A DNA stretch of 64,000 bases from Prevotellaceae bacterium MN60 (GTDB lineage: Bacteria; Bacteroidota; Bacteroidia; Bacteroidales; Bacteroidaceae). The notes under the pieces are model-generated. The model saw only the letters and a list, made by a program, of their open reading frames with translations. It did not search any database and was not told the origin of the DNA. Below, one piece after another: positions 1 to 64,000 of the stretch. The stretch covers positions 186,001-250,000 of the forward strand of contig FZQZ01000001.1 of the NCBI GenBank assembly GCA_900199555.1, read 5' to 3'. A program made the position numbers and the translations under genes. The stretch's first letter is position 1. Every line of letters starts with the position of its first letter.

Positions 1-1117
1 GCTCCTTAGAAGATGCAGGAAAGTACTTCTTCACATAGATACGTCCGAGGGCTTCACCCATCACACCTTCCACCTGGTCGGTAGCACGTCTCCACAGTGG
101 GTGGTCTTCCTTACGGCCCTTCATCAGCTTACCATAGAAGTCGAAGTTGGCCTCACGTACAGCATCGTTCAGATAGCCTGTAGAACCATCGATAATGCCC
201 CACTCCATCACGTCGCGGTATTCAGCAGCACTCATGGCAGCAAACAGCTTATCGGCAGCCTCCATGAAGGCAGGCTGACCTACTATCAACTCCTGGATAT
301 ACTGGCTCTTAATACCCTTCGCATTCATCTGCTTCTCCAACTGCAGGTGTGGGTATTTGCTTTGGAACTCGCGCAGGGTTGTTTTGTTGTAGTTAGCGAT
401 AGGATCGCGCAGTTCGGTGCGTGACTTAGAGGCTTTTGCCAATGCCATCTCCACCTTCAGCACGTTCTTCATCTTCTTCTCAGCTACACTCTTGCTGAAG
501 CCATAAAGCTGGAACATGCGAACGATGTGCTTCTTGTAAGCCTCACGAATCTTCACTGTAGCCTCGTCGTTCTCCAGATAGTAGTCTTTCTGTCCCAGTG
601 TCAGTCCACCCTGGCGTACGGTCAGGATATTCTTCGTAGCATCCTTATCGTCTGCACTGATATAAGCTGAGAAGAGTTCCGACTCGCCATAAGGCATCAT
701 TGACAACTGGACTGCGAAGAGCTGCTCCTTATTCTTTGCAGCCTCCATACGCTGGATGAAAGGCTTCACGGGAGCCAATCCCTCTTTCTCACGGCGTGCA
801 GAGTCCATAGCCAACTTATACAGGTCGCTGAGTTTCTGCTCAACGGTTCCCTCTGGGTAGCTATTCTCCAGCAGCTCTTTCAAGATACCATTGATACGCT
901 TGTTGTTGTCCTCTCCCAATTGGTCGAAGCTGCCAAAACGCGAATAGGCAGCAGGCAGTGGATTATTCTTCATCCATCCACCACAGGCATACTCGTAGAA
1001 ATCGTCAGCAGGGCGCACGCTAGTGTCTAGGTTCTTCAGGTCGATACCCGACTTAAGCTGAGCCGATGCCGAAGCGGTCATCATTGCTAATGCCATCATT
1101 GTTAATACCTTTTTCAT
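1..1117 (-). CDS. M13 family metallopeptidase (neprilysin/PepO-like), C-terminus beyond window
   Basis: The first 372 codons of a secreted zinc endopeptidase are visible, running off the left edge. The start is the ATG at 1117, giving MKKVLTMMALAMMTASASAQ, a signal peptide ending before LKSGID. The following DLKNLDTSVRPADDFYEYAC and GGWMKNNPLP match the N-terminal cap of M13 peptidases. The family is usually about 670 residues, so the HExxH zinc site and the distal glutamate lie outside the window and activity cannot be judged. It starts 14 bp after the ABC-F gene ends on the same strand, so co-transcription is likely. The export route (periplasm or outer membrane) is inferred from the signal peptide alone. 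Confidence 0.88.
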   Translation of the reverse strand, partial: MKKVLTMMALAMMTASASAQLKSGIDLKNLDTSVRPADDFYEYACGGWMKNNPLPAAYSRFGSFDQLGEDNNKRINGILKELLENSYPEGTVEQKLSDLYKLAMDSARREKEGLAPVKPFIQRMEAAKNKEQLFAVQLSMMPYGESELFSAYISADDKDATKNILTVRQGGLTLGQKDYYLENDEATVKIREAYKKHIVRMFQLYGFSKSVAEKKMKNVLKVEMALAKASKSRTELRDPIANYNKTTLREFQSKYPHLQLEKQMNAKGIKSQYIQELIVGQPAFMEAADKLFAAMSAAEYRDVMEWGIIDGSTGYLNDAVREANFDFYGKLMKGRKEDHPLWRRATDQVEGVMGEALGRIYVKKYFPASSKE

Positions 1118-1131
1118 TTTTCTATAATTAG

Positions 1132-3075
1132 TTAGTATTGCGTAATATCTTCCAGTTCCTCAGAGAGCTGTTCCCAACGCTCCACCTCTTTATCCAGAGC
1201 TTGTTTCGTTGTGGTATACTCTGTCACCAGTGTCATGTCGGAGGCCTTCTCTGGGTCCATCAGCAGATTATCCAGTTCTTTCAGTCTGCGCTCCATATCA
1301 CTGATTTTGCGCTCTGACTCCTCCACAGCCTTCTCTGCCTTCCTCAGTCGTTTCTGTTGCTCTTTGTGGGCAGCGTAGTCGGTCTTGGGGGATTTGGTTT
1401 CAATGGGTTTGATGAGTTTTGTGGGTTTAATAGCCCCATTAAGTCCATTATCCCCATCAGATGCCTCTGCCTCGCTATGGCTCCTCAGCCAGTCGTATAC
1501 TCCGCCAAGATGCTCTCTCACCTTTCCGCCACCAAACTCATACACCTTGCTTACCAGTCCGTCGAGGAATTCACGGTCGTGGCTCACGATGATAGCTGTA
1601 CCATCGAAAGCCTTAATCGCTTCTTTCAGTACATCCTTCGAGGGCATATCCAAGTGGTTGGTAGGCTCGTCGAGGATAAGCAGGTTGACGGGTTCCAGCA
1701 GCAGACGAATCATAGCTAATCGACTACGCTCGCCACCACTCAGCACCTTCACCTTCTTGTCTGATGCTTCACCACCAAACATAAAGGCACCCAGAATATC
1801 GTTGATGCGCAGGCGGATATCGCCCTTTGCCACATTATCGATGGTTTGGAATACGGATAGCTCTCCGTCCAACAGCTGTGCCTGATTCTGTGCGAAATAG
1901 CCTATCTGGATGTTGTGACCAATCTTCAGATGACCATCAAAGGGAATCTCGCCCATGATACACTTCACCAGCGTTGACTTACCCTCACCGTTCTTTCCCA
2001 CAAATGCCACCTTCTCGCCACGCTTGATAGTCAGGTTGACGTGGTCGAAAACCACGTGCGCCCCATAGGCCTTACGGACATCCTCGCAGATAATGGGATA
2101 GTCGCCACTACGCAGACAGGGAGGGAACTTCAGGCGCAGCGCTGAGTTGTCTACCTCATCCACCTCGATGGGCACAATCTTCTCCAGCTGCTTAATCTTC
2201 TGCTGCACCTGCACGGCCTTGGTAGCCTGATAGCGGAAGCGCTCAATAAACTGGCGCATCTCTTGTATCTCTTTCTGCTGATTCTCGTAGGCACGCTGCT
2301 GCTGTTCGCGACGCTCCTTACGCAATACGACATACTCGTCGTACTTGACCTTGTAGTCCACAATCTGTCCACAAGAAATCTCCAGTGTACGATTGGTTAC
2401 GTTGTTGATAAAGGCACGGTCGTGACTCACCAGAACTACTGCCTTTGCCGACTGTGCCAGCCACTGCTCTAGCCATTGTATAGACTCGATATCGAGATGG
2501 TTGGTAGGCTCGTCGAGCAAGAGCACGTCAGGCTTCTGCAACAGTATCTTTGCCAATTCGATACGCATGCGCCAACCACCCGAGAATTCGCTTGTGGGGC
2601 GCTCGAAGTCTGTACGCTGGAATCCCAAGCCCGTCAGTGTGCGCTCTATCTCTGCCTCACAGTTGTCGGCACCCATCATCATGTAGCGCTCGTGCTCCTG
2701 TGTAAACTTCTCCACCAGTGCCAGATAGCTCTCGCTCTCATAGTCGGTACGCTCTGCCAGTTCTTGGTTTAGCTTATCCACACGTTCCTTCAGGCGAGCC
2801 ACATCGGCAAAAGCCTTCTGAGCCTCCTGGCGCACGGTGGTATCGTCTTGCAACACCATCACCTGAGGCAGATAGCCAATCGTTGTATCGTTAGGCACGC
2901 TGACAACGCCGCTCGTGGGTTTCTGCATGCCACAAAGTATCTTCAATAGTGTCGATTTGCCAGCACCATTCTTACCCACCAGTGCAATGCGGTCACGATC
3001 GTTCACCACAAAGCTGGCATCCGAGAACAATGGTTTTATACCAAATTCGACATGTAATGACTCTACAGATATCAT
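1132..3075 (-). CDS. ABC-F family ATP-binding protein
   Basis: Cytoplasmic ABC-F ATPase of 647 residues with two nucleotide-binding domains and no membrane segments; the family acts on ribosomes. Visible are Walker A GKNGAGKST (about residues 34-42), signature FSGGWRMR, Walker B LLLDEPTNHLD, the inter-domain charged helix after residue 245, a second Walker A GKNGEGKST, signature LSGGERSR and a second LILDEPTNHLD. The C-terminal 80 residues form a charged coiled coil as in Uup/YdiF types. Residues about 538-558 (DGDNGLNGAIKPTKLIKPIE) are encoded by a run of 9-bp repeats and look like a low-complexity linker. A TATCTTTG box lies at 3118-3111 upstream. Subfamily and any antibiotic-resistance role cannot be told from the sequence. 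Confidence 0.93.
   Translation of the reverse strand: MISVESLHVEFGIKPLFSDASFVVNDRDRIALVGKNGAGKSTLLKILCGMQKPTSGVVSVPNDTTIGYLPQVMVLQDDTTVRQEAQKAFADVARLKERVDKLNQELAERTDYESESYLALVEKFTQEHERYMMMGADNCEAEIERTLTGLGFQRTDFERPTSEFSGGWRMRIELAKILLQKPDVLLLDEPTNHLDIESIQWLEQWLAQSAKAVVLVSHDRAFINNVTNRTLEISCGQIVDYKVKYDEYVVLRKERREQQQRAYENQQKEIQEMRQFIERFRYQATKAVQVQQKIKQLEKIVPIEVDEVDNSALRLKFPPCLRSGDYPIICEDVRKAYGAHVVFDHVNLTIKRGEKVAFVGKNGEGKSTLVKCIMGEIPFDGHLKIGHNIQIGYFAQNQAQLLDGELSVFQTIDNVAKGDIRLRINDILGAFMFGGEASDKKVKVLSGGERSRLAMIRLLLEPVNLLILDEPTNHLDMPSKDVLKEAIKAFDGTAIIVSHDREFLDGLVSKVYEFGGGKVREHLGGVYDWLRSHSEAEASDGDNGLNGAIKPTKLIKPIETKSPKTDYAAHKEQQKRLRKAEKAVEESERKISDMERRLKELDNLLMDPEKASDMTLVTEYTTTKQALDKEVERWEQLSEELEDITQY
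1405..1458. repeat. Nonamer repeat run inside the ABC-F linker
   Basis: Six consecutive 9-mers on the plus strand: GGGTTTGAT, GAGTTTTGT, GGGTTTAAT, AGCCCCATT, AAGTCCATT, ATCCCCATC. The first three and last three are roughly reverse complements, so the run is also a weak inverted repeat. It lies entirely inside the ABC-F coding sequence and keeps frame because nine is a multiple of three. Confidence 0.7.
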
Positions 3076-3160
3076 GTATTTTCTTTGTCTGCTAATATAT
3101 ATTCAGCCTGCAAAGATACAAAGAAAATTTCACTTGAAGAGGCTTTCGCGCGAAAAAATG

Positions 3161-3715
3161 CTATTTCTCAAAATGTTGATAGTCTTTCAGCGAGCGCCAA
3201 TTACCTCCCCAGCGGAATCCGTGCTGGACAAAGAGGCGATAACAAAGGTCTTGGGATGTAATCTTGTATTTGAACGATTTCGAGCGATTCACATAGGGTT
3301 TTCCGGTGGCGGGCTGGATGAGTAGCGTACCATCCTTCTTACGCTTCACACAGGGGTTATACAGTGGATTGATGTCAATGGCCAAGCCCTGTGCATGCTT
3401 AGACAGCTTGCTACTGCCTTCCACCACACGATAGCAGTAGCATGAGGTATTATTAGCCCTCATCGAGCGCTCATCGTCGTTATCATACTCAGAGATAGGA
3501 CGAATGCGCTCGATGGGGTATTTTTGACGATAGAGTTCTGCGAAGATTTCCTGTAGATCTTTGGATATCTTCGTATTACAAATTAACACACCTTGTTGCT
3601 GCTGACCCTGAAAATCTACATACTGCACCTTCAGTGTGTCCAGCTTCACCTGCTGACCATACATGCCAACAGCCATCAGCCACAAGCCCAGCAACAACAA
3701 GTGTTTTCTCATCAT
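3161..3715 (-). CDS. M15 family (VanY-like) D-Ala-D-Ala carboxypeptidase, secreted
   Basis: A 184-residue protein beginning with a signal peptide (MMRKHLLLLGLWLMAVGMYG). SKLSKHAQGLAIDINPLYNP at about residues 103-122 is the zinc-binding SxHxxGxAxD motif of M15 peptidases (H107, D114), and the C-terminal GFRWGGNWRSLKDYQHFE supplies the second conserved block with H181. The family trims D-Ala from peptidoglycan peptides in the cell envelope. Its start overlaps the esterase stop by one base, so the two are translationally linked. Substrate is inferred from family. Confidence 0.88.
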   Translation of the reverse strand: MMRKHLLLLGLWLMAVGMYGQQVKLDTLKVQYVDFQGQQQQGVLICNTKISKDLQEIFAELYRQKYPIERIRPISEYDNDDERSMRANNTSCYCYRVVEGSSKLSKHAQGLAIDINPLYNPCVKRKKDGTLLIQPATGKPYVNRSKSFKYKITSQDLCYRLFVQHGFRWGGNWRSLKDYQHFEK

Positions 3716-5493
3716 TATCGAATTACTGTTTTCTTTCCGTTGACAATATAGATGCCACGCTTCAGCTCACCTTCCTTCATGCGTCTTCCTGTGAGGTCGT
3801 AGATGGCAGATGACTGGGCATTAGCAGTAGATACCTCCATGATGCCAGACTCGTGGAAATCCTTTACCTTCAGAATCATACGACCTATCACGAAGTCGGC
3901 ATTCTTGGCAGCATCGGTATAGAAGGCGATGACATAGTCACCCGTACGAGTGATGTCAAACTCAAACTTCGATGGGCGAACACCGGGGAAGGCATTGGTT
4001 GTTTTGCCACCAATATTCTTGGTTGGGGTATAGACTGTTGATGCCAACTGCACTCCTTCGGTATTTTCCAGCGCGATGGTCACAGGTGTGAATGTGGGCT
4101 GATTCCAGTTGTAGATTCTATAGCTGAGCGCATAGTGTCCTGCATGCAGTGTCAAGGTAGAGCGAGCTGCGCCCACGCCAAACTTAGCCCATGCAGCCTT
4201 CTCCGTGCCAGCACTGTTTTGTACCAGCAGGCCGTATTCAAAGCCACGTTGTTCGTTGGTAAAATGCAACAGTCGTGGACCATTGGTAAATGGCAGACCG
4301 CCTCCTACCCTCGTCGATGCACCGGTACCATTGCTGACATACCAGCCCTGTGGCACGATACCATCGAGCGTAAAGCGATTGCTTATCTCATAAGACTCGT
4401 CTGTTGTCTCACAGTTGAACAGGCACGATGCCTCGCCCGTCTTACCATTGCTATCCAACGCCTCTACGCGCAGATAGTGCTGACCAGCAGCAGGGGCAGT
4501 GAGCGTTGCAGCAAAGGGAGCCTCTGTCAGCGACGCCAGCAGTGTAGTGCCATCGTAGATGTCTGCCTTTACGATTTCGCCACTCTGGGCTTTGGCAGTA
4601 GCCTCGATAGCTACATCGGGGAAGGTAGCCACGCCCTTAGGAGCCATAAATACGTGCGTTGTCTCGCCCTCTGGCACTGTGATGCGTGCCTTAGGCTGAT
4701 TCAGCGAGAATCGCTTACAGAAGTTCCAGATAAGGTGTCTGTTCTGGTCTGAAGGCCAATGGCCACCATTATTGTAGGAGTAGAGCCATACCTCGCCACC
4801 ATTTGGTCCGCCAGTCCATTTCTCCAAATCTCCATTGCCCCATGAGGCACCCATAGGTTTGTAACCTATCTGTTTAGAATATTGCGTATGCTTGTCGTGC
4901 TTGGCATAGTTTTCTATGTAGGCGTGGATGCCATACTGTTCGTAACCAAACACATCGTCGTCGTAGGCGATACACTCTAATAGGTTTACGGGCTTATGGC
5001 AATTATTCCAAGGCTGTTCAGAGAACTGGATGCCACTCGTAGGAGCAAAGGCGGCAATCTTGTTCTGCATATTTGCGATACAATGGTGTATCAGCATAGA
5101 GCCCATGGAGAATCCCGACCAGTACACGCGGTCTTTATCAATATTAAAGCGTGTGTACATCTCGTCGATAGTCTTCGATACAAAGTTCTGGTCGCCCGTA
5201 CCGCCAGTGTCCCATGTGTTTCCGTTGCTACGCAGATAAGCCACTACAAACTTAGCCGTATCTATCATCTCATACAGCTTGTCTGAGCCCATCTGGTATT
5301 CAGGGTCTTGGTTCATACCGTGCGTCACGATCATCAGGGGTGACTTCTCTGGCAGTGTGTTAGGGGTAAACACAATCATGCTTCTCTGTTTACCGTTTAC
5401 AGTGATGTTGATTGACTGCTGCTCGTAGGCCGAAATCTGTGATGTCAGCAAAAGCAGGAATAGTGTGATTAGTGAGTAATGTGAGTATTTCAT
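3715..5493 (-). CDS. Secreted alpha/beta-hydrolase esterase (PHB depolymerase/CE1-like) with Ig-like and T9SS-like C-terminal domains
   Basis: 592 residues with a signal peptide (residues 1-22). An alpha/beta-hydrolase fold fills about residues 28-270, with oxyanion-hole THG at 57-59 and nucleophile elbow GFSMG (Ser129); the C-terminal NNGGHWPS near 245 probably carries the catalytic His. This resembles feruloyl or acetyl-xylan esterases and PHB depolymerases. Residues about 285-365 look like a bacterial Ig-like module, followed by a beta-rich region and a last block (IYDLTGRRMKEGELKRGIYI) typical of Bacteroidetes T9SS-type or surface-anchoring tails. It is the first gene before the M15 peptidase. 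A plant polysaccharide ester is a plausible substrate, but that is inference. Confidence 0.82.
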   Translation of the reverse strand: MKYSHYSLITLFLLLLTSQISAYEQQSINITVNGKQRSMIVFTPNTLPEKSPLMIVTHGMNQDPEYQMGSDKLYEMIDTAKFVVAYLRSNGNTWDTGGTGDQNFVSKTIDEMYTRFNIDKDRVYWSGFSMGSMLIHHCIANMQNKIAAFAPTSGIQFSEQPWNNCHKPVNLLECIAYDDDVFGYEQYGIHAYIENYAKHDKHTQYSKQIGYKPMGASWGNGDLEKWTGGPNGGEVWLYSYNNGGHWPSDQNRHLIWNFCKRFSLNQPKARITVPEGETTHVFMAPKGVATFPDVAIEATAKAQSGEIVKADIYDGTTLLASLTEAPFAATLTAPAAGQHYLRVEALDSNGKTGEASCLFNCETTDESYEISNRFTLDGIVPQGWYVSNGTGASTRVGGGLPFTNGPRLLHFTNEQRGFEYGLLVQNSAGTEKAAWAKFGVGAARSTLTLHAGHYALSYRIYNWNQPTFTPVTIALENTEGVQLASTVYTPTKNIGGKTTNAFPGVRPSKFEFDITRTGDYVIAFYTDAAKNADFVIGRMILKVKDFHESGIMEVSTANAQSSAIYDLTGRRMKEGELKRGIYIVNGKKTVIR

Positions 5494-5517
5494 ACACTTA
5501 TTAAGTTAATAGCGATG

Positions 5518-5549
5518 CAAAGGTAACATATTTTCCGCTATCCGCCAAA
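5518..5549 (-). promoter_or_regulatory. Bacteroidetes-type promoter for the esterase gene
   Basis: On the minus strand TTTG (5549-5546), 20 bp spacer, then TACCTTTG (5525-5518), the -33/-7 pattern of the Bacteroidetes primary sigma factor, 25 bp ahead of the ATG. Confidence 0.75.
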
Positions 5550-5591
5550 TAAATAAGAATGAAAAAAACTTAAAGTTTCCCCTACTCTCTC

Positions 5592-6947
5592 TCACCGTTT
5601 ATGATGCTGTATCAGGGCCTTTATTCTTTTGTTATAGGAGGTGGATTTCAGGAGCTGGGCGATGGTGGGATGCTTGCGACGCATCTTGCCATCCAGCAAT
5701 AGCCAGTCTTCGAGAGGGAGGATACACAAGCGCGACGGACTGGCGAGATGGCGAGCAACGACCTCGGTGGCCTGACGGACTGGCAACTGGACGGGAATGC
5801 GACGAGCGTCCAACCATACGAAGCGCAACAGGTTGAGCACCGACCTCACATCACCCGACAACAGACTCCAGTCTTCTACGGCAAACAGCACGTTAGAGTC
5901 TTCAAACATAGCCGACAAGCGATGGAGCGCCGTGGATTCTTGGGAGACTTCATCCAGATTCCTGACGCACAAGGCATCAAAACCTTCGGGTATCTTACTC
6001 TCCAAGCCCTGACTCGGAGTCCAGTCTACCATCAGCACGATGCCCTGCTGGCGCGCATAATCGGCCACAGCCTTCAAGTCTTCAGAGAGCGGGCATCCAG
6101 CCACCTTCACCACCTTCATGCCCGTCAATACCGCCCAATCTATCCACCTGCGCATGTCAGTCTGCAGATTTTTGCCACGCAACAAGGAGGCAGAAATGCT
6201 GACACCAGCCAATCGCCAAGGCTGTTCACAAAGGCGCAACGGTTCGCCGTATAGTACCAACACCTGACCATCGGTAATCCCCTCAGAGATGATGCGGTTA
6301 GCGCCCTCTTCCCATGCCAGCAGTGTATGGCTCTTAGCATCTACCACCACATATTTATATTCTATGGGCATCTGCCATCCCATCGCATCTACCGAGAGCA
6401 TCCACTCTCCTTGCCCCACATACTGCATCTCTACATAGCGCGTGATATTCCAAGAGCCGATGGCGGGATGACTGCCTAACACTGCCACGGCCTGTCCTGC
6501 CTGCAACAGAGGTGCCGAGACACGGAAGAGGATGGTGCGACGGAAGAGGGGCAGTCGAGCCACCTCCACCTCTTCTTCTCGGAGGTTGCGCACCGTAGTG
6601 CGATAGGCCTTGGTATAGAGGTGATAGGCCAACGGACGGTCGCGCCACTGATCGGGAAACTGATAGTCTTTTGTGGCATCAAAGTAATACCTTCTGGACA
6701 CCTGTCGCCACTCCCTACGCAGCACCTCGCCCTCACTACTCTCCACCTGATAGTAGTATTCTATGTGCGATAGCGGATGGCGCAGACTTACCAGCACAGC
6801 GGTCTCCAGCGTCCACTGCTGACCATCGTCAGTCTGCATCGCCAGGTTCTGCTGCTTACAGCTTCCGTCCTGATGGTGGTAGCCGACAACCACATGCAGG
6901 CGCTCGCCCCAAGCTGTATGATAATGTATAGAAAACTTCAGTTTCAT
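5592..6947 (-). CDS. Shortened DPE2-type 4-alpha-glucanotransferase (GH77) homolog with two CBM20 domains, catalytic core missing
   Basis: 451 residues without signal peptide. Residues 1-110 and about 130-235 are two CBM20 starch-binding modules (the second has VAVLGSHPAIGSWN). Then PWRLAGVSISASLLRGKNLQ (243-262) matches the start of the GH77 barrel of plant DPE2 and Bacteroides MalQ, VLFAVEDWSLLSGDVRSVLN (353-372) matches the region around the CGEDLG acid/base motif, and EVVARHLASPSRLCILPLED (395-414) matches the C-terminal end. Full proteins of this architecture are near 890 residues. The segments holding the nucleophile (RIDH) and the transition-state Asp (THD) are absent. The frame is intact and a clean promoter precedes it, so it may be a retained glucan-binding protein. 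Transferase activity is unlikely. Confidence 0.75.
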   Translation of the reverse strand: MKLKFSIHYHTAWGERLHVVVGYHHQDGSCKQQNLAMQTDDGQQWTLETAVLVSLRHPLSHIEYYYQVESSEGEVLRREWRQVSRRYYFDATKDYQFPDQWRDRPLAYHLYTKAYRTTVRNLREEEVEVARLPLFRRTILFRVSAPLLQAGQAVAVLGSHPAIGSWNITRYVEMQYVGQGEWMLSVDAMGWQMPIEYKYVVVDAKSHTLLAWEEGANRIISEGITDGQVLVLYGEPLRLCEQPWRLAGVSISASLLRGKNLQTDMRRWIDWAVLTGMKVVKVAGCPLSEDLKAVADYARQQGIVLMVDWTPSQGLESKIPEGFDALCVRNLDEVSQESTALHRLSAMFEDSNVLFAVEDWSLLSGDVRSVLNLLRFVWLDARRIPVQLPVRQATEVVARHLASPSRLCILPLEDWLLLDGKMRRKHPTIAQLLKSTSYNKRIKALIQHHKR

Positions 6948-6966
6948 GGCCCCGTATTATTTGTTG

Positions 6967-6998
6967 CAAAGTTACAAAAAAAAATGCAGATTACCAAA
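6967..6998 (-). promoter_or_regulatory. Promoter for the GH77-like gene
   Basis: Minus-strand TTTG (6998-6995), 20-bp spacer, TAACTTTG (6974-6967), just upstream of the ATG at 6947. Confidence 0.72.
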
Positions 6999-7065
6999 TA
7001 ATCTACCTATATAATTGCGCATATAAGGCAGAGGGTAACTATTTCCGTACAAACACCGCACACAA

Positions 7066-7253
7066 CTACACTACTACACTACTACATTTCGACAAAAACA
7101 GATGAAAAGTAAACAATATCCGTACGAAGTCTACGTTCTTAGGAAAAGAGTCAACCCTTCCAGTGAAAGTAGTCAACTGATCTCAGACGAGGCAGTCAAC
7201 CAAATCCGTACGGGTAGGCAAGTGTTAAAAAAGAGAGCCTAAAAGGAGTCAAC
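7066..7253. repeat. Intergenic short-word repeats (ACTAC and AGTCAAC words)
   Basis: Part of the gene-free stretch 6999-7758. Around 7066-7088 the word ACTAC recurs (CTACACTACTACACTACTAC). AGTCAAC then occurs at 7149, 7171, 7194 and 7247; the first three are 22 and 23 bp apart. No open reading frame or RNA family is recognised. Confidence 0.5.
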
Positions 7254-7283
7254 CTTATTCAGGAAAAGACAAATACTTCACGC

Positions 7284-7464
7284 GACTACATGACTACATG
7301 ACTACATTTGATGTTTTGCAATATCGCGAATAAAGTGAATATTACTTTTATATTATATATATATTATAATATATATATAATATAAACATTTATTCTCTAT
7401 ATTTTCGGCTGTAATTACATGCACATGACTTAATGTAGTCATGTAGTCATGTAGTCACGTAGTC
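7284..7464. repeat. Inverted pair of 8-bp tandem repeats around an AT-rich core
   Basis: GACTACAT is repeated three times at 7284-7307. Its reverse complement ATGTAGTC is repeated three times at 7433-7456 followed by ACGTAGTC (7457-7464). The arms give a perfect 25-bp inverted repeat (7284-7308 with 7432-7456). Between them lies a TA-rich, itself self-complementary tract (about 7350-7384). No coding sequence is present. Confidence 0.8.
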
Positions 7465-7597
7465 ACGTTATGCATACCACCCCGCTCCCTCGTATCCGTA
7501 ATAAATCTGGCTCGAAAATTACGGGAATCTGCCTTATTGATTACGACAAAGAGGTTCGTTGATTACTTTTCCCAGCACAGCGGGGGTAAGGAGAAAT

Positions 7598-7692
7598 ATC
7601 AGGCTAACACACCCGCGTATCAGGCTGATTTAGCATATATATCAGGCTGATTTAGCACACAAACCAGTCTGATACCAGGGCGTATCAGCCTG
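7598..7692. repeat. Array of ATCAGGCT words with 21-22 bp period
   Basis: ATCAGGCT starts at 7598, 7619 and 7641 (spacing 21 and 22). ATCAGCCTG, the reverse complement of CAGGCTGAT, starts at 7684, 43 bp (two periods) further on; a degenerate unit (CAGTCTGATACCAG) lies between. The second and third units also share CTGATTTAGCA. The array ends 66 bp before the mltG promoter. Confidence 0.7.
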
Positions 7693-7758
7693 TCTTATGA
7701 ACATACTGGAAAAATATGGGGATGTAGGGGCATTTTCACAAGCAAAAGGAGGAAAATA

Positions 7759-7790
7759 TTTGGTAAAACCAAATCTTTTTCGTACCTTTG
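7759..7790 (+). promoter_or_regulatory. Promoter for mltG
   Basis: TTTG (7759-7762), 20-bp spacer, TACCTTTG (7783-7790), 31 bp before the ATG at 7822. Confidence 0.78.
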
Positions 7791-7821
7791 TAACCGATTA
7801 GAAAAACAACACGATAGTACA

Positions 7822-8847
7822 ATGAAAAAGCTCGATTCTAAAATATATCTCTACATAGCTCTGGCAGGACTAGCACTGATATTGTTGCTTACCGTATTCT
7901 ATATACTCACCCCCGTATCTAAAGCCGACACTACACAATACGTATGTATTGACGAGGATGACACACAGGACTCGGTACTAGTCAAGGTAGGAGCCTTCGG
8001 ACATACTGCAGGTATGACCGGTCTGAGCACACTGATACGCCACAGCAGCTACGGCGAGCACATCCGTACAGGCCGTTATGCCATTGGTCCTAGCGAAGGA
8101 GCCTTTATGGTATTCCGCCACCTGAAGAACGGACAGCAGACCAGCATGATGCTGACCATCCCCGAGGTACGCACCATGGACCGCCTGGCAGCCGTATTAG
8201 GCAGTAAGCTGATGCTCGACAGTGCCACCATCGCCACGGCACTCTATGACCAAGAGACTTGTCAGCAGCTGGGTTACGACACCTGCACCATCGCTGCCAT
8301 GTTCGTACCCAACACCTACGACATCTATTGGAACACATCGCTCGACAATCTGCTCAAGCGTATGCAACGCGAGCACGACCGATTCTGGCAGGGCGACCGC
8401 GAGGAGAAGGCTGCACGCATGCAGTTGACACCCAACGAGGTATGCACGCTAGCCAGCATCATTGATGAGGAGACAGCCAACAACAACGAAAAGCCTATGA
8501 TAGCCGGCATGTATCTGAACCGACTCCACCAGTCGATGCCCCTACAGGCCGACCCCACCATCAAGTTTGCTCTGAAGCAGTTTGAACTGAAACGTATTTA
8601 CAACAAGCTGCTCAACGTAAATAGTCCCTACAACACCTATCGCAACGAGGGACTGCCTCCTGGACCTATCAAGGTGGCCTCTATCAAGGGTATCGATGCC
8701 GTACTCAACTACGTACGCCACGACTATCTCTACATGTGCGCTAAGGAAGATTTCTCGGGCACTCACAACTTTGCACGCACCTATCAGGAGCACCTGCAGA
8801 ATGCTGCCCGCTACAGTAAAGCGCTCAACGAGAGAGGCATTGAATAA
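7822..8847 (+). CDS. mltG: Endolytic murein transglycosylase MltG
   Basis: 341 residues. An N-terminal signal anchor (about residues 8-29) places the enzyme in the inner membrane facing the periplasm, where MltG cleaves nascent glycan strands and so terminates their growth. The YceG-type catalytic domain is clear: LTPNEVCTLASIIDEETANN (about 202-221) carries the catalytic Glu, followed by IAGMYLNRL, MPLQADPTIKFAL and NTYRNEGLPPGPI. Length is normal for the family. It is transcribed alone; a candidate antisense-direction small RNA ends just past its stop codon. Confidence 0.93.
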   Translation: MKKLDSKIYLYIALAGLALILLLTVFYILTPVSKADTTQYVCIDEDDTQDSVLVKVGAFGHTAGMTGLSTLIRHSSYGEHIRTGRYAIGPSEGAFMVFRHLKNGQQTSMMLTIPEVRTMDRLAAVLGSKLMLDSATIATALYDQETCQQLGYDTCTIAAMFVPNTYDIYWNTSLDNLLKRMQREHDRFWQGDREEKAARMQLTPNEVCTLASIIDEETANNNEKPMIAGMYLNRLHQSMPLQADPTIKFALKQFELKRIYNKLLNVNSPYNTYRNEGLPPGPIKVASIKGIDAVLNYVRHDYLYMCAKEDFSGTHNFARTYQEHLQNAARYSKALNERGIE

Positions 8848-8898
8848 TCTAAGGAGTCAAGGGAGGTAAAGGAGTCAAAGACGATAGTTATACGAAAG

Positions 8899-8993
8899 AC
8901 AGAAAAGAAAATGTCCCTCACTTCACAGTGAAGGGCATCTCATCTTAAGTAGGTATTAGCCTTTTTAAGGTAAAAAGATTGTATTCAGGATAA
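8899..8993 (-). ncRNA. Candidate small RNA convergent with mltG
   Basis: A complete promoter (9031-9000) points toward the mltG 3' end. About 60-80 nt downstream is a hairpin (8935-8915: CCC/GGG and CACT/AGTG pairs around a TCAC loop) followed on the minus strand by ATTTTCTTTTC, resembling an intrinsic terminator. The predicted transcript is 90-100 nt with a second weak stem (CTTTTT/AAAAAG). It contains no ORF beyond six codons. Not matched to a known family. Confidence 0.45.
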
Positions 8994-8999
8994 CGAGTG

Positions 9000-9031
9000 C
9001 AAAGATAATTGATTTATATCAATCTTCCAAA
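9000..9031 (-). promoter_or_regulatory. Orphan minus-strand promoter downstream of mltG
   Basis: Minus-strand TTTG (9031-9028), exactly 20 bp, TATCTTTG (9007-9000). It faces away from glnS and has no protein gene in its direction before mltG. Confidence 0.65.
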
Positions 9032-9112
9032 TATTTTTATGGAAATTTTTACATAAATTTCAAAAAAGCTTATTACACAGCACGTAGGGAAGAAAAAAAT
9101 ACATAATTTCTC

Positions 9113-9143
9113 TTTGTATTTTATCTATTTTGCATTACCTTTG
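9113..9143 (+). promoter_or_regulatory. Promoter for glnS operon
   Basis: TTTG (9113-9116), 19-bp spacer, TACCTTTG (9136-9143), 26 bp before the ATG. Confidence 0.78.
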
Positions 9144-9169
9144 CAGGCAAAATACACATTATTTATAAT

Positions 9170-10927
9170 ATGGAAGAGAAAAATTTGAACCAGAGCGAGG
9201 AAAAGAAGAGCCTCAGCTTTGTTGAGCAGTTTGTGAAAGAAGACTTGGAAGCAGGTAAGAATGGCAGTCGTCTGCAAACCCGTTTCCCACCAGAACCCAA
9301 CGGATATATCCACATTGGTCACGCTAAGGCCATCTGCATGGACTTTGGTGTAGCAGAGAAGTTTGGCGGCGTTTGCAACCTGCGTTTCGACGATACCAAC
9401 CCCACCAAAGAGAATACAGAATACGTAGAGAACATCATGAGCGACATCAAGTGGCTCGGTTTCCAGTGGGGAAACATCTACTACGCTTCTGACTACTTTG
9501 ACAAGCTGTGGGACTTTGCCGTATGGCTCATCAAGAAAGGTCTGGCCTATGTTGACGAGCAGACCTCTGAGCAGATTGCCGAGCAGAAGGGTACACCCAC
9601 ACAGCCCGGTGTAGCCAGCCCATTCCGCGACCGCCCCATTGAGGAGAACCTGCGCCTCTTCGAGCACATGAATACGCCCGAGGCTGTAGAGGGCTCTATG
9701 GTACTGCGCGCTAAGCTGGATATGGCTAACCCCAACATGCACTTCCGCGATCCTATCATCTATCGCATCATTCAGATACCTCACCACCGTACAGGCACCA
9801 AGTGGCACGCATATCCTATGTACGACTTCGCACACGGACAGAGCGACTACTTCGAGGGTGTAACCCACTCTATCTGTACGCTGGAGTTTGTACCTCACCG
9901 TCCTCTCTACGACAAGTTTGTAGACCTGCTGCGCGAATACATCAAGGAGCAGAAGGCCGAAGGTAAGGCTGGCGACTTTAACCCCGACATCGTGGCAGAC
10001 TCATACGATGGTACTCGACAGATTGAGTTCAACCGTCTGAACCTGACTTACAACGTGATGTCAAAGCGCAAGCTGAAGGCACTGGTTGACGAGCATCTGG
10101 TAAGCGGATGGGACGACCCACGTATGCCAACCGTATGCGGTATGCGCCGTCGTGGATACTCATCACAGAGCATTCGTAACTTTATCGACTCTATCGGTTA
10201 CACCAAGTTCGACGCCCTCAACGACTATGCACTTCTCGAGGCTAGCGTACGCGACGACCTGAACAAGAAAGCTACCCGCGTATCTGCTGTGCTCAACCCC
10301 ATCAAGCTGGTTATCACCAACTATCCCGAGGGACAGAGCGAGCAGCTGGAGGCTATCAACAATCCCGAGAACGAGGCTGACGGAAAGCACCTGATTAGCT
10401 TCTCTCGCGAGTTGTGGATTGAGCGCGACGACTTCATGGAGGTAGCTGAGAAGAAGTTCCAGCGCCTGGCTCCCGGCAAGGAGGTGCGCCTGAAGAATGC
10501 CTACATCATCAAGTGCGACGAAGAGCACCCCTGCGACAAGGATGCAGAGGGCAACATCACTACCGTATATGCTACCTACGACCCTGAGACTCGTAGCGGA
10601 CTGCCTGGTGCCGACCGCAAGATTAAGGGTAAGACACTACACTGGGTAGACTGCGCTACAGCTGTAGCTGCTGAGGTTCGCCTCTACGACCGTCTCTTCA
10701 GCGTAGAGAGTGTCGATGCTGACGGACGCGACTTCCGCGAGCTGCTGAACCCACAGTCACTCGTAGTACTGAACAATGCATACGTAGAACCTTACTTGAA
10801 GGAGAAGCAGGCAGGCGACTTCCTGCAGTTCCAGCGCATCGGTTACTTTACCGTTGACCTCGACTCTACTCCCGACCACCTCGTCTTCAACAAGACTGTA
10901 GGACTGAAAGACTCTTGGAAGAAATAA
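9170..10927 (+). CDS. glnS: Glutamine--tRNA ligase
   Basis: 585-residue class I aminoacyl-tRNA synthetase that charges tRNA-Gln in the cytoplasm. The HIGH-type motif appears in PPEPNGYIHIGHAKA (about residues 40-54), with LRFDDTNPTKE after it and the KMSKS-type loop as VMSKRKL near residue 300. WDDPRMPTVCGMRRRGY is the conserved GlnRS segment, and the C-terminal beta-barrel anticodon domain follows. GlnRS rather than GluRS is indicated by PPEPNG and the overall length. It heads an operon with the TPR gene (2-nt gap) and dedA. Confidence 0.95.
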   Translation: MEEKNLNQSEEKKSLSFVEQFVKEDLEAGKNGSRLQTRFPPEPNGYIHIGHAKAICMDFGVAEKFGGVCNLRFDDTNPTKENTEYVENIMSDIKWLGFQWGNIYYASDYFDKLWDFAVWLIKKGLAYVDEQTSEQIAEQKGTPTQPGVASPFRDRPIEENLRLFEHMNTPEAVEGSMVLRAKLDMANPNMHFRDPIIYRIIQIPHHRTGTKWHAYPMYDFAHGQSDYFEGVTHSICTLEFVPHRPLYDKFVDLLREYIKEQKAEGKAGDFNPDIVADSYDGTRQIEFNRLNLTYNVMSKRKLKALVDEHLVSGWDDPRMPTVCGMRRRGYSSQSIRNFIDSIGYTKFDALNDYALLEASVRDDLNKKATRVSAVLNPIKLVITNYPEGQSEQLEAINNPENEADGKHLISFSRELWIERDDFMEVAEKKFQRLAPGKEVRLKNAYIIKCDEEHPCDKDAEGNITTVYATYDPETRSGLPGADRKIKGKTLHWVDCATAVAAEVRLYDRLFSVESVDADGRDFRELLNPQSLVVLNNAYVEPYLKEKQAGDFLQFQRIGYFTVDLDSTPDHLVFNKTVGLKDSWKK

Positions 10928-10928
10928 A

Positions 10929-12374
10929 ATGCCCTTCGACGAAGAATATTTTAATTCAGAAGAATTCCGTGAGCTGCTAGACAGCTATGAGGCATCGCTT
11001 GACACTGGTCAGCAGCCTTTCATGGACGCCAGCGACCTTGTCGATATCGCAGACTACTATAACTTCAACGGCGATTACGACAAGGCCGTTGAAGCAGTAG
11101 AGCGTGCCCTCGACCTCTATCCTCACGCCACACTGCCCAACGTGTTCAAAGCTCGTCAGGCACTGGCAGAGGGTAACTTTGAGCGCGCTCGCCAGTATGC
11201 CGAGAATATCGAGAACAAGGACGAACCCGACTATTGCTACCTGTTAGCAGAAATCAAGATAGCTCAGGGAAACATTGAGGAGGCAGACCGCTATCTGCGC
11301 AGCTTGGAAAAGAGCGTAGATCCCGAGGAGTACGAAGACTACATCAAAGACTGCGCCAACCTCTACGTTGACTATAACATCAACGAAAAGGCCTACGAGT
11401 GGATGATGCGCTCTAAGGGTGACGACAGCACCGACTTTAAAGAGTTGATGGCTCGCACGCTGTTTGGAATGGGGAAATACAAGGATTCAGAGCGTATCTT
11501 CAACGAGCTGATAGACCGCAACCCCTACTCTATCACCTATTGGAATGCACTGGCCTCTACGCAGCTGATGAACGAGGATTATAACAATGCCATCACCAGT
11601 TCGGAATATGCCATCGCCATCGCTCCCAACGACCCTGAGGGCATAGCCAGCAAGGCCAACGGACTATTCCGCATAGGCAACTACCCAGAGGCTTTGAAGT
11701 ATTTCCAACGACTGGAGAAGTTGGTACCCGAAGATAATTTCGTATTGCTGAACATCGGTGTATGTTTGGTAAACCTTGGCAGGCAACAAGAGGCGCTGCA
11801 GCCTTTGGAGAGAGCACTGGAGCGAGGTGTTGACGACATCGACATACTGCCCCAGCTGTATCAGGAACTGGCCTTCTGCTATAGTGCACTGAAACAGCCT
11901 GAGAAAGCCTTGGAACTGCTTGACCGCACGGAGAAACTGCCTTGCGACCACAGCGACATGCTCGTGATACGTGGACACATCCAACTGGAGCACGGCATGG
12001 TGAAAGAGGCTCAGGAGTCGTTTCAGCGAGCCATGAAGGAGTCTGAAAACAACCCATCTGTCATGCTTCGCGTCATCGTGTCACTCTACGACAATCGCTA
12101 TCTGCAGGCATGTTATGAGATGTTTACCAAGTTCTTCAGGGTGGCATCAAAGTACGATCCCGACTTCAACAAAGGTCGCGCTTATCAGGCACTCGTCTGT
12201 TTTGATTTGGGCAAGAAAGAAGAATTCTATATTGCAGTGGGAAGAGCTGCCAGAGAGAACCCACAAGAGGCTCGATTGGTATTGGGATTCCTATTCCCAG
12301 AGGGAATGGACCCCAGCGAATACCTGAACTATGCAGTACACCACTATATTCATTTTGATAAATTGGATAAGTAA
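10929..12374 (+). CDS. Tetratricopeptide repeat protein
   Basis: 481 residues built almost wholly of TPR helices, no signal peptide and an acidic N-terminus (MPFDEEYFNSEEF). Repeat units are evident around residues 36-70, 100-130, 175-245 and 255-375, for example GNYPEALKYFQRLEKLVPED and KQPEKALELLDRTEKLPCDH. TPR proteins serve as protein-binding scaffolds; no specific partner is visible. It sits between glnS and dedA with gaps of 2 and 6 nt, an operon order not obviously functional. Confidence 0.88.
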   Translation: MPFDEEYFNSEEFRELLDSYEASLDTGQQPFMDASDLVDIADYYNFNGDYDKAVEAVERALDLYPHATLPNVFKARQALAEGNFERARQYAENIENKDEPDYCYLLAEIKIAQGNIEEADRYLRSLEKSVDPEEYEDYIKDCANLYVDYNINEKAYEWMMRSKGDDSTDFKELMARTLFGMGKYKDSERIFNELIDRNPYSITYWNALASTQLMNEDYNNAITSSEYAIAIAPNDPEGIASKANGLFRIGNYPEALKYFQRLEKLVPEDNFVLLNIGVCLVNLGRQQEALQPLERALERGVDDIDILPQLYQELAFCYSALKQPEKALELLDRTEKLPCDHSDMLVIRGHIQLEHGMVKEAQESFQRAMKESENNPSVMLRVIVSLYDNRYLQACYEMFTKFFRVASKYDPDFNKGRAYQALVCFDLGKKEEFYIAVGRAARENPQEARLVLGFLFPEGMDPSEYLNYAVHHYIHFDKLDK

Positions 12375-12380
12375 AGCACC

Positions 12381-13004
12381 ATGTCATTTATATCATCATT
12401 ACTAAGCAACCTGAATTACGGCACTATCCTCTTCTTGATGCTGTTGGAGAGTACCGTAGTACCCGTACCTTCCGAATTTGTAGTTACGCCTGCAGCCTAT
12501 CATGCTGCCAGCGGACAACTGGATGTATGGCTGGTGATTCTCTTTGCTACCATCGGTGCCGACCTTGGTGCCAGCATCAACTATGTGGTGGCCTACTATG
12601 TGGGACGCCCCGTCATCTACCGCTTTGCCAATAGCAAGTGGGGCAAGATGTGTCTGCTGAATCAAGAGAAGGTGGAGAAGAGTGAGCGCTACTTCGATAA
12701 TCACGGCATCGTGGCAACATTGACAGGACGCCTGATTCCCGGCATTCGTCACCTCATCAGCATCCCCGCAGGACTGGCGAAGATGAACTACTGGAAATTC
12801 TTGCTCTACACCACCATCGGAGCAGGTGTATGGCACGCTATCCTGGCAGGACTGGGCTGGTATCTGCATACCATCGTGCCCGAGGAGCAACTGAACGACA
12901 AAATTACAGAATACGCCGAATATATCAAACTCTTTATCATCGCCCTTGTCATCATCGCCATCGGGTGGTTCGTGGTCAAAGCGTTGTTGAAGAAAAAGAA
13001 TTAG
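12381..13004 (+). CDS. DedA family membrane protein
   Basis: 207-residue inner-membrane protein. The DedA/SNARE-associated domain is marked by the N-terminal re-entrant segment with ESTVVPVPSEFVVTPA and by LTGRLIPGIRHLISIPAGLA near residues 113-132, which carries the conserved arginines. Hydrophobic spans lie at about 13-33, 47-70, 135-157 and 182-201. DedA proteins are linked to phospholipid (undecaprenyl phosphate or PE) flipping and envelope homeostasis. Last gene of the glnS operon. Confidence 0.9.
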   Translation: MSFISSLLSNLNYGTILFLMLLESTVVPVPSEFVVTPAAYHAASGQLDVWLVILFATIGADLGASINYVVAYYVGRPVIYRFANSKWGKMCLLNQEKVEKSERYFDNHGIVATLTGRLIPGIRHLISIPAGLAKMNYWKFLLYTTIGAGVWHAILAGLGWYLHTIVPEEQLNDKITEYAEYIKLFIIALVIIAIGWFVVKALLKKKN

Positions 13005-13011
13005 TAAAATA

Positions 13012-13043
13012 TTTGGCTTAATTAAAAATAATGTATATCTTTG
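13012..13043 (+). promoter_or_regulatory. Promoter for manC-gmd-fcl
   Basis: TTTG (13012-13015), 20-bp spacer, TATCTTTG (13036-13043), 25 bp before the manC ATG. Confidence 0.78.
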
Positions 13044-13068
13044 CAAGATAAATAGTGTAAGAAACATT

Positions 13069-14139
13069 ATGGCAAGAATCAATAATCACTTGGTTATCAT
13101 GGCAGGCGGCGTAGGTAGTCGCTTCTGGCCCATGAGTACGATGGAGAAGCCCAAACAGTTTATCGATGTCTTAGGCATTGGCAAATCATTGTTGCAACTG
13201 ACTGTAGAGCGCTTCGCCACTATCGTTGACCCCACCAACGTATGGGTAGTAACCAATAAGAACTATGCAGCTACTGTGGCCGAGCAGTTGCCCGACATGC
13301 CCAAAGACCATATCCTCTGCGAGCCATGTCGTAGAAATACGGCTCCCTGCATCGCTTACGTATCTTGGCGCATCAAGTCGAAAGACCCCAAAGCCAACAT
13401 CGTGGTATCTCCTAGCGACCACATCGTGATGAACGTAGAGGAGTTTCGCCGTGTCATCACCGACTGCATGAAGTTTACAAGCGATAGCGATGCCATCGTG
13501 ACACTGGGTATGAAGCCCACACGTCCTGAGACGGGCTATGGCTATATCGAGGCTAACCTCTCAGCCAGTTCACTGCGCAACAAGGGCATCTTCCGTGTGG
13601 ACTCTTTCCGCGAGAAACCCGATTTGGAGACTGCCAAGAAATATATCTCGAAGAACAACTACTTCTGGAATGCAGGTATCTTTATCTGGAACGTAAACAC
13701 CATCGTGAACGCCTTCCGCATCTATCAGCCTGCTATGGCAAAGATTTTCGAGAGCATGCTGCCTATCTATGGCACACCACAGGAGCAGGAGAAGATAGAC
13801 CAGCTATTCCCCGAATGTGAGAACATCAGTGTGGACTATGCTATCATGGAGAAGGCTGAGGAAATCTTCGTATGTCCTGCCGACTTCGGATGGAGCGACC
13901 TCGGCACATGGGGTTCACTGCAGCAGCAGTCAAAGAAAGACCTCTATGGCAATGCCTGCATCGGACAGGATATCTCGCTCTTCGAAACCCACAACTGCAT
14001 GATTCATACTACTCAGGAGAAGAAGGTAGTGGTTCAGGGACTCGATGGCTATATCGTGGCTGAGAACAATGATACGCTACTGATTTGCAAGCTGTCTGAA
14101 GAGCAGCGCATCAAGCAGTTTAGCGGACAAGACAAGTAA
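13069..14139 (+). CDS. manC: Mannose-1-phosphate guanylyltransferase
   Basis: 356-residue nucleotidyltransferase making GDP-mannose from mannose-1-phosphate and GTP. The signature [15 protein letters not shown] with EKPKQF (residues 10-32) is the pyrophosphorylase motif, and FVEKP-type FREKP and NAGIFIWN follow. It lacks the C-terminal phosphomannose isomerase domain of bifunctional ManC/AlgA enzymes. Next come gmd and fcl, so its product probably feeds GDP-L-fucose for surface glycans or fucosylated glycoproteins. Confidence 0.94.
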
Positions 14140-14167
14140 TAACAACGATAATAAAACAAATCATATA

Positions 14168-15259
14168 ATGAAGAATATCGCTTTAATCACCGGTATCACT
14201 GGCCAAGATGGTTCTTATCTCGCCGAATTCTTACTGGAAAAGGGCTATGAGGTACATGGTACTATCAGACGTAGCTCAGTAGATTTCCGTGAGCGCATTG
14301 CTCACCTGGAAGGAAAGCCTCATTTCCATCTGCACTATGCCGATCTTGGTGACTCGATGTCCATTCTGGGAGTCATCGGCAAGGTACGCCCCACAGAAAT
14401 ATACAATCTGGCTGCACAGAGCCACGTACAGGTATCATTCGACTCACCAGAGTTTACTGCCGATGTCGATGCCGTAGGCGTATTGCGCATCTTGGAGGCT
14501 GTTCGCCAGTTGGGCATGACAGAGACCTGTCGTATCTATCAGGCCAGCACCAGTGAGCTGTATGGTAAGGTAGAAGAGGTTCCTCAGAACGAGAACACTC
14601 CTTTCCACCCCTACTCTCCCTATGCTGTGGCTAAGCAGTATGGTTTCTGGATTGTCAAGGAGTATCGTGAGGCATACAACATGTATTGCTGCTCTGGTAT
14701 CTTGTTCAACCACGAGAGTGAGCGTCGAGGCGAAACCTTCGTAACACGTAAGATTACGCTGGCTGCTGCTCGCATCAAGCAGGGCAAGCAGGACAAACTC
14801 TATCTGGGCAACCTCTCATCACTGCGCGACTGGGGATATGCCAAAGACTATGTAGAGTGTATGTGGCTCATCCTGCAACAGCCTAAGCCCGATGATTTCG
14901 TGATTGCTACAGGTGTTCAGCACTCTGTGCGCGACTTCTGCTATCATGCCTTCAAGCGCGTAGGCATCGAATTGGAATTCAAGGGCGAAGGCGAAAACGA
15001 GAAGGGTATCGATAAGGCAACAGGTAAGGTGCTTATCGAGGTGTCTCCCGACTTCTATCGTCCTACCGACGTAGTCAACCTGTGGGGTGACCCAACAAAG
15101 GCGAAGGCTAAGCTCGGATGGAATCCTAACAAGACCAGCTTCGAAGAGCTTGTCAACATCATGGTAGATAGCGACATGGCGAAGGTAGCCTCTGAGGGTG
15201 CTGCCGAGAAAGTAAGAACTAATCTGGCTGAATATCTGGAGAAAGGTATTGTAAAGTAA
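14168..15259 (+). CDS. gmd: GDP-mannose 4,6-dehydratase
   Basis: 363-residue extended SDR enzyme converting GDP-mannose to GDP-4-keto-6-deoxymannose. The N-terminal NAD(P)-binding [19 protein letters not shown] (residues 8-26), [20 protein letters not shown] with the catalytic Ser/Thr-Glu, and YAVAKQYG with the catalytic Tyr-Lys pair are all present. Length is typical. Its stop shares one base with the fcl start (15259). Confidence 0.96.
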
Positions 15260-16431
15260 TGGCACTCGATAAGAATTCAAAAATATATGTAGCGGGACAC
15301 CACGGACTGGTAGGTTCCGCTATTTGGAATAACCTCCTGAAGAGAGGCTACACCAATCTGGTAGGTCGCAGTCATAAGGAGCTCGACCTGACTGATCAGG
15401 TGGCTGTAAAGAAGTTCTTCGATGAGGAGCGCCCCGACGCAGTAGTACTGGCTGCAGCCTTTGTAGGCGGCATCATGGCCAACTCGCTGTATCGCGCTGA
15501 CTTCATCATGATGAATATGAAGATACAGTGTAACGTCATCAGCGAGGCTTATGCGCACGGTGTTAAGAAGCTGCTCTTCTTGGGTTCTACCTGCATCTAT
15601 CCTAAGAATGCACCACAGCCCATGAAGGAAGACTGCCTGCTTACTTCTCCCTTGGAATATACCAACGAGGAGTACGCTATCGCTAAGATTGCCGGATTGA
15701 AGATGTGCGAGTCGTATAATCTGCAATACGGCACCAACTACATCGCTGTGATGCCTACCAACCTCTATGGTCCTAACGACAACTTCCACTTGGAGAACTC
15801 TCACGTGATGCCTGCCATGATGCGCAAGGTGTATCTTGCTAAGCTGATTCACGACGGAGCGTGGGACAAGATTGCTATCGACCTTGACAAGCGTCCTGTA
15901 GAGGGTGTCAATGGTTCGGCTTCACAAGAAGACATGCTGAATGTACTTGCCAAGTACGGCATATATAATAATAAGGTGGTACTTTGGGGTACAGGTACTC
16001 CTCTGCGCGAGTTCCTGTGGTCAGAAGATATGGCTGATGCCTCTGTTCACGTACTGCTCAACGTCAACTTCTCTGATATCATTGGTATCGAGAAATACAG
16101 CAGCGTACACTATGGCGCTTCTACCGATGGCGCTGTTGACCGTAACCACTCTGCTGGTCGCGGTGGCGCAATCCCCAAGCTGGGCGAGATACGCAACTGC
16201 CACATCAATGTGGGTACAGGCAAGGAACTGACTATTCGCGAGCTTTCTGAACTGGTAGTGAAAGCAGTAGGCTTCGAGGGTACGGTAGAGTTTGATGCCA
16301 CCAAGCCTGATGGCACCATGCGCAAGCTCATCGATGTCTCTAAGCTCCATTCACTGGGATGGACACACCAAGTAGAGATAGAGGACGGCGTACAGAAACT
16401 GTTCGACTGGTATCGCGAAAGTCTTCAATAG
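15259..16431 (+). CDS. fcl: GDP-L-fucose synthase
   Basis: 390-residue epimerase/reductase completing GDP-L-fucose synthesis. It has VAGHHGLVGSAIW (NADP-binding), LGSTCIYPKNAPQPMKE, and YAIAKIAGLKMCESYNLQYG with the catalytic YxxxK. At 390 residues it is about 70 longer than E. coli Fcl; the extra residues lie mainly around 190-225 and 270-310 (between LLNVNFSDIIG and HINVGTGKELT), as expected for the long Bacteroidales form. The one-base overlap with gmd indicates coupled translation. Confidence 0.94.
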   Translation: MALDKNSKIYVAGHHGLVGSAIWNNLLKRGYTNLVGRSHKELDLTDQVAVKKFFDEERPDAVVLAAAFVGGIMANSLYRADFIMMNMKIQCNVISEAYAHGVKKLLFLGSTCIYPKNAPQPMKEDCLLTSPLEYTNEEYAIAKIAGLKMCESYNLQYGTNYIAVMPTNLYGPNDNFHLENSHVMPAMMRKVYLAKLIHDGAWDKIAIDLDKRPVEGVNGSASQEDMLNVLAKYGIYNNKVVLWGTGTPLREFLWSEDMADASVHVLLNVNFSDIIGIEKYSSVHYGASTDGAVDRNHSAGRGGAIPKLGEIRNCHINVGTGKELTIRELSELVVKAVGFEGTVEFDATKPDGTMRKLIDVSKLHSLGWTHQVEIEDGVQKLFDWYRESLQ

Positions 16432-16440
16432 TACACTTCT

Positions 16441-16461
16441 CCACTCACCACTCACCAAACA
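16441..16461. repeat. Intergenic heptamer repeat (CCACTCA)
   Basis: Three 7-mers, CCACTCA, CCACTCA, CCAAACA, fill the short gap between fcl and ptb. The same words occur in frame in recQ (20959-20993) and in the 5-FTHF cyclo-ligase gene (39686-39720, other strand). Confidence 0.7.
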
Positions 16462-16470
16462 CCTAATCCA

Positions 16471-17295
16471 ATGCTAAAGACCTTTGAACAACTAAAGAAC
16501 CGACAACTCCAAGGCAAACGCCACCGCATCGTGGCTGTATGTGCTAACGATGATGCTACAAGAGGGGCACTACAACTAGCCGAGGAACTGGCTGATGTCA
16601 GTTATGTCAACGCAGCAACACCTGAAGAGGCTGCAGCACGAGCAGTAGAGATGATACGTAATGGTGAGGGTGATATTCTGATGAAAGGTCTTATCGGCAC
16701 AGACCAATTGCTCCGTGCCGTACTGAATAAGGAAACTGGGCTATTGCCACAAGGGCGCATCATGACGCATCTGGCAATGGCTCAGATTCCTAACTACCAC
16801 AAGATGCTATTCTTCACCGATGCGGCAGTGATACCCTATCCTACCCATGAGCAGCGCATCCAGCAGGTACGCTATGCCACCGATGTATGTCATGCATTAG
16901 GTATCGACGAGCCACGCATCGCACTCATCCATTGCGCTGAGCATGGTGGCAAGCAGTTCCCATTTGTTGATGGCTATGCCGAGATACGAAGCATGGCAGA
17001 GAAAGGAGAATTTGGGCGCTGTATCGTTGACGGACCAATGGATGTCAAGTGTGCTTGTTCGCGCAAAGCCCTCGAAGCCAAGGGTATGCAATCACCCATC
17101 AACGGAGAAGCCGACGTACTGATTTTTCCTGACATAGAAGCAGGTAACACTTTCTATAAGACACTGACACTCTGCACACCTACTCAGACAGCAGGACTAC
17201 TCTTCGGTCCGCAGTGTCCAGTCATCGTGCCCTCTCGTGGAGACACCGTAGAGGGAAAATTCAATAGTATTCTTTTTGCATTGGCGAGCCTATGA
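16471..17295 (+). CDS. ptb: Phosphate butyryltransferase-like acyltransferase (Ptb)
   Basis: 274-residue member of the phosphate acetyl/butyryltransferase family, which exchanges CoA of an acyl-CoA for phosphate. Conserved blocks are GDILMKGLIGTDQLLRAVLN (about 70-89), the MTHLAMAQIPNYHKMLFFTD segment and DGPMDVKCACSRKALEAKGM (191-210). The stop overlaps buk by four bases (ATGA), so the pair is translationally coupled. In this lineage the pair may serve branched-chain acyl-phosphates from amino-acid breakdown as well as butyrate; that is inference. Confidence 0.88.
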   Translation: MLKTFEQLKNRQLQGKRHRIVAVCANDDATRGALQLAEELADVSYVNAATPEEAAARAVEMIRNGEGDILMKGLIGTDQLLRAVLNKETGLLPQGRIMTHLAMAQIPNYHKMLFFTDAAVIPYPTHEQRIQQVRYATDVCHALGIDEPRIALIHCAEHGGKQFPFVDGYAEIRSMAEKGEFGRCIVDGPMDVKCACSRKALEAKGMQSPINGEADVLIFPDIEAGNTFYKTLTLCTPTQTAGLLFGPQCPVIVPSRGDTVEGKFNSILFALASL

Positions 17296-18452
17296 AAATC
17301 CTTGTCATCAATCCCGGTTCTACATCTACCAAGATGGCAGTCTATTACGACGAGAAACCAATCCTTCTTCGTAACATCACACATAGTGCCGAAGAGCTAG
17401 CGCCCTTCGATGCGATTACCGAGCAACAAGACTTCCGCAGACAGCTGGTTATTGACGAGTTGCGCCAATCAGACATCCCTCTAGACTTTGATGCCGTTAT
17501 TGGTCGTGGTGGATTGGTAAAGCCTATCAGTGGTGGTGTCTATGAGATTAACCAACAGATGATTGACGATACACTGCATGGTTGCGTGATGCATAATCAC
17601 GCCTGCAACCTCGGCTGTCTGATAGCTTACGAGATTGCCGAAGAAATCAACGCCAAGTATGCGGCCCCCAAAACCAGCGCCAATCATGTTGCCGATGGTT
17701 CCCCCATCGGCGTTCCCCCCATTAACGCCGCCTCCCCCTCTCCCCGATGTCGCTCCTTTATTGCCGACCCCGGAGTCGTTGACGAGCTGTCTCCACTGGC
17801 TCGCATCAGTGGTTCACCCCTTATGCCTCGCATCTGTATTTGGCATGCGCTCAACCAGCGTGCTATTGCTCGTCGATACGCTCGAGGAATAGGTAAGGAA
17901 TATGAGGATTTGAATCTGATTATCTGTCACTTAGGAGGAGGCATCTCTGTTGCAGCACATGACCACGGACGAGCTATAGATGCCAATAATGCACTCGATG
18001 GCGAAGGTCCCTTCTCGCCCGAACGTGCAGGCAGTTTACCTGCTGCCGACTTGATTCGTTTATGCTTCAGTGGCAAGTATAGTGAGAAACAATTATTGAA
18101 GCGCATTGCTGGTAAGGCAGGACTGAATGCTCACTTAGGTACCAACAATATGCGCGAGATACTGCAACGCATCCAGCAAGGCGACAAGCATGCCGAACTC
18201 ATTGTAGATGCTATGATTTATCATGTAGCCAAAAATATTGCTGCCGAGGCTGCTGTACTGTGTGGAAAAGTGGATGCTATTCTGCTTACAGGCGGTATGG
18301 CTCACTCCGATTATCTTGTCAGCAGACTGCGCCAGCGCATCGACTTTCTTGCCCCCGTCTATACCTTCCCTGGCGAAGACGAGATGGAGGCATTGGCACT
18401 CAACGCCCTTGCCGTATTACAGAAGAAACGCGAGGCGAAAGTGTACCAATAA
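17292..18452 (+). CDS. buk: Butyrate kinase with an in-frame insertion
   Basis: 386-residue acetate/butyrate-kinase family enzyme (ASKHA fold) making ATP and acid from acyl-phosphate. INPGSTSTKMAVY (6-18), VIGRGGLVKPISGG (69-82), VVDELSPLARISG, HALNQRAIARRYA, CHLGGGISVAAH and LTGGMAH are all conserved. Usual length is about 355-360. The excess is residues about 124-153, between EEINAKYA and SFIADPGVVDEL, a Pro/Ser/Ala-rich stretch encoded by C-rich palindromic DNA (see 17691-17729). The insertion lies in a surface-loop-like position and keeps frame. Confidence 0.9.
   Translation: MKILVINPGSTSTKMAVYYDEKPILLRNITHSAEELAPFDAITEQQDFRRQLVIDELRQSDIPLDFDAVIGRGGLVKPISGGVYEINQQMIDDTLHGCVMHNHACNLGCLIAYEIAEEINAKYAAPKTSANHVADGSPIGVPPINAASPSPRCRSFIADPGVVDELSPLARISGSPLMPRICIWHALNQRAIARRYARGIGKEYEDLNLIICHLGGGISVAAHDHGRAIDANNALDGEGPFSPERAGSLPAADLIRLCFSGKYSEKQLLKRIAGKAGLNAHLGTNNMREILQRIQQGDKHAELIVDAMIYHVAKNIAAEAAVLCGKVDAILLTGGMAHSDYLVSRLRQRIDFLAPVYTFPGEDEMEALALNALAVLQKKREAKVYQ
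17691..17729. repeat. In-frame palindromic insertion in buk
   Basis: A 21-nt palindrome has arms GCCGATGG (17691-17698) and CCATCGGC (17704-17711) around TTCCC. A second hairpin, GGCGTT (17709-17714) with AACGCC (17724-17729), follows at once. Read on the other strand the first core is TGG-GGGAA-CCA, nearly the same as the palindromes in recQ and glgA. The stretch is much more C-rich than the surrounding gene. Confidence 0.75.
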
Positions 18453-18601
18453 GGCTGTATTACCCATTTTGAGGGTTAAAAAAAACATAAAATCAGCATT
18501 CCATTCCATTTATTTCATTTTTTCTTTGTAACTTTGAAGGCGTATTGTATGCCTATGCATAACGATACCACTGCGAGCGACAAAAAATAAATACAATATA
18601 A

Positions 18602-20335
18602 ATGCAATTTAAATGGAATTACGAACCCCCTACACCAGACAGACAGCAGGCAGCTAACGAGTTGGCCGAGAAGATCGGGATGAGTCCCGTCATGGCAGGC
18701 CTTCTCATTCAGCGTGGCATCAAGACGGAGAGCGCAGCCAAGCGTTTCTTTCGTCCTATGCTCAACGAGCTGATAGATCCTTTCCTGATGAATGATATGG
18801 ATGTTGCCGTTGACCGCCTCAACGATGCCATGGGCCGCAAGGAGCGCATTATGGTATATGGCGATTACGATGTCGACGGGTGTACGGCGGTAGCTTTGGT
18901 TTACAAGTTTTTGCAGCAGTTCTATTCCAACATCGACTACTATATCCCCAACCGTGAGGAAGAGGGCTATGGTGTAAGTCGTAAGGGTATAGAGTATGCC
19001 GCAGAGACAGGTGTAAAACTCATTATTGTGCTCGACTGTGGCATTAAGGCTATTGATGAGATAGCCTATGCTAAATCGTTGGGTGTTGACTTTATTATCT
19101 GTGACCACCACGTTCCTGACGAGGTGATGCCGCCCGCAGTAGCTATCCTCAATCCTAAGCGTGAAGACTCTACCTATCCCTTCAAGCACCTTTGTGGTTG
19201 CGGTGTAGGTTTCAAGTTCATGCAGGCTTTTGCTAAGAACAACGGCATTCCCTTCTCACGACTGATTCCCCTACTCGACTTCTGTGCTGTCAGCATTGCA
19301 GCCGACCTGGTGCCTGTAGAGGGAGAGAATCGTACGTTGGCTTTCCACGGATTGAAGCAACTCAACCAGTCGCCCAGCATTGGTCTGAAGTCTATCATCG
19401 AGATTTGTGGCCTTAGTGGTCGCGAGCTCACCATGAGTGATATTGTCTTCAAGATTGGTCCGCGCATCAATGCCTCTGGTCGTATGATGAATGGACGCGA
19501 GGCTGTAGACCTACTGGTAGAACGCGACTTGCAGCGTGCCCTTACGATGGCTACGCGCATCAATGAATACAACGAGCAGCGCAAGGATGTAGATAAGCAG
19601 ATGACGGAAGAGGCCAACGAGATTGTTGAGCGCCTTGAGAGTCAGCAGCACCTACAGTCTATCGTGCTCTACGACGAAGGCTGGAAAAAAGGTGTTGTTG
19701 GTATTGTAGCTTCTCGCCTTACTGAACTCTATTTCCGTCCTACGGTGGTACTTACCATCATCGATGGCATGGCTTCTGGTTCTGCTCGCTCTGTAGCTGG
19801 TTTCGATATCTATGATGCTGTTAAGTCGTGTCGCGACCTGCTCGAGAACTTTGGTGGACACACCTATGCCGTTGGTCTTACCCTGCGTAAGGAGAACATC
19901 CCAGAGTTCCGTCGTCGTTTCCAAGAGTATGTTGATGGACATATCCTTCCCGAACAGACACAGCAGACACTCGACATCGATATGGAGCTCGACTTCCAAC
20001 AGATATCTAAGCGATTGCTCAACGAGCTGAAGCGTTTGGCACCTCATGGTCCAGGCAATGGTAAACCCCTGTTTCTCACGCGCAACGTCTTCGACTATGG
20101 CACCTCTAAGGTAGTGGGTCGTCATCAGGAGCACATCAAGTTGGAACTCGTTGACTCTAAGTCTGCCGTTGTCATGAATGGTATCGCTTTCGGACAGTCG
20201 GCAGCAGCACGTTATATCAAGTCTAAGCGTTCTTTCGATATCGTTTACACCATCGAGGAGAACACCTACAAGCGTGGCGAGGTACAGCTACAGATTGAGG
20301 ACATCCGCCCATCGGAAGAAGTAGCTGAAGATTAA
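18602..20335 (+). CDS. recJ: Single-stranded-DNA-specific exonuclease RecJ
   Basis: 577-residue 5'-3' ssDNA exonuclease of the DHH phosphoesterase superfamily, used in recombination and repair. Metal-binding motifs are visible: VYGDYDVDGCTA (85-96), VLDCGIKA, ICDHHVPDE (about 161-169) and, C-terminal, the DHHA1 region with ENFGGHTYAVG. An OB-like C-terminal part includes APHGPGNGKPLF. A TAACTTTG box at 18529-18536 probably drives it. recQ follows after 27 nt, a sensible pairing since RecQ helicase and RecJ act together in RecF-type repair. Confidence 0.94.
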   Translation: MQFKWNYEPPTPDRQQAANELAEKIGMSPVMAGLLIQRGIKTESAAKRFFRPMLNELIDPFLMNDMDVAVDRLNDAMGRKERIMVYGDYDVDGCTAVALVYKFLQQFYSNIDYYIPNREEEGYGVSRKGIEYAAETGVKLIIVLDCGIKAIDEIAYAKSLGVDFIICDHHVPDEVMPPAVAILNPKREDSTYPFKHLCGCGVGFKFMQAFAKNNGIPFSRLIPLLDFCAVSIAADLVPVEGENRTLAFHGLKQLNQSPSIGLKSIIEICGLSGRELTMSDIVFKIGPRINASGRMMNGREAVDLLVERDLQRALTMATRINEYNEQRKDVDKQMTEEANEIVERLESQQHLQSIVLYDEGWKKGVVGIVASRLTELYFRPTVVLTIIDGMASGSARSVAGFDIYDAVKSCRDLLENFGGHTYAVGLTLRKENIPEFRRRFQEYVDGHILPEQTQQTLDIDMELDFQQISKRLLNELKRLAPHGPGNGKPLFLTRNVFDYGTSKVVGRHQEHIKLELVDSKSAVVMNGIAFGQSAAARYIKSKRSFDIVYTIEENTYKRGEVQLQIEDIRPSEEVAED

Positions 20336-20362
20336 GGTGTTGAGGAGTAAGGAGAGAAGGAG

Positions 20363-22309
20363 TTGAGTAACTATAAGGAAATACTCAAGCGCTATTGGGG
20401 CTACGACGACTTCCGTGGCATCCAACGCGAGATTATCGAATCCATAGGATTGGGCCGCGATACCTTGGGACTAATGCCCACAGGTGGCGGTAAGAGCATC
20501 ACCTTCCAGGTGCCAGCAATGGCACTGGAAGGTGTCTGCATTGTTATCACTCCTCTCATCGCCCTGATGAAAGACCAGGTCAACCACCTGCGTCAGAAAG
20601 GCATCCTTGCAGATGCCATCAATAGCAGCATGCAGCACGAAGAGATATTGCGCGTGCTCGACAACTGCATCCTTGGTCGCACCAAGTTTCTCTACGTTTC
20701 TCCCGAGCGCCTTGGCAGTCAGCTTTTCGTCACCAAGCTGCGTCATATGCACATCTCGTTTATCACCGTTGACGAGGCGCACTGCATCTCACAGTGGGGC
20801 TACGACTTCCGCCCTTCATATCTGGAGATTTCCACCATTCGACAACTTCTTCCCGATGTTCCCGTATTGGCACTCACCGCTACGGCAACACCACAGGTGG
20901 TAGAAGATATCTGCGAGAAGTTGTCAACAGGTAATGCATCTGGGGAAACCAGATGCGACACCACTCACCATTCACCACTCACCTCTCACCACGGCTTTGC
21001 CGTCTTCCGTATGAGCTTTGAGCGCAAGAACTTAACCTATCTGGTGCGCCATACGGATGACAAACAAAACGAGCTTACCCACATTCTTAGCAATACCAGT
21101 GGCTCAGCCATTGTCTATGTACGCAGTCGTCGTCACGCTCGCGAGATTGCCGAACAACTCTGTCAGGCTGGCCTCAGCGCCACTTTCTATCATGCAGGCC
21201 TTACCCACGAAGTGAAAGACCAGCGACAGCGCGATTGGCAAAACGACCGAGTACGAATCATTGTTGCCACCAATGCCTTTGGTATGGGTATCGACAAGCC
21301 CGACGTGCGCCATGTGCTGCACTACGATAGTCCCGACTCTATTGAGGCATATTTCCAAGAGGCTGGTCGTGCCGGACGCGATGGATTGCCCGCTACAGCC
21401 ATTCTGCTTTATGGTGCTAACGATAATGCCTTGCTCAGTCATCGTATCGACAACACCTTTCCGCCTCGCGAATATATCCGTCAGGTATACGAGCATCTCG
21501 CCTACTTCTACCAGTTGGCTACAGGCGATGGCTATGGCATTACACGCGAGTTTAACATCGACCTCTTCTGTCAGCGCTTCCACCATTTCCCCATCCGCGT
21601 CCACTCAGCCCTGCAGATACTTCAACGTGCAGGCTACATAGACTACGACGCTGCTCCCGATCAGAATGCTCGTGTGCACTTTATGCTCGAACGCCATGAG
21701 CTAGACCGGCTGCAACATCTGAGCGATATCGAAGACCGGGTTATCGTTACGCTCCTGCGCAGCTATGGTGGACTATTCTCTGATGTGTGCTATATCGACG
21801 AAGGTCTGATAGCCCAACTCTGTGGCATCAAGTCAACAATGCTGCATGAGGTGCTGAAGACGTTGGCTCAAAAGCATATCATCCAATATATCCCTCGTCG
21901 AAACGTACCTACCATCCAGTATCTGCAACGTCGTGAAGACCCAGAGCATGTGGTGATACCACGCTCCGTATATGAAGACCGATTAGAGCAATATCGCCAG
22001 CGCATCCACGCTATGCAGCGCTATGCACAAGACCAGCTGCACTGTCGTTCGCGCCTGTTGCTAGAATATTTTGGTGAGAAGCACACCCATGATTGTGGGC
22101 AGTGTGATGTATGCCAGGAGCAGCAGGAGCCACCCTGTACTGACGACTGTTCGCAAGCCATCATCGCCCTGCTCTCCGATGGTAAGCAGCATCAGATGAC
22201 GGAATTGCGCTCACTCCCCTTCCCCTACGAATCTATTAGCAAAGCGCTCTCCCACCTGATGGCAGAAGAGCGCATTATACAGCAAGACGGAGTTATCTTG
22301 CGAGGTTAG
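20363..22309 (+). CDS. recQ: ATP-dependent DNA helicase RecQ
   Basis: 648-residue 3'-5' helicase. Walker A LMPTGGGKS (37-45), VDEAHCISQWGYDFRPSY (136-153), LTATATPQV, then AFGMGIDKPDVRHV and QEAGRAGRDG motifs, and a zinc-binding C-terminal cluster (CGQCDVCQ) are present. The only in-frame start before Walker A is the TTG at 20363, preceded by GGAGAGAAGGAG. Residues about 190-211 (TGNASGETRCDTTHHSPLTS...) are an insertion between helicase lobe 1 and the SFERKNL motif, encoded by a 21-nt palindrome plus five heptamers; this linker is normally short. The frame stays open. Confidence 0.94.
   Translation: MSNYKEILKRYWGYDDFRGIQREIIESIGLGRDTLGLMPTGGGKSITFQVPAMALEGVCIVITPLIALMKDQVNHLRQKGILADAINSSMQHEEILRVLDNCILGRTKFLYVSPERLGSQLFVTKLRHMHISFITVDEAHCISQWGYDFRPSYLEISTIRQLLPDVPVLALTATATPQVVEDICEKLSTGNASGETRCDTTHHSPLTSHHGFAVFRMSFERKNLTYLVRHTDDKQNELTHILSNTSGSAIVYVRSRRHAREIAEQLCQAGLSATFYHAGLTHEVKDQRQRDWQNDRVRIIVATNAFGMGIDKPDVRHVLHYDSPDSIEAYFQEAGRAGRDGLPATAILLYGANDNALLSHRIDNTFPPREYIRQVYEHLAYFYQLATGDGYGITREFNIDLFCQRFHHFPIRVHSALQILQRAGYIDYDAAPDQNARVHFMLERHELDRLQHLSDIEDRVIVTLLRSYGGLFSDVCYIDEGLIAQLCGIKSTMLHEVLKTLAQKHIIQYIPRRNVPTIQYLQRREDPEHVVIPRSVYEDRLEQYRQRIHAMQRYAQDQLHCRSRLLLEYFGEKHTHDCGQCDVCQEQQEPPCTDDCSQAIIALLSDGKQHQMTELRSLPFPYESISKALSHLMAEERIIQQDGVILRG
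20936..20993. repeat. In-frame palindrome plus heptamer array in recQ
   Basis: Arms GCATCTGG (20936-20943) and CCAGATGC (20949-20956) flank GGAAA. Two bases later come five heptamers, CACCACT, CACCATT, CACCACT, CACCTCT, CACCACG (20959-20993). The palindrome core TGG-GGAAA-CCA equals that of the glgA insertion, read in the same codon phase (Gly-Glu-Thr). The heptamers give the peptide HSPLT, also found in the cyclo-ligase gene. Confidence 0.8.
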
Positions 22310-22331
22310 CACTGAATAGAGATACGAGTCA

Positions 22332-22622
22332 TCAGCCTTGGCTGATATAACTCTTCAGCGCTGTCACATAATCCTCAAAAGCTTTCAGTCCTACAGGCGT
22401 GATACGGCACATGGTGCAAGGTTTCTTGCCCTTAAAGGTCTTTTCCACCTCGATATATCCCGCTGTAGACAACTTGTCTATCTGCACACTCAGATTGCCC
22501 GCTGTGGCTCCCGTTTGTTCTTTGATATACGGAAACTCAGCCTCTTCAGAACTTATCAACAGCGACATCACCGCCAGTCTAAGTTCTGAATGCAACAGTG
22601 GATCTAACGTTGGAAACATCAT
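22332..22622 (-). CDS. Winged-helix transcriptional regulator
   Basis: 96-residue DNA-binding protein with a single winged helix: SELRLAVMSLLISSEEAEFP, then a recognition helix region TGATAGNLSVQIDKLSTAGY (about 38-57) and a wing (VEKTFKGKKPCTMCRITPVG). It resembles the short MarR/PadR-like regulators common in Bacteroidetes. It begins one base after the stop of the upstream membrane protein gene, so the pair forms an operon; such regulators usually control the operon they belong to. The effector is unknown. Confidence 0.8.
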   Translation of the reverse strand: MMFPTLDPLLHSELRLAVMSLLISSEEAEFPYIKEQTGATAGNLSVQIDKLSTAGYIEVEKTFKGKKPCTMCRITPVGLKAFEDYVTALKSYISQG

Positions 22623-22623
22623 A

Positions 22624-23313
22624 CTAATCTACTTGTTTTTTAATGATATAACCAGGCAAGAACAAGCCCACAAAGCCGAAGAGCACAATGATAATGCTTG
22701 AGAGCAGCTCATACAGATAGCACATGACCTCTATTGAGCCAAGTCTGCTAATGAAGAAAGAAGATACGCCGACAGTTTCCCAGAAAAAACCACCCACACC
22801 ACCGATGATTCCACACCATACCAGCCAGCGCTGCTTCAGGATGTAGCCAGTAATCGTTATAGCCATACCCATCAACAGTACGATGATTCTAAGCGGATTA
22901 ATCAGTATAACACGAAAAACCTCTATCGTCTCAGTGCGAACCATTATATTATTAAAGAGTGTAGCAAAGAAGAAGAAAGCCAGCGTGAATATACCAAATG
23001 TCACCCACGTCTTAGCTACCAACGTACTAATAATATTCGGTGGCGTTGCAGGTCTATCCTTGTGTCTATACTTCTCTACACCCCAGATTATCAGAGGCAG
23101 CAAGAACCACAACAGATGTCCCACGCCACTAAAGCCATACTTCATAGCAGTACCATTCACTATAGCCACAACGACAGCCATCGTCATGGTGCAGATACCA
23201 GCCATATAGAGGCTCTCACCCACATCTTTAGATACCGCCTTGCGGTTTCTCTCTATCTGTTCAGTAATGATTTTCAGGCTGCGCTCGGCAGACATATTCA
23301 TGTTTTCTTCCAT
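22624..23313 (-). CDS. Integral membrane protein of unknown function
   Basis: 229 residues. A charged N-terminus (MSAERSLKIITEQIERNRKA) precedes about six hydrophobic spans, near residues 42-60, 64-77, 103-122, 133-157, 163-183 and 195-222. No catalytic motif is visible. A clean promoter lies 110 bp upstream and the winged-helix regulator gene follows directly, a layout typical of Bacteroidetes membrane-protein/regulator pairs. Function not assigned. Confidence 0.75.
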   Translation of the reverse strand: MEENMNMSAERSLKIITEQIERNRKAVSKDVGESLYMAGICTMTMAVVVAIVNGTAMKYGFSGVGHLLWFLLPLIIWGVEKYRHKDRPATPPNIISTLVAKTWVTFGIFTLAFFFFATLFNNIMVRTETIEVFRVILINPLRIIVLLMGMAITITGYILKQRWLVWCGIIGGVGGFFWETVGVSSFFISRLGSIEVMCYLYELLSSIIIVLFGFVGLFLPGYIIKKQVD

Positions 23314-23423
23314 TGTCTTTTAGTTTTTTAATGCGTTTCTAACTTGGTTTTTGTCTCTATTTAGCCTCCTTCCCGTCCCTGCAGAAGACAAGAATTCAGC
23401 CCTATTGTGTTCGAATCACGATG

Positions 23424-23455
23424 CAAATATAGAGAAGTTTATTTTATAAACCAAA
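23424..23455 (-). promoter_or_regulatory. Promoter for the membrane protein/regulator operon
   Basis: Minus-strand TTTG (23455-23452), 20-bp spacer, TATATTTG (23431-23424). The implied untranslated leader is about 105 nt. Confidence 0.72.
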
Positions 23456-23543
23456 TTATTTCATAAATATTCATAGTTATTTAACGCTAATTCACAATTG
23501 TAACTAACGTGAATACAAGTCAATACATATCATATATATCCCA

Positions 23544-23626
23544 GTACATACTTGTTGTACACCCCGTACAGTGCTGTTGTACTACTAGTACATACCTATT
23601 GTACGACTAGTACAAAGCCTTTGTAC
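23544..23626. repeat. Four 17-nt GTAC...GTAC palindromic units at exact 22-bp spacing
   Basis: Units start at 23544, 23566, 23588 and 23610: GTACATACTTGTTGTAC, GTACAGTGCTGTTGTAC, GTACATACCTATTGTAC, GTACAAAGCCTTTGTAC, with 5-bp spacers ACCCC, TACTA, GACTA. Ends are conserved and centres vary, which argues against simple slippage. The block lies in the gene-free stretch 23456-23898. Confidence 0.85.
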
Positions 23627-23641
23627 TACCCCAAAATAGCC

Positions 23642-23726
23642 TCTTTACTCATTGTCCGAACGCTCCGGACATTGTGTCCGGACGCTTGGGACATCGTGTC
23701 CGGAGCCTCCGGACACTTTGTCCCAA
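23642..23726. repeat. Second 22-bp-period array (TCCGGACA...TGTCCGGA)
   Basis: 19-nt units at 23664 (TCCGGACATTGTGTCCGGA), 23686 (TTGGGACATCGTGTCCGGA) and 23708 (TCCGGACACTTTGTCCCAA), separated by CGC and GCC; a decayed unit ends at 23660. The period is again 22 bp. Unit centres are offset by half a period (11 bp) from those of the neighbouring array. Confidence 0.82.
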
Positions 23727-23825
23727 GATTCCGGAAAAAATCCGGGAAACTTTATTTTCCCTATCTTTCAACCATCTTTGCAGGAGCAATCACTCCCCGA
23801 TCCTCACATCACCCTCCAAAAAGGG

Positions 23826-23880
23826 TTCACACTTAACACACTATTAGCGAGAGCATTATGCGTGAATGTGAAGACTTATT
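23826..23880 (-). repeat. Copy 1 of a ~60-bp dispersed palindromic element
   Basis: The reverse complement begins AAGTCTTCACATTCACGCAT (23877 down) and ends with AGTGTGTTAAGTGTGAA. Its first 22 nt are identical to 58499-58520, and both ends resemble the copies at 58497-58555 and 59261-59320. TTCAC(G)C near one end pairs with G(C/T)GTGAA at the other. Confidence 0.7.
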
Positions 23881-23898
23881 TTATAATAAATAAAATGT

Positions 23899-24381
23899 TT
23901 ATCGACTTACAACTTTAATATTCATTTTATCTGAGTGAAGAATTAAGATGCCTTTTGGCAAAGTGGATAAGTCAATGAATGCTGTTCCATCCGTATTGGC
24001 CAATACTTCCTTTAGCAACTTTCCGTCTTGGATATAGATCGAGACCTTACTATCTACCATTAGGTTACTGAATATCACACAACCATTCTCAACTTTCACA
24101 TTTACACTCTTTATGATTTCGCCTATGCCAGATGATTCCTCTGCAAAAGCATAGTTCTTCACATCGGCAATTCTTATTATAAATGTTCTACTATTACTGG
24201 CGATGGATAATTCACCGCTCTTCAAAGAGACTTTGGGCTCCTCTGCCAATGCAAATGTTGTTTTCGTACCATCCTTAGCATTCACTATCAGAAAGCGTGC
24301 ACCATTGGCATGGCAAATGCCACAAGGCAAAACAAATAACAATATTGCAATAATTATTCCTTTCATACGCTTATTTATCAA
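23899..24381 (-). CDS. Secreted protein with T9SS-like C-terminal tail
   Basis: 160 residues: signal peptide (about 1-26), then FLIVNAKDGTKTTFALAEEP KVSL-type opening seen in Prevotella surface proteins, and a tail (KVSIYIQDGKLLKEVLANTD, then STLPKGILILHSDKMNIKVV) that has the form of a T9SS/type A-like C-terminal domain. It has little else and may be mostly sorting domain. It follows the fimbrillin-like gene by 56 bp on the same strand. AT-rich relative to the neighbours. Function unknown. Confidence 0.65.
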   Translation of the reverse strand: MINKRMKGIIIAILLFVLPCGICHANGARFLIVNAKDGTKTTFALAEEPKVSLKSGELSIASNSRTFIIRIADVKNYAFAEESSGIGEIIKSVNVKVENGCVIFSNLMVDSKVSIYIQDGKLLKEVLANTDGTAFIDLSTLPKGILILHSDKMNIKVVSR

Positions 24382-24437
24382 AAAAAAACGATTGTTTCGG
24401 GTACGTCATTCCATGATGTAGCTATCATAGACTTCTC

Positions 24438-25535
24438 TCACATAGAGGTTGTGTCTAATTGAATACGCATTGTATATATCATACCACCCTTAAGAATTAC
24501 ATTGTACGTCTTTGAGATAGTATTATGTAATCTCGAATAGCCCGCAGAAAGGCTTGGAGTATCTGTCGTAGTATAATAATCAATTGTGATCGAGATTTCT
24601 TTTTGACCATCTGTCGGAATGAGTAGCAAAGGATTAATACCGATAGGCTTACTGTCAAGTGTAACACCTTCTGGCTGATTTGTTATTGCAGTTTCGCCAG
24701 CATCACGTAAATCGGGTGAAAGATTATCACCATCAATCGTATAAGACAGTGATTCATCCGAATAATTAATCCATTGCTCGCTATACAAATCGAATTGACC
24801 ACTATACGGCATCTGTCCACTTATTGTAACGCTTTTAATGGTTACCTTCTTGTTTGCGTCCAAATTTTCCTTTAGAGCAACATTGAGCATCAATTGTGCC
24901 AAAGCATGTTTTGCTTCGATAGTCACACAGCCATTATCCACATCTTTTGTGGTGTTTATCTGGTTTCCATACACCAAATCACCCGCATCATTCATGGGAT
25001 CTACCAATTTATATTCAATAAGAGGTTTGTCAGAATCAGATTTTACGCTAACGAAACTACTCTCTGTATCATTGGCATAGGGAGAATAAGCGAAGAAGGA
25101 AGCATAGTTATCGCCCTGCGCTTTTTCAGGCCAATATTTAATTGGAAGATATTTCCACTTCCCATCTACGAATGCTACCTCTTGATTATTCATTAGGTTG
25201 ACAGAAAGAGTTTCCTGACCAAGAGGCTCACCATTATTGTAACAGCTAAATACTCCAAACGACCTATCCTCCATTGCAGAGGATCTTCTCATTGGCGAGC
25301 GAGTAGTCCCAGTATATTCCTTAAAAAGAAATGAAATAGGAATTGATTCTTCTTGCGGTTGTTTGTTGATTTCCTCAAACGTCACCTCGCTGATATTGTC
25401 AACGGGAATAACGATCTTACTATCGGGAAAGCCCATCTCTGTGCCATTGTTCACATGGACAACCATTTGATACACCTGCGCCTTACCTGAAGTCAAACTA
25501 GCGACCATGACCAAAAGTAAAATTAATCTTTTCAT
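24438..25535 (-). CDS. Fimbrillin-like (Mfa-like) secreted protein
   Basis: 365 residues with signal peptide MKRLILLLVMVASLTSGKAQ. The middle (GKWKYLPIKYWPEKAQGDNY, ASFFAYSPYAN) and the later NPLLLIPT and TYNVILKGGMIYTMRIQL fit the Mfa-like/fimbrillin family of Bacteroidales surface or pilus proteins. Family members are usually lipoproteins, but no lipobox cysteine is seen here; cleavage after KAQ is expected instead. The N-terminal 50 residues resemble the KDGT/SEVTFEE opening of the downstream protein. Lower GC than the flanks suggests a mobile or fast-evolving pair. Confidence 0.65.
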   Translation of the reverse strand: MKRLILLLVMVASLTSGKAQVYQMVVHVNNGTEMGFPDSKIVIPVDNISEVTFEEINKQPQEESIPISFLFKEYTGTTRSPMRRSSAMEDRSFGVFSCYNNGEPLGQETLSVNLMNNQEVAFVDGKWKYLPIKYWPEKAQGDNYASFFAYSPYANDTESSFVSVKSDSDKPLIEYKLVDPMNDAGDLVYGNQINTTKDVDNGCVTIEAKHALAQLMLNVALKENLDANKKVTIKSVTISGQMPYSGQFDLYSEQWINYSDESLSYTIDGDNLSPDLRDAGETAITNQPEGVTLDSKPIGINPLLLIPTDGQKEISITIDYYTTTDTPSLSAGYSRLHNTISKTYNVILKGGMIYTMRIQLDTTSM

Positions 25536-25577
25536 AATTGTATATTTATAGTTTGTGTTTCATTTCATTATGACAGG

Positions 25578-25737
25578 CGCAAGCTTTATGGCATAAAGAA
25601 AGCGCAAGCATTCTGCCATATCACGGACAGGCTTAGCACGGCCTTGATAGTTTTATGGAGAAGCCTGCGCTTGTGGCGCATGCTTCTTAAACTATCAGTT
25701 TGCTCGCTTTCGCATTGAGGTGCTAATTCGTCCGTGA
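25578..25737. repeat. Large nested hairpin unit of unknown class
   Basis: Paired segments from outside inward: TCACGGAC (25621-25628) with GTCCGTGA (25730-25737); TTAGCAC (25633-25639) with GTGCTAA (25720-25726); GATAGTTT (25646-25653) with AAACTATC (25689-25696); AGAAGC (25659-25664) with GCTTCT (25682-25687); TGCGC with GCGCA around TTGTG. A second hairpin, ATGGC (25578) with GCCAT (25615), adjoins. A 78-codon minus-strand ORF covers it, but its codons are dictated by the stems. A TATATTTG box is at 25786-25779. Could be a structured RNA or a dispersed palindromic repeat. Confidence 0.6.
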
Positions 25738-25876
25738 AAGATAAGCAATATGTAAGGGTCTCTTTCGAGAACACGATGCAAATATAATCATTTTTCTTGG
25801 AACTTAGAATAACAAAAGGCAAAAAATAAAAGAAACGACATCAAATAATGCCGTTTCAATATAATTTGAAGTAGTT

Positions 25877-26234
25877 CTACAATCTTTCTAATTCCGCTAT
25901 TTTATTTTTCAACGCTACATTCTCTTGTCGTAATGCAGTTATCTCGCGAGTAAGTTTCTCTATGGTACCACGCTGATTGGTGCGATAGCCTAGACGGGCA
26001 GCAGTCATACGTTCACGAATGCCACCTTCGGTAACAAACTCTTCTTCCTTCTTTTTCGGATAGGTCATCAACATCTTATCTACCATGCGACAGAGCGTAA
26101 TGGCAATAGACGTATGTCATCTGATAAAGCACTACCGTCTTCTGATAGAACCAAAGGCTCTTCCAGTTTGTTTGCTTGCGTAATACAGTTTCTATCTTTT
26201 GGGCTTGGAGAGATTTCTTGGTTTCCATTTCCAT
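25877..26234 (-). pseudogene. Decayed four-helix-bundle suffix-type protein gene
   Basis: Two reading frames carry pieces of one protein. From the ATG at 26234 a 52-codon frame reads METKKSLQAQ, then NWKSLWFYQKTVVLYQMTYV and stops at 26076. A second frame (26086-25877) reads MVDKMLMTYPKKKEEEFVTE, then GGIRERMTAARLGYRTNQRG and a coiled coil. These are the N- and C-terminal parts expected of the four-helix-bundle suffix-domain family, with the helical middle deleted and the frame shifted at the junction. The assignment comes from recollection of the family, so the name is moderately sure; the broken state is clearer. Confidence 0.55.
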
Positions 26235-26391
26235 TTTTATATTGTTTTGTTTTTTCTAGAAGATCTAGAGATTCTAGACTACATAGCAATTGCAAAGGTA
26301 CAAAAAAGATTGTATAATCCTTTCAATTAGACACAAAATCTGCAAAATATTTCTACAGATTTATATAGACCATACAAAAGACATTATAAGC

Positions 26392-26425
26392 AAAAAAGAG
26401 AAGCCACCTCAATGAGATGGCTTCT
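26392..26425 (-). terminator. Intrinsic terminator of ilvC
   Basis: AGAAGCCA (26399-26406) pairs with TGGCTTCT (26418-26425), extended inside by CTC/GAG, and is followed on the minus strand by a T-run (26397-26392), 33 nt past the ilvC stop. Confidence 0.8.
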
Positions 26426-26457
26426 ACGCATTATGGATTCAACAAAATGTGTTGAGA

Positions 26458-27507
26458 TTAATCCTCTTGGTATTCAGGACGGAGCTTTCGAACAGTTTCA
26501 CCCGCACGCCACATCTCCTGATTACGCATGGCCTCAAGCTCTTTCTCCAAACCTGCACGATAGTCGGGCTTAGAGTTGGCATCAATAGAAATCTGAGCCT
26601 CGTTACCAGTCTTAACAGAGTAGTAGAGCCACTCCATTACAGGCTTGATAGCATCGTGGAAACGGGGAGCCCAGTCGAGCGCACCACGCTGAGCAGTGGT
26701 AGAACAGTTGGCATACATCCAGTCCATACCCTTAGCTCCAAACAACGGGCCAAGGCTCTGAGTAAGCTCTTCAACAGTCTCGTTGAAAGCCTCAGAAGGT
26801 GTATGTCCGTTCTCGCGCAGCACTTCGTACTGTGCCAAAAGCAGTCCTTGAATAGCGCCCATCAGCGAACCACGCTCACCAGTAAGGTCAGAAGTAGCCT
26901 CACGCTGGAAGGTAGTCTCAAACATATAACCTGCTCCGATACCGATACCGAAAGCTAGTGTCTTCTCCTTAGCCTTACCCGAAGCGTCTTGGTAAACGGC
27001 ATAAGAACAGTTAAGTCCGCGACCCTCGCAGAACATGGTACGAAGTGATGTACCACTTCCCTTAGGAGCTACCATGATAACGTCAACATCCTTGGGAGGA
27101 ACAACACCTGTGCGATCGCTCCAGTTGATGGCAAAGCCGTGGCTATAATACAGAGTCTTGCCAGGCTTCAGATATTGCTTGATGGTAGGCCATACCTGTA
27201 TCTGACCAGCATCAGAGAGCAACATGCAGAGGATTGTACCCTTCTCAGCAGCCTCTTCGATAGAGAACAGTGTCTTGCCAGGTATCCATCCGTCAGCCAC
27301 AGCCTTGTCGTAGGTCTTACCCTGACGCTGTCCGACGATGACGTTGAAACCATTATCACGCAGGTTGCAGGCCTGTCCGGGGCCCTGAATACCATAACCG
27401 ATAACGGCGATTACCTCATCCTTTAATACTTCACGTGCTTTCTCAAGTGAGAACTCTTTGCTGGTGACAACAGTTTCGATAACGCCACCAAAATTCATTT
27501 CTGCCAT
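26458..27507 (-). CDS. ilvC: Ketol-acid reductoisomerase
   Basis: 349-residue NADPH-dependent enzyme of valine/isoleucine synthesis, converting acetohydroxy acids to dihydroxy acids. The Rossmann motif is VIGYGIQGPGQACNLRDNG (residues 35-53), VIVGQRQG follows, and the catalytic knotted domain has MVAPKGSGTSLRTMF, FETTFQREATSDLTGERGSL and EWLYYSVK. Length fits the Bacteroidetes class I form. It lies at the end of the ilv cluster but has its own promoter and long structured leader, plus an intrinsic terminator, so it can be regulated apart from ilvDBN. Confidence 0.96.
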   Translation of the reverse strand: MAEMNFGGVIETVVTSKEFSLEKAREVLKDEVIAVIGYGIQGPGQACNLRDNGFNVIVGQRQGKTYDKAVADGWIPGKTLFSIEEAAEKGTILCMLLSDAGQIQVWPTIKQYLKPGKTLYYSHGFAINWSDRTGVVPPKDVDVIMVAPKGSGTSLRTMFCEGRGLNCSYAVYQDASGKAKEKTLAFGIGIGAGYMFETTFQREATSDLTGERGSLMGAIQGLLLAQYEVLRENGHTPSEAFNETVEELTQSLGPLFGAKGMDWMYANCSTTAQRGALDWAPRFHDAIKPVMEWLYYSVKTGNEAQISIDANSKPDYRAGLEKELEAMRNQEMWRAGETVRKLRPEYQED

Positions 27508-27634
27508 AATTGTTTTGTTTTATGTGTTATACTTATCTCTGTGTACCATGCCAGCCCTGCACGAGAGCCGTCGTCTTAACGGTCCACTCCCACCCTGACA
27601 CGAGGGTGCGACGGGAGAGTTAACTTATAAAAAT
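27508..27634 (-). promoter_or_regulatory. Structured ilvC leader, possible pseudoknot (riboswitch-like)
   Basis: A 120-130 nt leader separates the promoter from the ilvC ATG. In RNA sense, TTAAC (27623-27619) pairs with GTTAA (27580-27576), enclosing CTCCC/GGGAG and ACCCT/AGGGT stems with a loop CGTGTC. The bulge between those stems (CCGTCG, 27614-27609) is complementary to CGACGG (27573-27568) outside the outer helix, which would give a pseudoknot. No leader peptide rich in Ile, Val or Leu codons is evident. The class is not recognised. Confidence 0.5.
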
Positions 27635-27640
27635 CGAATG

Positions 27641-27672
27641 CAAAGATAACAAATTGTTAGCAAATAACCAAA
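27641..27672 (-). promoter_or_regulatory. Promoter for ilvC
   Basis: Minus-strand TTTG (27672-27669), 20-bp spacer, TATCTTTG (27648-27641). Confidence 0.78.
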
Positions 27673-27715
27673 TTTTCTTTCACTTTTATGCAATTATTGC
27701 GGCACTAATGCAATA

Positions 27716-28456
27716 TTATACAAATTTCACCTTACTACGACAACACTCGGTGCCATCAGTGCGTACGATGCGAATATTGAAAGTTGACTGCTCTTCTTCC
27801 TCCATATAGAACGAAAGTTTGTCGCCCTCATGCGCCTCAGCCACATAGGCAATCTCGAAGCGCTGAATGCGATGCTCGCGATACCAATCCAAGTTCCACA
27901 GGTCGAGTACATGCTCGATATACTTGACGGAGTTGATATGTCCATTGATATCTACATCGTTATAATGGGTGTCGATGGTGCGTACAAACTCTGCCTTATC
28001 AGACATCTTTACGCGTCCACCTTTATCTATAGGACACTCTTTGTCTGCTTCTATCCACTCGTTGATAGCGCCGTCTTTGATAGAGAGGATGTCGCATGGC
28101 TGTCGACTGTCGGTATCTATCATCGCCCATACAGAGCGACCATAGCCATATACCTTACCCTCTTCGCCTACTACAGCAAAATTACGCTGAGTGAAATAGC
28201 GCATCGCATTTTCTACCCAGGTCTCTATATTAAACTTTGTATATTGCTCGGGCATCTCGTTCATCTCTATTGCCAGACGAGAGAGCACCCACGAGCGCTT
28301 GATAGTCATGAGGTATTTCATACCGAAACCTCGGTCGGTACTATGAAAGTCGGCAGCATTGAGCATGTGATTGCCCAAATGTCCCATAAACAAACGACCA
28401 GAGAAGTCGCAATGAAATGGCTCTGCCAAAAATTGATATTTTCCTATTTTATCCAT
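27716..28456 (-). CDS. Acyl-ACP thioesterase
   Basis: Double-hotdog thioesterase releasing fatty acids from acyl-ACP. MDKIGKYQFLAEPFHCDFSG at the N-terminus and the second hotdog with HYNDVDINGHINSVKYIEHV are typical of the bacterial FatA/FatB-like family. The start at 28456 is chosen because an upstream in-frame ATG (28480) would add eight residues encoded by a TTGAACA heptamer repeat; homologs begin at this methionine. It lies inside the ilv gene cluster between ilvN and ilvC, which suggests a link with branched-chain acyl products, though this is inference. Confidence 0.88.
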   Translation of the reverse strand: MDKIGKYQFLAEPFHCDFSGRLFMGHLGNHMLNAADFHSTDRGFGMKYLMTIKRSWVLSRLAIEMNEMPEQYTKFNIETWVENAMRYFTQRNFAVVGEEGKVYGYGRSVWAMIDTDSRQPCDILSIKDGAINEWIEADKECPIDKGGRVKMSDKAEFVRTIDTHYNDVDINGHINSVKYIEHVLDLWNLDWYREHRIQRFEIAYVAEAHEGDKLSFYMEEEEQSTFNIRIVRTDGTECCRSKVKFV

Positions 28457-28463
28457 TATAATA

Positions 28464-28578
28464 CGTTGAACATTGAACATTGAACGTTGCCACGAGCTTG
28501 CTCGCTTTGCACCTTTAGGTCAAAGAGCGTTGAACGTCAATCATTAAGCATTATGCATTAAGAATTAAGCATTAATCA
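28464..28578. repeat. Composite repeat: heptamers, two hairpins, heptamers
   Basis: Order on the plus strand: TTGAACA-type heptamers (about 28466-28488), a hairpin CGAG-CTTG-CTCG (28493-28504), a 21-nt palindrome CTTTG...CAAAG with inner ACCT/AGGT (28505-28525), then heptamers related to ATTAAGC (about 28541-28577). It fills the gap between the thioesterase gene and ilvN. Confidence 0.72.
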
Positions 28579-29117
28579 TGATGTTTCTCACGCTCATCCA
28601 AGAACTCACTAACCTGTTCTTGCATACCACGGGTAACAGCAATACGACCACTACGGGTATACTGAAGCACGCAGCCAAATTCGTCGAGGGCATGATAGAG
28701 CGAGATGATATCATCAGTTACACCATACTTCATAACAATGACGTAGGTGGGATTCACCTCGGTTATACTTGCCTCGAAACGACGAATGGTGCGAGAAATC
28801 TCAGGATTCTTCATCACCAAATCGGTAGAGAGTTTATAAAGACCTGTCTCACGGATAAACAATTGTTCATCGGTGAAGTAGTTGGCCTTAATCACATCAA
28901 TTTTCTTTTCTATCTGGCGCGTAATCTTGATAATCTGATCTTCGTCGCTCCAAGCCGTAATGGTATACTTATGCACACCTTCAATGCTGGATGCCGATAC
29001 ATTCAGACTCTCGATATTTACCTGACGGCGCGTGAACACAGCGGTAATCTGATTCAGAATACCTGCGATGTTTTCTGAATATACTAATAAGGTATAGAGT
29101 TTTCTATTGTCTTTCAT
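28572..29117 (-). CDS. ilvN: Acetolactate synthase small (regulatory) subunit
   Basis: 181 residues. The N-terminal ACT domain (LYTLLVYSENIAGILNQITA, then VFTRRQVNIESLNVS) binds valine and mediates feedback inhibition of the large subunit; a second ACT-like C-terminal part follows. It is 35 bp downstream of ilvB and matches the long IlvN/IlvH form. Its last codons run into the heptamer repeat at 28541-28577, which includes the stop region. Confidence 0.93.
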   Translation of the reverse strand: MKDNRKLYTLLVYSENIAGILNQITAVFTRRQVNIESLNVSASSIEGVHKYTITAWSDEDQIIKITRQIEKKIDVIKANYFTDEQLFIRETGLYKLSTDLVMKNPEISRTIRRFEASITEVNPTYVIVMKYGVTDDIISLYHALDEFGCVLQYTRSGRIAVTRGMQEQVSEFLDEREKHHD

Positions 29118-29152
29118 ACTTACTATTTACTGTTTAACCTGTTTACCCCTAA

Positions 29153-30856
29153 TCATACCTCCAGCATCATATCGTTGACATTCATGCCTGGAGGAGTCAT
29201 TGGCAGTACATCGTCGTCTTCCTTGATGGCACATTCGAGGATATAGGGTCCCTTCGTTGCCAACATTTTTGCAATAGCAGCAGACAAGTTCTTACGCTCG
29301 GTAACAGCCTCGTAAGGGATACCATAGCCCTGAGCAATAGCCTCATAGCAGGGATTCATCATCTTGGTAAACGATTTGCGTCGCATCCAGAACATATCCT
29401 GCCACTGGCGAACATTGCCCAGATAGTTATTGTTCATCAGTATCATCTTGACAGGTGCCTGCTGCTCCATGATAGTACCAAGTTCTTGGATACACATCTG
29501 GAAGCCACCATCACCCATAAAGCAACAAACGGTACGGTCGGTAGCAAAGGTGGCACCAATAGCGGCAGGCATACCATAACCCATCGTGCCCAAGCCTCCA
29601 CTGGTACAGATACTACGCTTCTCGGGATATTTGAAATAGCGAGTGGCGAAGAGCTGATTCTGACCTACATCGGTTACGAGGACAGTACCCTTCGGTGCTT
29701 GTTCAGCAACAGCATTAACTACCTCGCCCATCAGCAAAGGGCCATCAGTAGGATGGATAGCAGGTTCGATAACCTTTGTATGCTCTTTATCGTCTAATTC
29801 CTTAAACGAGTCGCGCCACTCCTTGTGGTCGTTCTTATTCAAGAGTGCAGTCAGCGCAGGCAGCGACTCCTTACAGTCAGCAACCACAGCCACATCCGTC
29901 TTCACATTCTTATCTATCTCACTACGGTCAATATCCAAATGGATAATCTTGGCCTGCTTAGCATAGGTCTTGGTATTGCCCGTCACACGATCGGAGAAGC
30001 GCATACCAATAGCTATCAGCACATCACACTCCTGTTCCTTCAGGTTGACGGCATAGTTACCATGCATACCTAGCATACCCACATTCAGCGGATGGTCAGA
30101 AGGAAGTGCAGAGAGACCTAACATGGTACGACCTGCAGGAATGTCAGCCTTCTCCAAGAGAGCTTTCAACTCTTCCTGAGCATTACCCAGCTCTACACCC
30201 TGCCCTACCAGAGCAAGTGGTTTCTTAGCATTATTAATAAGTTCGGCAGCTTGGCGCACGGCATCCATATTCAACTTAGGATAAGCTACATAAGAGCGCA
30301 CGAAATCTACCTTCTTGGGTTCCCAATCGATTTCTTCCACCTGTGCATTGCGAGGGAAGTCGAGAACGACAGGACCTGGGCGACCACTGCGAGCAATATA
30401 GAACGCACGACTTACCGCCCACGCAATATCATCGGCATGACGTATCTGATACGACCACTTGCTGATGGGTTGTGCCACACCAACAAGGTCTACTTCCTGA
30501 AAGGCATCAGTACCCAGCGAGTTGATAGCCACCTGACCAGCAATAACGACGATAGGCGTAGAGTCGAGCATTGCATCAGCCACACCCGTCAACGTATTGG
30601 TTGCACCAGGACCACTAGTCACCAACGCCACACCTACCTCACCACTGACTCGGGCATAACCCTCAGCAGCATGAACAGCAGCCTGTTCGTGGCGCACCAG
30701 AATATGGTCGAAGCACTTCTTCTCACCACGGGTATAGTCAAACAGCGCATCGTATGTAGGCATAATAGAGCCACCAGGATAGCCAAAGATGGTCTTTACC
30801 CCTTCGGCCTGCAAGGCTCTCATCAGCGCTTTCGCTCCAGTAATTCTATCTCTCAT
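29153..30856 (-). CDS. ilvB: Acetolactate synthase large subunit
   Basis: 567-residue TPP- and FAD-dependent enzyme that condenses pyruvate with pyruvate or 2-oxobutyrate. KTIFGYPGGSIMPTYDALFD (19-38), RHEQAAVHAAEGYARVSGEV with the TPP-activating Glu, VTSGPGATNTLTGVADAMLD, and the TPP-Mg motif GDGGFQMCIQELGTI with MNNNYLG are present. Length is normal. It lies between ilvD and ilvN in the ilv cluster. Confidence 0.96.
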   Translation of the reverse strand: MRDRITGAKALMRALQAEGVKTIFGYPGGSIMPTYDALFDYTRGEKKCFDHILVRHEQAAVHAAEGYARVSGEVGVALVTSGPGATNTLTGVADAMLDSTPIVVIAGQVAINSLGTDAFQEVDLVGVAQPISKWSYQIRHADDIAWAVSRAFYIARSGRPGPVVLDFPRNAQVEEIDWEPKKVDFVRSYVAYPKLNMDAVRQAAELINNAKKPLALVGQGVELGNAQEELKALLEKADIPAGRTMLGLSALPSDHPLNVGMLGMHGNYAVNLKEQECDVLIAIGMRFSDRVTGNTKTYAKQAKIIHLDIDRSEIDKNVKTDVAVVADCKESLPALTALLNKNDHKEWRDSFKELDDKEHTKVIEPAIHPTDGPLLMGEVVNAVAEQAPKGTVLVTDVGQNQLFATRYFKYPEKRSICTSGGLGTMGYGMPAAIGATFATDRTVCCFMGDGGFQMCIQELGTIMEQQAPVKMILMNNNYLGNVRQWQDMFWMRRKSFTKMMNPCYEAIAQGYGIPYEAVTERKNLSAAIAKMLATKGPYILECAIKEDDDVLPMTPPGMNVNDMMLEV

Positions 30857-30890
30857 AATTTTTCACTTTATTCTGTTTCCTAGATTAACC

Positions 30891-30938
30891 AGATTCTCTA
30901 GTTTTCTAGATAATCTAGTTGTTCTAGCATCTCTAGTC
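30891..30938. repeat. CTAG-word repeat between ilvD and ilvB
   Basis: About five units of 8-9 bp ending in CTAG (TTCTCTAG, TTTTCTAG, ATAATCTAG, TTGTTCTAG, CATCTCTAG) occupy the 76-bp gap between ilvD and ilvB and touch the ilvD stop. A similar TCTAG cluster occurs at 26256-26280. Confidence 0.65.
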
Positions 30939-32750
30939 AATAATCCTTACTCCTCCCTTGTCTGCCGAAGATACGCTCTGAGCATAAGCACGTAGGGCCT
31001 TAGTTACTTGGCGATTACGCTTCAACGGCTGTTGTGGGCGTGCTGCCAATTCTGCATCGCTCAGTTTCACATTAATCTTACGGTTAGGAATATCTATCTC
31101 AATGATGTCGCCATCCTTAATCTTACCGATATTACCACCAGAAGCTGCCTCTGGCGAGATATGACCGATGGAAAGACCACTAGTACCACCAGAGAAACGT
31201 CCATCGGTAATCAAGGCGCACTCCTTACCCATGTGCATCGACTTGATGTAACTTGTGGGATAAAGCATCTCCTGCATGCCAGGACCACCCTTCGGACCTT
31301 CATGAGTGATGACAACGCAGTCACCTTTCTTCACTTTACCACCGAGAATACCCTCGCAAGCATCTTCCTGAGAATCGAAGACTACAGCAGGACCTTCAAA
31401 GTGCCATAGGCTCTCGTCCACACCAGCAGTCTTCACCACGCAACCATCTTGAGCAATATTACCAAAGAGTACGGCCAAACCACCATCCTTGGTATAGGCA
31501 TGTTCTAGGTCGCGGATACATCCATTCTCACGATCGGTATCCAATGAAGGATATTGTTCGCTCTGGCTACCCATCTTGGTAGAGAAGCGACCTGCAGGAG
31601 CAGAGAAGAAAATGCGACGAGGGTCATCACTCCCCTCGCCAGTTGGAGAGGGGACGGAGGTGAGGCTATATTTCTTCATGGCCTCACTGAGTGTCATGCC
31701 ATCCACACGGATAGCAGAACCATCAATCAAGCCACCTTTATTCAGTTCGTTCAAGATACCAAGGATGCCACCTGCACGGTTACACTCCTGCACAGAATAC
31801 TTCTGCGTATTAGGAGCCAACTTACAAAGACATGGTGTCTTGCGAGACAACTCATCGATATCCTGCATCGTAAAGTCGGCACCAGCCTCTTGAGCTACAG
31901 CCAACAGGTGGAGCACGGTATTGGTAGAACCACCCATCGCGATATCAAGTGTCATAGCATTGAGGAAAGCTTTACGTGTAGCGATATTACGAGGCAATAC
32001 GCTCTCATCACCATCTTCGTAATAAGCAAAAGCATTCTTTACCACCTGACGGGCAGCAGCCTTAAACAACTCTACGCGATTGGTGTGAGTAGCCAGAATA
32101 GTACCATTGCCAGGAAGACTCAATCCGATAGCCTCAGTGAGTGAGTTCATTGAGTTGGCAGTAAACATACCCGAGCATGAGCCACATCCAGGACAAGCAC
32201 ACTGCTCTATCTGCTGCATCTCCTCATCAGACACGCTGGGGTCGGCACCCTTGACCATTGCTGTAATCAGGTCGGCATTCTCGCCACGCCACTTACCTGC
32301 TTCCATAGGTCCACCACTACAGAATACAGTAGGAATATTCAGACGCATAGAAGCCATCAGCATACCAGGTGTTACCTTGTCGCAATTGGAGATACAAATC
32401 ATAGCGTCTGCCTTATGGGCATTCACCATATACTCTACACTATCGGCTATGATGTCGCGCGAAGGCAGTGAATAAAGCATACCATCGTGGCCCATAGCTA
32501 TACCATCATCAATGGCGATGGTATTAAACTCAGCCGCATAGCATCCCATCTTCTCAATTTCCTCACGCACAATCTGTCCAATCTCATGCAGATGAGTATG
32601 ACCAGGCACAAACTGTGTAAACGAGTTGACAATAGCAATGATAGGCTTGCCAAACTGCTCATGTTTCATACCTGTAGCAACCCACAAGGCGCGGGCTCCT
32701 GCCATTCTACGACCTTCTGTGCATACCGCACTACGAAATGGATGTTTCAT
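30933..32750 (-). CDS. ilvD: Dihydroxy-acid dehydratase
   Basis: 605-residue Fe-S dehydratase forming 2-oxo acids in Val/Ile synthesis. Conserved segments: [20 protein letters not shown] with a cluster cysteine, [32 protein letters not shown] and [20 protein letters not shown]. It is the first gene of the cluster. Near residue 367-373 the protein has SPTGEG, encoded by a 22-nt palindrome (31632-31653), where homologs are variable; the frame is kept. Upstream lies a TATCTTTG box (32793-32786), giving a leader of only about 30 nt, so no attenuator ahead of ilvD. Confidence 0.95.
31632..31653. repeat. In-frame CCCCTC...GAGGGG palindrome in ilvD
   Basis: CCCCTC (31632-31637) pairs with GAGGGG (31648-31653) and the inner CCA with TGG around GT, with one mismatch. 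It is followed by ACGGAGGTGAGG. It lies within the ilvD coding sequence and specifies SPTGEG. Confidence 0.65.
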
Positions 32751-32785
32751 ATCTGTTTAGTTATTCATGTACCCTTTTAGAATTG

Positions 32786-32816
32786 CAAAGATACACTATT
32801 TTCCCTAAACAGCCAA
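32786..32816 (-). promoter_or_regulatory. Probable promoter for ilvD
   Basis: Minus-strand TTGG (32816-32813), 19-bp spacer, TATCTTTG (32793-32786). The -33 box is one base off consensus. Confidence 0.6.
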
Positions 32817-32827
32817 CAAAATGATAG

Positions 32828-32860
32828 AAAAAATCCCCACAACGTAATAATTGTGGGGAT
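32828..32860 (-). terminator. Intrinsic terminator of the OmpA-family gene
   Basis: ATCCCCACAA (32833-32842) pairs perfectly with TTGTGGGGAT (32851-32860), followed on the minus strand by TTTTTT. Confidence 0.85.
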
Positions 32861-32890
32861 TTATGCAAAATTTAATGATAAATCTGATTT

Positions 32891-34036
32891 TTACTTCTGA
32901 TTTGTTACATCAACGAACTTAGCAACACGGTTGAAGTCGTTCTCTGCAGACAGCTTGTCAGTAGCACCCTGACCTTCAGCCTCAAGGCGGTCAGCAGCAA
33001 TCTTGTACTTCTTAACAAGAACGTTCTTAACAGCCTCTGCACGAGCCTTAGCGATGCGATCGTTAACCTCCTTAGAACCTTCGGGTGAAGCATAACCAAG
33101 AACCTTAACCTTTGAGTCAGCGTGGTTCTTCATATACTTAGCAACCATCTCACAGCTAGCCATACCAGCAGCGTCAACAGTGGTCTTACCCTGACCGAAG
33201 ATAACGATAGGCTGCAGGATAGTACCTTCCTTGATGATACGCTCCTCAACAATCTTCTCAGCAGGACGAGACTGGCAAGCAGCGAGCTTAGCCTTCAGGT
33301 CAGCAATAGCACGAGCATCAGCAGCAATCTTACCATCCTTGGCATTGTTGTCAGCACGCAGCTCATTGATCTTAGCATTCAGGCCATCAATCTCAGCCTG
33401 GTCGCGAAGCTCAGCAATCTTGAAGTTGTGAGTACCGTTAGAGTTACCGAACTTATAGTTGAAACCTACGCTTGCAGTAAACAGCGCACGATTGATGTTG
33501 AATTCAGTCTTCGCATGCTTGTCGTCAGCAATGTTGTAAACCAGAGCGGGCTCAACATATACCTGCCACTGCTTATCAGAACCGAAGTTCAGAGCCAAGT
33601 CAAGACCGAGCTTAGTTACCAGAGCATTATCCTTTGAACCAACACGGTTTTTCCACCAGCCAAAACCAGCAACACCGCTAACCTCAAAGCAACGAGGAGT
33701 GCCATTGTAACCAGCAAACCAGTTGCTGAAGTTGATAGTACCCAGCAAATTAGCATTGATAGCCTTCAGTGTACCATCCTCACCTGCAAATGCATTCTTG
33801 TTACCAAAATGAGCCTGTCCTTCAACAGCGAAACCAACTACTGGAGTAAACCAGCGTCCTACACGAAGACCAGCCTGGAAGTTAGCCAGATCCTTGAAGG
33901 TCTTAGCAGGTACATTAGCACCACCATTCACTCCAAGATACCAGTTGTCAGTGTTTTTACTCTCAACAACAGTCTGTGCATTAACAGCCTGTGCAGACAA
34001 AGCTGCAGCAGCAAGCATTAAAAATAATTTTTTCAT
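32891..34036 (-). CDS. OmpA family outer membrane protein
   Basis: 381 residues. A signal peptide (MKKLFLMLAAAALSAQAVNA) precedes an eight-stranded beta-barrel-like domain (about 25-205), a short coiled coil (EIDGLNAKINELRADNNAKD, about 210-250), and a C-terminal OmpA peptidoglycan-binding domain (about 270-378; KVKVLGYASPEGSKEVNDRI and AKARAEAVKNVLVKKYKI). This is the common major outer membrane protein of Prevotella/Porphyromonas type (Omp40/41-like). A strong promoter and intrinsic terminator define a single-gene unit, consistent with high expression. Confidence 0.92.
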   Translation of the reverse strand: MKKLFLMLAAAALSAQAVNAQTVVESKNTDNWYLGVNGGANVPAKTFKDLANFQAGLRVGRWFTPVVGFAVEGQAHFGNKNAFAGEDGTLKAINANLLGTINFSNWFAGYNGTPRCFEVSGVAGFGWWKNRVGSKDNALVTKLGLDLALNFGSDKQWQVYVEPALVYNIADDKHAKTEFNINRALFTASVGFNYKFGNSNGTHNFKIAELRDQAEIDGLNAKINELRADNNAKDGKIAADARAIADLKAKLAACQSRPAEKIVEERIIKEGTILQPIVIFGQGKTTVDAAGMASCEMVAKYMKNHADSKVKVLGYASPEGSKEVNDRIAKARAEAVKNVLVKKYKIAADRLEAEGQGATDKLSAENDFNRVAKFVDVTNQK

Positions 34037-34092
34037 CCTTTCCTATACTTTAAATTAGTTATATAATAATTTCATAGTTTTTATTACAAGTG

Positions 34093-34124
34093 CAAAGTAA
34101 CAAAAAATAATTATAACTTCCAAA
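34093..34124 (-). promoter_or_regulatory. Promoter for the OmpA-family gene
   Basis: Minus-strand TTTG (34124-34121), 20-bp spacer, TTACTTTG (34100-34093); leader about 50 nt. Confidence 0.68.
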
Positions 34125-34203
34125 GTTTTTTTTGAAAAAAACAAACTATTCACTTTGTTTTTTGCCCTTGCTTGGTTTCTCTATAAAATGTACGCGCGAG
34201 GGT

Positions 34204-34746
34204 TTACATCTCTTGAATGATTTTACCACCCTCTTCGATTGCCTGCATATTCAGCGGTATCAGTGCATGATGACGCTCTGGCAGCGTCTTGAAGAGTGCC
34301 TTCTCAACGCCCTTGGTGCTGACAACAGGTGCAACCTTCAAGAGTCCACCCAACACAATCATGTTGAACACCTTACCGTTCTTCATCTCGGCAGCCTTGT
34401 CCATAGCATCGATACGATATACGGTGATGTCTTTTCGTGTTGGAGGATTGATGATACCATAGCTGTCATAGATAAGGATACCACCAGCCTTCAACTTGGG
34501 TTCAAACTTCTCCAATGATGGTTGGTTGAGCACGATAGCAATATCATACTTACTCAGAATGGGCGACGAAATCTTGTCATCACTTACGATAACAGTCACG
34601 TTGGCCGTACCACCACGCTGTTCGGGACCATAGGCAGGCATCCATGTCACCTCTTTATCATCCATCAGTCCTGAGTATGCCAGAATCTTACCCATAGAGA
34701 GTACACCCTGACCACCGAAACCTGAAATAATAATTTCTTTCTTCAT
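34204..34746 (-). CDS. 2-oxoacid:ferredoxin oxidoreductase, gamma subunit
   Basis: 180-residue gamma domain (IIISGFGGQGVLSMGKILAY at residues 4-23, RGGTANVTVIVSD, NQPSLEKF) of a CoA-dependent, oxygen-sensitive oxidoreductase that decarboxylates 2-oxo acids to acyl-CoA. It is the last gene of a ferredoxin-alpha-beta-gamma set, 76 bp after the beta gene; that gap holds 8-bp repeats. Whether the complex prefers 2-oxoisovalerate or 2-oxoglutarate cannot be read from sequence. Confidence 0.9.
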   Translation of the reverse strand: MKKEIIISGFGGQGVLSMGKILAYSGLMDDKEVTWMPAYGPEQRGGTANVTVIVSDDKISSPILSKYDIAIVLNQPSLEKFEPKLKAGGILIYDSYGIINPPTRKDITVYRIDAMDKAAEMKNGKVFNMIVLGGLLKVAPVVSTKGVEKALFKTLPERHHALIPLNMQAIEEGGKIIQEM

Positions 34747-34784
34747 CGTTTTATTTCACTTTTTTTCTATTTTACAATTGGCAG

Positions 34785-34825
34785 ACTCACAGCAAATTGC
34801 CAAATCGTAAATTGTCCAATTGTCA
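34785..34825. repeat. Octamer repeat between beta and gamma subunit genes
   Basis: Units AAATTGCC, AAATCGTA, AATTGTCC, AATTGTCA, AATCGTTG lie in tandem (about 34794-34833) just past the beta gene stop and overlap its last codons. Confidence 0.6.
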
Positions 34826-35587
34826 AATCGTTGTGTCTTTGAGGTCTCCCTTCGGATAGAATGGTACCATATTCTCTTTCATCCACTCGTTAGCCTTGGC
34901 AGGAGTTAACTTCCAACCACTGTTACAAGTAGATACAATCTCTACCAGCGAAGAACCCTTACCAGCCATCGAAGCCTCAAATGCCTTACGGATAGCCTTC
35001 TTGGCCTTGTTGATAGAACCTACCGACTCTACACTCTGACGGGTAACATAGCAAGTACCTTGCAACTGAGCTGCGATATCAGCAATCTTCAGTGGATAAC
35101 CATGAATCTCTGGATCACGACCATAAGGACAAGTAGATGTCTTCTGACCAATCAGTGTAGTAGGAGCCATCTGTCCACCCGTCATACCATAGATGGCATT
35201 ATTGATGAAGATTATGGTGATATTCTCGCCACGATTCAGTGCATGGATAGTTTCACAAGTACCGATACATGCCAAGTCGCCATCGCCCTGATAGGTGAAT
35301 ACCAAGCGGTCTGGCCACAAGCGCTTGATGGCAGTAGCCAAAGCGGGAGCACGACCGTGGGCAGCTTCCTGCCAGTCGATATCCAAATAGTTATAGGCAA
35401 ACACGGCACAACCTACAGGCGATACACCAATCGCCTTATCCTCCATGCCCATCTCCTCGATGACCTCAGCCACGAGTTTATGTACAACACCGTGTGAACA
35501 ACCAGGACAATAGTGCATGTGGTTGTCGTTCATCAGTGTTGGCTTCTGATATACCAGATTCTCTGGTGCTATAATCGGATTCTCCAT
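34823..35587 (-). CDS. 2-oxoacid:ferredoxin oxidoreductase, beta (TPP-binding) subunit
   Basis: 254 residues. CPGCSHGVVHKLVAEVIEEM carries the cluster-associated cysteines, and the TPP-Mg motif is YQGDGDLACIGTCETIHALN with NNAIYGMTGGQMAPTT after it. It forms the catalytic centre with the alpha subunit. It starts 2 bp after the VorB-type gene. Confidence 0.93.
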   Translation of the reverse strand: MENPIIAPENLVYQKPTLMNDNHMHYCPGCSHGVVHKLVAEVIEEMGMEDKAIGVSPVGCAVFAYNYLDIDWQEAAHGRAPALATAIKRLWPDRLVFTYQGDGDLACIGTCETIHALNRGENITIIFINNAIYGMTGGQMAPTTLIGQKTSTCPYGRDPEIHGYPLKIADIAAQLQGTCYVTRQSVESVGSINKAKKAIRKAFEASMAGKGSSLVEIVSTCNSGWKLTPAKANEWMKENMVPFYPKGDLKDTTI

Positions 35588-35589
35588 AA

Positions 35590-36669
35590 CTACATCATCT
35601 TCTTTAATGCATCAACAATTTCTTCGGGCTCTGGTACGATACCACCCAAGCGACCAAACTGCTCTACGGGTACAGCACCATTCACTGCCAGACGTACATC
35701 TTGTACCATCTGACCGGCATTGATTTCTACCACCAACACGCCCTTCTTGCCCTTTGCTATCTCTGCAATAGCCTTTGAGGGGAATGGCCACAAGGTGATA
35801 GGACGCAATAGACCTACCTTGATTCCCTCAGCACGTGCTATCTCAATAGCTTTCTGTGTCAGGCGAGCTGCACTACCAAAGGCTACAATCAGCAGTTCGG
35901 CATCGTCGCACTGCTGTGTCTCATAGCGCACCTCCTTCTCTTGTATCTCCTTATACTTAGCCTGCAGATGCAGGTTGCGCTGTTCCATAGCCTCAGGCTT
36001 CAATTCCAAAGAGGTAATGATGTTGGGCTTGCGGTTCTTGGTGCGTCCGGTAGTAGCCCAAGGACACTCTTTGATAATCTCTTCCTCAGTACGACGGGGC
36101 TTGAAGGGAGGCAATACCACCTTCTCCATCATCTGACCGATGACACCATCGCTCAGAATCATAGCTGGATTGCGATACTTGAAAGCCAGTTCAAAAGCCA
36201 AATCTACGAAGTCTGCCATTTCCTGTACACTATTTGGCGCCAGCACAATGACGTTATAGTCGCCATTACCACCACCACGTGTAGCTTGGAAATAGTCGCC
36301 CTGCGAAGGCTGAATGGTTCCCAAACCAGGACCACCACGCTGCACATTAACGAATACGCCGGGCAATTCGGCACCAGCCATATAGGTGATACCTTCCTGC
36401 ATCAGTGCGATACCAGGTGATGACGAAGAAGTAAGCACGCGCTTACCTGCTCCTGCACCACCATAAATCATATTAATAGACGCTATCTCGCTCTCTGCCT
36501 GCAAAACCACCATACCGGTAGTTTCCCAAGGCTTCAGCTCTGCTAGCGTTTCTATCACTTCACTCTGTGGGGTAATAGGATAACCAAAATATCCGTCTGC
36601 ACCACAGCGGATGGCAGCATGGGCTATCGCCTCGTTGCCTTTCATGAGTGTTACTTCCTGCTCTGCCAT
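35590..36669 (-). CDS. vorB: 2-oxoacid:ferredoxin oxidoreductase, alpha subunit (VorB/KorA type)
   Basis: 359-residue alpha subunit. GNEAIAHAAIRCGADGYFGY and PITPQSEVIETLAE at the N-terminus (PYR domain), GVFVNVQRGGPGLGTIQPSQ and a C-terminal transketolase-like domain with PITLWPFPSKAI are typical. Similar proteins in Bacteroidales are named VorB (3-methyl-2-oxobutanoate dehydrogenase). With branched-chain acid synthesis and ptb-buk in the same window, a role in branched-chain 2-oxo acid oxidation is plausible but not proven. Confidence 0.9.
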   Translation of the reverse strand: MAEQEVTLMKGNEAIAHAAIRCGADGYFGYPITPQSEVIETLAELKPWETTGMVVLQAESEIASINMIYGGAGAGKRVLTSSSSPGIALMQEGITYMAGAELPGVFVNVQRGGPGLGTIQPSQGDYFQATRGGGNGDYNVIVLAPNSVQEMADFVDLAFELAFKYRNPAMILSDGVIGQMMEKVVLPPFKPRRTEEEIIKECPWATTGRTKNRKPNIITSLELKPEAMEQRNLHLQAKYKEIQEKEVRYETQQCDDAELLIVAFGSAARLTQKAIEIARAEGIKVGLLRPITLWPFPSKAIAEIAKGKKGVLVVEINAGQMVQDVRLAVNGAVPVEQFGRLGGIVPEPEEIVDALKKMM

Positions 36670-36675
36670 AGTCGT

Positions 36676-36906
36676 TTACTCCTCTACTTTTTTACGATAG
36701 ACGGTGATACATCCGTCAGGACATACCACAGCGCACGAGGTACAACCCGTACACTTGTCTATCTGCGCAGGCTCCACATAAGGATAGCCGCGCATGTTGA
36801 CACGATTAGCCAGTGCGATGACGCCCTGCGGACAAGCACTCACGCAGAGCACACATCCCTTGCAGCGGTCGGTATTCACCACAATAGCACCTTTAACTTT
36901 TGCCAT
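36676..36906 (-). CDS. 2-oxoacid:ferredoxin oxidoreductase, 4Fe-4S ferredoxin (delta) subunit
   Basis: 76 residues with two CxxCxxCxxxCP clusters: CKGCVLCVSACPQG (about 16-29) and CTGCTSCAVVCPDG (about 52-65). It passes electrons from the TPP centre to free ferredoxin. First of the four subunit genes, 17 bp after the small TPR gene. Confidence 0.94.
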   Translation of the reverse strand: MAKVKGAIVVNTDRCKGCVLCVSACPQGVIALANRVNMRGYPYVEPAQIDKCTGCTSCAVVCPDGCITVYRKKVEE

Positions 36907-36923
36907 ATTCAGTTAGTATTTGT

Positions 36924-37121
36924 TTAGGGATTATACGAATCCTTATGATAGTAATTCAAGATGTCTTCCAGCATGTGCTTAGCCTCTACAGCCGGACTGT
37001 CGGGGTCGAGTTCGATAGCCTGTATATAGCAGTTGATGGCTTCGTGCCACTGCCCTGCCCTACGGGCCTCGTTACCTCGTTGATACCACTCCTCAGCGGA
37101 AGCAAACTTTTCACTATTCAC
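36924..37121 (-). CDS. Small TPR protein
   Basis: 65 residues, essentially one and a half TPR units (EWYQRGNEARRAGQWHEAIN, CYIQAIELDPDSPAVEA). The only workable start is the GTG at 37121, which lies inside a TTCACTA heptamer repeat (37107-37128) that also abuts the folD stop. It regularly precedes VorB-type operons in Bacteroidales as far as I recall; a role in assembly is speculative. Confidence 0.75.
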   Translation of the reverse strand: MNSEKFASAEEWYQRGNEARRAGQWHEAINCYIQAIELDPDSPAVEAKHMLEDILNYYHKDSYNP

Positions 37122-37128
37122 TATTCAC
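37107..37128. repeat. Heptamer repeat spanning the small TPR gene start
   Basis: TTCACTA, TTCACTA, TTCACTT in tandem on the plus strand. On the coding strand this reads GTGAATAGTGAATAGTG, supplying the GTG start codon. Confidence 0.65.
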
Positions 37129-38007
37129 TTATTTATAGTACTCTTTCTTGCCTGCTGCGAGCGTATTCTTCATCAGCGAACAGATGGTCATAGGACCTAC
37201 GCCACCAGGCACGGGAGTGATATATGAACACTTAGGAGCCACCTCGTCAAACTTCACGTCGCCATTCAGTCGGAAACCACTCTTGCGAGTAGCATCAGGC
37301 ACGCGGGTGGTACCTACGTCAACGATAACGGCACCGTCTTTCACCATATCGGCTGTTACAAAGTCGGGCTGACCGATAGCAGCGATGATGATATCAGCCT
37401 CACGGCACTCCTCCTTCAGTGTCTTTGAGTGCGAGTGGCATACGGTAACTGTTGCATCACCATATTGCTTCTGCATCATCAGCTGAGCCATAGGCTTGCC
37501 TACTATATTTGAGCGTCCCAGTATCACGCACTTCTTACCAGAGGTCTCGATATTATAGCGCTTCAGCAAGGTAATGATACCCAGCGGAGTAGCCGAGATA
37601 AAGCAAGGCAGACCGATAGCCATACGTCCTACATTGATTGGATGGAAACCATCTACATCCTTCTTATAGTCGATGGCCTCGATAATTTTCTGCTCATCAA
37701 TGTGCTTAGGCAGTGGCAACTGTACGATGAAGCCGTCTACATCGTCGTCCTTGTTCAGCTTGTCGACACATGCCAGAAGTTCTTCCTCCGTAATGTCGTC
37801 TTCATAGCGAATCAGGGTTGACTTAAAACCACAGGCCTCACATGCCAAAACCTTGTTCTTTACATACGTCTCTGAGCCACCATCGTGACCTACGAGCACC
37901 GCTGCCAAGTGGGGTTGTTTACCACCATTAGCCACAATCTTTTTCACCTCTTCGGCAATCTCAGCCTTGATAGCTGTTGCCGTTGCTTTACCGTCTATCA
38001 GTTGCAT
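37129..38007 (-). CDS. folD: Bifunctional methylenetetrahydrofolate dehydrogenase/cyclohydrolase
   Basis: 292-residue FolD, interconverting methylene- and formyl-THF with [18 protein letters not shown] contains the catalytic Lys, VQLPLPKHI and the PGGVGPMT motif at about 268-275 are present, and [16 protein letters not shown] is the cofactor-binding turn. It starts the folD-TPR-vor transcription unit behind a consensus promoter. Confidence 0.96.
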
Positions 38008-38046
38008 TGTGTTTATATTATTACTATCTGGTTAGATTTCTGCCTA

Positions 38047-38077
38047 CAAAGGTACGAATAAGTGAGAACAATACAAA
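38047..38077 (-). promoter_or_regulatory. Promoter for folD and the vor genes
   Basis: Minus-strand TTTG (38077-38074), 19-bp spacer, TACCTTTG (38054-38047). Confidence 0.75.
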
Positions 38078-38109
38078 AGAAAAAACTGTTTTTCTTTTTA
38101 TTGTCGAAC

Positions 38110-38148
38110 AAAAAAAATCTGCAGAGCTGAATGAAACAACTCCGCAGA
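38110..38148 (-). terminator. Intrinsic terminator of ffh
   Basis: TCTGCGGAG and its imperfect partner CTCTGCAGA (38148-38118) form a stem with a TTTCATTCAG-type loop, followed on the minus strand by a run of seven T's. Confidence 0.78.
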
Positions 38149-38176
38149 CTTTACTATCATCATTTATCTTCTTTTC

Positions 38177-39529
38177 TTAGAACTTAGGCATGCCACCACG
38201 CATCTTCATCGCTGCAGCCATCTGCGCCATCTTAGAGCCACCCATGCCCGTCATCATCTTCATAACCTTACGGGTCTGTTCAAACTGCTTCAACAGGCGG
38301 TTTACCTCTTCAATCTTTGTACCTGAGCCCTTGGCAATACGCAATCTACGACTCTGGTTGATGATATCAGGATTTTGACGCTCCTTAGGAGTCATAGACT
38401 GGATGATAGCCTCGATACCCTTGAAAGCGTTATCGTCGATATCAATATCCTTGATAGCCTTACCTACACCAGGAATCATACCAGCCAAATCCTTGATGTT
38501 ACCCATCTTCTTAATCTGCTGAATCTGTCCGTAGAAGTCGTCGAAGTCAAACTTATTCTTGCGAATCTTCTTCTCCAAGCGCTTAGCTTCTTCTTCGTCG
38601 TACTGCTCCTGAGCACGCTCTACCAAAGAAACGATGTCACCCATACCAAGGATGCGGTCGGCCATACGCTCAGGATGGAACACGTCGAGTGCTTCCATCT
38701 TCTCGCCAGTACCCACAAACTTGATAGGTTTGGTGACAACGGTACGGATAGACAGTGCGGCACCACCACGGGTGTCACCATCGAGCTTGGTAAGTACTAC
38801 ACCATCAAAGTCCAAACGGTCGTTGAACTCCTTGGCTGTATTTACAGCATCCTGACCAGTCATTGAGTCAACAACAAACAAGGTCTCGTCGGGATGTACA
38901 GCCTGTTTCAGTGTAGCTATCTCGTTCATCATCTCCTCGTCAACGGCCAAACGACCAGCGGTATCGATGATGACTACATTATAATTCTTCTGCTTAGCTT
39001 CGCGGATAGCGTTCTGTGCTATCTCTACTACGTTCTTGTTGTCGGGTTCAGAATATACGGGAACACCTACACTCTCACCGACTACATGCAACTGCTGAAT
39101 AGCTGCAGGACGATAAACGTCACAAGCTACGAGCAGTGGACTCTTGTGCTGCTTGGTCTTCAGCATATTGGCAAGCTTACCAGAGAAGGTTGTCTTACCA
39201 GAACCTTGCAGACCAGACATCAAGATGATAGCAGGACGACCTTCGAGGTTGAGCTCTACAGCCTTACCACCCATCAACTCTGCCAACTCGTCGTGCACAA
39301 TCTTCACCATCAACTGGCTTGGCTTGATGGCTGTGAGCACATTCATACCCAGCGCCTTCTGCTTGACAGTATCAGTAAACTGCTTGGCTACTTTATAGTT
39401 GACGTCGGCATCCAACAATGCCTTACGCACATCTTTCAGTGTCTCTGCAACGTTAATCTCGGTGATTTTTCCTTCACCTTTCAGTATCTTGAACGATCGT
39501 TCAAGTCTATCACTTAAATTCTCAAACAT
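38177..39529 (-). CDS. ffh: Signal recognition particle protein Ffh
   Basis: 450-residue SRP54 GTPase that targets nascent membrane proteins. NG domain with GLQGSGKTTFSGKLA (P-loop, about 106-120), DVYRPAAIQQL, DTAGRLAVDEEMM and TKLDGDTRGGAAL; the C-terminal M domain is methionine-rich and ends MKMRGGMPKF. Own promoter (39585-39554) and terminator, so a single-gene unit. Confidence 0.97.
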   Translation of the reverse strand: MFENLSDRLERSFKILKGEGKITEINVAETLKDVRKALLDADVNYKVAKQFTDTVKQKALGMNVLTAIKPSQLMVKIVHDELAELMGGKAVELNLEGRPAIILMSGLQGSGKTTFSGKLANMLKTKQHKSPLLVACDVYRPAAIQQLHVVGESVGVPVYSEPDNKNVVEIAQNAIREAKQKNYNVVIIDTAGRLAVDEEMMNEIATLKQAVHPDETLFVVDSMTGQDAVNTAKEFNDRLDFDGVVLTKLDGDTRGGAALSIRTVVTKPIKFVGTGEKMEALDVFHPERMADRILGMGDIVSLVERAQEQYDEEEAKRLEKKIRKNKFDFDDFYGQIQQIKKMGNIKDLAGMIPGVGKAIKDIDIDDNAFKGIEAIIQSMTPKERQNPDIINQSRRLRIAKGSGTKIEEVNRLLKQFEQTRKVMKMMTGMGGSKMAQMAAAMKMRGGMPKF

Positions 39530-39553
39530 TCTTGTATTCTTTTATTTAGGGTG

Positions 39554-39585
39554 CAAAGGTACGAATAAGTGAGCAAAACACCAAA
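39554..39585 (-). promoter_or_regulatory. Promoter for ffh
   Basis: Minus-strand TTTG (39585-39582), 20-bp spacer, TACCTTTG (39561-39554), 24 bp before the start. Confidence 0.75.
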
Positions 39586-39591
39586 AAAAAA

Positions 39592-40164
39592 CTAAATTAC
39601 TTCATCCATAATGACATCGTGCTCCTCTGATGGTACTTCTGCCACACGCTGGAAAGGGAAACAGAGGCCTATTAGCTTGGGGTGTTGGTGAGTGGTGAGT
39701 GGTGAATGGTAAATGGTGGAGAGGAAACGGTCATAGTAGCCCTTTCCCCTACCCAATCGATGACCAGCAGCATCGAAAGCCATACCAGGAATCAAGGCTA
39801 TCTCTATCTGACCGTAATCAGTAAAAGGCTCACCTATAGGTTCCATAATATGAAAAGCGCCCTCGGCTAAATCTGCTTGTGAGGTATAACGGCGTAGTTC
39901 CATTGTATTATCATCCAGCACTTTAGGCAGTAGTATGATAGTACCCTTCTTCAACAATTCCTCAAGTAGCGGACGAATATCCACCTCATCCGGTAATGGC
40001 CAATAAGCCATTATCGTACGATACCCTTCAAGACGTTTCTTAAGCTGTTCTACAATCGCTGCAGACATCGATGGCAACTGCGCTGCATATTGCTGTTTGG
40101 CCATACGCACCTGCTGTCTTAAAGCAGCCTTTGCCTCATTGATTACAGCCCTCTTGCCTTCCAT
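39592..40164 (-). CDS. 5-formyltetrahydrofolate cyclo-ligase with heptamer-encoded insertion
   Basis: 190-residue ATP-dependent enzyme converting 5-formyl-THF to methenyl-THF. [33 protein letters not shown] (125-144, phosphate and substrate loop) and a C-terminal EVPSEEHDV are conserved. Residues about 149-161 ([13 protein letters not shown]) fill the loop between YYDRFL and the LIGLCF strand and are encoded by five heptamers (39686-39720). The start overlaps the DnaJ gene by 22 bp. The frame is intact. Confidence 0.9.
39686..39720. repeat. Heptamer array in frame within the cyclo-ligase gene
   Basis: TGGTGAG, TGGTGAG, TGGTGAA, TGGTAAA, TGGTGGA on the plus strand, i.e. CACCATT/CACCACT-type units on the coding strand. 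35 bp is not a multiple of three, so the surrounding bases must have compensated. Confidence 0.8.
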
Positions 40165-40946
40165 ATCTTATCCTTGGCATCATTAATCTCTTGGAATTTC
40201 TTTTCCGCAGCCTTACGGATATCATCACCTAAGGTAGCGACCTTATCGGGATGATGCTCCAAAGCTAGACGACGATAGGCGCGCTTCACCTCATCATCAG
40301 ATGCGTTAGGACTCACGCCCAGCACCTGATAGGCTGACTCCAGGTCATTCTTGCCCATACCTAACATCGAATCAACTTCAGAAGCAGCCATCTGCATCCA
40401 CTGGGCACACTCTTTCATTGCGATAACCTCTGTAGCATCTATATGCCCATCGGCCTTTGATATCATCACCAAGAAGTTGAGCAGTTGCAGGCGCTGAGCA
40501 TAGTCCATATTCATCGCTATCTGCCTACAACAGTCTGCCACTGTATGCTTAAACTGGCTCTCGCCTACTCGTTTCTGCTGTTCAAAGAGTTTTCGGAGTA
40601 TCTCATCACCTTGCTGGCACGCCATCTCGCCGAAATTCTGGCGCAACATATTACGCACCAGTTCCATCTCGGAGTGCATCACTTTGCCATCTGCCTTGAT
40701 GATATAGGAGGACAACACCAACATGGAGAACAGGAAGCTGTTACGCTGTCCGTAGTCTGTTCGTGTTCCATAGGCCGTTCGTGCCCTATAGGATGCCTGA
40801 TCACCATATACGCCCTGTGTCTCTGGTGTATTTACCGAGTCGAGCATGGAGTCAAACACCCCACCCATTACAATACCAGCGAGTGCCCCCAAGGGACCAC
40901 CGCTCATAAATCCTAATATTCCTCCAATCCACTTGCCAAATGCCAT
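40143..40946 (-). CDS. DjlA-like protein with TerB-like and DnaJ domains
   Basis: 267 residues. A Gly-rich hydrophobic N-terminus ([20 protein letters not shown]) may contact the membrane. A TerB-like helical domain covers about 65-185 ([20 protein letters not shown] and [20 protein letters not shown], acidic metal-binding pair). The C-terminal J domain (about 203-267) has HHPDKV. J proteins stimulate DnaK. Residues 45-62 ([15 protein letters not shown]) come from an 18-bp repeat. It overlaps the cyclo-ligase gene by 22 bp. Confidence 0.88.
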
Positions 40947-40961
40947 TGTTCTTTTCTGTTT

Positions 40962-41624
40962 TTAATATTCATGCCACCAAACCTTGCCGTTCTTTTCTTC
41001 GCGCTCCAGATCGTCGATGATACATTCTGCCAACTTCAGCACCACCTCTTGGGGCACCAAAAGGCGCTGGTCGTCGCTGTGCGCATTGATACTGCTAAGG
41101 AAATGAGGCATCTCCTGCTTGTACACTTCCTTCATGCGGGTATTGTCAGCATCCATACTCGAACAACTATAGGTTATGTTTGCCAGTCGGTCACAGAGCT
41201 TCACAAACGGAGCATAGGATGTTTCGCGAATGCCCTGATAGTATTTCTCGCCAGCACGTTCTGCACGGGTGCGCCCCTTGTCGTTGGTCAGCGCATAGAC
41301 AATTTCGGTAGCCATAAGTGCTTGCTCTTCTGTTAGCAAACATCGTGCCATACGCATCACGTCATTATAGGTCAGGCGAGCATCCTCAATACTATCGTGG
41401 AAATAACCACCAAAGAACAATGGCAACACATCGTCTTCTCTCACACAAACCAGATGGCCAAAGTCAGTAATACCCTGCACCACCATATCCAGATGATAAC
41501 CATACGGTAGTCCGTCGCCATAAATCTGGTTTACAGACTGATGGAGTTCATAAGCTTGTTGTCTGATGATAGCTATCTTCTCCGCATACTTTTCCAAGTA
41601 GGCCTCATAATCTTGTTGTGTCAT
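40962..41624 (-). CDS. HD domain phosphohydrolase
   Basis: About 220 residues with an HD-type metal site: GYFHDSIEDARLTYNDVMRM carries His-Asp, and CDRLANITYS the later Asp, the pattern of RelA/SpoT-type hydrolase domains (MESH1-like). No synthetase or regulatory domain is present. The start at 41624 (MTQQDYEAY) is preferred, since the upstream ATG at 41645 overlaps the TATCTTTG box at 41650-41643. Nucleotide substrate unknown. Followed by the DnaJ gene after 15 bp. Confidence 0.8.
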   Translation of the reverse strand: MTQQDYEAYLEKYAEKIAIIRQQAYELHQSVNQIYGDGLPYGYHLDMVVQGITDFGHLVCVREDDVLPLFFGGYFHDSIEDARLTYNDVMRMARCLLTEEQALMATEIVYALTNDKGRTRAERAGEKYYQGIRETSYAPFVKLCDRLANITYSCSSMDADNTRMKEVYKQEMPHFLSSINAHSDDQRLLVPQEVVLKLAECIIDDLEREEKNGKVWWHEY

Positions 41625-41642
41625 AACAGAAAATATTTGCTG

Positions 41643-41679
41643 CAAAGATACGAAAAATCTCTTGAAATTCGTATCTTTG
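41643..41679. promoter_or_regulatory. Divergent promoter region for the HD gene and pepD
   Basis: TATCTTTG occurs on the minus strand (41650-41643) and on the plus strand (41672-41679), 21 bp apart, so the two transcripts start within a few dozen bases of each other. The -33 boxes are poor. Confidence 0.6.
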
Positions 41680-41701
41680 CAAACAAAAATAGAAGAAAGT
41701 C

Positions 41702-43141
41702 ATGAAACAGAGCGTCTCTACTGAGCGTGTTTTCAGTATCTTTAGTGAACTGAACCGCATACCGCGTCCTTCCCATCACGAAGAACTTGTTGCCGACTAC
41801 TTGTGCCAGTTTGCCGAAAGGCTTCACTTGGAATATGAGCGCGACGCCCACAACTGCGTGGTCATCCGCAAGCCTGCCAGCAAAGGTCACGAGCATGCTG
41901 AGCCTATCGTGCTGCTCAACCACATGGATATGGTATGTGTCGGTATGCAGAACCCGCTCTCCGACCCCATCCTGACCTATACAGAAAATGGATGGATGAA
42001 GGCTCGCGGCACCTCACTCGGCGCCGACAATGGTATCGGTCTCTCTATGGCACTGGCTGTATTAGAGAGCAACGACATCACACATGGCCCATTAGAGGTC
42101 ATCACCACCACCAACGAGGAAGACGGTATGTCGGGCGCTGCCAACCTTTCCAAGGATTTCCTCAAGGGGCGCAAAGTGATTAACCTCGACTCTGAAGACT
42201 ATGATACCATCACCACAGGAGCTGCAGGTGCTTGTCTGCAGTTGCACTACATCCCCGTTACCCGTCAGGAGTCACCTGGTGGTAAGCGTCGTTGGTATCG
42301 CATTCGTTTTGAGGGTGGACTTGGTGGTCATTCTGGTGTAGATATCAACAAAGGTCGTTGCAGTGCTGTCATACCCGTTTGGGCTATTCTGGCTACTATT
42401 TACAATGACTACGATTTCCTCGTTTCTAGCATTCATGTTGGTGAGGCAAACGCATCGATAGCCTCATCAGCAGAGGTCATTATCACCATTCCCTCTGGCG
42501 AAGCTGCTGAATTCGTCAAGGAGCAGGAGGCACTCATGAACCAATGGCTGCATGATGAATATGGCGAACAAGACCCACACATACATTGCACCATCGAGAA
42601 GTGCGAGCGCCAAGAAACGGTTATCAATCCTGAGGCTTTCGAAGCCCTGCTTACCTGCTTGGAACAAATACCACAGGGAGTAGTCAAGATGAGCGAAGTG
42701 ATGGAAGATACGGTAGAAACGTCAAACAACGTAGGACGTATCATCAGCGCAGAAGACCATATCCTTGTCAGCACGCATACACGTAGTTTTGTTGATAACG
42801 ATATGGAGGCTTTAAGTAATGATATTGCTAATGTGTTTAAGGCTAATGAGGCCACCTCTGAGAGAGTAATGAAAGCACCAGCATGGCAAGAGAATCAGCA
42901 CTCAGACTTCCTTCGCCTGACGAGTGACACCTTCAACGATGTTCTTGGCTGGCGTCCACGTATGGTGGCTATGCACTTTGTCTTGGAGGCAGGTTTCTTT
43001 GTTCAGCACTATCCAGGCATCGAGATAGCAAGCATTGGTCCGCGTATTGTAGAGCCCCACTCTACCAACGAACGAGTAGAATTAAAAACCATCGATGACA
43101 TCTGGCAGGTGCTGCTGGAACTGCTACAGCGACTTGCCTAA
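41702..43141 (+). CDS. pepD: Aminoacyl-histidine dipeptidase (M20 family)
   Basis: 479-residue zinc dipeptidase of the PepD/carnosinase-like M20C group. LNHMDMVCVG (metal-binding HxD), GTSLGADNGIG, TTNEEDGMSGAANL and, C-terminal, GPRIVEPHSTNERVEL carry metal and catalytic residues; a lid domain sits in between (GGLGGHSGVDINKGR). Cytoplasmic, single gene with its own TATCTTTG promoter. Expected to release amino acids from Xaa-His and related dipeptides. Confidence 0.94.
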   Translation: MKQSVSTERVFSIFSELNRIPRPSHHEELVADYLCQFAERLHLEYERDAHNCVVIRKPASKGHEHAEPIVLLNHMDMVCVGMQNPLSDPILTYTENGWMKARGTSLGADNGIGLSMALAVLESNDITHGPLEVITTTNEEDGMSGAANLSKDFLKGRKVINLDSEDYDTITTGAAGACLQLHYIPVTRQESPGGKRRWYRIRFEGGLGGHSGVDINKGRCSAVIPVWAILATIYNDYDFLVSSIHVGEANASIASSAEVIITIPSGEAAEFVKEQEALMNQWLHDEYGEQDPHIHCTIEKCERQETVINPEAFEALLTCLEQIPQGVVKMSEVMEDTVETSNNVGRIISAEDHILVSTHTRSFVDNDMEALSNDIANVFKANEATSERVMKAPAWQENQHSDFLRLTSDTFNDVLGWRPRMVAMHFVLEAGFFVQHYPGIEIASIGPRIVEPHSTNERVELKTIDDIWQVLLELLQRLA

Positions 43142-43166
43142 GACATCATCGATGGTCTTAACGATA

Positions 43167-43961
43167 TTACTTATTGATTTCTATATCATTTCTTACATTA
43201 TTGCGAATCTTGGTGAGATAGCCTTTCATTCCTTTGGCATCCTTATCATCAATGATTTGCAATAATTCTTTCAGCTCCGTACGAATCTGAGCCACCTGAT
43301 CGTGGGTGTAGGGGTTGAACAGAATCTCCTGCAAGAGATAGTCGTCTTCATTCAATACACCTTTAGCTATACGCATGTGACGCTTAAAGGTAGTACCTGG
43401 TGCATCCTGATGCTTCATCACTGCAGCAAAGACGAAGGTAGAGACAAAGGGGATACTCAGTGAGTAAGCCACCGTCTTGTCGTGTTCCTCAAAACTATAC
43501 TCATAGATATTCAGTCCTAACTTGGCATAGAGGTCCTTGAAGAAGATACGTCCCATATAGTCACCCTCGCTGATGATGATAGCATTCTCCTCAGAGAGCT
43601 GCTGCAGATTGGCAAAGGTAGGACCAAACATGGGGTGAGTAGATACATAGCGACGTCCAGACTGCTCGTAGAAGTCTTTCAGGTCAGTCTTCACCGAAGC
43701 GATATCGCTGATGATGCAATCCTCAGGCAGATAAGGCAACACCTGCTTGAATACCGTAATCGTGTATTTCAGCGTAACGGCATTAATCACCAGCTCCGGC
43801 TTAAAATCGCGTATCTCTTCCATCGAGGTAAAGCGCTGACAGTTGTAGGTAAAGCGCATACGCTTAGGATCTTTCTCATAAACGGCCACCTCGTGGTCAA
43901 AGCTCAGCAGGTCGATAAAGAACGAGCCCATCTTACCTGCTCCCAAAACTAATATCTTCAT
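43167..43961 (-). CDS. tyrA: Prephenate dehydrogenase
   Basis: 264-residue NAD(P)-dependent enzyme of tyrosine synthesis. The N-terminal Rossmann motif is ILVLGAGKMGSFF (3-15), followed by the SDIASVKTDL and HPMFGPTFANL segments conserved in TyrA. It lacks a fused chorismate mutase, which in this operon is carried by the DAHP synthase. Last gene of the aromatic operon, 3 bp after its neighbour. Confidence 0.92.
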   Translation of the reverse strand: MKILVLGAGKMGSFFIDLLSFDHEVAVYEKDPKRMRFTYNCQRFTSMEEIRDFKPELVINAVTLKYTITVFKQVLPYLPEDCIISDIASVKTDLKDFYEQSGRRYVSTHPMFGPTFANLQQLSEENAIIISEGDYMGRIFFKDLYAKLGLNIYEYSFEEHDKTVAYSLSIPFVSTFVFAAVMKHQDAPGTTFKRHMRIAKGVLNEDDYLLQEILFNPYTHDQVAQIRTELKELLQIIDDKDAKGMKGYLTKIRNNVRNDIEINK

Positions 43962-43964
43962 GTA

Positions 43965-45029
43965 TTACTGATTTACTATCTCTATTTGCTGACGAACAGA
44001 CTCTTCGTGAATGCTCTCAAACACCTTAGCGACAAACTCTGGCGACATACCAGTCAGAGCACCCTGTGCACCGCGCTTCTCCAGTATCTCATTATAGCGT
44101 GAGGTCTGCAGCACCGTCATATTGTGTTCTTTCTTATACTTACCAATCTCGCGACATACGCCCATACGCTTGGCCAGCAACTCCATCAACTGGTTGTCCA
44201 CCTCGTCAATCTGCTTACGCAACTGGACGATGCTTTCTGTGGTCACATGCTCGTCGCGGATAACCAACAGCGACAGGATATAGTCCAGCACATCAGGTGT
44301 TACCTGCTGCTTAGCATCACTCCAAGCCTTATCAGGATCGCAGTGGCTCTCTACTATCAGACCATCAAAGCCTAAGTCCATCGCTTGCTGACACAGCGGA
44401 GCTACCAACTCGCGACGTCCACCGATATGCGAGGGGTCGCAGATGATGGGGAGTCCGGGAATACGACGATGCAGTTCGATAGGTATCTGCCACATCGGCG
44501 CATTACGATATATCTTCTGCTCAAAGCTGGAGAAACCACGATGAATAGCACCCAGGCGCTTCACACCAGCCTGATTGATACGTTCCAAAGCACCAATCCA
44601 CAACTCCAAGTCGGGATTAACGGGGTTCTTCACGAATACAGGCACATCAACACCCTTCAGCGAATCGGCCAGAGCCTGCACAGCAAAGGGGTTTGCTGAC
44701 GTACGGGCACCAATCCACAGGATGTCCACATCATATTTCAGGGCCAGTTCTACGTGCTCTGGTGTTGCCACCTCAGTAGATACCAGCATTTTGGTTTCTT
44801 CCTTCACCTGCTTCAACCAGGGCAGTGCCTTCTCGCCATGACCTTCAAAGCCACCTGGCTTAGTTCGTGGTTTCCAGATTCCGGCACGGAAATTATGACA
44901 ACCTTTCTTTGCCAACTGGTGGGCGGTGGCCATCACTTGCTCCTCGGTCTCAGCACTACATGGTCCTGCAATGACGAAGGGGCGTTCGTTATCACTCGGT
45001 AAATTTAAGGGTAGAAGTTCCAGTTCCAT
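43965..45029 (-). CDS. Bifunctional DAHP synthase/chorismate mutase
   Basis: 354 residues. Residues 1-260 are a class I-beta DAHP synthase (PFVIAGPCSAETEEQVMATA, RAGIWKPRTKPGGFEGHGEK, CDPSHIGGRRELV, ESHCDPDKAWSD), condensing PEP and erythrose-4-phosphate. Residues about 268-350 are an AroQ-type chorismate mutase (LRKQIDEVDNQLMELLAKRM). The fusion catalyses the first shikimate step and the branch to prephenate. In this operon it serves both tyrA and pheA. Confidence 0.95.
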   Translation of the reverse strand: MELELLPLNLPSDNERPFVIAGPCSAETEEQVMATAHQLAKKGCHNFRAGIWKPRTKPGGFEGHGEKALPWLKQVKEETKMLVSTEVATPEHVELALKYDVDILWIGARTSANPFAVQALADSLKGVDVPVFVKNPVNPDLELWIGALERINQAGVKRLGAIHRGFSSFEQKIYRNAPMWQIPIELHRRIPGLPIICDPSHIGGRRELVAPLCQQAMDLGFDGLIVESHCDPDKAWSDAKQQVTPDVLDYILSLLVIRDEHVTTESIVQLRKQIDEVDNQLMELLAKRMGVCREIGKYKKEHNMTVLQTSRYNEILEKRGAQGALTGMSPEFVAKVFESIHEESVRQQIEIVNQ

Positions 45030-45031
45030 AT

Positions 45032-46192
45032 TTATATTGCTTTTTTAATTCGTTCTAATGCTTCTTGTATTTTCTCTTCTTTCGCACAGAGTGAGATGCG
45101 GATATAGCGCTCACCATTCGAGCCAAAGATAAATCCCGGGGTGATGAATACGCGAGCCTCGTGGAGTATGCGCTCTGTCAGCTCTTCCACATGCTGATAG
45201 CTCTCGGGAATGCGTCCCCACAGGAACATACCCACCTGCTGCTTATCATACTTACAACCCAGCACATCCATTATCTGTTCGGCATACTGGCGACGACGTG
45301 CATAGCGCTCTATATTGGCCTCACGATGCCACTCATCGCTATTCTTATACGCCTCTGCTGCAGCCAACTGGATACCTCTAAACGTACCACTCTCTATATT
45401 CGACTGCACCTTCAGTATCCATTGGATAAACTGTGCATTTGTTGCACACATTCCCACACGCCAGCCTGGCATATTATGACTCTTCGACATCGAGTTAAAC
45501 TCAATACAGCAGTCTTTAGCACCGGGCACCTGCAGAATACTCAGATGCTCTTCGCTCAGGATAAAGCTGTAGGGGTTATCGTTCACCACGACGATGTCGT
45601 GGTCTGTAGCGAATTGAACCAAGCGCTCGTAGGTCTTACGCTGAGCACGACCACCAGTAGGCATATTGGGATAGTTGGTCCACATCAGTTTCACCCTGCT
45701 CAGGTCCATCTTCTCCAGCTCGTCAAAGTCGGGCTGCCATCCATTGTCTTCGCGCAGATTATAGTTCACAATTTTGGCACCCAGTATCTTTGACAAAGAG
45801 GTATAGGTAGGATAGCCGGGATTAGGCACCAGCACCTCATCGCCTGGATTTACGAAAGCCAGCGTCACGTGCAGAATACCTTCCTTCGAACCAATCAGTG
45901 GCAACAGCTCTGTCTTGGCATCCAGCTCTACATCATACCAACGCTTATAGAATCCCGCCATTGCTTCGCGCAGCTCTGGTGTACCCTGCGTGGGCTGATA
46001 GCCGTGAGCGTTAGGTTGTCTGGCCACCTCACAAAGTTTCTCGATGGTCTGTTCTGATGGTGGCATATCCGGACTACCAATGGCCAGACTGATAATGTCT
46101 TTGCCCTCGGCATTCAACTGAGCCACCTCCTTCAGTTTTCTGCTGAAGTAGTATTCACTCACTGAGTTTAATCTTTCTGCTGGTTGTATCAT
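45032..46192 (-). CDS. PLP-dependent aminotransferase (class I/II)
   Basis: 386-residue fold-type I aminotransferase. VLVPNPGYPTYTSL, TNYPNMPTGGRAQ, NDNPYSFIL and EFNSMSKSHNMPGWRVGM with the PLP-binding Lys are conserved. Between pheA and the DAHP synthase/chorismate mutase gene it most likely transaminates phenylpyruvate and 4-hydroxyphenylpyruvate, or prephenate. The sequence class also includes LL-diaminopimelate and aspartate aminotransferases. Confidence 0.9.
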   Translation of the reverse strand: MIQPAERLNSVSEYYFSRKLKEVAQLNAEGKDIISLAIGSPDMPPSEQTIEKLCEVARQPNAHGYQPTQGTPELREAMAGFYKRWYDVELDAKTELLPLIGSKEGILHVTLAFVNPGDEVLVPNPGYPTYTSLSKILGAKIVNYNLREDNGWQPDFDELEKMDLSRVKLMWTNYPNMPTGGRAQRKTYERLVQFATDHDIVVVNDNPYSFILSEEHLSILQVPGAKDCCIEFNSMSKSHNMPGWRVGMCATNAQFIQWILKVQSNIESGTFRGIQLAAAEAYKNSDEWHREANIERYARRRQYAEQIMDVLGCKYDKQQVGMFLWGRIPESYQHVEELTERILHEARVFITPGFIFGSNGERYIRISLCAKEEKIQEALERIKKAI

Positions 46193-46209
46193 ATATTTCT
46201 AAGTATTTA

Positions 46210-47052
46210 TCAATTTGTTTGCTTTCCGTCTTTATATTCGCCCAATATTTTGAAGCCTTTAGTCAGGGGGATGATGGCATCTATCGACTGGCGATAGCGT
46301 GTCAGGTCATCAAACATCACATCCACATAGAACAGATATTCCCACTCGCGTCCGATGATGGGCAACGACTGTATCTTTGTCAGATTGATATGATAGAACG
46401 AGAGGATGGCCAACACATGGCTCAGCGAGCCTTCTTCGTGAGGCAGCGAGAATACGATGCTAGCCTTGTTGGCATCAGTCAGTGGGCGCAACATATCGGC
46501 CTTGTTAGGATTGCTCACCACGAGGAAACGGGTAAAGTTGTGCTTATTATCCTCGATATGGTCTTCCAGCACCTTCAGTCCATAGAGTCGTGCAGCCTCC
46601 GCATGACAGATGGCAGCCCATCCTCTTCTGCCCTCCTCGGCTATCATCTTTGCCGAACCTGCCGTATCTTCTGCTTCCACATTCTTCAGTTGTGGATGTT
46701 GCGCCAAGAAGTTGCGACACTGCATCAAGGCTACCGGATGAGAGTGTACCTCTGATATCGTATCCCAGTCGTCCTCGGGCAGACAGCAGATACAGTGGGT
46801 GATATGCAGTTTATGCTCGCCAACGATGGTGGTACCACTCTCACGCAACAAGTCGTAGTTGTGTAGCAGCGAACCTGCAATCGTATTCTCGATAGCTGTC
46901 ATACCTATCACTGTTGGGTCTTGACGAATATGGTCAAACACCTCTTCAAACGTAGAGCAGCACATCAACTGTATCTGCTCACCCTCGAAATAGAGGTGGG
47001 CGGCAATATCGTGAAACGAGCCCTTCAGTCCTTGTATCGCAATTCTCTTCAT
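46210..47052 (-). CDS. pheA: Prephenate dehydratase
   Basis: 280-residue monofunctional enzyme converting prephenate to phenylpyruvate. IAIQGLKGSFHDIAAHLYFE opens the catalytic domain; GMTAIENTIAGSLLHNYDLL and TRFLVV (TRF motif) follow, and the C-terminal ACT domain (SIVFSLPHEEGSLSHVLAIL, then INLTKIQSLPI) gives phenylalanine feedback. The start at 47052 is chosen because the longer frame would read through the attenuator hairpin. It opens the operon pheA-aminotransferase-DAHPS/CM-tyrA (gaps 17, 2 and 3 bp). Confidence 0.95.
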   Translation of the reverse strand: MKRIAIQGLKGSFHDIAAHLYFEGEQIQLMCCSTFEEVFDHIRQDPTVIGMTAIENTIAGSLLHNYDLLRESGTTIVGEHKLHITHCICCLPEDDWDTISEVHSHPVALMQCRNFLAQHPQLKNVEAEDTAGSAKMIAEEGRRGWAAICHAEAARLYGLKVLEDHIEDNKHNFTRFLVVSNPNKADMLRPLTDANKASIVFSLPHEEGSLSHVLAILSFYHINLTKIQSLPIIGREWEYLFYVDVMFDDLTRYRQSIDAIIPLTKGFKILGEYKDGKQTN

Positions 47053-47071
47053 CTTTGTCTTTCTTATTCTT

Positions 47072-47108
47072 AAAAGAAATCCCGCTTTCACTCTGTTGTG
47101 AAGCGGGA
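47072..47108 (-). terminator. Attenuator hairpin ahead of pheA
   Basis: In RNA sense TCCCGCTTCAC (47108-47098) pairs with GTGAAAGCGGGA (47091-47080) around AACAGA, followed by TTTCTTTT, 20 nt before the pheA ATG. Its 5' arm (CCGCTTCACA) is also complementary over 10 nt to TGTGAAGCGG inside the leader peptide coding region (47164-47155), which can act as antiterminator. Confidence 0.85.
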
Positions 47109-47140
47109 CCTTATTTATTTTTATTTCCAAGTTTCAATTC

Positions 47141-47218
47141 TTACATACGGCCATCCGCTTCACAGTTCTCTGCAAAGTAAAAATAAAAGCCGTAAAAGTA
47201 AGCATTCAACATGTTCAT
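47141..47218 (-). CDS. pheL: Phe/Tyr-rich leader peptide of the aromatic operon
   Basis: 25-residue peptide, MNMLNAYFYGFYFYFAENCE followed by ADGRM. Eight of nine residues in positions 7-15 are Phe or Tyr, which fits ribosome stalling when charged tRNA-Phe or tRNA-Tyr is scarce. Immediately after these codons lies the antiterminator strand (47165-47154). It is 33 nt from the attenuator hairpin and is preceded by its own promoter. By analogy with enterobacterial pheL; the sequence is unrelated. Confidence 0.85.
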   Translation of the reverse strand: MNMLNAYFYGFYFYFAENCEADGRM

Positions 47219-47245
47219 TGTCTCTATTTTATTGTTTATCGTTTG

Positions 47246-47277
47246 CAAAAGTATAACATTTCCCGCAATTATACAAA
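47246..47277 (-). promoter_or_regulatory. Promoter for the pheA operon leader
   Basis: Minus-strand TTTG (47277-47274), 20-bp spacer, TACTTTTG (47253-47246), 28 bp before the leader peptide ATG. Confidence 0.75.
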
Positions 47278-47293
47278 CTTTTTGAAAGAAATT

Positions 47294-47324
47294 TTTGCAT
47301 ATCCTATACTTTTTATTATTTTTG
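47294..47324 (+). promoter_or_regulatory. Promoter for the HAD hydrolase gene
   Basis: TTTG (47294-47297), 19-bp spacer, TATTTTTG (47317-47324); back to back with the pheA promoter. Confidence 0.75.
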
Positions 47325-47350
47325 CAAAATATATACATCACAGACTATCT

Positions 47351-48019
47351 ATGGATAACATGACAGGAATAAGACTGATTATATTTGATTTCGACGGTAC
47401 GTTGGGCGACACCCGACGTAATATAGTTATGACGATGCAGATGGCCATCAAGGAGATGGGCCTGCCCTATCGCAGTGAGGAGGCGTGTGCTGCTACTATC
47501 GGACTGCCTCTTGCGGGATGTTTCAAGGCCATGTTCCCCGATATTGACGAGGCGCTGATTCCGCGCTGTGCTGCTACCTACAGGCGCTTGTTCAACGAGA
47601 ATCTGCAGAACTTCAAGCCTGAGGCGTTCCCTGCTGTGGTTGAAACCTTAGCAGCTCTCAAGGCACAGGGATTCACGCTGAGCATTGCCTCGTCGCGCTC
47701 TCACAACTCGCTGGTAGAGTTGTCACAGAATATGGGCATCGCCACCTATATCTCCTATCTGATTGGTGCCGACGATGTCAAGCAGGCCAAGCCTCATCCC
47801 GAGCCTGTGCTCAACACGCTCGGGGCGCTCCACTTTGATGCCTCTGAGGCTTTGGTGGTGGGCGATATGGCTGTTGATATACTGATGGGCGCTCGTGCGG
47901 GCACCAAGACTTGCGGTGTTACATGGGGCAATGGCACCCAGAGCGAGCTGGAGCAGGCTGGCGCCGATATCATCATCGATAGCATGCAAGCGCTTATCAC
48001 CCATCTTTCTGCCCAGTAG
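47351..48019 (+). CDS. HAD family hydrolase (phosphoglycolate phosphatase-like)
   Basis: 222 residues. FDFDGTLGDTRRN (nucleophile Asp), a helical cap, IASSRSHNSL (motif II), and GADDVKQAKPHPEPVLNTLG with GDMAVDILMGARAG (motifs III/IV) define a Gph-like phosphatase. The ATG at 47351 is chosen; an upstream in-frame start would overlap the promoter. A second ATG at 47360 is possible. Substrate unknown. Confidence 0.88.
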   Translation: MDNMTGIRLIIFDFDGTLGDTRRNIVMTMQMAIKEMGLPYRSEEACAATIGLPLAGCFKAMFPDIDEALIPRCAATYRRLFNENLQNFKPEAFPAVVETLAALKAQGFTLSIASSRSHNSLVELSQNMGIATYISYLIGADDVKQAKPHPEPVLNTLGALHFDASEALVVGDMAVDILMGARAGTKTCGVTWGNGTQSELEQAGADIIIDSMQALITHLSAQ

Positions 48020-48029
48020 TTTTCATCCC

Positions 48030-48071
48030 AAAAAGAGAACGGAGCCCCTTGATAACCAAGAGACCCCGTTC
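48030..48071 (-). terminator. Intrinsic terminator of glgP
   Basis: GAACGGGGTCTCTTG pairs with CAAGGGGCTCCGTTC (48071-48037; 15 pairs including G-T pairs), followed on the minus strand by TCTTTTTGGG. Confidence 0.8.
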
Positions 48072-48100
48072 AGGGTTAACGAAATATCGTTACCTGCTGA

Positions 48101-50671
48101 TTACATGTTAGGCAACTCCAGCCACTTCACGTAGCAGAAGTCCTGACGATGAGGCAGGTTCTTATTCTTTGGATACATGCGGACGGCACTCTTGTAGAGA
48201 CCAGCCTGCTGAGGAGTCAGCGTAGCTTCGAAGATGAAGTTGTTGCCATCGCGACCAATCACCTTCAGAGGCTCGATAGAGAATACACACTCCTCGCCCT
48301 CCTTGTTGGTATATACATTCACCTTCTCCAGAGCGATAGCGTCATCCAAGCCCTGCTCGTTGATGACGTAGCGAAGTGTATATTTCTGACCAGTCTCAAT
48401 ACCAGCAGCAGGATAATCCCACTCTGCTGATACCACATTGATAGCGTCCCAACGCTCAGCCACTGCTTCCTTCCACTGGGCAATCTCCTTAGCCAGACGG
48501 TTGTTGTCCTTAGAGATTTCCTTGAAGCGCTTAGCCTGCTTGTTGTAGAACTTCTCATAATAGTCGTCTAGCTGACGCTTCATTGTATAGTGAGGAGCAA
48601 TCAGGGCGATAGAGTTCTTAATGACCTTAATCCATCCCTTTGAGAGTCCCTTCTTATCCTTATTATAATAGAGAGGAATAATCTCGTTCTCCAGCAATCC
48701 GTAGATGGTTGCTGCGTCGAGGTTGTCCTGATAGCCCTGTGTCTGATAGGTGCGCTTCTCGGTGAGTGCCCATCCGGCACCCTCGCGATAGCCTTCCAGC
48801 CACCATCCGTCCTTCACACTGAGGTTTACCACACCGTTCATCTCGGCCTTCTCACCAGAGGTACCAGAAGCCTCCAACGGACGTGTAGGTGTATTCATCC
48901 AGATATCAACACCAGATACCAGGCGACGAGCCAGCAGGAAGTCGTAGTCCTCCAAGAAGATAATCTTGCCGAGGAACTCCTGACGCTGTGAAATCTCATA
49001 AATCTTCTTGATAAGTCCCTGACCAGCACCATCGGCGGGGTGAGCCTTACCAGCAAAGAGGAAGATAACGGGGCGCTCAGGATCGTTGACAATCTTAGAC
49101 AGACGCTCCAGGTTGGTAAACAGCAGGTGTGCACGCTTATAGGTAGCAAAGCGGCGACAGAAGCCGATAACCAGTGCGTTAGGATTCATCTTCTCGATGA
49201 TTGACAATACGCGTGAGGGATCACCCTGATTACGCAGCCATGTCTCGCGGAACTGCTCCTTGATATAGTCGAAGAGTTTCTGCTTCAGCGCCATACGGGT
49301 GCTCCACACCTCTTCGTCAGGACAGTTATAGATGCCGTGCCATATTTCCTCGTTAGACTGGTCGCTCATGTGCTTCTCGTCGAAGTACTTAGCATATACG
49401 CGGCGCCACTCGGTAGCACACCATGTGGGGAAGTGCACACCGTTGGTTACGTAGCCTACGTGGTTCTCTTCTGGATAATAGCCGTTCCAGATAGGTGCAA
49501 ACATCTTCTGACTTACCCATCCATGCAGCTTTGACACACCGTTCACCTCCTGACAAGTGTTGCAGGCGAAGGTTGACATGCAGAAACGCTCGTTCTTGTC
49601 TTCGGGGTTGATGCGTCCCATGCCGATAAACTCGTCCCATGTGATGCCCAACTTCTGAGGATAAGCACCCATATACTTGCCGAACAGTCCTTCGTCGAAG
49701 TAGTCATGACCAGCAGGCACAGGAGTATGTACGGTATAAAGACCACTGGCGCGCACCAGTTCCAATGCCTGGTTGAAGGTCAGTCCCTCGTCGATATAGT
49801 CGCACAGGCGCTGCAGGTTGCAGAGGGCAGCGTGTCCCTCGTTGCAGTGGTAGATATCTTTCTTGATGCCCAGCTTCTTCAACAGCAGCATACCACCGAT
49901 ACCCAGCAGAATCTCCTGCTTCAGGCGGTTCTCCCAGTCGCCACCATACAGGGCGTGGGTGATGGGCTTGTCGAACTCAGAGTTCATCTCGTTGTCGGTA
50001 TCCAGCAGATAGAGGCTTACGCGACCTACATTCACACGCCATACATAAGCATGCACCTGATAATTGGTGTAAGGCACGTCAATCACCATAGGATTGCCGT
50101 CGCTATCCAACTGGCGCTCGATGGGCAGCGAAGCAAAGTTCTGTGTCTCGTAGTTAGCCACCTGCTGACCATCCATTGAGAGGCTCTGTGTGAAGTAGCC
50201 AAAACGATAGAGGAAACCTACGGCACACATATCTACGTTAGAGTCAGAAGCCTCCTTTACGTAGTCACCGGCCAGCATACCTAGGCCACCAGAATAAATC
50301 TTCAAGGCAGAGTGGATACCATACTCCATACAGAAGTAAGCCACTGAGGGGCGCTTGCTGTCGGGTTTCACATCCATATACTTACGGAAGAGCGTATAAA
50401 CTGACTTGATACGCTTCATCAGGGCCTTATCCTTTACAATAGCTTCCTTACGGGCAAAGCTCAGACGCTCCAGCAACAATACTGGATTATGCTTCACCTC
50501 GTGATAAAGTTCAGGGTCAAGGTCACGGAACAGGTCACGTGCCTCGTAGTTCCACACCCACCACATGTTGTGGGCAATCTCGTCCAAACATTTCAGCTGC
50601 TCGGGAAGGCTTGACTTCACTGTCAGCTCCTTCCACTGTGGAGCATTTGCGTAATCTGCTTTAATTTTCAT
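48101..50671 (-). CDS. glgP: Alpha-glucan (glycogen) phosphorylase
   Basis: 856-residue GT35 enzyme releasing glucose-1-phosphate from glycogen. It is of the long alpha-glucan phosphorylase type with an N-terminal DUF3417 region (residues 1-115, including [20 protein letters not shown]). [20 protein letters not shown] is the active-site segment, and [14 protein letters not shown] near 610 carries the PLP Lys. The ATG at 50671 (MKIKADY) is preferred over a TTG three codons upstream. It is 52 bp after glgA on the same strand, so synthesis and breakdown genes are probably co-transcribed. Confidence 0.94.
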
Positions 50672-50723
50672 ATTTCTCAAATTTTATGTTTGAATTCCTT
50701 AATTTATTTAACTCCTTTAACTC

Positions 50724-52418
50724 CTATAGCGTAGCCTTTCTCTTCTCTGCTTTTTGCAGGGCGATATCATACGCCTCGTGATAGTATCTGATGAATTCAC
50801 TCCATAGCGCTTTCTTCGAAAGAGCATCGGCTTTCTTTCTGCAAGCCTCCACCTCCTTCTTGCTCATCATAGAGAATTCAGCTATCGTATCCTTGATGGC
50901 ATCAGCCACCTCAGAGTAGTTATAGTCTGTACGGTGAATCACTTTCACACCGTCTGTTATCTCTCCCTGATGGCCAAACTCCTTATTTGCCCAGAGGCCG
51001 AAGCCAGCCAAGTCGGTAGTGATACAGGGCACCTTGAAGGCCACAGCCTCCAGTGGGGTATATCCCCAAGGCTCGTAGTACGAGGGATACACGCACAGGT
51101 CGTTGCCCAGCACTACGTCGTAGTATGTCATATTTACGATACCATCCTTACCGTCAAGATAGCAAGGCAGGAAGATAACCTTCACGCGCTCGTCCTTGCG
51201 ATTATGCATATCGTAATACTTCATCATGCTCAACACATTGTCGTGACTCATGTTATGCAGCCAATGGGTTACCTGCGGAACCTCAAGAGGTTCCGTGTAC
51301 GACTTGGTTTCCCCAAGTCGCTTTTCCTCCAGTCTCTCCTGCAGGTCTTTTCTCGGTTCCCCTACCCAACCAGGCACTTCGATAAAGGCCACCACCTTTT
51401 TCTTCAGTTCTTTGTCGCGCAGCAATCGGTTCATCGCCTCTACAAACACGTCGATACCCTTGTTGCGGAACTCATAGCGACCACTGGTAGATACGATCAG
51501 CGTGTCGTCGTCAAACTGCTCACCCAGCAGGGCGTTGGCCACCTTCAGCAGGCGCTGACGAGCCTCCTTGCGCTTCTTGGTGAAGCTGGCGCCCTTAGGC
51601 ACAAAGTTATTGTCAAAGCCATTGGGCAGCACCACATCAACGGGCTTGTCCAGCAGCTCCTTACACTCGTTGGCGGTGATGTCGCTCACGGTAGTAAAGC
51701 AGTCCACATACTTCGCTGTCTGCTTCTCTATCGAGTGTTTCGACTGCATATTCAGCTCTCCCGCCATCTGGTCGCCATTATAGGCAAAGAGGTAGTCGTA
51801 GAGTGGTTTCTGATTGCCAGCTATCGAGCGACCGATACTCGTTGCATGCGTGGTAAAGATGGTGCCTATCTGTGGCAGCTTCTTATTGATATAGAGCGCA
51901 CCCAGTCCGCACATCCACTCATTGGCGTGATAAACTATGCGCGTCTTGTTGTCAAAGGTTCCTCCTTTGACATAGTGGTGATACATGCTCTCTACCACCA
52001 ATGCCGCAGCATACGAAAACATCGATGCCTCGTCATAGTCGCCATAGGCATGCAGCGAATCTACCTGATAGTTCTCCCACAGCCAGCCATATAGTTCATT
52101 CTTCTTTTCGAAATAGGGATAGAAGTCCACCAAGATGGCAATGGGCTCCCCGGGAATCGTCCAGCGCCCCACCCTTACGTTCAGGGCCTGCTGCTTAGCC
52201 TCCCATTGCCACTCGGCAAAGAGAGACGGATCTTCCTTGAAGTAGGGACAATCATTTTCCTTCCAGACGTCGGGACCGATAAAAATGATGTGGTCCTTCA
52301 TCTCCTCCTGTAGTGTCTTTGCGCGGGTGGAGAGCACGGTATATATACCGCCTACCTTGTTACACACCTCCCAACTCGATTCAAAGACGTAATCAGGTCT
52401 AAGCATATTTTTTCCCAT
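50724..52418 (-). CDS. Glycogen synthase, eukaryote-like GT3 type, with in-frame palindromic insertion
   Basis: 564 residues. YVFESSWEVCNKVGGIYTVL (10-29) and IFIGPDVW correspond to eukaryotic GYS (GT3) rather than bacterial GlgA (GT5); PSYYEPWGYTPLEAVAFKVP near the C-terminus has the conserved catalytic Glu pair. It transfers glucose to glycogen chains. Residues about 366-382 (KRLGETKSYTEPLEVPQ) form an extra segment before THWLHN, encoded by two adjacent palindromes (51276-51320). A TATCTTTG box lies at 52449-52442. Confidence 0.92.
   Translation of the reverse strand: MGKNMLRPDYVFESSWEVCNKVGGIYTVLSTRAKTLQEEMKDHIIFIGPDVWKENDCPYFKEDPSLFAEWQWEAKQQALNVRVGRWTIPGEPIAILVDFYPYFEKKNELYGWLWENYQVDSLHAYGDYDEASMFSYAAALVVESMYHHYVKGGTFDNKTRIVYHANEWMCGLGALYINKKLPQIGTIFTTHATSIGRSIAGNQKPLYDYLFAYNGDQMAGELNMQSKHSIEKQTAKYVDCFTTVSDITANECKELLDKPVDVVLPNGFDNNFVPKGASFTKKRKEARQRLLKVANALLGEQFDDDTLIVSTSGRYEFRNKGIDVFVEAMNRLLRDKELKKKVVAFIEVPGWVGEPRKDLQERLEEKRLGETKSYTEPLEVPQVTHWLHNMSHDNVLSMMKYYDMHNRKDERVKVIFLPCYLDGKDGIVNMTYYDVVLGNDLCVYPSYYEPWGYTPLEAVAFKVPCITTDLAGFGLWANKEFGHQGEITDGVKVIHRTDYNYSEVADAIKDTIAEFSMMSKKEVEACRKKADALSKKALWSEFIRYYHEAYDIALQKAEKRKATL
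51276..51320. repeat. Two in-frame palindromes in the glycogen synthase gene
   Basis: CGGAACCTC-AA-GAGGTTCCG (51276-51295) is a perfect palindrome. Four bases on, CGACTTGG (51300-51307) and CCAAGTCG (51313-51320) flank TTTCC. On the coding strand the second core reads TGG-GGAAA-CCA, as in recQ and in the same codon phase (Gly-Glu-Thr). Confidence 0.82.
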
Positions 52419-52556
52419 TTCTATTATATATATAACGTCTGCAAAGATAAATAAATTTTTTAATAACCTATTAGTTTTTTTTATATATTTTCCTCTAAAA
52501 TGGTGATTTATTGATATAGATTTAGTACCTTTGTCCTCAGAAAAGATGATAAGACG

Positions 52557-52988
52557 ATGAAAAAAACAATATTTTCGGCCCTGTTTTTCCTGCTGCTAAG
52601 CACTGTCTGCTTCGCCCAAGAAGAGCGCAAGCCCTTTCGTGCGTATATATATAATGATGAGTACGAGGTTTATCTGCGCATCAATCTCTACGACCAGGAT
52701 GTCACCATTCCCGGACAAGACCTCTATGGCGAGCTGCCGGGCTATCTGGGCAAGAAGAATAACTCCTTCTGCTGGGTGATAGCCAACTGTAAGGTGAAGA
52801 GCGACAAGGAGGCAGAGCTACAGCTTATCAACGACTTTGGCAGCGAAGACCTCACCGCCACGCTGATACAGAAAAACGACTCCACCTATATCCTGCGTCA
52901 AGACGAGGGCAACACCCTCAAGGTGCCACGCAAGGGCAAGTGGGCCAAACTACCCAAGACACTTGAATTCAAAAGAAATCTTCATTAA
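52557..52988 (+). CDS. Small secreted protein of unknown function
   Basis: 143 residues with a clear signal peptide (MKKTIFSALFFLLLSTVCFA). The mature part starts with QEERKPFRAYIYNDEYEVYL and is rich in beta-forming and charged residues; no catalytic motif or lipobox is evident. A TACCTTTG box lies at 52526-52533, 23 bp before the ATG. A conserved Bacteroidales family of unknown role is likely. Confidence 0.7.
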   Translation: MKKTIFSALFFLLLSTVCFAQEERKPFRAYIYNDEYEVYLRINLYDQDVTIPGQDLYGELPGYLGKKNNSFCWVIANCKVKSDKEAELQLINDFGSEDLTATLIQKNDSTYILRQDEGNTLKVPRKGKWAKLPKTLEFKRNLH

Positions 52989-53038
52989 TAGGCATTTGTC
53001 TTTTAACTCCCTTAACTCCTTTAACTCCCCAAAAATAC

Positions 53039-53188
53039 ATGGCATATACCGAACGATTCCGACAGTCTGACGACTTCCGTCGCGAAGAACTGATAAGAGT
53101 AATAGAGCACTCCGTAGAAAACCTGACCGTGCAGGAACTCGAAGCACTCTATTATGATATGAGTACCAAGAACTACATCAACGACTAA
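53039..53188 (+). CDS. Small 49-residue protein
   Basis: ATG at 53039, stop at 53186-53188. MAYTERFRQSDDFRREELIR and VENLTVQELEALYYDMSTKN are strongly helical and charged, with no signal peptide. It follows the secreted protein gene by 50 bp (a gap with TTAACTCC repeats) and precedes a decayed HTH gene, so it may be the surviving partner of a regulator or toxin-antitoxin-like pair. Function not known. Confidence 0.55.
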   Translation: MAYTERFRQSDDFRREELIRVIEHSVENLTVQELEALYYDMSTKNYIND

Positions 53189-53199
53189 ACGAGCTTAAG

Positions 53200-53420
53200 G
53201 CTACTCGGAGAAGATTTCTGCGAGTTTGGTTTGAACCAGCGTGGTCTGGCTGAACTTATGGGTTGTGGCCAATAATACATCTCAAAAATTCTCAAAGGTT
53301 AGGAAAACCTGTCGATTGAGACAATCTGTAAATATGATGGGCCATCTGGCTTTATACTTCGATTACGAGGCTTATGCGCGTAATCTCTTATCGAGGATTA
53401 TTACTTCACAGATAGATATG
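53200..53420 (+). pseudogene. Decayed XRE-type helix-turn-helix gene
   Basis: One frame reads LLGEDFCEFGLNQRGLAELM, GCGQ-stop-YISKILKG-stop-ENLSIETICK. This is the HTH pattern of XRE/antitoxin-like regulators (Q-x-LAELMGC-x-QQYISKILKG-x-ENLS) interrupted by two in-frame stops; beyond it the match shifts to another frame (ALYFDYEAYARNLLSRI). The gene is non-functional unless the stops are read through. Confidence 0.6.
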
Positions 53421-53514
53421 TGTTCAGGAGATATCAATCTTGGACACATATACATACAAAAGGCCCTGGCCTGCTAAGCAAGTCAGGGTTTTAGTATTTA
53501 ACAAGATGAACTGT

Positions 53515-53937
53515 TTACGAGACCTCAATGGCCTTGGTAACCTTCTCTTTCGGTTCGGACTTTGGCATCGTGATGGTCAGGATGCCGTCCTCTACCTTGG
53601 CAGAAATCTTGTCGCGGACCACATCGTCAGGCAGTGTGTAGTTCTGCTCGTAGTTAGAATAGCTGAACTCACGGCGCAAGTAGTGACGGTGACTGTCCTC
53701 ATGCTTGTGTTCCTGTTTGTTTTCAATGGCAATGTTGAGGTTGCCCTCGTCATTGATGCCTACGCGGCAATATTCTTTCTTGATGCCTGGAGCTGCAAGT
53801 TCCATGATGTAACTCTTGTCATTCTCCTTGACATTGACTGCGGGTGCTGTACTGTTGGCACGAGGCATCCAATCATTGTTAAAGAAATCCTCAAATACTG
53901 TTGGCATCCAACTGTTCTGAAACATTACTGGTAACAT
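53515..53937 (-). CDS. Hsp20/alpha-crystallin family small heat shock protein
   Basis: About 140 residues. The alpha-crystallin domain spans about 38-135 (KSYIMELAAPGIKKEYCRVG, then KISAKVEDGILTITMPK), with an N-terminal arm containing FFNNDWMP. It is an ATP-independent holdase. The ATG at 53937 is preceded by AGGAGGT (53951-53945) with a 7-nt spacer, a strong Shine-Dalgarno that is unusual in this genome and suggests high translation on demand. Confidence 0.9.
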   Translation of the reverse strand: MLPVMFQNSWMPTVFEDFFNNDWMPRANSTAPAVNVKENDKSYIMELAAPGIKKEYCRVGINDEGNLNIAIENKQEHKHEDSHRHYLRREFSYSNYEQNYTLPDDVVRDKISAKVEDGILTITMPKSEPKEKVTKAIEVS

Positions 53938-53944
53938 AATCAAT

Positions 53945-53951
53945 ACCTCCT
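53945..53951 (-). promoter_or_regulatory. Strong Shine-Dalgarno of hsp20
   Basis: AGGAGGT, complementary to the 16S anti-SD, 7 nt before the ATG. It decides the start at 53937 over the upstream TTG (53943). Confidence 0.75.
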
Positions 53952-54001
53952 AATTATAAGTTTAAAAGTTTAACAATGTTATTAATCCCTGCATTATAGC
54001 C

Positions 54002-54018
54002 GCCCCTTATCAAGGGGC
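54002..54018. promoter_or_regulatory. Strong hairpin upstream of hsp20
   Basis: GCCCCTT (54002-54008) and AAGGGGC (54012-54018) around ATC. No T-run follows on either strand, so it is not an obvious terminator; it lies 65 bp upstream of the hsp20 start and could be part of its leader. Confidence 0.45.
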
Positions 54019-54120
54019 TCTAAATCTTGATCGCCTCGGCTTTCGCTCTGGCTTTCACCAACAAATAAGCAAAGTACATGCCCAAGAAAAAAAGCGCTCG
54101 TAATCTTGTCAAAATGGCAA

Positions 54121-54208
54121 AGATTTTAAACTCGCTTAAAGGATGCTGACAATTCCTTAAACTCAATTAAACATGACTGACATTTCTTTAAACTCCCTTA
54201 AACATTGG
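54121..54208. repeat. 31-bp tandem repeat upstream of hsp20
   Basis: Two good copies (54146-54176 and 54177-54208) begin CTGACA and share TTAAACTC and TTAAACAT words; a degenerate third copy precedes them (54121-54145). The gene-free stretch 53952-54250 otherwise shows only the hairpin at 54002. Confidence 0.65.
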
Positions 54209-54250
54209 TTGGAAAATCTGTCAGTCTTCAGGTCCAAAACTCTTTTTCCC

Positions 54251-55717
54251 CTACTGCAACACAGAATTGATTTCTCTCATCATGCGCTCTACGTTGCTCC
54301 AGCCAACGAAGGCATGATGGATGGTGCCATCGGCATTGATGAGCACCCAGATGGGCACACCACTCGTATCACAAGGCAACTGACCATGCAGCGATTGCAG
54401 TTGCTGCTGGGTTAGTCGGTAGTGGTCGCCGATATAGTTGGGTATCAGGCGCAGCCACACGGCAAGGTCAGACGCATCGCTAACGATATTGACAAAGTGG
54501 ATGCGGCCTGCCAGTTCTTTCTTCTTCTCGTGCATCGCCTTGAAGGCAAATCGGCAAGCTCCACAAGTGGTTTCCCAAAGGTCGAGCAATACCGGCTTTC
54601 CCTTATAAGGCTTCAGGATAGCAGCCAAGATATCCTTAGCATCGTCGGGCAAGGTGCAAATGCGCGACATGCCCTGCTCACTGACGAAGGCGAGCTCGCG
54701 CTCCATACGTTCGTTATAGTCCAACACGTCCTTTCCCAACACGGGCAAGAATCTCTTCACACTGTCTTTCTGCGCCTCGGAGAGCAGTTGCCTCTGCGAG
54801 CCCATCTGCTCCAGATACTTTGAGGCCAGATAACACTGCTGATAGTCCTTAGGCAGTTTGACGGGCTTGCTCACATACGACTCCATGAAGATATCGGGTA
54901 TACCCCACATCACATAGCAGAGCACGGGGTTCGCCCAAGGCTCATCCTGCATATACCTATCCGTACGCTGCTTGATGCGTACCTCGTAAGCATCATAGTC
55001 CTCGTCAGTCTCGAAACGTGCGCGGATAGACTGAGCACAGAAGTTAATCATATCTCCCCATTTATAGTGGTTGACAGCCTTGGCAAACTCGCGATACGCT
55101 GAGCCTATCTTTCTGTCGCTGTCTATCAGCTCGTTGATGCGCTGGTATGTAGAGTCCAGGTATTGAAAATATCCCTCTTCGCTCCTCTCGGGCAATTCCT
55201 GAGCCAGTTGTCCCATGTTGCGCTTCGCCTCTATGTCGAGATATATTTCTTCTGGGTTGATGCCCTGTTCTGTGGCATACACCAAATCGTGGTTAAAGTC
55301 AGCCAACTGCCCCCCAAATGTCAGAGCGTTGACCAATCGCTTGCCCTCCAGCTGATGGAGGTCGAGCGTAACCGTAACTGTCTGCCCGGGCACCACGTAG
55401 CAAGGAAAACTATATTCCCCCACCATCACTTGGCAATTCGTTGTTGTACCTGTAGGCATGCTCAGGCTGAATCGTCCGTCAGCATCCACGTCTGCACTCG
55501 CCTGCCTGGAAGCCTCACCCATGCCCGATGTATATTTCATCAGGTAGCGCACTATCACCTTCTTCGCTCCCTCCAAGCTGTTGCCCACAATCCGTCCGCT
55601 CAGCACTGCAGGCTCTTTTGAATACTGAAATGCAGGCAGATGCTTCTGTGCTTGTCCTGCCATGGCTACGAGCGCGAGCAGGATGGTGATGATGGTTTTC
55701 TTGTTCATGTTAGCCAA
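54251..55717 (-). CDS. Secreted thioredoxin-like (TlpA family) protein
   Basis: 488 residues with a signal peptide (residues 1-23). The N-terminal half looks like a carboxypeptidase-regulatory-like beta domain (residues 35-115), the middle is helical, and the C-terminal thioredoxin-like domain (about 365-488) has the CxxC motif in ETTCGACRFAF. The cis-Pro region is SGVPIWVLINADG. Periplasmic disulfide exchange is likely. Downstream of a second TlpA-like gene (22-bp gap) in the ECF sigma operon. Confidence 0.85.
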   Translation of the reverse strand: MANMNKKTIITILLALVAMAGQAQKHLPAFQYSKEPAVLSGRIVGNSLEGAKKVIVRYLMKYTSGMGEASRQASADVDADGRFSLSMPTGTTTNCQVMVGEYSFPCYVVPGQTVTVTLDLHQLEGKRLVNALTFGGQLADFNHDLVYATEQGINPEEIYLDIEAKRNMGQLAQELPERSEEGYFQYLDSTYQRINELIDSDRKIGSAYREFAKAVNHYKWGDMINFCAQSIRARFETDEDYDAYEVRIKQRTDRYMQDEPWANPVLCYVMWGIPDIFMESYVSKPVKLPKDYQQCYLASKYLEQMGSQRQLLSEAQKDSVKRFLPVLGKDVLDYNERMERELAFVSEQGMSRICTLPDDAKDILAAILKPYKGKPVLLDLWETTCGACRFAFKAMHEKKKELAGRIHFVNIVSDASDLAVWLRLIPNYIGDHYRLTQQQLQSLHGQLPCDTSGVPIWVLINADGTIHHAFVGWSNVERMMREINSVLQ

Positions 55718-55738
55718 TGATATGGATACTACTATTGA

Positions 55739-56788
55739 TTATTCCGAAAAGATTTCTGCAAGTCTCTGCTCTACCTCCTCCCCACGATTCGCGCGAAGGA
55801 GGATGGTGCCATTAGGAGCAAACAAGATGAGTTCAGGGATGCTGTTGATGCCATACAGCTCAGAAGCTATCGCCTGCGAGTTCAGGATTTGTGGATATGG
55901 GATAGCATCATCTTTGATGGCACGCAGCGTAGCCTCAGGCTTATCCTTTACAGCCACTCCCAGCGCCGTAAAGTTGCGCTCCTTATACTTCTCGTGCAGG
56001 GCAATAATCTTGGGTATTCCTGCGCGACAGGGACCACACCACGAAGCCCAGAAGTCAACAAGCACATACTTGCCGTGTCCCACATAATCGCTCAGTCGCG
56101 TAGTCTTGCCCTCATACTCCACCGCAAAGTCTCTGAAGCTTTCCCCCTCCTGCGGACGTGTCAGCAGCTTGTTCAGCCTTTCCACATACTGAATGGTTAA
56201 GGGATGCTGCTTTACCACCTCGCCACACTCACTGATGAGTGGCAATACCTTCTTGACCTCAGCCACTGTAGAGTGAGGCAGCGCAGTGAGCATCATCGCA
56301 CCAGTAAGGTCGTTGCGGTGAGCAAGGATATACTCTTTGGTCAGCTGCACAGCCTTTTCCCTATCGCCAGCCTCACCAGCCAGCCCTATCTCGCGTGTAG
56401 CAGTAAAAATCGCATCGTTGAGCGGAGTACCCTCTACGCGACACGACATCCAGTCATCCTGCTTGATAACGATATCTCCCGCCTCGAGGAATAAGGGGAA
56501 GCGCTGGGTACGAATGCCGTAATCTATCTTTATCTTCAATATCAGCGCAGCCATCTGGGGCTTATCTACCTTACCGCTGATGGCAATCTTGTTATCTTTA
56601 AAGGCAAACTTCTCTGTAATAGGCTCCTGACTCACAAAGTCGGCCAGGTAGAAGCTGTCAATCTTGACATTTTCCTTAGCCAGTTCTTCACTCAGGAGAA
56701 CTGGATCAAAGTTTAGCGTATAAGTATTTTGTGCTGTCGCGGTTAGTGCGGCGATGGCGAGGATGATTGATAGAATGCTTTTCTTCAT
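55739..56788 (-). CDS. TlpA family thiol-disulfide oxidoreductase
   Basis: 349 residues. The ATG at 56788 gives a signal peptide MKKSILSIILAIAALTATAQ; a longer frame from 56872 would overlap the upstream gene heavily. An N-terminal DUF4369-like domain (about 25-130) precedes a thioredoxin domain with FWASWCGPCRAGIPKIIALH (about 242-261) and cis-Pro INSIPELILF. It acts in the periplasm, probably in redox or maturation of envelope proteins. In an operon with an ECF sigma factor and a second TlpA-like gene. Confidence 0.88.
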   Translation of the reverse strand: MKKSILSIILAIAALTATAQNTYTLNFDPVLLSEELAKENVKIDSFYLADFVSQEPITEKFAFKDNKIAISGKVDKPQMAALILKIKIDYGIRTQRFPLFLEAGDIVIKQDDWMSCRVEGTPLNDAIFTATREIGLAGEAGDREKAVQLTKEYILAHRNDLTGAMMLTALPHSTVAEVKKVLPLISECGEVVKQHPLTIQYVERLNKLLTRPQEGESFRDFAVEYEGKTTRLSDYVGHGKYVLVDFWASWCGPCRAGIPKIIALHEKYKERNFTALGVAVKDKPEATLRAIKDDAIPYPQILNSQAIASELYGINSIPELILFAPNGTILLRANRGEEVEQRLAEIFSE

Positions 56789-56807
56789 AGGACGCAATAT
56801 GATACGA

Positions 56808-57236
56808 TCAGTTTCCATAATTATTAATAATATGTATGCTTTTGGGGCGAATGGCAAGTATATCCTGCACATTACTGAAGATGCTCATGATGCCAAAACT
56901 CATCAGCAGCGCGAGGGTTGTGGTTGCGATGATGCGGGAGTTCTCGGCTACCCACAATAGGATGCTACTCTCTACGCTAAAGGTAAAGAGAGGAACGTCG
57001 GTAGGCATAGAGAGGACGAATGCCATAGTGACAGCACCGCTGACAATGCCCACGACGAAGGCGGCAACCATCGCCAGTTTATAACGACGGAGGGAGGCCT
57101 CCTGATGCTGACGGACGAACTCTACGGCATCCAGGCGACGAGTAACCGTAGCCATGAAGTCTGCCTTATCGTCAAACGTTGGCTTCTGAGCGAGGAACAG
57201 TTCCTCAAGTTTTTTATCTTTTTCCATAACTGTCAA
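56808..57236 (-). CDS. Two-span membrane protein, putative anti-sigma partner
   Basis: 142 residues: a charged cytoplasmic N-terminus (KDKKLEELFLAQKPTFDDKA) and two hydrophobic spans (about 52-75 and 87-118). It starts 3 bp after the ECF sigma gene, the usual place of an anti-sigma factor, but no zinc or ZAS motif is present. Role inferred from position only. The start may be at 57236 or nine bases later (57227). Confidence 0.6.
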   Translation of the reverse strand: MTVMEKDKKLEELFLAQKPTFDDKADFMATVTRRLDAVEFVRQHQEASLRRYKLAMVAAFVVGIVSGAVTMAFVLSMPTDVPLFTFSVESSILLWVAENSRIIATTTLALLMSFGIMSIFSNVQDILAIRPKSIHIINNYGN

Positions 57237-57239
57237 TTC

Positions 57240-57722
57240 TTAATCATCCATTCTCAATTCCTGTCTCAGTTTGTCTCGCCCTCGTGAGAGTTGTTTCTTC
57301 ACGGCATCCTCCGAGGTCTCAGTAATCACGGCTACCTCTTTGATGCTGTAACCGTTCAGATAGAACAGCGTGATGGCGGAACGCTCCTTGGGTGGCAGGG
57401 TGCGCAGGGCGAGGTAGAGTTCCTGATGCTCAAAGGCATTGTCGGCTGTGGTGCTGCTGATGAGCGTGCGGGCATCGTCGAGTGTCTCCATCGTACGACA
57501 GCTAGCCTTATGGTTGAGGAACGTGTTGTGGGCTATCTTGAAGAGCCACGAACGGAACTTCCCCTGCTCCTGATAGCCTGCAGACGAGAGGTAGGCCTTG
57601 ACGATGGCATCTTGTGCCAGGTCGTCGGCATCGCTCTTGTTGCCACAGCAGAGGGCGAGCAAGAAGCTACGAAGGGCCTCCTGCTCACGCTCTACCTGTG
57701 TGATGAATGCTTCGCGGGTCAC
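57240..57722 (-). CDS. ECF-type RNA polymerase sigma factor
   Basis: 160 residues with sigma2 (SDADDLAQDAIVKAYLSSAG; KFRSWLFKIAHNTFLNHKAS) and sigma4 (LPPKERSAITLFYLNGYSIK, EVAVITETSEDAVKKQLSRG) regions. Overlaps the DUF6249-type gene by four bases (ATGA). It probably directs transcription of this operon and envelope genes elsewhere. Confidence 0.92.
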   Translation of the reverse strand: MTREAFITQVEREQEALRSFLLALCCGNKSDADDLAQDAIVKAYLSSAGYQEQGKFRSWLFKIAHNTFLNHKASCRTMETLDDARTLISSTTADNAFEHQELYLALRTLPPKERSAITLFYLNGYSIKEVAVITETSEDAVKKQLSRGRDKLRQELRMDD

Positions 57723-58174
57723 TTGTTCTCTGCCTCTGTTACCAACAACTTCTCTTCGGCCTCTATCTCCTTGGCAAGCATCTTCTTGCTCAGGCGGTAG
57801 TTAACGAGGAAGGCAATACCTACGGCCAATAGGATGCCACCTGCGAAGTATATATGAATAAGGTCGTCAGTGTTCATTCCACCCCTGAAGTCAATCAATA
57901 ATCCATAAACCAGGAAGCTGATACCGAGCAATCCGATAATGCTACCCCACAACAGCTTTGAGAGCAGTTTCTCCTTCAGCAGTTTCTTCTTGGGTGAAAT
58001 CTTCTCCATGAGTTCTTCGATGTCCATATCGGGGTTCTTCTCGATAGCGGCCAGCATAATTTTTGTCCGCTGGTTGGTCTTGTTCATGCTCTCACGGATA
58101 GTAAGCCATACTATCATAATGGGAAGTACGCATCCACATGCGATGGGTACTAAGATTGAAACTAAATAATACAT
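57719..58174 (-). CDS. DUF6249-like small membrane protein
   Basis: 151 residues with three hydrophobic spans (about 4-26, 74-91, 104-124) and a charged stretch between (MDIEELMEKISPKKKLLKEK). It matches the small family that commonly precedes ECF sigma genes in Bacteroidales, recalled as DUF6249. First gene of the five-gene operon 58174-54251; function unknown, sensing is possible. Confidence 0.75.
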   Translation of the reverse strand: MYYLVSILVPIACGCVLPIMIVWLTIRESMNKTNQRTKIMLAAIEKNPDMDIEELMEKISPKKKLLKEKLLSKLLWGSIIGLLGISFLVYGLLIDFRGGMNTDDLIHIYFAGGILLAVGIAFLVNYRLSKKMLAKEIEAEEKLLVTEAENK

Positions 58175-58496
58175 TTTCTTACTTATTTTTATTGTTAGAC
58201 ATTTTGTTTTCTGAACCGATTCACATATATAACAGTCCAGAAGAACAAAAGGTGACGTCCGTCCTTAACTTTTTACTTCCTCCAACGTTTTAGCATCGTT
58301 CGCACAGAGGGACTGTCCCCAGTATTCAATTGTTTTTTTCATCTTGTTTTTGGTTTAACTTGTAATACTTATATCTGTATATACGCAGAAAAGGCAAATT
58401 TATCGTATTCGTACCTGTTAAATATTATTAAATCGGTAGACTTCGATGGGACTTTCATTACCCCCAACCAAATACCACAAAGAAATTTTGCTTAAA

Positions 58497-58555
58497 AAAA
58501 GTCTTCACATTCACGCATAACTTTATGTTATATAGAGTGTTAAGCGTGAATAGTA
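58497..58555 (+). repeat. Copy 2 of the ~60-bp dispersed palindromic element
   Basis: Begins AAAAGTCTTCACATTCACGC and ends GTGTTAAGCGTGAATAG. ATTCACGC (58509-58516) pairs with GCGTGAAT (58544-58551). Its first part is identical over 22 nt to the inverted copy at 23856-23877. With copy 3 (59261-59320, opposite orientation) it flanks a 0.7-kb gene-free block. Confidence 0.7.
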
Positions 58556-58559
58556 TTTT

Positions 58560-58730
58560 TCAAGATACATTCCTTTTAATTCCGAGAAAAGCGAAAATAT
58601 TTTTTTTATTCCGAAAATAACAAAAAAGACTAAAGGAACGAAAATATTAATATCTTATTTAGTTTTCGTATTTTTCGATATTTTCGTGTACTTTCGGAAT
58701 CAAAATATAGGTTTTCGTGTTTTCGGAATC
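58560..58730. repeat. CGAAAA/TTTTCG word-rich inverted repeats
   Basis: Words such as TTCCGAGAAAAGCGAAAAT (58580-58598) and TTCCGAAAATAAC (58610) are mirrored by TTTTCGTGTACTTTCGGAAT (58681-58700) and TTTTCGTGTTTTCGGAAT (58713-58730). A 65-codon ORF at 58686-58883 looks fortuitous. Nearby CATCTAACC (58869) and GGTTAGATG (58926) form another inverted pair. Confidence 0.55.
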
Positions 58731-58974
58731 TCTGTGAATAGAGGCTGTTTAGCATCGGAAAAGTGCCACTTTTACAAAGCAAAACAAGCTATATGGACAT
58801 CCAAAATAGGCACTATTCCAGTGCTAAAGTGGCTCCATTCTGACTCTACAAAAGTTTATTTCAAAAATCATCTAACCTTCTAACCCAACAGGGTTAAAAC
58901 GCCAATGTACAAAGGATTTGAATCGGGTTAGATGTTTTTGCGAATAAACTCTTCTTCCTAGAATATTGTCAAGT

Positions 58975-59100
58975 AATACAGCTAACTCAGCTTCGAATAC
59001 AGCTGATTCAGCGCTGAATACAGCTATCTTGAGGTGCGAGAGTAACTGATTTGGCGCTGAGTATAGCTAACTCGAAGTTGAGTGTAGCTAGTTGGCGAAG
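58975..59100. repeat. Array of TACAGCTAACTC-type words with ~21-bp period
   Basis: Unit starts near 58975, 58996, 59017, 59039, 59060 and 59081 (spacings 21, 21, 22, 21, 21). Typical openings are AATACAGCT, AATACAGCT, AATACAGCT, AGTAACTGA, AGTATAGCT, AGTGTAGCT; tails vary (CTCAGCTTCG, TTCAGCGCTG, TTGGCGCTG). It lies in the middle of the 1.2-kb gene-free stretch 58175-59349. Confidence 0.75.
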
Positions 59101-59129
59101 AGTATTATGCGTAAATTCTCCTTGAATTA

Positions 59130-59237
59130 TGCCGTCAAACGAGTACAAAAGTAATGCTTGCATTAATTTTGTCGAGTGTAGGCATTATCGACGATAGTCA
59201 ATTATGCCGTCAAACCATCCGTAAAATGCCGTCAAAC
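59130..59237. repeat. TGCCGTCAAAC repeats
   Basis: The 11-mer occurs at 59130-59140, 59205-59215 and 59227-59237; the last two are 22 bp apart. Confidence 0.65.
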
Positions 59238-59260
59238 TTTTGATGCAATAGACCTAAAAA

Positions 59261-59320
59261 CACTATTCACGCGTATTACACTATGAGATAGCACGATACG
59301 CATGAAGGTGAAGGCTTTTT
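59261..59320 (-). repeat. Copy 3 of the ~60-bp dispersed palindromic element
   Basis: Its reverse complement begins AAAAAGCCTTCACCTTCATG and ends TACGCGTGAATAGTG, similar along the whole length to copy 2. As with copy 1 it lies directly after a 21-22-bp-period array. Confidence 0.65.
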
Positions 59321-59349
59321 TCAAGCAAAAATTTTCTATAAGGAATTTC

Positions 59350-60102
59350 TTATATATCTATCGTTTCTCCCTCTCTGCTGATTTCCCAGAAAGGAATACC
59401 CTTTTCATCCGTAAACTCCTTCATGCGCCAAGCAGACTCGAAACCACTGGCAACGAAGTGCATAGGCACAAAGAGACCGACCTTGAAGCGCTCAATAAAT
59501 TGTCGGGCTCCTAGGGTATAGCCATTGCCGATGCGACCATCAACGGGGAACATTACCACATCGAAACTATCCGCCACCTTGCGTATATCCTTCAATTCGC
59601 CAAGATATTGCTTTTCATGGGCTATAGGATCAATTTCTTCGTCGAACTCTTCACTATAGATTGTCTCGCCTGCTTTGACATCTTGAAGGAATCTCGCATA
59701 CCAATTGTTCAAGTCACCGGCATGAAAGATTCGTTTACCCTCAGTCTCCACTATCCAAGATACACCGCTGTCTGTGCTACCTAATGCCCATACAGACAAA
59801 GTTCCATCTGACCATGTACCACCCTTTGCCAGCCAAACGTCTGCATTCTCTTTATGGGCTCTTCGATGCTTGTAGATATCCTTGGAAAGTATATAGGTGA
59901 TGTTCTCATGCTGCTTTCTCCACTCGAAGATAGCAGGATTAAAATGGTCTTCATGAAAGTGACTGGAGAATACATAGATGGGCTTATCCTTCTTTAGAAA
60001 TGGGGGAACGACACCCGTCAAATCCATCCAATAGTCAAATATCAGAATGGATTTCTTTGTTTCGAGTACAAACCCGCTATGAAAGATGTAGGTCAACGTC
60101 AT
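59350..60102 (-). CDS. MBL fold metallo-hydrolase
   Basis: 250 residues. YIFHSGFVLETKKSILIFDY opens the metallo-beta-lactamase fold; SSHFHEDHFNPAIF (HxHxDH, about 48-61) binds zinc and FHAGDLNNW supplies the next His. Typical of the UlaG-like or RNase Z-like small hydrolases whose substrates cannot be told from sequence. Its start shares one base with the DUF3267 gene stop (60102). Confidence 0.88.
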   Translation of the reverse strand: MTLTYIFHSGFVLETKKSILIFDYWMDLTGVVPPFLKKDKPIYVFSSHFHEDHFNPAIFEWRKQHENITYILSKDIYKHRRAHKENADVWLAKGGTWSDGTLSVWALGSTDSGVSWIVETEGKRIFHAGDLNNWYARFLQDVKAGETIYSEEFDEEIDPIAHEKQYLGELKDIRKVADSFDVVMFPVDGRIGNGYTLGARQFIERFKVGLFVPMHFVASGFESAWRMKEFTDEKGIPFWEISREGETIDI

Positions 60103-60665
60103 CAGTCAATAATGTAAAAACCTGCCTCTGAGGGATGGTCAAGCACCATACTCTTTGGATTTTCCTTGGTCAGAAGCCATGTCATCCAGATGTCACCAGC
60201 AGCTGCTGCAATGAAGAAGATACCCCATGCAAGTAAGGGAAGGTTGCCAATAAACATGGCCACTATCGACGGGATGACACCCAAAATGACGCATGGCATC
60301 ATGGCTCCCATCATGTAGCCGGGGATGCGCATCGGCTCATCGCAGTGACAATAAGGAGTGAGCAACTTCCACATCACGCCAAAACTGATACTCTTCCATC
60401 CACTTGGCGCATAACAGGCCCACGTAATGCCGTGTATCAGCTCATGTACTACAATGCCGATAAACATGGCCACTAGTGCCACACCCCATTGAGTGCCGCT
60501 GCCAAGCATCTCCATCATCGGCCTACGTTCTCCCCAAATAAGGTAGAACGGCCCCAACAGCACTATTGTCGCCATAATCATAATGGCTACTGCAAAGATA
60601 TTCGCCTTTACGATGTCTATTGCAACTTTTCTTCCTTTTTCGTCTATATCCTTTATTGTTTCCAT
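60102..60665 (-). CDS. DUF3267 membrane protein (M50-like zincin)
   Basis: 187 residues with four hydrophobic spans. VHELIHGITWACY (about 74-86) has the HExxH zinc motif of DUF3267 putative membrane metalloproteases, close to site-2 protease-like families; the second motif region is near DIWMTWLL. It lies between a flavin-reductase fragment and an MBL hydrolase gene, with tight spacing. Peptidase activity is inferred. Confidence 0.85.
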   Translation of the reverse strand: METIKDIDEKGRKVAIDIVKANIFAVAIMIMATIVLLGPFYLIWGERRPMMEMLGSGTQWGVALVAMFIGIVVHELIHGITWACYAPSGWKSISFGVMWKLLTPYCHCDEPMRIPGYMMGAMMPCVILGVIPSIVAMFIGNLPLLAWGIFFIAAAAGDIWMTWLLTKENPKSMVLDHPSEAGFYIID

Positions 60666-60686
60666 AATTCTCTTAAAACGCTTCTA

Positions 60687-60998
60687 TCATATTGGTAGCA
60701 ATTTGCAAATTCTATCTTCTCTGATGACCTTTGGGGCTGCTTTACCTGCCAGCACCAACACCTTCTTATTATTGCGATAGATATGAAGCTGGCGTGAACG
60801 AACTACAGCCATCAGCTCAGCATCGTCTTGCAACGCCATCCACAGAGGATGATAGATGCCATCCTCTTCAAACAGCTTACGCTGCAAGTGCGAGCACATA
60901 TTGCAACTATTCTCATCACCAGCAGTAACCAGCATCCATTCGTCACCAATGAGGTGGAACGGATTGAACTTCATGTCCTTATAACTAATCTCTTTCAT
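60687..60998 (-). CDS. Flavin-reductase-like N-terminal fragment
   Basis: 103 residues. Residues 1-29 (MKEISYKDMKFNPFHLIGDE, WMLVTAGDE) match the start of Bacteroidales flavin reductase-like FMN proteins (about 180-190 residues), but the next blocks (T-M-T-x-S-W-G and F-I-R-P-Q-R-Y) are missing and the remainder is unrelated to what I expect. It may be a truncated or rearranged relic, or a different short family. It is 21 bp upstream of the DUF3267 gene. Confidence 0.4.
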   Translation of the reverse strand: MKEISYKDMKFNPFHLIGDEWMLVTAGDENSCNMCSHLQRKLFEEDGIYHPLWMALQDDAELMAVVRSRQLHIYRNNKKVLVLAGKAAPKVIREDRICKLLPI

Positions 60999-61075
60999 TT
61001 CTGCAATTCATTAATAATGATGGACAAAGGTCGGAAATATTTTTATAAATTCCAAATTTCGAGGCTAGAAATCGT

Positions 61076-62212
61076 CTATTTTATCTTTGCGCCCTTAACG
61101 TATTCTTTTTGGCCATTGACAAAACTCTTTAGCGCATACCATTCTTTGGGAATGCAGAAATTATTCTCAACATCGGCTATCACGACATAGTAGCCTTGGG
61201 GAGTGATACCATAGAGGACCTGTATAGAGACATTACCCTTGCCTGTTGTTCCATCAAAGAGGTCAGAGAGATGGCTGCCTTCGGTATATTGCATCACACT
61301 TTCTTTTGTATTATAGGAATACCTAAACATCTGTTCAGGGTGTATTTCCGTATAATGGAGTGTCGCGCTATCTATCGCCGTGAAGAGTGCATCCGCCAGC
61401 TCGGTTTTCTCGCGCGGAATAAAATACATCGTTCCTATCGTTTGCCCTGCATTCTTTGGTCCAAAGGAGCCCATCCTAACTGCGCTCACAAAGTCCTGAC
61501 TCCAGTTGGCATCTACATCATAGTCCTCACTTTGCTTCCATAGAAAGTTCCAAGATTTGATACCCTTCTGCTTGAGGAATGGCATGATAGTCTGTAAATA
61601 AGACTGTTTATCGAAATAGAAACTCTCGCGTGTGGGTAGATATACATTCTTGTTATATCCTAATATTCCGAAGCCTCTAGCGTGTTTACCACATGGTTGC
61701 AGGCTTGTAGTGAAATCGAAAAACACGGTCTCTGCTGCATCGGGATATATCATAGAACCATCTTCAGCCTTGTATTTTCTGACAAGATCCTTACTATTCT
61801 TTAGACAGAGCGAATAAGTGATAGTATCTATCCCATGAGCGTGGGATTCAAAGTGATAGCTCTCTTCTGAGATTACCATCAGGGAATCTAGGTGATGTCT
61901 GACGATGCTGAAGATACTGTCGAAGCGCATACTATTTCTAGCGTTTGCAGCCTCAGCTTCTTCGGGTGTCATCTGAAGAGAAGAGGTAACGCCATCGCAG
62001 CTTGTTGAACAGAGGAAATATTTTCCAACTATACCATTTTGAACGTATCTTATGACGCCGTCGCCGTGGTTCACCTTCATCTTGGTATCTTGTCGTGTTC
62101 CAAATAAAATGGCTGCGATTTCTTCCCACATTTTATCAACAGGTGTTTGGGGTTGTGCTGATACGGCTACTGCCAGTATCGCAGATAATGCTATTGTGAT
62201 TATTCTTTTCAT
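61076..62212 (-). CDS. Secreted protein of unknown function in an ECF operon
   Basis: 378 residues. The ATG at 62212 gives signal peptide MKRIITIALSAILAVAVSAQ and starts 4 bp after the anti-sigma-like gene stop; the longer frame from 62257 would overlap that gene by 41 bp. The mature part includes VKGKYFLCSTSCD-like and YFIPREKTELADALFTAIDS segments and repeated short beta-strands. No known catalytic motif was recognised. Probably an envelope protein controlled by the upstream sigma factor. Confidence 0.65.
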   Translation of the reverse strand: MKRIITIALSAILAVAVSAQPQTPVDKMWEEIAAILFGTRQDTKMKVNHGDGVIRYVQNGIVGKYFLCSTSCDGVTSSLQMTPEEAEAANARNSMRFDSIFSIVRHHLDSLMVISEESYHFESHAHGIDTITYSLCLKNSKDLVRKYKAEDGSMIYPDAAETVFFDFTTSLQPCGKHARGFGILGYNKNVYLPTRESFYFDKQSYLQTIMPFLKQKGIKSWNFLWKQSEDYDVDANWSQDFVSAVRMGSFGPKNAGQTIGTMYFIPREKTELADALFTAIDSATLHYTEIHPEQMFRYSYNTKESVMQYTEGSHLSDLFDGTTGKGNVSIQVLYGITPQGYYVVIADVENNFCIPKEWYALKSFVNGQKEYVKGAKIK

Positions 62213-62216
62213 CTTT

Positions 62217-62891
62217 TTACAAGTCGTTAAATTGATTATTGTTTGATGGGAGCACATGCTCCGACTGAGCGGAGGGTGGCGTTGTAATCATTGAAACTCG
62301 GTGAATGACACGACTGCCTCTCTCGCGAAGCGTTCGCGCCTGTTCTGCAAATTCCTGGCGTGCATCCGCATAGAGTATGATGTCACTTTCGTCCACCTTT
62401 GTCAGCTCTCTTATGTCGTCGCCCAATGGGTCTGTTTGTTCCCTCTCGATGGCAGGCGATGCTTTTGCTATTGTCGTAGAAACATGTTGCCTTTGTTTGG
62501 CTATCGGTTCCGCTTGGCTTGGGGTATTCTCACTCCTCACCTCACACTCTACACTCTTCGAGGCATCAATCTTTGCCACCTGTTCTGTCTGAGGCTGGAC
62601 AGGAGCTGAGACTCTCGGTGGTCTTAAGAAGACTACAAGCAAGGCAACAGCACAAGCGGCAGCCATCCAAGGCCATAGTTTGATGATGCGAGCTTTGTGT
62701 TTGCGTTGGGCCATCTCCTGATTAAAAAGAGCCTCATCAATAGTCAGCTCACCAAGCATCTCGGCAATAATCTTCCAGTCTTCAGGAACATTCTCGCCTG
62801 ATACCTCAAGAGCCAACAGCCTCTCCTCCTCAGCATTTGTCTCGCCGTTGAGATATTTCTTAATCAATATTTCAGTCTCGTTATGTGTCAT
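62217..62891 (-). CDS. Single-span membrane protein, putative anti-sigma factor
   Basis: 224 residues. A cytoplasmic N-terminal 85 residues (MTHNETEILIKKYLNGETNA, then EEERLLALEVSG) resembles the anti-sigma domain of FecR-like/RseA-like proteins; one membrane span lies at about 71-88 (WPWMAAACAVALLVVFL) and the remainder is a low-complexity periplasmic part. Its start overlaps the sigma gene stop by four bases (62888-62891), as is usual for sigma/anti-sigma pairs. Confidence 0.72.
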   Translation of the reverse strand: MTHNETEILIKKYLNGETNAEEERLLALEVSGENVPEDWKIIAEMLGELTIDEALFNQEMAQRKHKARIIKLWPWMAAACAVALLVVFLRPPRVSAPVQPQTEQVAKIDASKSVECEVRSENTPSQAEPIAKQRQHVSTTIAKASPAIEREQTDPLGDDIRELTKVDESDIILYADARQEFAEQARTLRERGSRVIHRVSMITTPPSAQSEHVLPSNNNQFNDL

Positions 62892-63403
62892 GTTCTTAAC
62901 TTTTTTACCTCTTCAAACACTTTCTTTCTTGCAGCAGAAACGATGCTCTTTATCGAAGGTTTCGCTATGTTGGTTTGCTTTGCGATGTCATCAAGTTCAA
63001 GACCATCTATCTGCCTCATTTCAAACAGACGTCGTTCACTCGGTTTCAGATGTAGCACGGCCCTATTTACTGCTTCATGCAACTCTTTTGCTTCTAAAAC
63101 GTCGTGAGGCGAAGCATCAACATTCCAGCCTGGTGGAGCCACATCCTCATTCACCTTGCCCGAAACAAAGAGACCGGCCTTTCTCTTTCTCACGATATCC
63201 AGACAACAGTGTTTTGCCACTCTAATAGCAAGAGCATCATGTCGTGCTCCAGGTTCCATTCTGTCAATATACCTAAGAAGAGCCATCAATCCCTCTTGTG
63301 CAACATCTTCGGCATCATCTTCATTACCAAAGAAACTGCGAGCAACCGTGAGCATCAACTCACGGAGCGCTGGAGCAATATGTTCAAACTCTTCTTGCGT
63401 CAT
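62888..63403 (-). CDS. ECF-type RNA polymerase sigma factor
   Basis: 171 residues with sigma2 (DDAEDVAQEGLMALLRYIDR; HDALAIRVAKHCCLDIVRKR) and sigma4 (LKPSERRLFEMRQIDGLELD, DIAKQTNIAKPSIKSIVSAA). First gene of an operon with an anti-sigma-like protein and a secreted protein. A TATCTTTG box lies at 63511-63504. Confidence 0.9.
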   Translation of the reverse strand: MTQEEFEHIAPALRELMLTVARSFFGNEDDAEDVAQEGLMALLRYIDRMEPGARHDALAIRVAKHCCLDIVRKRKAGLFVSGKVNEDVAPPGWNVDASPHDVLEAKELHEAVNRAVLHLKPSERRLFEMRQIDGLELDDIAKQTNIAKPSIKSIVSAARKKVFEEVKKLRT

Positions 63404-63596
63404 TTGTATTATAAGCGAATGTCAATGCGAAAGGTTAAGTTGAAAAACATGATTATTTTTATAGTTGGTCTTTCATTTCACAAAATTCATTTAAAAATTT
63501 GGACAAAGATACGAAAAAGTGAATAATTATTGCTACCTTTGTCATCAGTTTTAACAAAAGTTGAACCTCAATACAACTCTAGACAAATGTTTCAAG

Positions 63597-64000
63597 TAAT
63601 TTCAGGACTTATTACCATCATTGTATGCTATGCGATCTATATCATTATGTATCGCAGAAAAAAAAAGAAAGAAGAAGCTGAATCTGTATTAGATGACACC
63701 AGCTACATACAAGAAATACAGCATCTATCAGGAAAGGTGGGGTTCATCTTGTGGCAACAATATGACATCTTGTTGGCAGCACGGAATTATTTCTGGGAGG
63801 TAATGGTGGACTATGCGGACTATCTAGAGAAGGCTGACCTTGACAATATCGATAGTTTGAGAGTGGCAGACATGACAGAAGATTCTTCCGTCGAGTTGGC
63901 TCACGTATATAATCAATCAAAAGTGGGTCTAAAGAACTTTGACAAGTTAAAAGAAGAACGAGGTTCACTGAGCATTGCGGGACATAGTCGTACATTAAAC
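63597..64000 (+). CDS. Membrane-anchored protein, C-terminus beyond window
   Basis: 134 codons are visible, open to the edge. The ATG at 63597 gives an N-terminal span (FQVISGLITIIVCYAIYIIM) followed by a basic stop-transfer run (YRRKKKKEEAE) and a cytoplasmic helical part. A TACCTTTG box at 63534-63541 lies 55 bp upstream. No family recognised. Confidence 0.6.

Follow-up and report, generated by a model that had tools for sequence, protein, structure and literature searches.

The window, a 64 000-nucleotide stretch of DNA from Prevotellaceae bacterium MN60, carries on its minus strand an operon of four genes: pheA, an aminotransferase gene, a gene that fuses DAHP synthase to chorismate mutase, and tyrA (Table 1). 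These four genes comprise the phenylalanine and tyrosine branch plus its entry enzyme, with none of them reaching its own NCBIfam curated cut-off; the aromatic role of the aminotransferase is suggested by its operon context. The whole regulatory element lies on the same strand, at 47277–47072, between pheA and a divergent ORF on the plus strand, and is arranged in the order promoter, 25-codon ORF, antiterminator strand, terminator, T-run and pheA, the start of pheA (47052) being 19 nt past the T-run. A first-pass annotation of this DNA had proposed leader-peptide attenuation, listing a promoter, a 25-residue peptide, a terminator with its T-run and a 10-nt alternative pairing, in this order before pheA. 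All of these parts are located where it had placed them, and the strand, which it left unstated, is minus; the features of the DNA thus support its reading of the element as a putative attenuator.

Table 1. Positions of the leader features and operon genes, numbered from the first letter of the window
Feature	Position	Strand	Description	Basis
−33 element	47274..47277	−	TTTG	Sequence
−7 element	47246..47253	−	TAnnTTTG, here TACTTTTG; 20-nt spacer from TTTG	Sequence
Predicted leader ORF	47141..47218	−	25 codons, MNMLNAYFYGFYFYFAENCEADGRM; ATG at 47218, stop TAA	Sequence
Control codons	47174..47200	−	Tyr-Phe-Tyr-Gly-Phe-Tyr-Phe-Tyr-Phe	Sequence
Local hairpin (segments 1:2)	47158..47177	−	CTTTGCAG/CTGTGAAG; can sequester the antiterminator strand	Predicted fold
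Predicted antiterminator strand (segment 2)	47155..47164	−	TGTGAAGCGG; perfect 10-bp complement of CCGCTTCACA (47097–47106)	
Predicted intrinsic terminator hairpin (segments 3:4)	47077..47111	−	−18.8 kcal/mol; 5′ arm contains 47097–47106	
T-run of the terminator	47072..47079	−	TTTCTTTT	Sequence
pheA (gene 1)	46213..47052	−	Prephenate dehydratase	NCBIfam E 6.1e-58, 196.2 bits; curated cut-off of 219 not reached
Gene 2	45032..46192	−	PLP aminotransferase	Best model LL-diaminopimelate aminotransferase, below cut-off
Gene 3	43965..45029	−	DAHP synthase-chorismate mutase fusion	E 1.9e-57 and 6.5e-15, below curated cut-offs
tyrA (gene 4)	43167..43961	−	Prephenate dehydrogenase	Best E 5.3e-20, below curated cut-off

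Bacteroidetes promoters are of another type than those of E. coli, and the two elements 5′ of the leader match the Bacteroidetes consensus. Among 211 loci from the relatives described below, TAnnTTTG occurs no more than 75 nt 5′ of the leader ATG in 175 (median distance 35 nt) versus 7 of 211 shuffled ones, and it is accompanied by a TTG-type −33 element in 155 versus one of 211 shuffled. The short leader is preceded by this predicted promoter of its own, from whose position transcription would start at around 47240. The fold of the leader strand has a z-score of −4.75, and none of 200 shuffles was equally stable. The predicted intrinsic terminator stands between the leader and the first gene, and because the ORF 5′ of the leader is divergent (it is listed at 47243–48019 on the plus strand from a TTG start, the ATG at 47351 being the likelier start), it serves no upstream transcript in the window.

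The predicted leader ORF is rich in codons for the products of the operon, with eight Phe/Tyr codons among nine consecutive ones. Both strands of the window were scanned for residue-rich ATG ORFs of 10–45 codons with a terminator (−9 kcal/mol or lower) no more than 220 nt downstream, and the sole Phe/Tyr match was the leader before pheA. This leader is also the one strong site (E 3.2e-18; runner-up 0.016) found in the home genome by a covariance model built from the leaders.

Conservation of the leader in Bacteroidia

Whole-genome searches matched PheA in 120 of 150 genomes of the genus, 108 of 121 at the family level, 68 of 148 at the order level, 57 of 197 at the class level and 102 of 118 at the phylum level. 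We analysed 255 upstream regions: 57 from the home genus, probably Prevotella as GTDB defines it (home locus included), 65 from the family, 65 from the order, 54 from the class and 14 from the phylum. The order set contains every matched order-level genome, the class set 54 of 56 matched genomes and the phylum set 14 of 76; the genus and family sets cover part of the matches, many of them chosen for top score. A leader was called where at least six of nine codons were Phe/Tyr.

A Phe/Tyr leader ORF is present 5′ of PheA at 216 of the 255 loci (56/57 in the genus, 64/65 in the family, 56/65 in the order, 38/54 in the class and 2/14 in the phylum), and at 211 loci it is followed by a terminator (55 in the order, 38 in the class and 2 in the phylum, besides those of the genus and family given next). 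The first-pass annotation would have given up its reading had close relatives retained neither the Phe/Tyr codons nor the alternative pairing; they retain both, with leader and terminator together at 55 of 57 genus loci and 61 of 65 family loci. Dinucleotide shuffling of upstream regions (n = 1004) gave 11 Phe/Tyr ORFs and a single ORF with a terminator, and the corresponding numbers from the reverse strands of 251 real regions were 18 and 8. Two of the negative loci (L076 and L163) have only 18 and 4 nt of upstream sequence, and one further locus (L144, with 216 nt upstream) has the leader and lacks the terminator; at the class level, 16 of the 54 loci have no leader at the six-of-nine threshold.

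Leader and terminator were also found at 75 of 80 loci from named genomes, a sample that is not independent of the 255-locus set, since it shares several contigs with it, among them those of Phocaeicola massiliensis, Paraprevotella xylaniphila and Prevotellamassilia in the home family; three of the five misses have at most 168 nt of upstream sequence. The positive genomes include Bacteroides fragilis S82, B. finegoldii, B. xylanisolvens, Phocaeicola vulgatus ATCC 8482, P. massiliensis and Paraprevotella xylaniphila. The predicted pheA attenuator is class-wide rather than limited to the genus, and is found in most of the relatives examined.

The aminotransferase gene follows pheA on the same strand at 36/37 of the loci examined in the genus, 25/25 in the family, 22/27 in the order, 32/40 in the class and 2/6 in the phylum. 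At the six phylum loci, leader and aminotransferase are both present in two and both absent in four. The class set contains eight leaders with no aminotransferase nearby and nine loci with the aminotransferase and no leader; the corresponding numbers in the order are three and two.

Several genomes and loci fall outside these counts or at their margin. Five loci below the six-of-nine threshold, counted as negative (L091, L093, L145, L176 and L203), have by eye shorter or Trp-containing aromatic leaders, and in three of them, at the class level (L091, L093 and L176), Trp is mixed with Phe/Tyr. Thirty of the 150 genus-level genomes have no PheA match; among the 69 with completeness of 90% or more and contamination of 5% or less, 14 have none. 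In four of the genomes without a match (G003, G010, G017 and G023) the leader model gives nothing or weak matches only; loss of the entire operon would fit the genus genomes that have neither PheA nor leader. Thirteen family-level genomes (genera g15 and g19) match only a longer, apparently bifunctional PheA with 30–33% identity, and were left out of the leader counts.

Alternative pairing and ribosome position

The predicted antiterminator uses the 5′ arm of the terminator, so that the two structures would be mutually exclusive. Over 227 units, the best antiterminator helix scores a median of 8, the mean for shuffled leader segments being 4.7; it was matched by none of 40 shuffles in 143 units and by at most one of 40 in 167, with 60 of the 227 failing this latter filter. 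Pairing with the terminator of the same locus exceeds pairing with those of other loci in the family (8.13 versus 7.41), the order (7.56 versus 5.25) and the class (7.10 versus 5.04), in a comparison that took in all units of these three sets. The local 1:2 hairpin, which could protect the antiterminator strand, is barely above shuffled controls in relatives.

Alignment of upstream regions, which the first-pass annotation had proposed as a check for conserved codons and covariation, bears the pairing out, with two-sided compensatory changes in both helices. In 50 aligned leaders, picked among the units in which at most one of 40 shuffles reached the helix and therefore favouring the antiterminator figures, the antiterminator helix is 81.4% paired, falling to at most 48.7% once it is slid by one to three columns, and contains 52 cells with two-sided change versus 18.0 in shuffles (reached by none of 500). 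The number of antiterminator pairs with two-sided change in the same leaders (8 of 11) is unexceptional, the shuffled mean being 6.3 and 72 of 500 shuffles reaching it. The terminator shows two-sided changes in 10 of 10 aligned pairs (shuffled, 5.4) and in 61 cells versus 14.3. Both the terminator and the antiterminator helices covary.

Many loci also have a conserved TATGTA-like stretch 3′ of the antiterminator strand (47141–47147 on the minus strand of the window; alignment columns around 72–80). Pairing with the first Phe/Tyr codons is one possible role for it, and a polymerase pause signal another.

The antiterminator strand begins 12 nt after the last Phe/Tyr codon in the home leader and 10–21 nt after it in 214 of the 227 units (median 15), compared with 319 of 1135 shuffles, a spacing that fits a stalled ribosome. 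The position of the stop codon varies: among units with a clear helix, the 5–95% range of its distance from the antiterminator strand is −3 to 40 nt for family units and −5 to 38 nt for order units. Folding was then modelled with the ribosome footprint masked and the transcript cut past the 5′ arm of the terminator. On this cut transcript, the antiterminator probability of the home leader is 0.96 for a ribosome stalled at the last Phe codon and 0.00007 for one at the stop codon, the ribosome-free RNA giving 0.45. Of the 167 units modelled, 129 have a stalled value more than 0.1 above the stop value, and four show the opposite. For the 52 family units modelled, the antiterminator probability at the stop still averages 0.61, because many of their stop codons fall well beyond the antiterminator strand. 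The cut-transcript model thus predicts that a stalled ribosome would free the antiterminator strand and that a ribosome at the stop would hide it, less clearly so in the family. At equilibrium, the full-length transcript favours the terminator in all ribosome states (0.86 for the home leader both stalled and at the stop; group means 0.74–0.93), so that the antiterminator would have to form first, during transcription.

Units in series and sites outside pheA

Two Phe/Tyr leader-terminator units are present in series 5′ of pheA at 14 of the 255 loci, representing 11 families within the order and class (L062, L069, L073, L074, L097, L098, L126, L149, L153, L155, L157, L159, L167 and L168), and the covariance model gave two further double-unit loci (L349 and L350). 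A second full unit is unlikely to arise by chance, because only one of the 1004 shuffles gave even one. At four of the loci (L062, L069, L073 and L074, from three families), both units have antiterminator helices of 7–11 bp that at most one of 40 shuffles reaches, and the second units have a common GGTGG core, suggestive of a single ancient duplication. The other ten have at least one weaker helix (the second helix of L157 has 3 bp), and these are therefore ranked as candidates only. With such an arrangement, polymerase would have to pass two terminators under Phe/Tyr control. A further double unit (L060) was dropped, its first 'terminator' being a Phe/Tyr coding stretch behind a TTG-started ORF.

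The double leader of the order-level locus L350 lies directly before a gene that by eye resembles the second gene of the operon, being aminotransferase-like; thus the leader need not precede pheA. Among the other covariance matches outside pheA, no leader unit was found at that of genome G005 (E 6.8e-5, L346) or at L348 and L353, and L347, where a Phe/Tyr ORF with a TTG start precedes a repeat-like hairpin, was unconvincing by eye.

A proposed dual-sensing attenuator and its alternatives

In our interpretation, the element is very probably a ribosome-mediated transcription attenuator responding jointly to charged tRNA-Phe and tRNA-Tyr, and the operon is probably switched on when phenylalanine or tyrosine runs short. 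From the parts of the element, their order and spacing, their conservation and their covariation we infer premature termination in the cell, ribosome stalling and an action of both amino acids. Polymerase would start at around 47240, and a ribosome would translate the 25-codon leader. If Phe-tRNA or Tyr-tRNA were short, the ribosome would stall at one of the eight Phe/Tyr codons, with its front edge just short of TGTGAAGCGG; this strand, left free, would pair with the emerging 5′ arm of the terminator, permitting read-through into pheA, the aminotransferase gene, aroG/CM and tyrA. If both tRNAs were plentiful, the ribosome would reach the stop codon and cover TGTGAAGCGG, so that the terminator would form and transcription would end before pheA.

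The first-pass annotation had taken the mixed codons to suit an operon that serves both amino acids, and the relatives agree with it: Phe and Tyr codons occur together, in an order that differs among the leader peptides, in the nine-codon window of 223 of the 227 units (Phe only in four, Tyr only in none), and the operon makes both products. These observations speak against an attenuator that is real and answers effectively to one amino acid, the other codons being passengers of an RNA rich in TTT and TAC. We regard that reading as unlikely, while giving weight to two points in its favour, namely that the final control codon is Phe in 175 units and Tyr in 52, and that two leaders (L063 and L154) carry Phe codons and no Tyr. 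Considerably less probable is an RNA in which a metabolite, a tRNA (in the manner of a T-box) or a protein, and not a stalled ribosome, chooses between the hairpins. The alternative structures by themselves are compatible with a switch of this kind, and the conserved TATGTA stretch is not fully explained, but the conservation of the Phe/Tyr codons and of their spacing from the antiterminator argues against it. Moreover, no Rfam family, T-box included, reaches its cut-off in the window, and none is found at the leader in 15 further loci, where the three matches (Flavo-1 and tRNA) lie elsewhere.

The conservation of the peptide within the genus, as NAYFYGYYFYFA...CEA, is what a functional small protein would show, the hairpins then merely ending its transcript. 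However, the C-terminal frame and the length of the peptide shift between genera while the nucleotides stay, which is the opposite of protein conservation. In the genus, 53 of 55 units read the GCGG core in frame 0 (NCEA), whereas of the 59 family units that hold it, 42 have it in frame 2 (KVKRE), 16 past the stop and one in frame 0; conservation thus acts on the RNA pairing and not on the peptide tail. Since the only strong copy in the home genome also precedes pheA, a small-protein function seems scarcely credible. A chance combination of AT-rich sequence with an ordinary terminator can draw on the abundance of TTT and TAC codons in AT-rich DNA and on the hits obtained from reverse strands, but it is refuted by conservation (211 of 255 real regions versus 1 of 1004 shuffles) and by the covariation of both helices.

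Returning to the ribosome-read, dual-sensing leader, we lean slightly towards the fuller proposal that it controls the Phe/Tyr operon in the class Bacteroidia, either shortage opening the gate, and that serial units, clear in three families and candidate in up to eleven, would repress more deeply and respond more steeply than a single attenuator.

Enterobacterial pheL contains Phe codons only, whereas here Phe and Tyr codons alternate and the operon also makes tyrosine. The element has a leader peptide, hairpin logic and a terminator before pheA in common with the enterobacterial pheL-pheA leader (Phe_leader, RF01859), whose model aligns over its full length (1–125) at 47216–47071; at 22.2 bits (E 0.2), compared with a gathering threshold of 55, the pheA leader is not a member. 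Bacteroid-trp (RF01692), which we take to be a Trp leader, gave no covariance match in the window or the home genome, and the pheA leader differs from it in both codons and genes. Bacteroid-trp is a Bacteroidetes motif given by Weinberg 2010 (PMC2864571).

The first-pass annotation had called a Phe/Tyr version less familiar, which holds as far as the lack of an Rfam match in the window and the 15 loci is concerned, but a pheA 5′ element had already been mentioned: a 2021 study of Flavobacterium psychrophilum noted a structured 5′ element upstream of pheA, found also in other Flavobacteriaceae genera and without an Rfam match, as well as clues to leader-peptide attenuation in amino-acid operons (PMC9723704). 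The finding is thus partly in print. The passages on the pheA element give no leader sequence, Tyr codons, antiterminator or conservation beyond the family, and the overlap may exceed what these passages show. Mixed Phe/Tyr uORFs, as here, were proposed near shikimate genes in five genomes, with no link to Bacteroidia pheA operons in the part that presents them (PMC6429828, Fig. 6b). Elsewhere, phenylalanine operons are placed under attenuators and tyrosine ones under T-boxes (PMC1262725). Tandem attenuators, with two short ORFs in one regulatory leader, are described for Salmonella mgtCBR (PMC3641672); the genes there are different, and in the serial units before pheA each member is a Phe/Tyr leader that has a separate terminator. 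The kind of system is therefore known, whereas a class-wide dual Phe/Tyr attenuator with serial duplicates is, as far as we have searched, not described in such detail in the open-access literature. Vitreschak 2004 and Lopatovskaya 2010, both cited in this literature, may include predictions that overlap with it.

The leader is the likely regulator of phenylalanine and tyrosine synthesis in Bacteroides, Phocaeicola and their relatives, and one without an entry in the Rfam release searched. As a dual Phe/Tyr leader it offers hundreds of natural variants, and its serial duplicates permit a direct test of why attenuators would be stacked.
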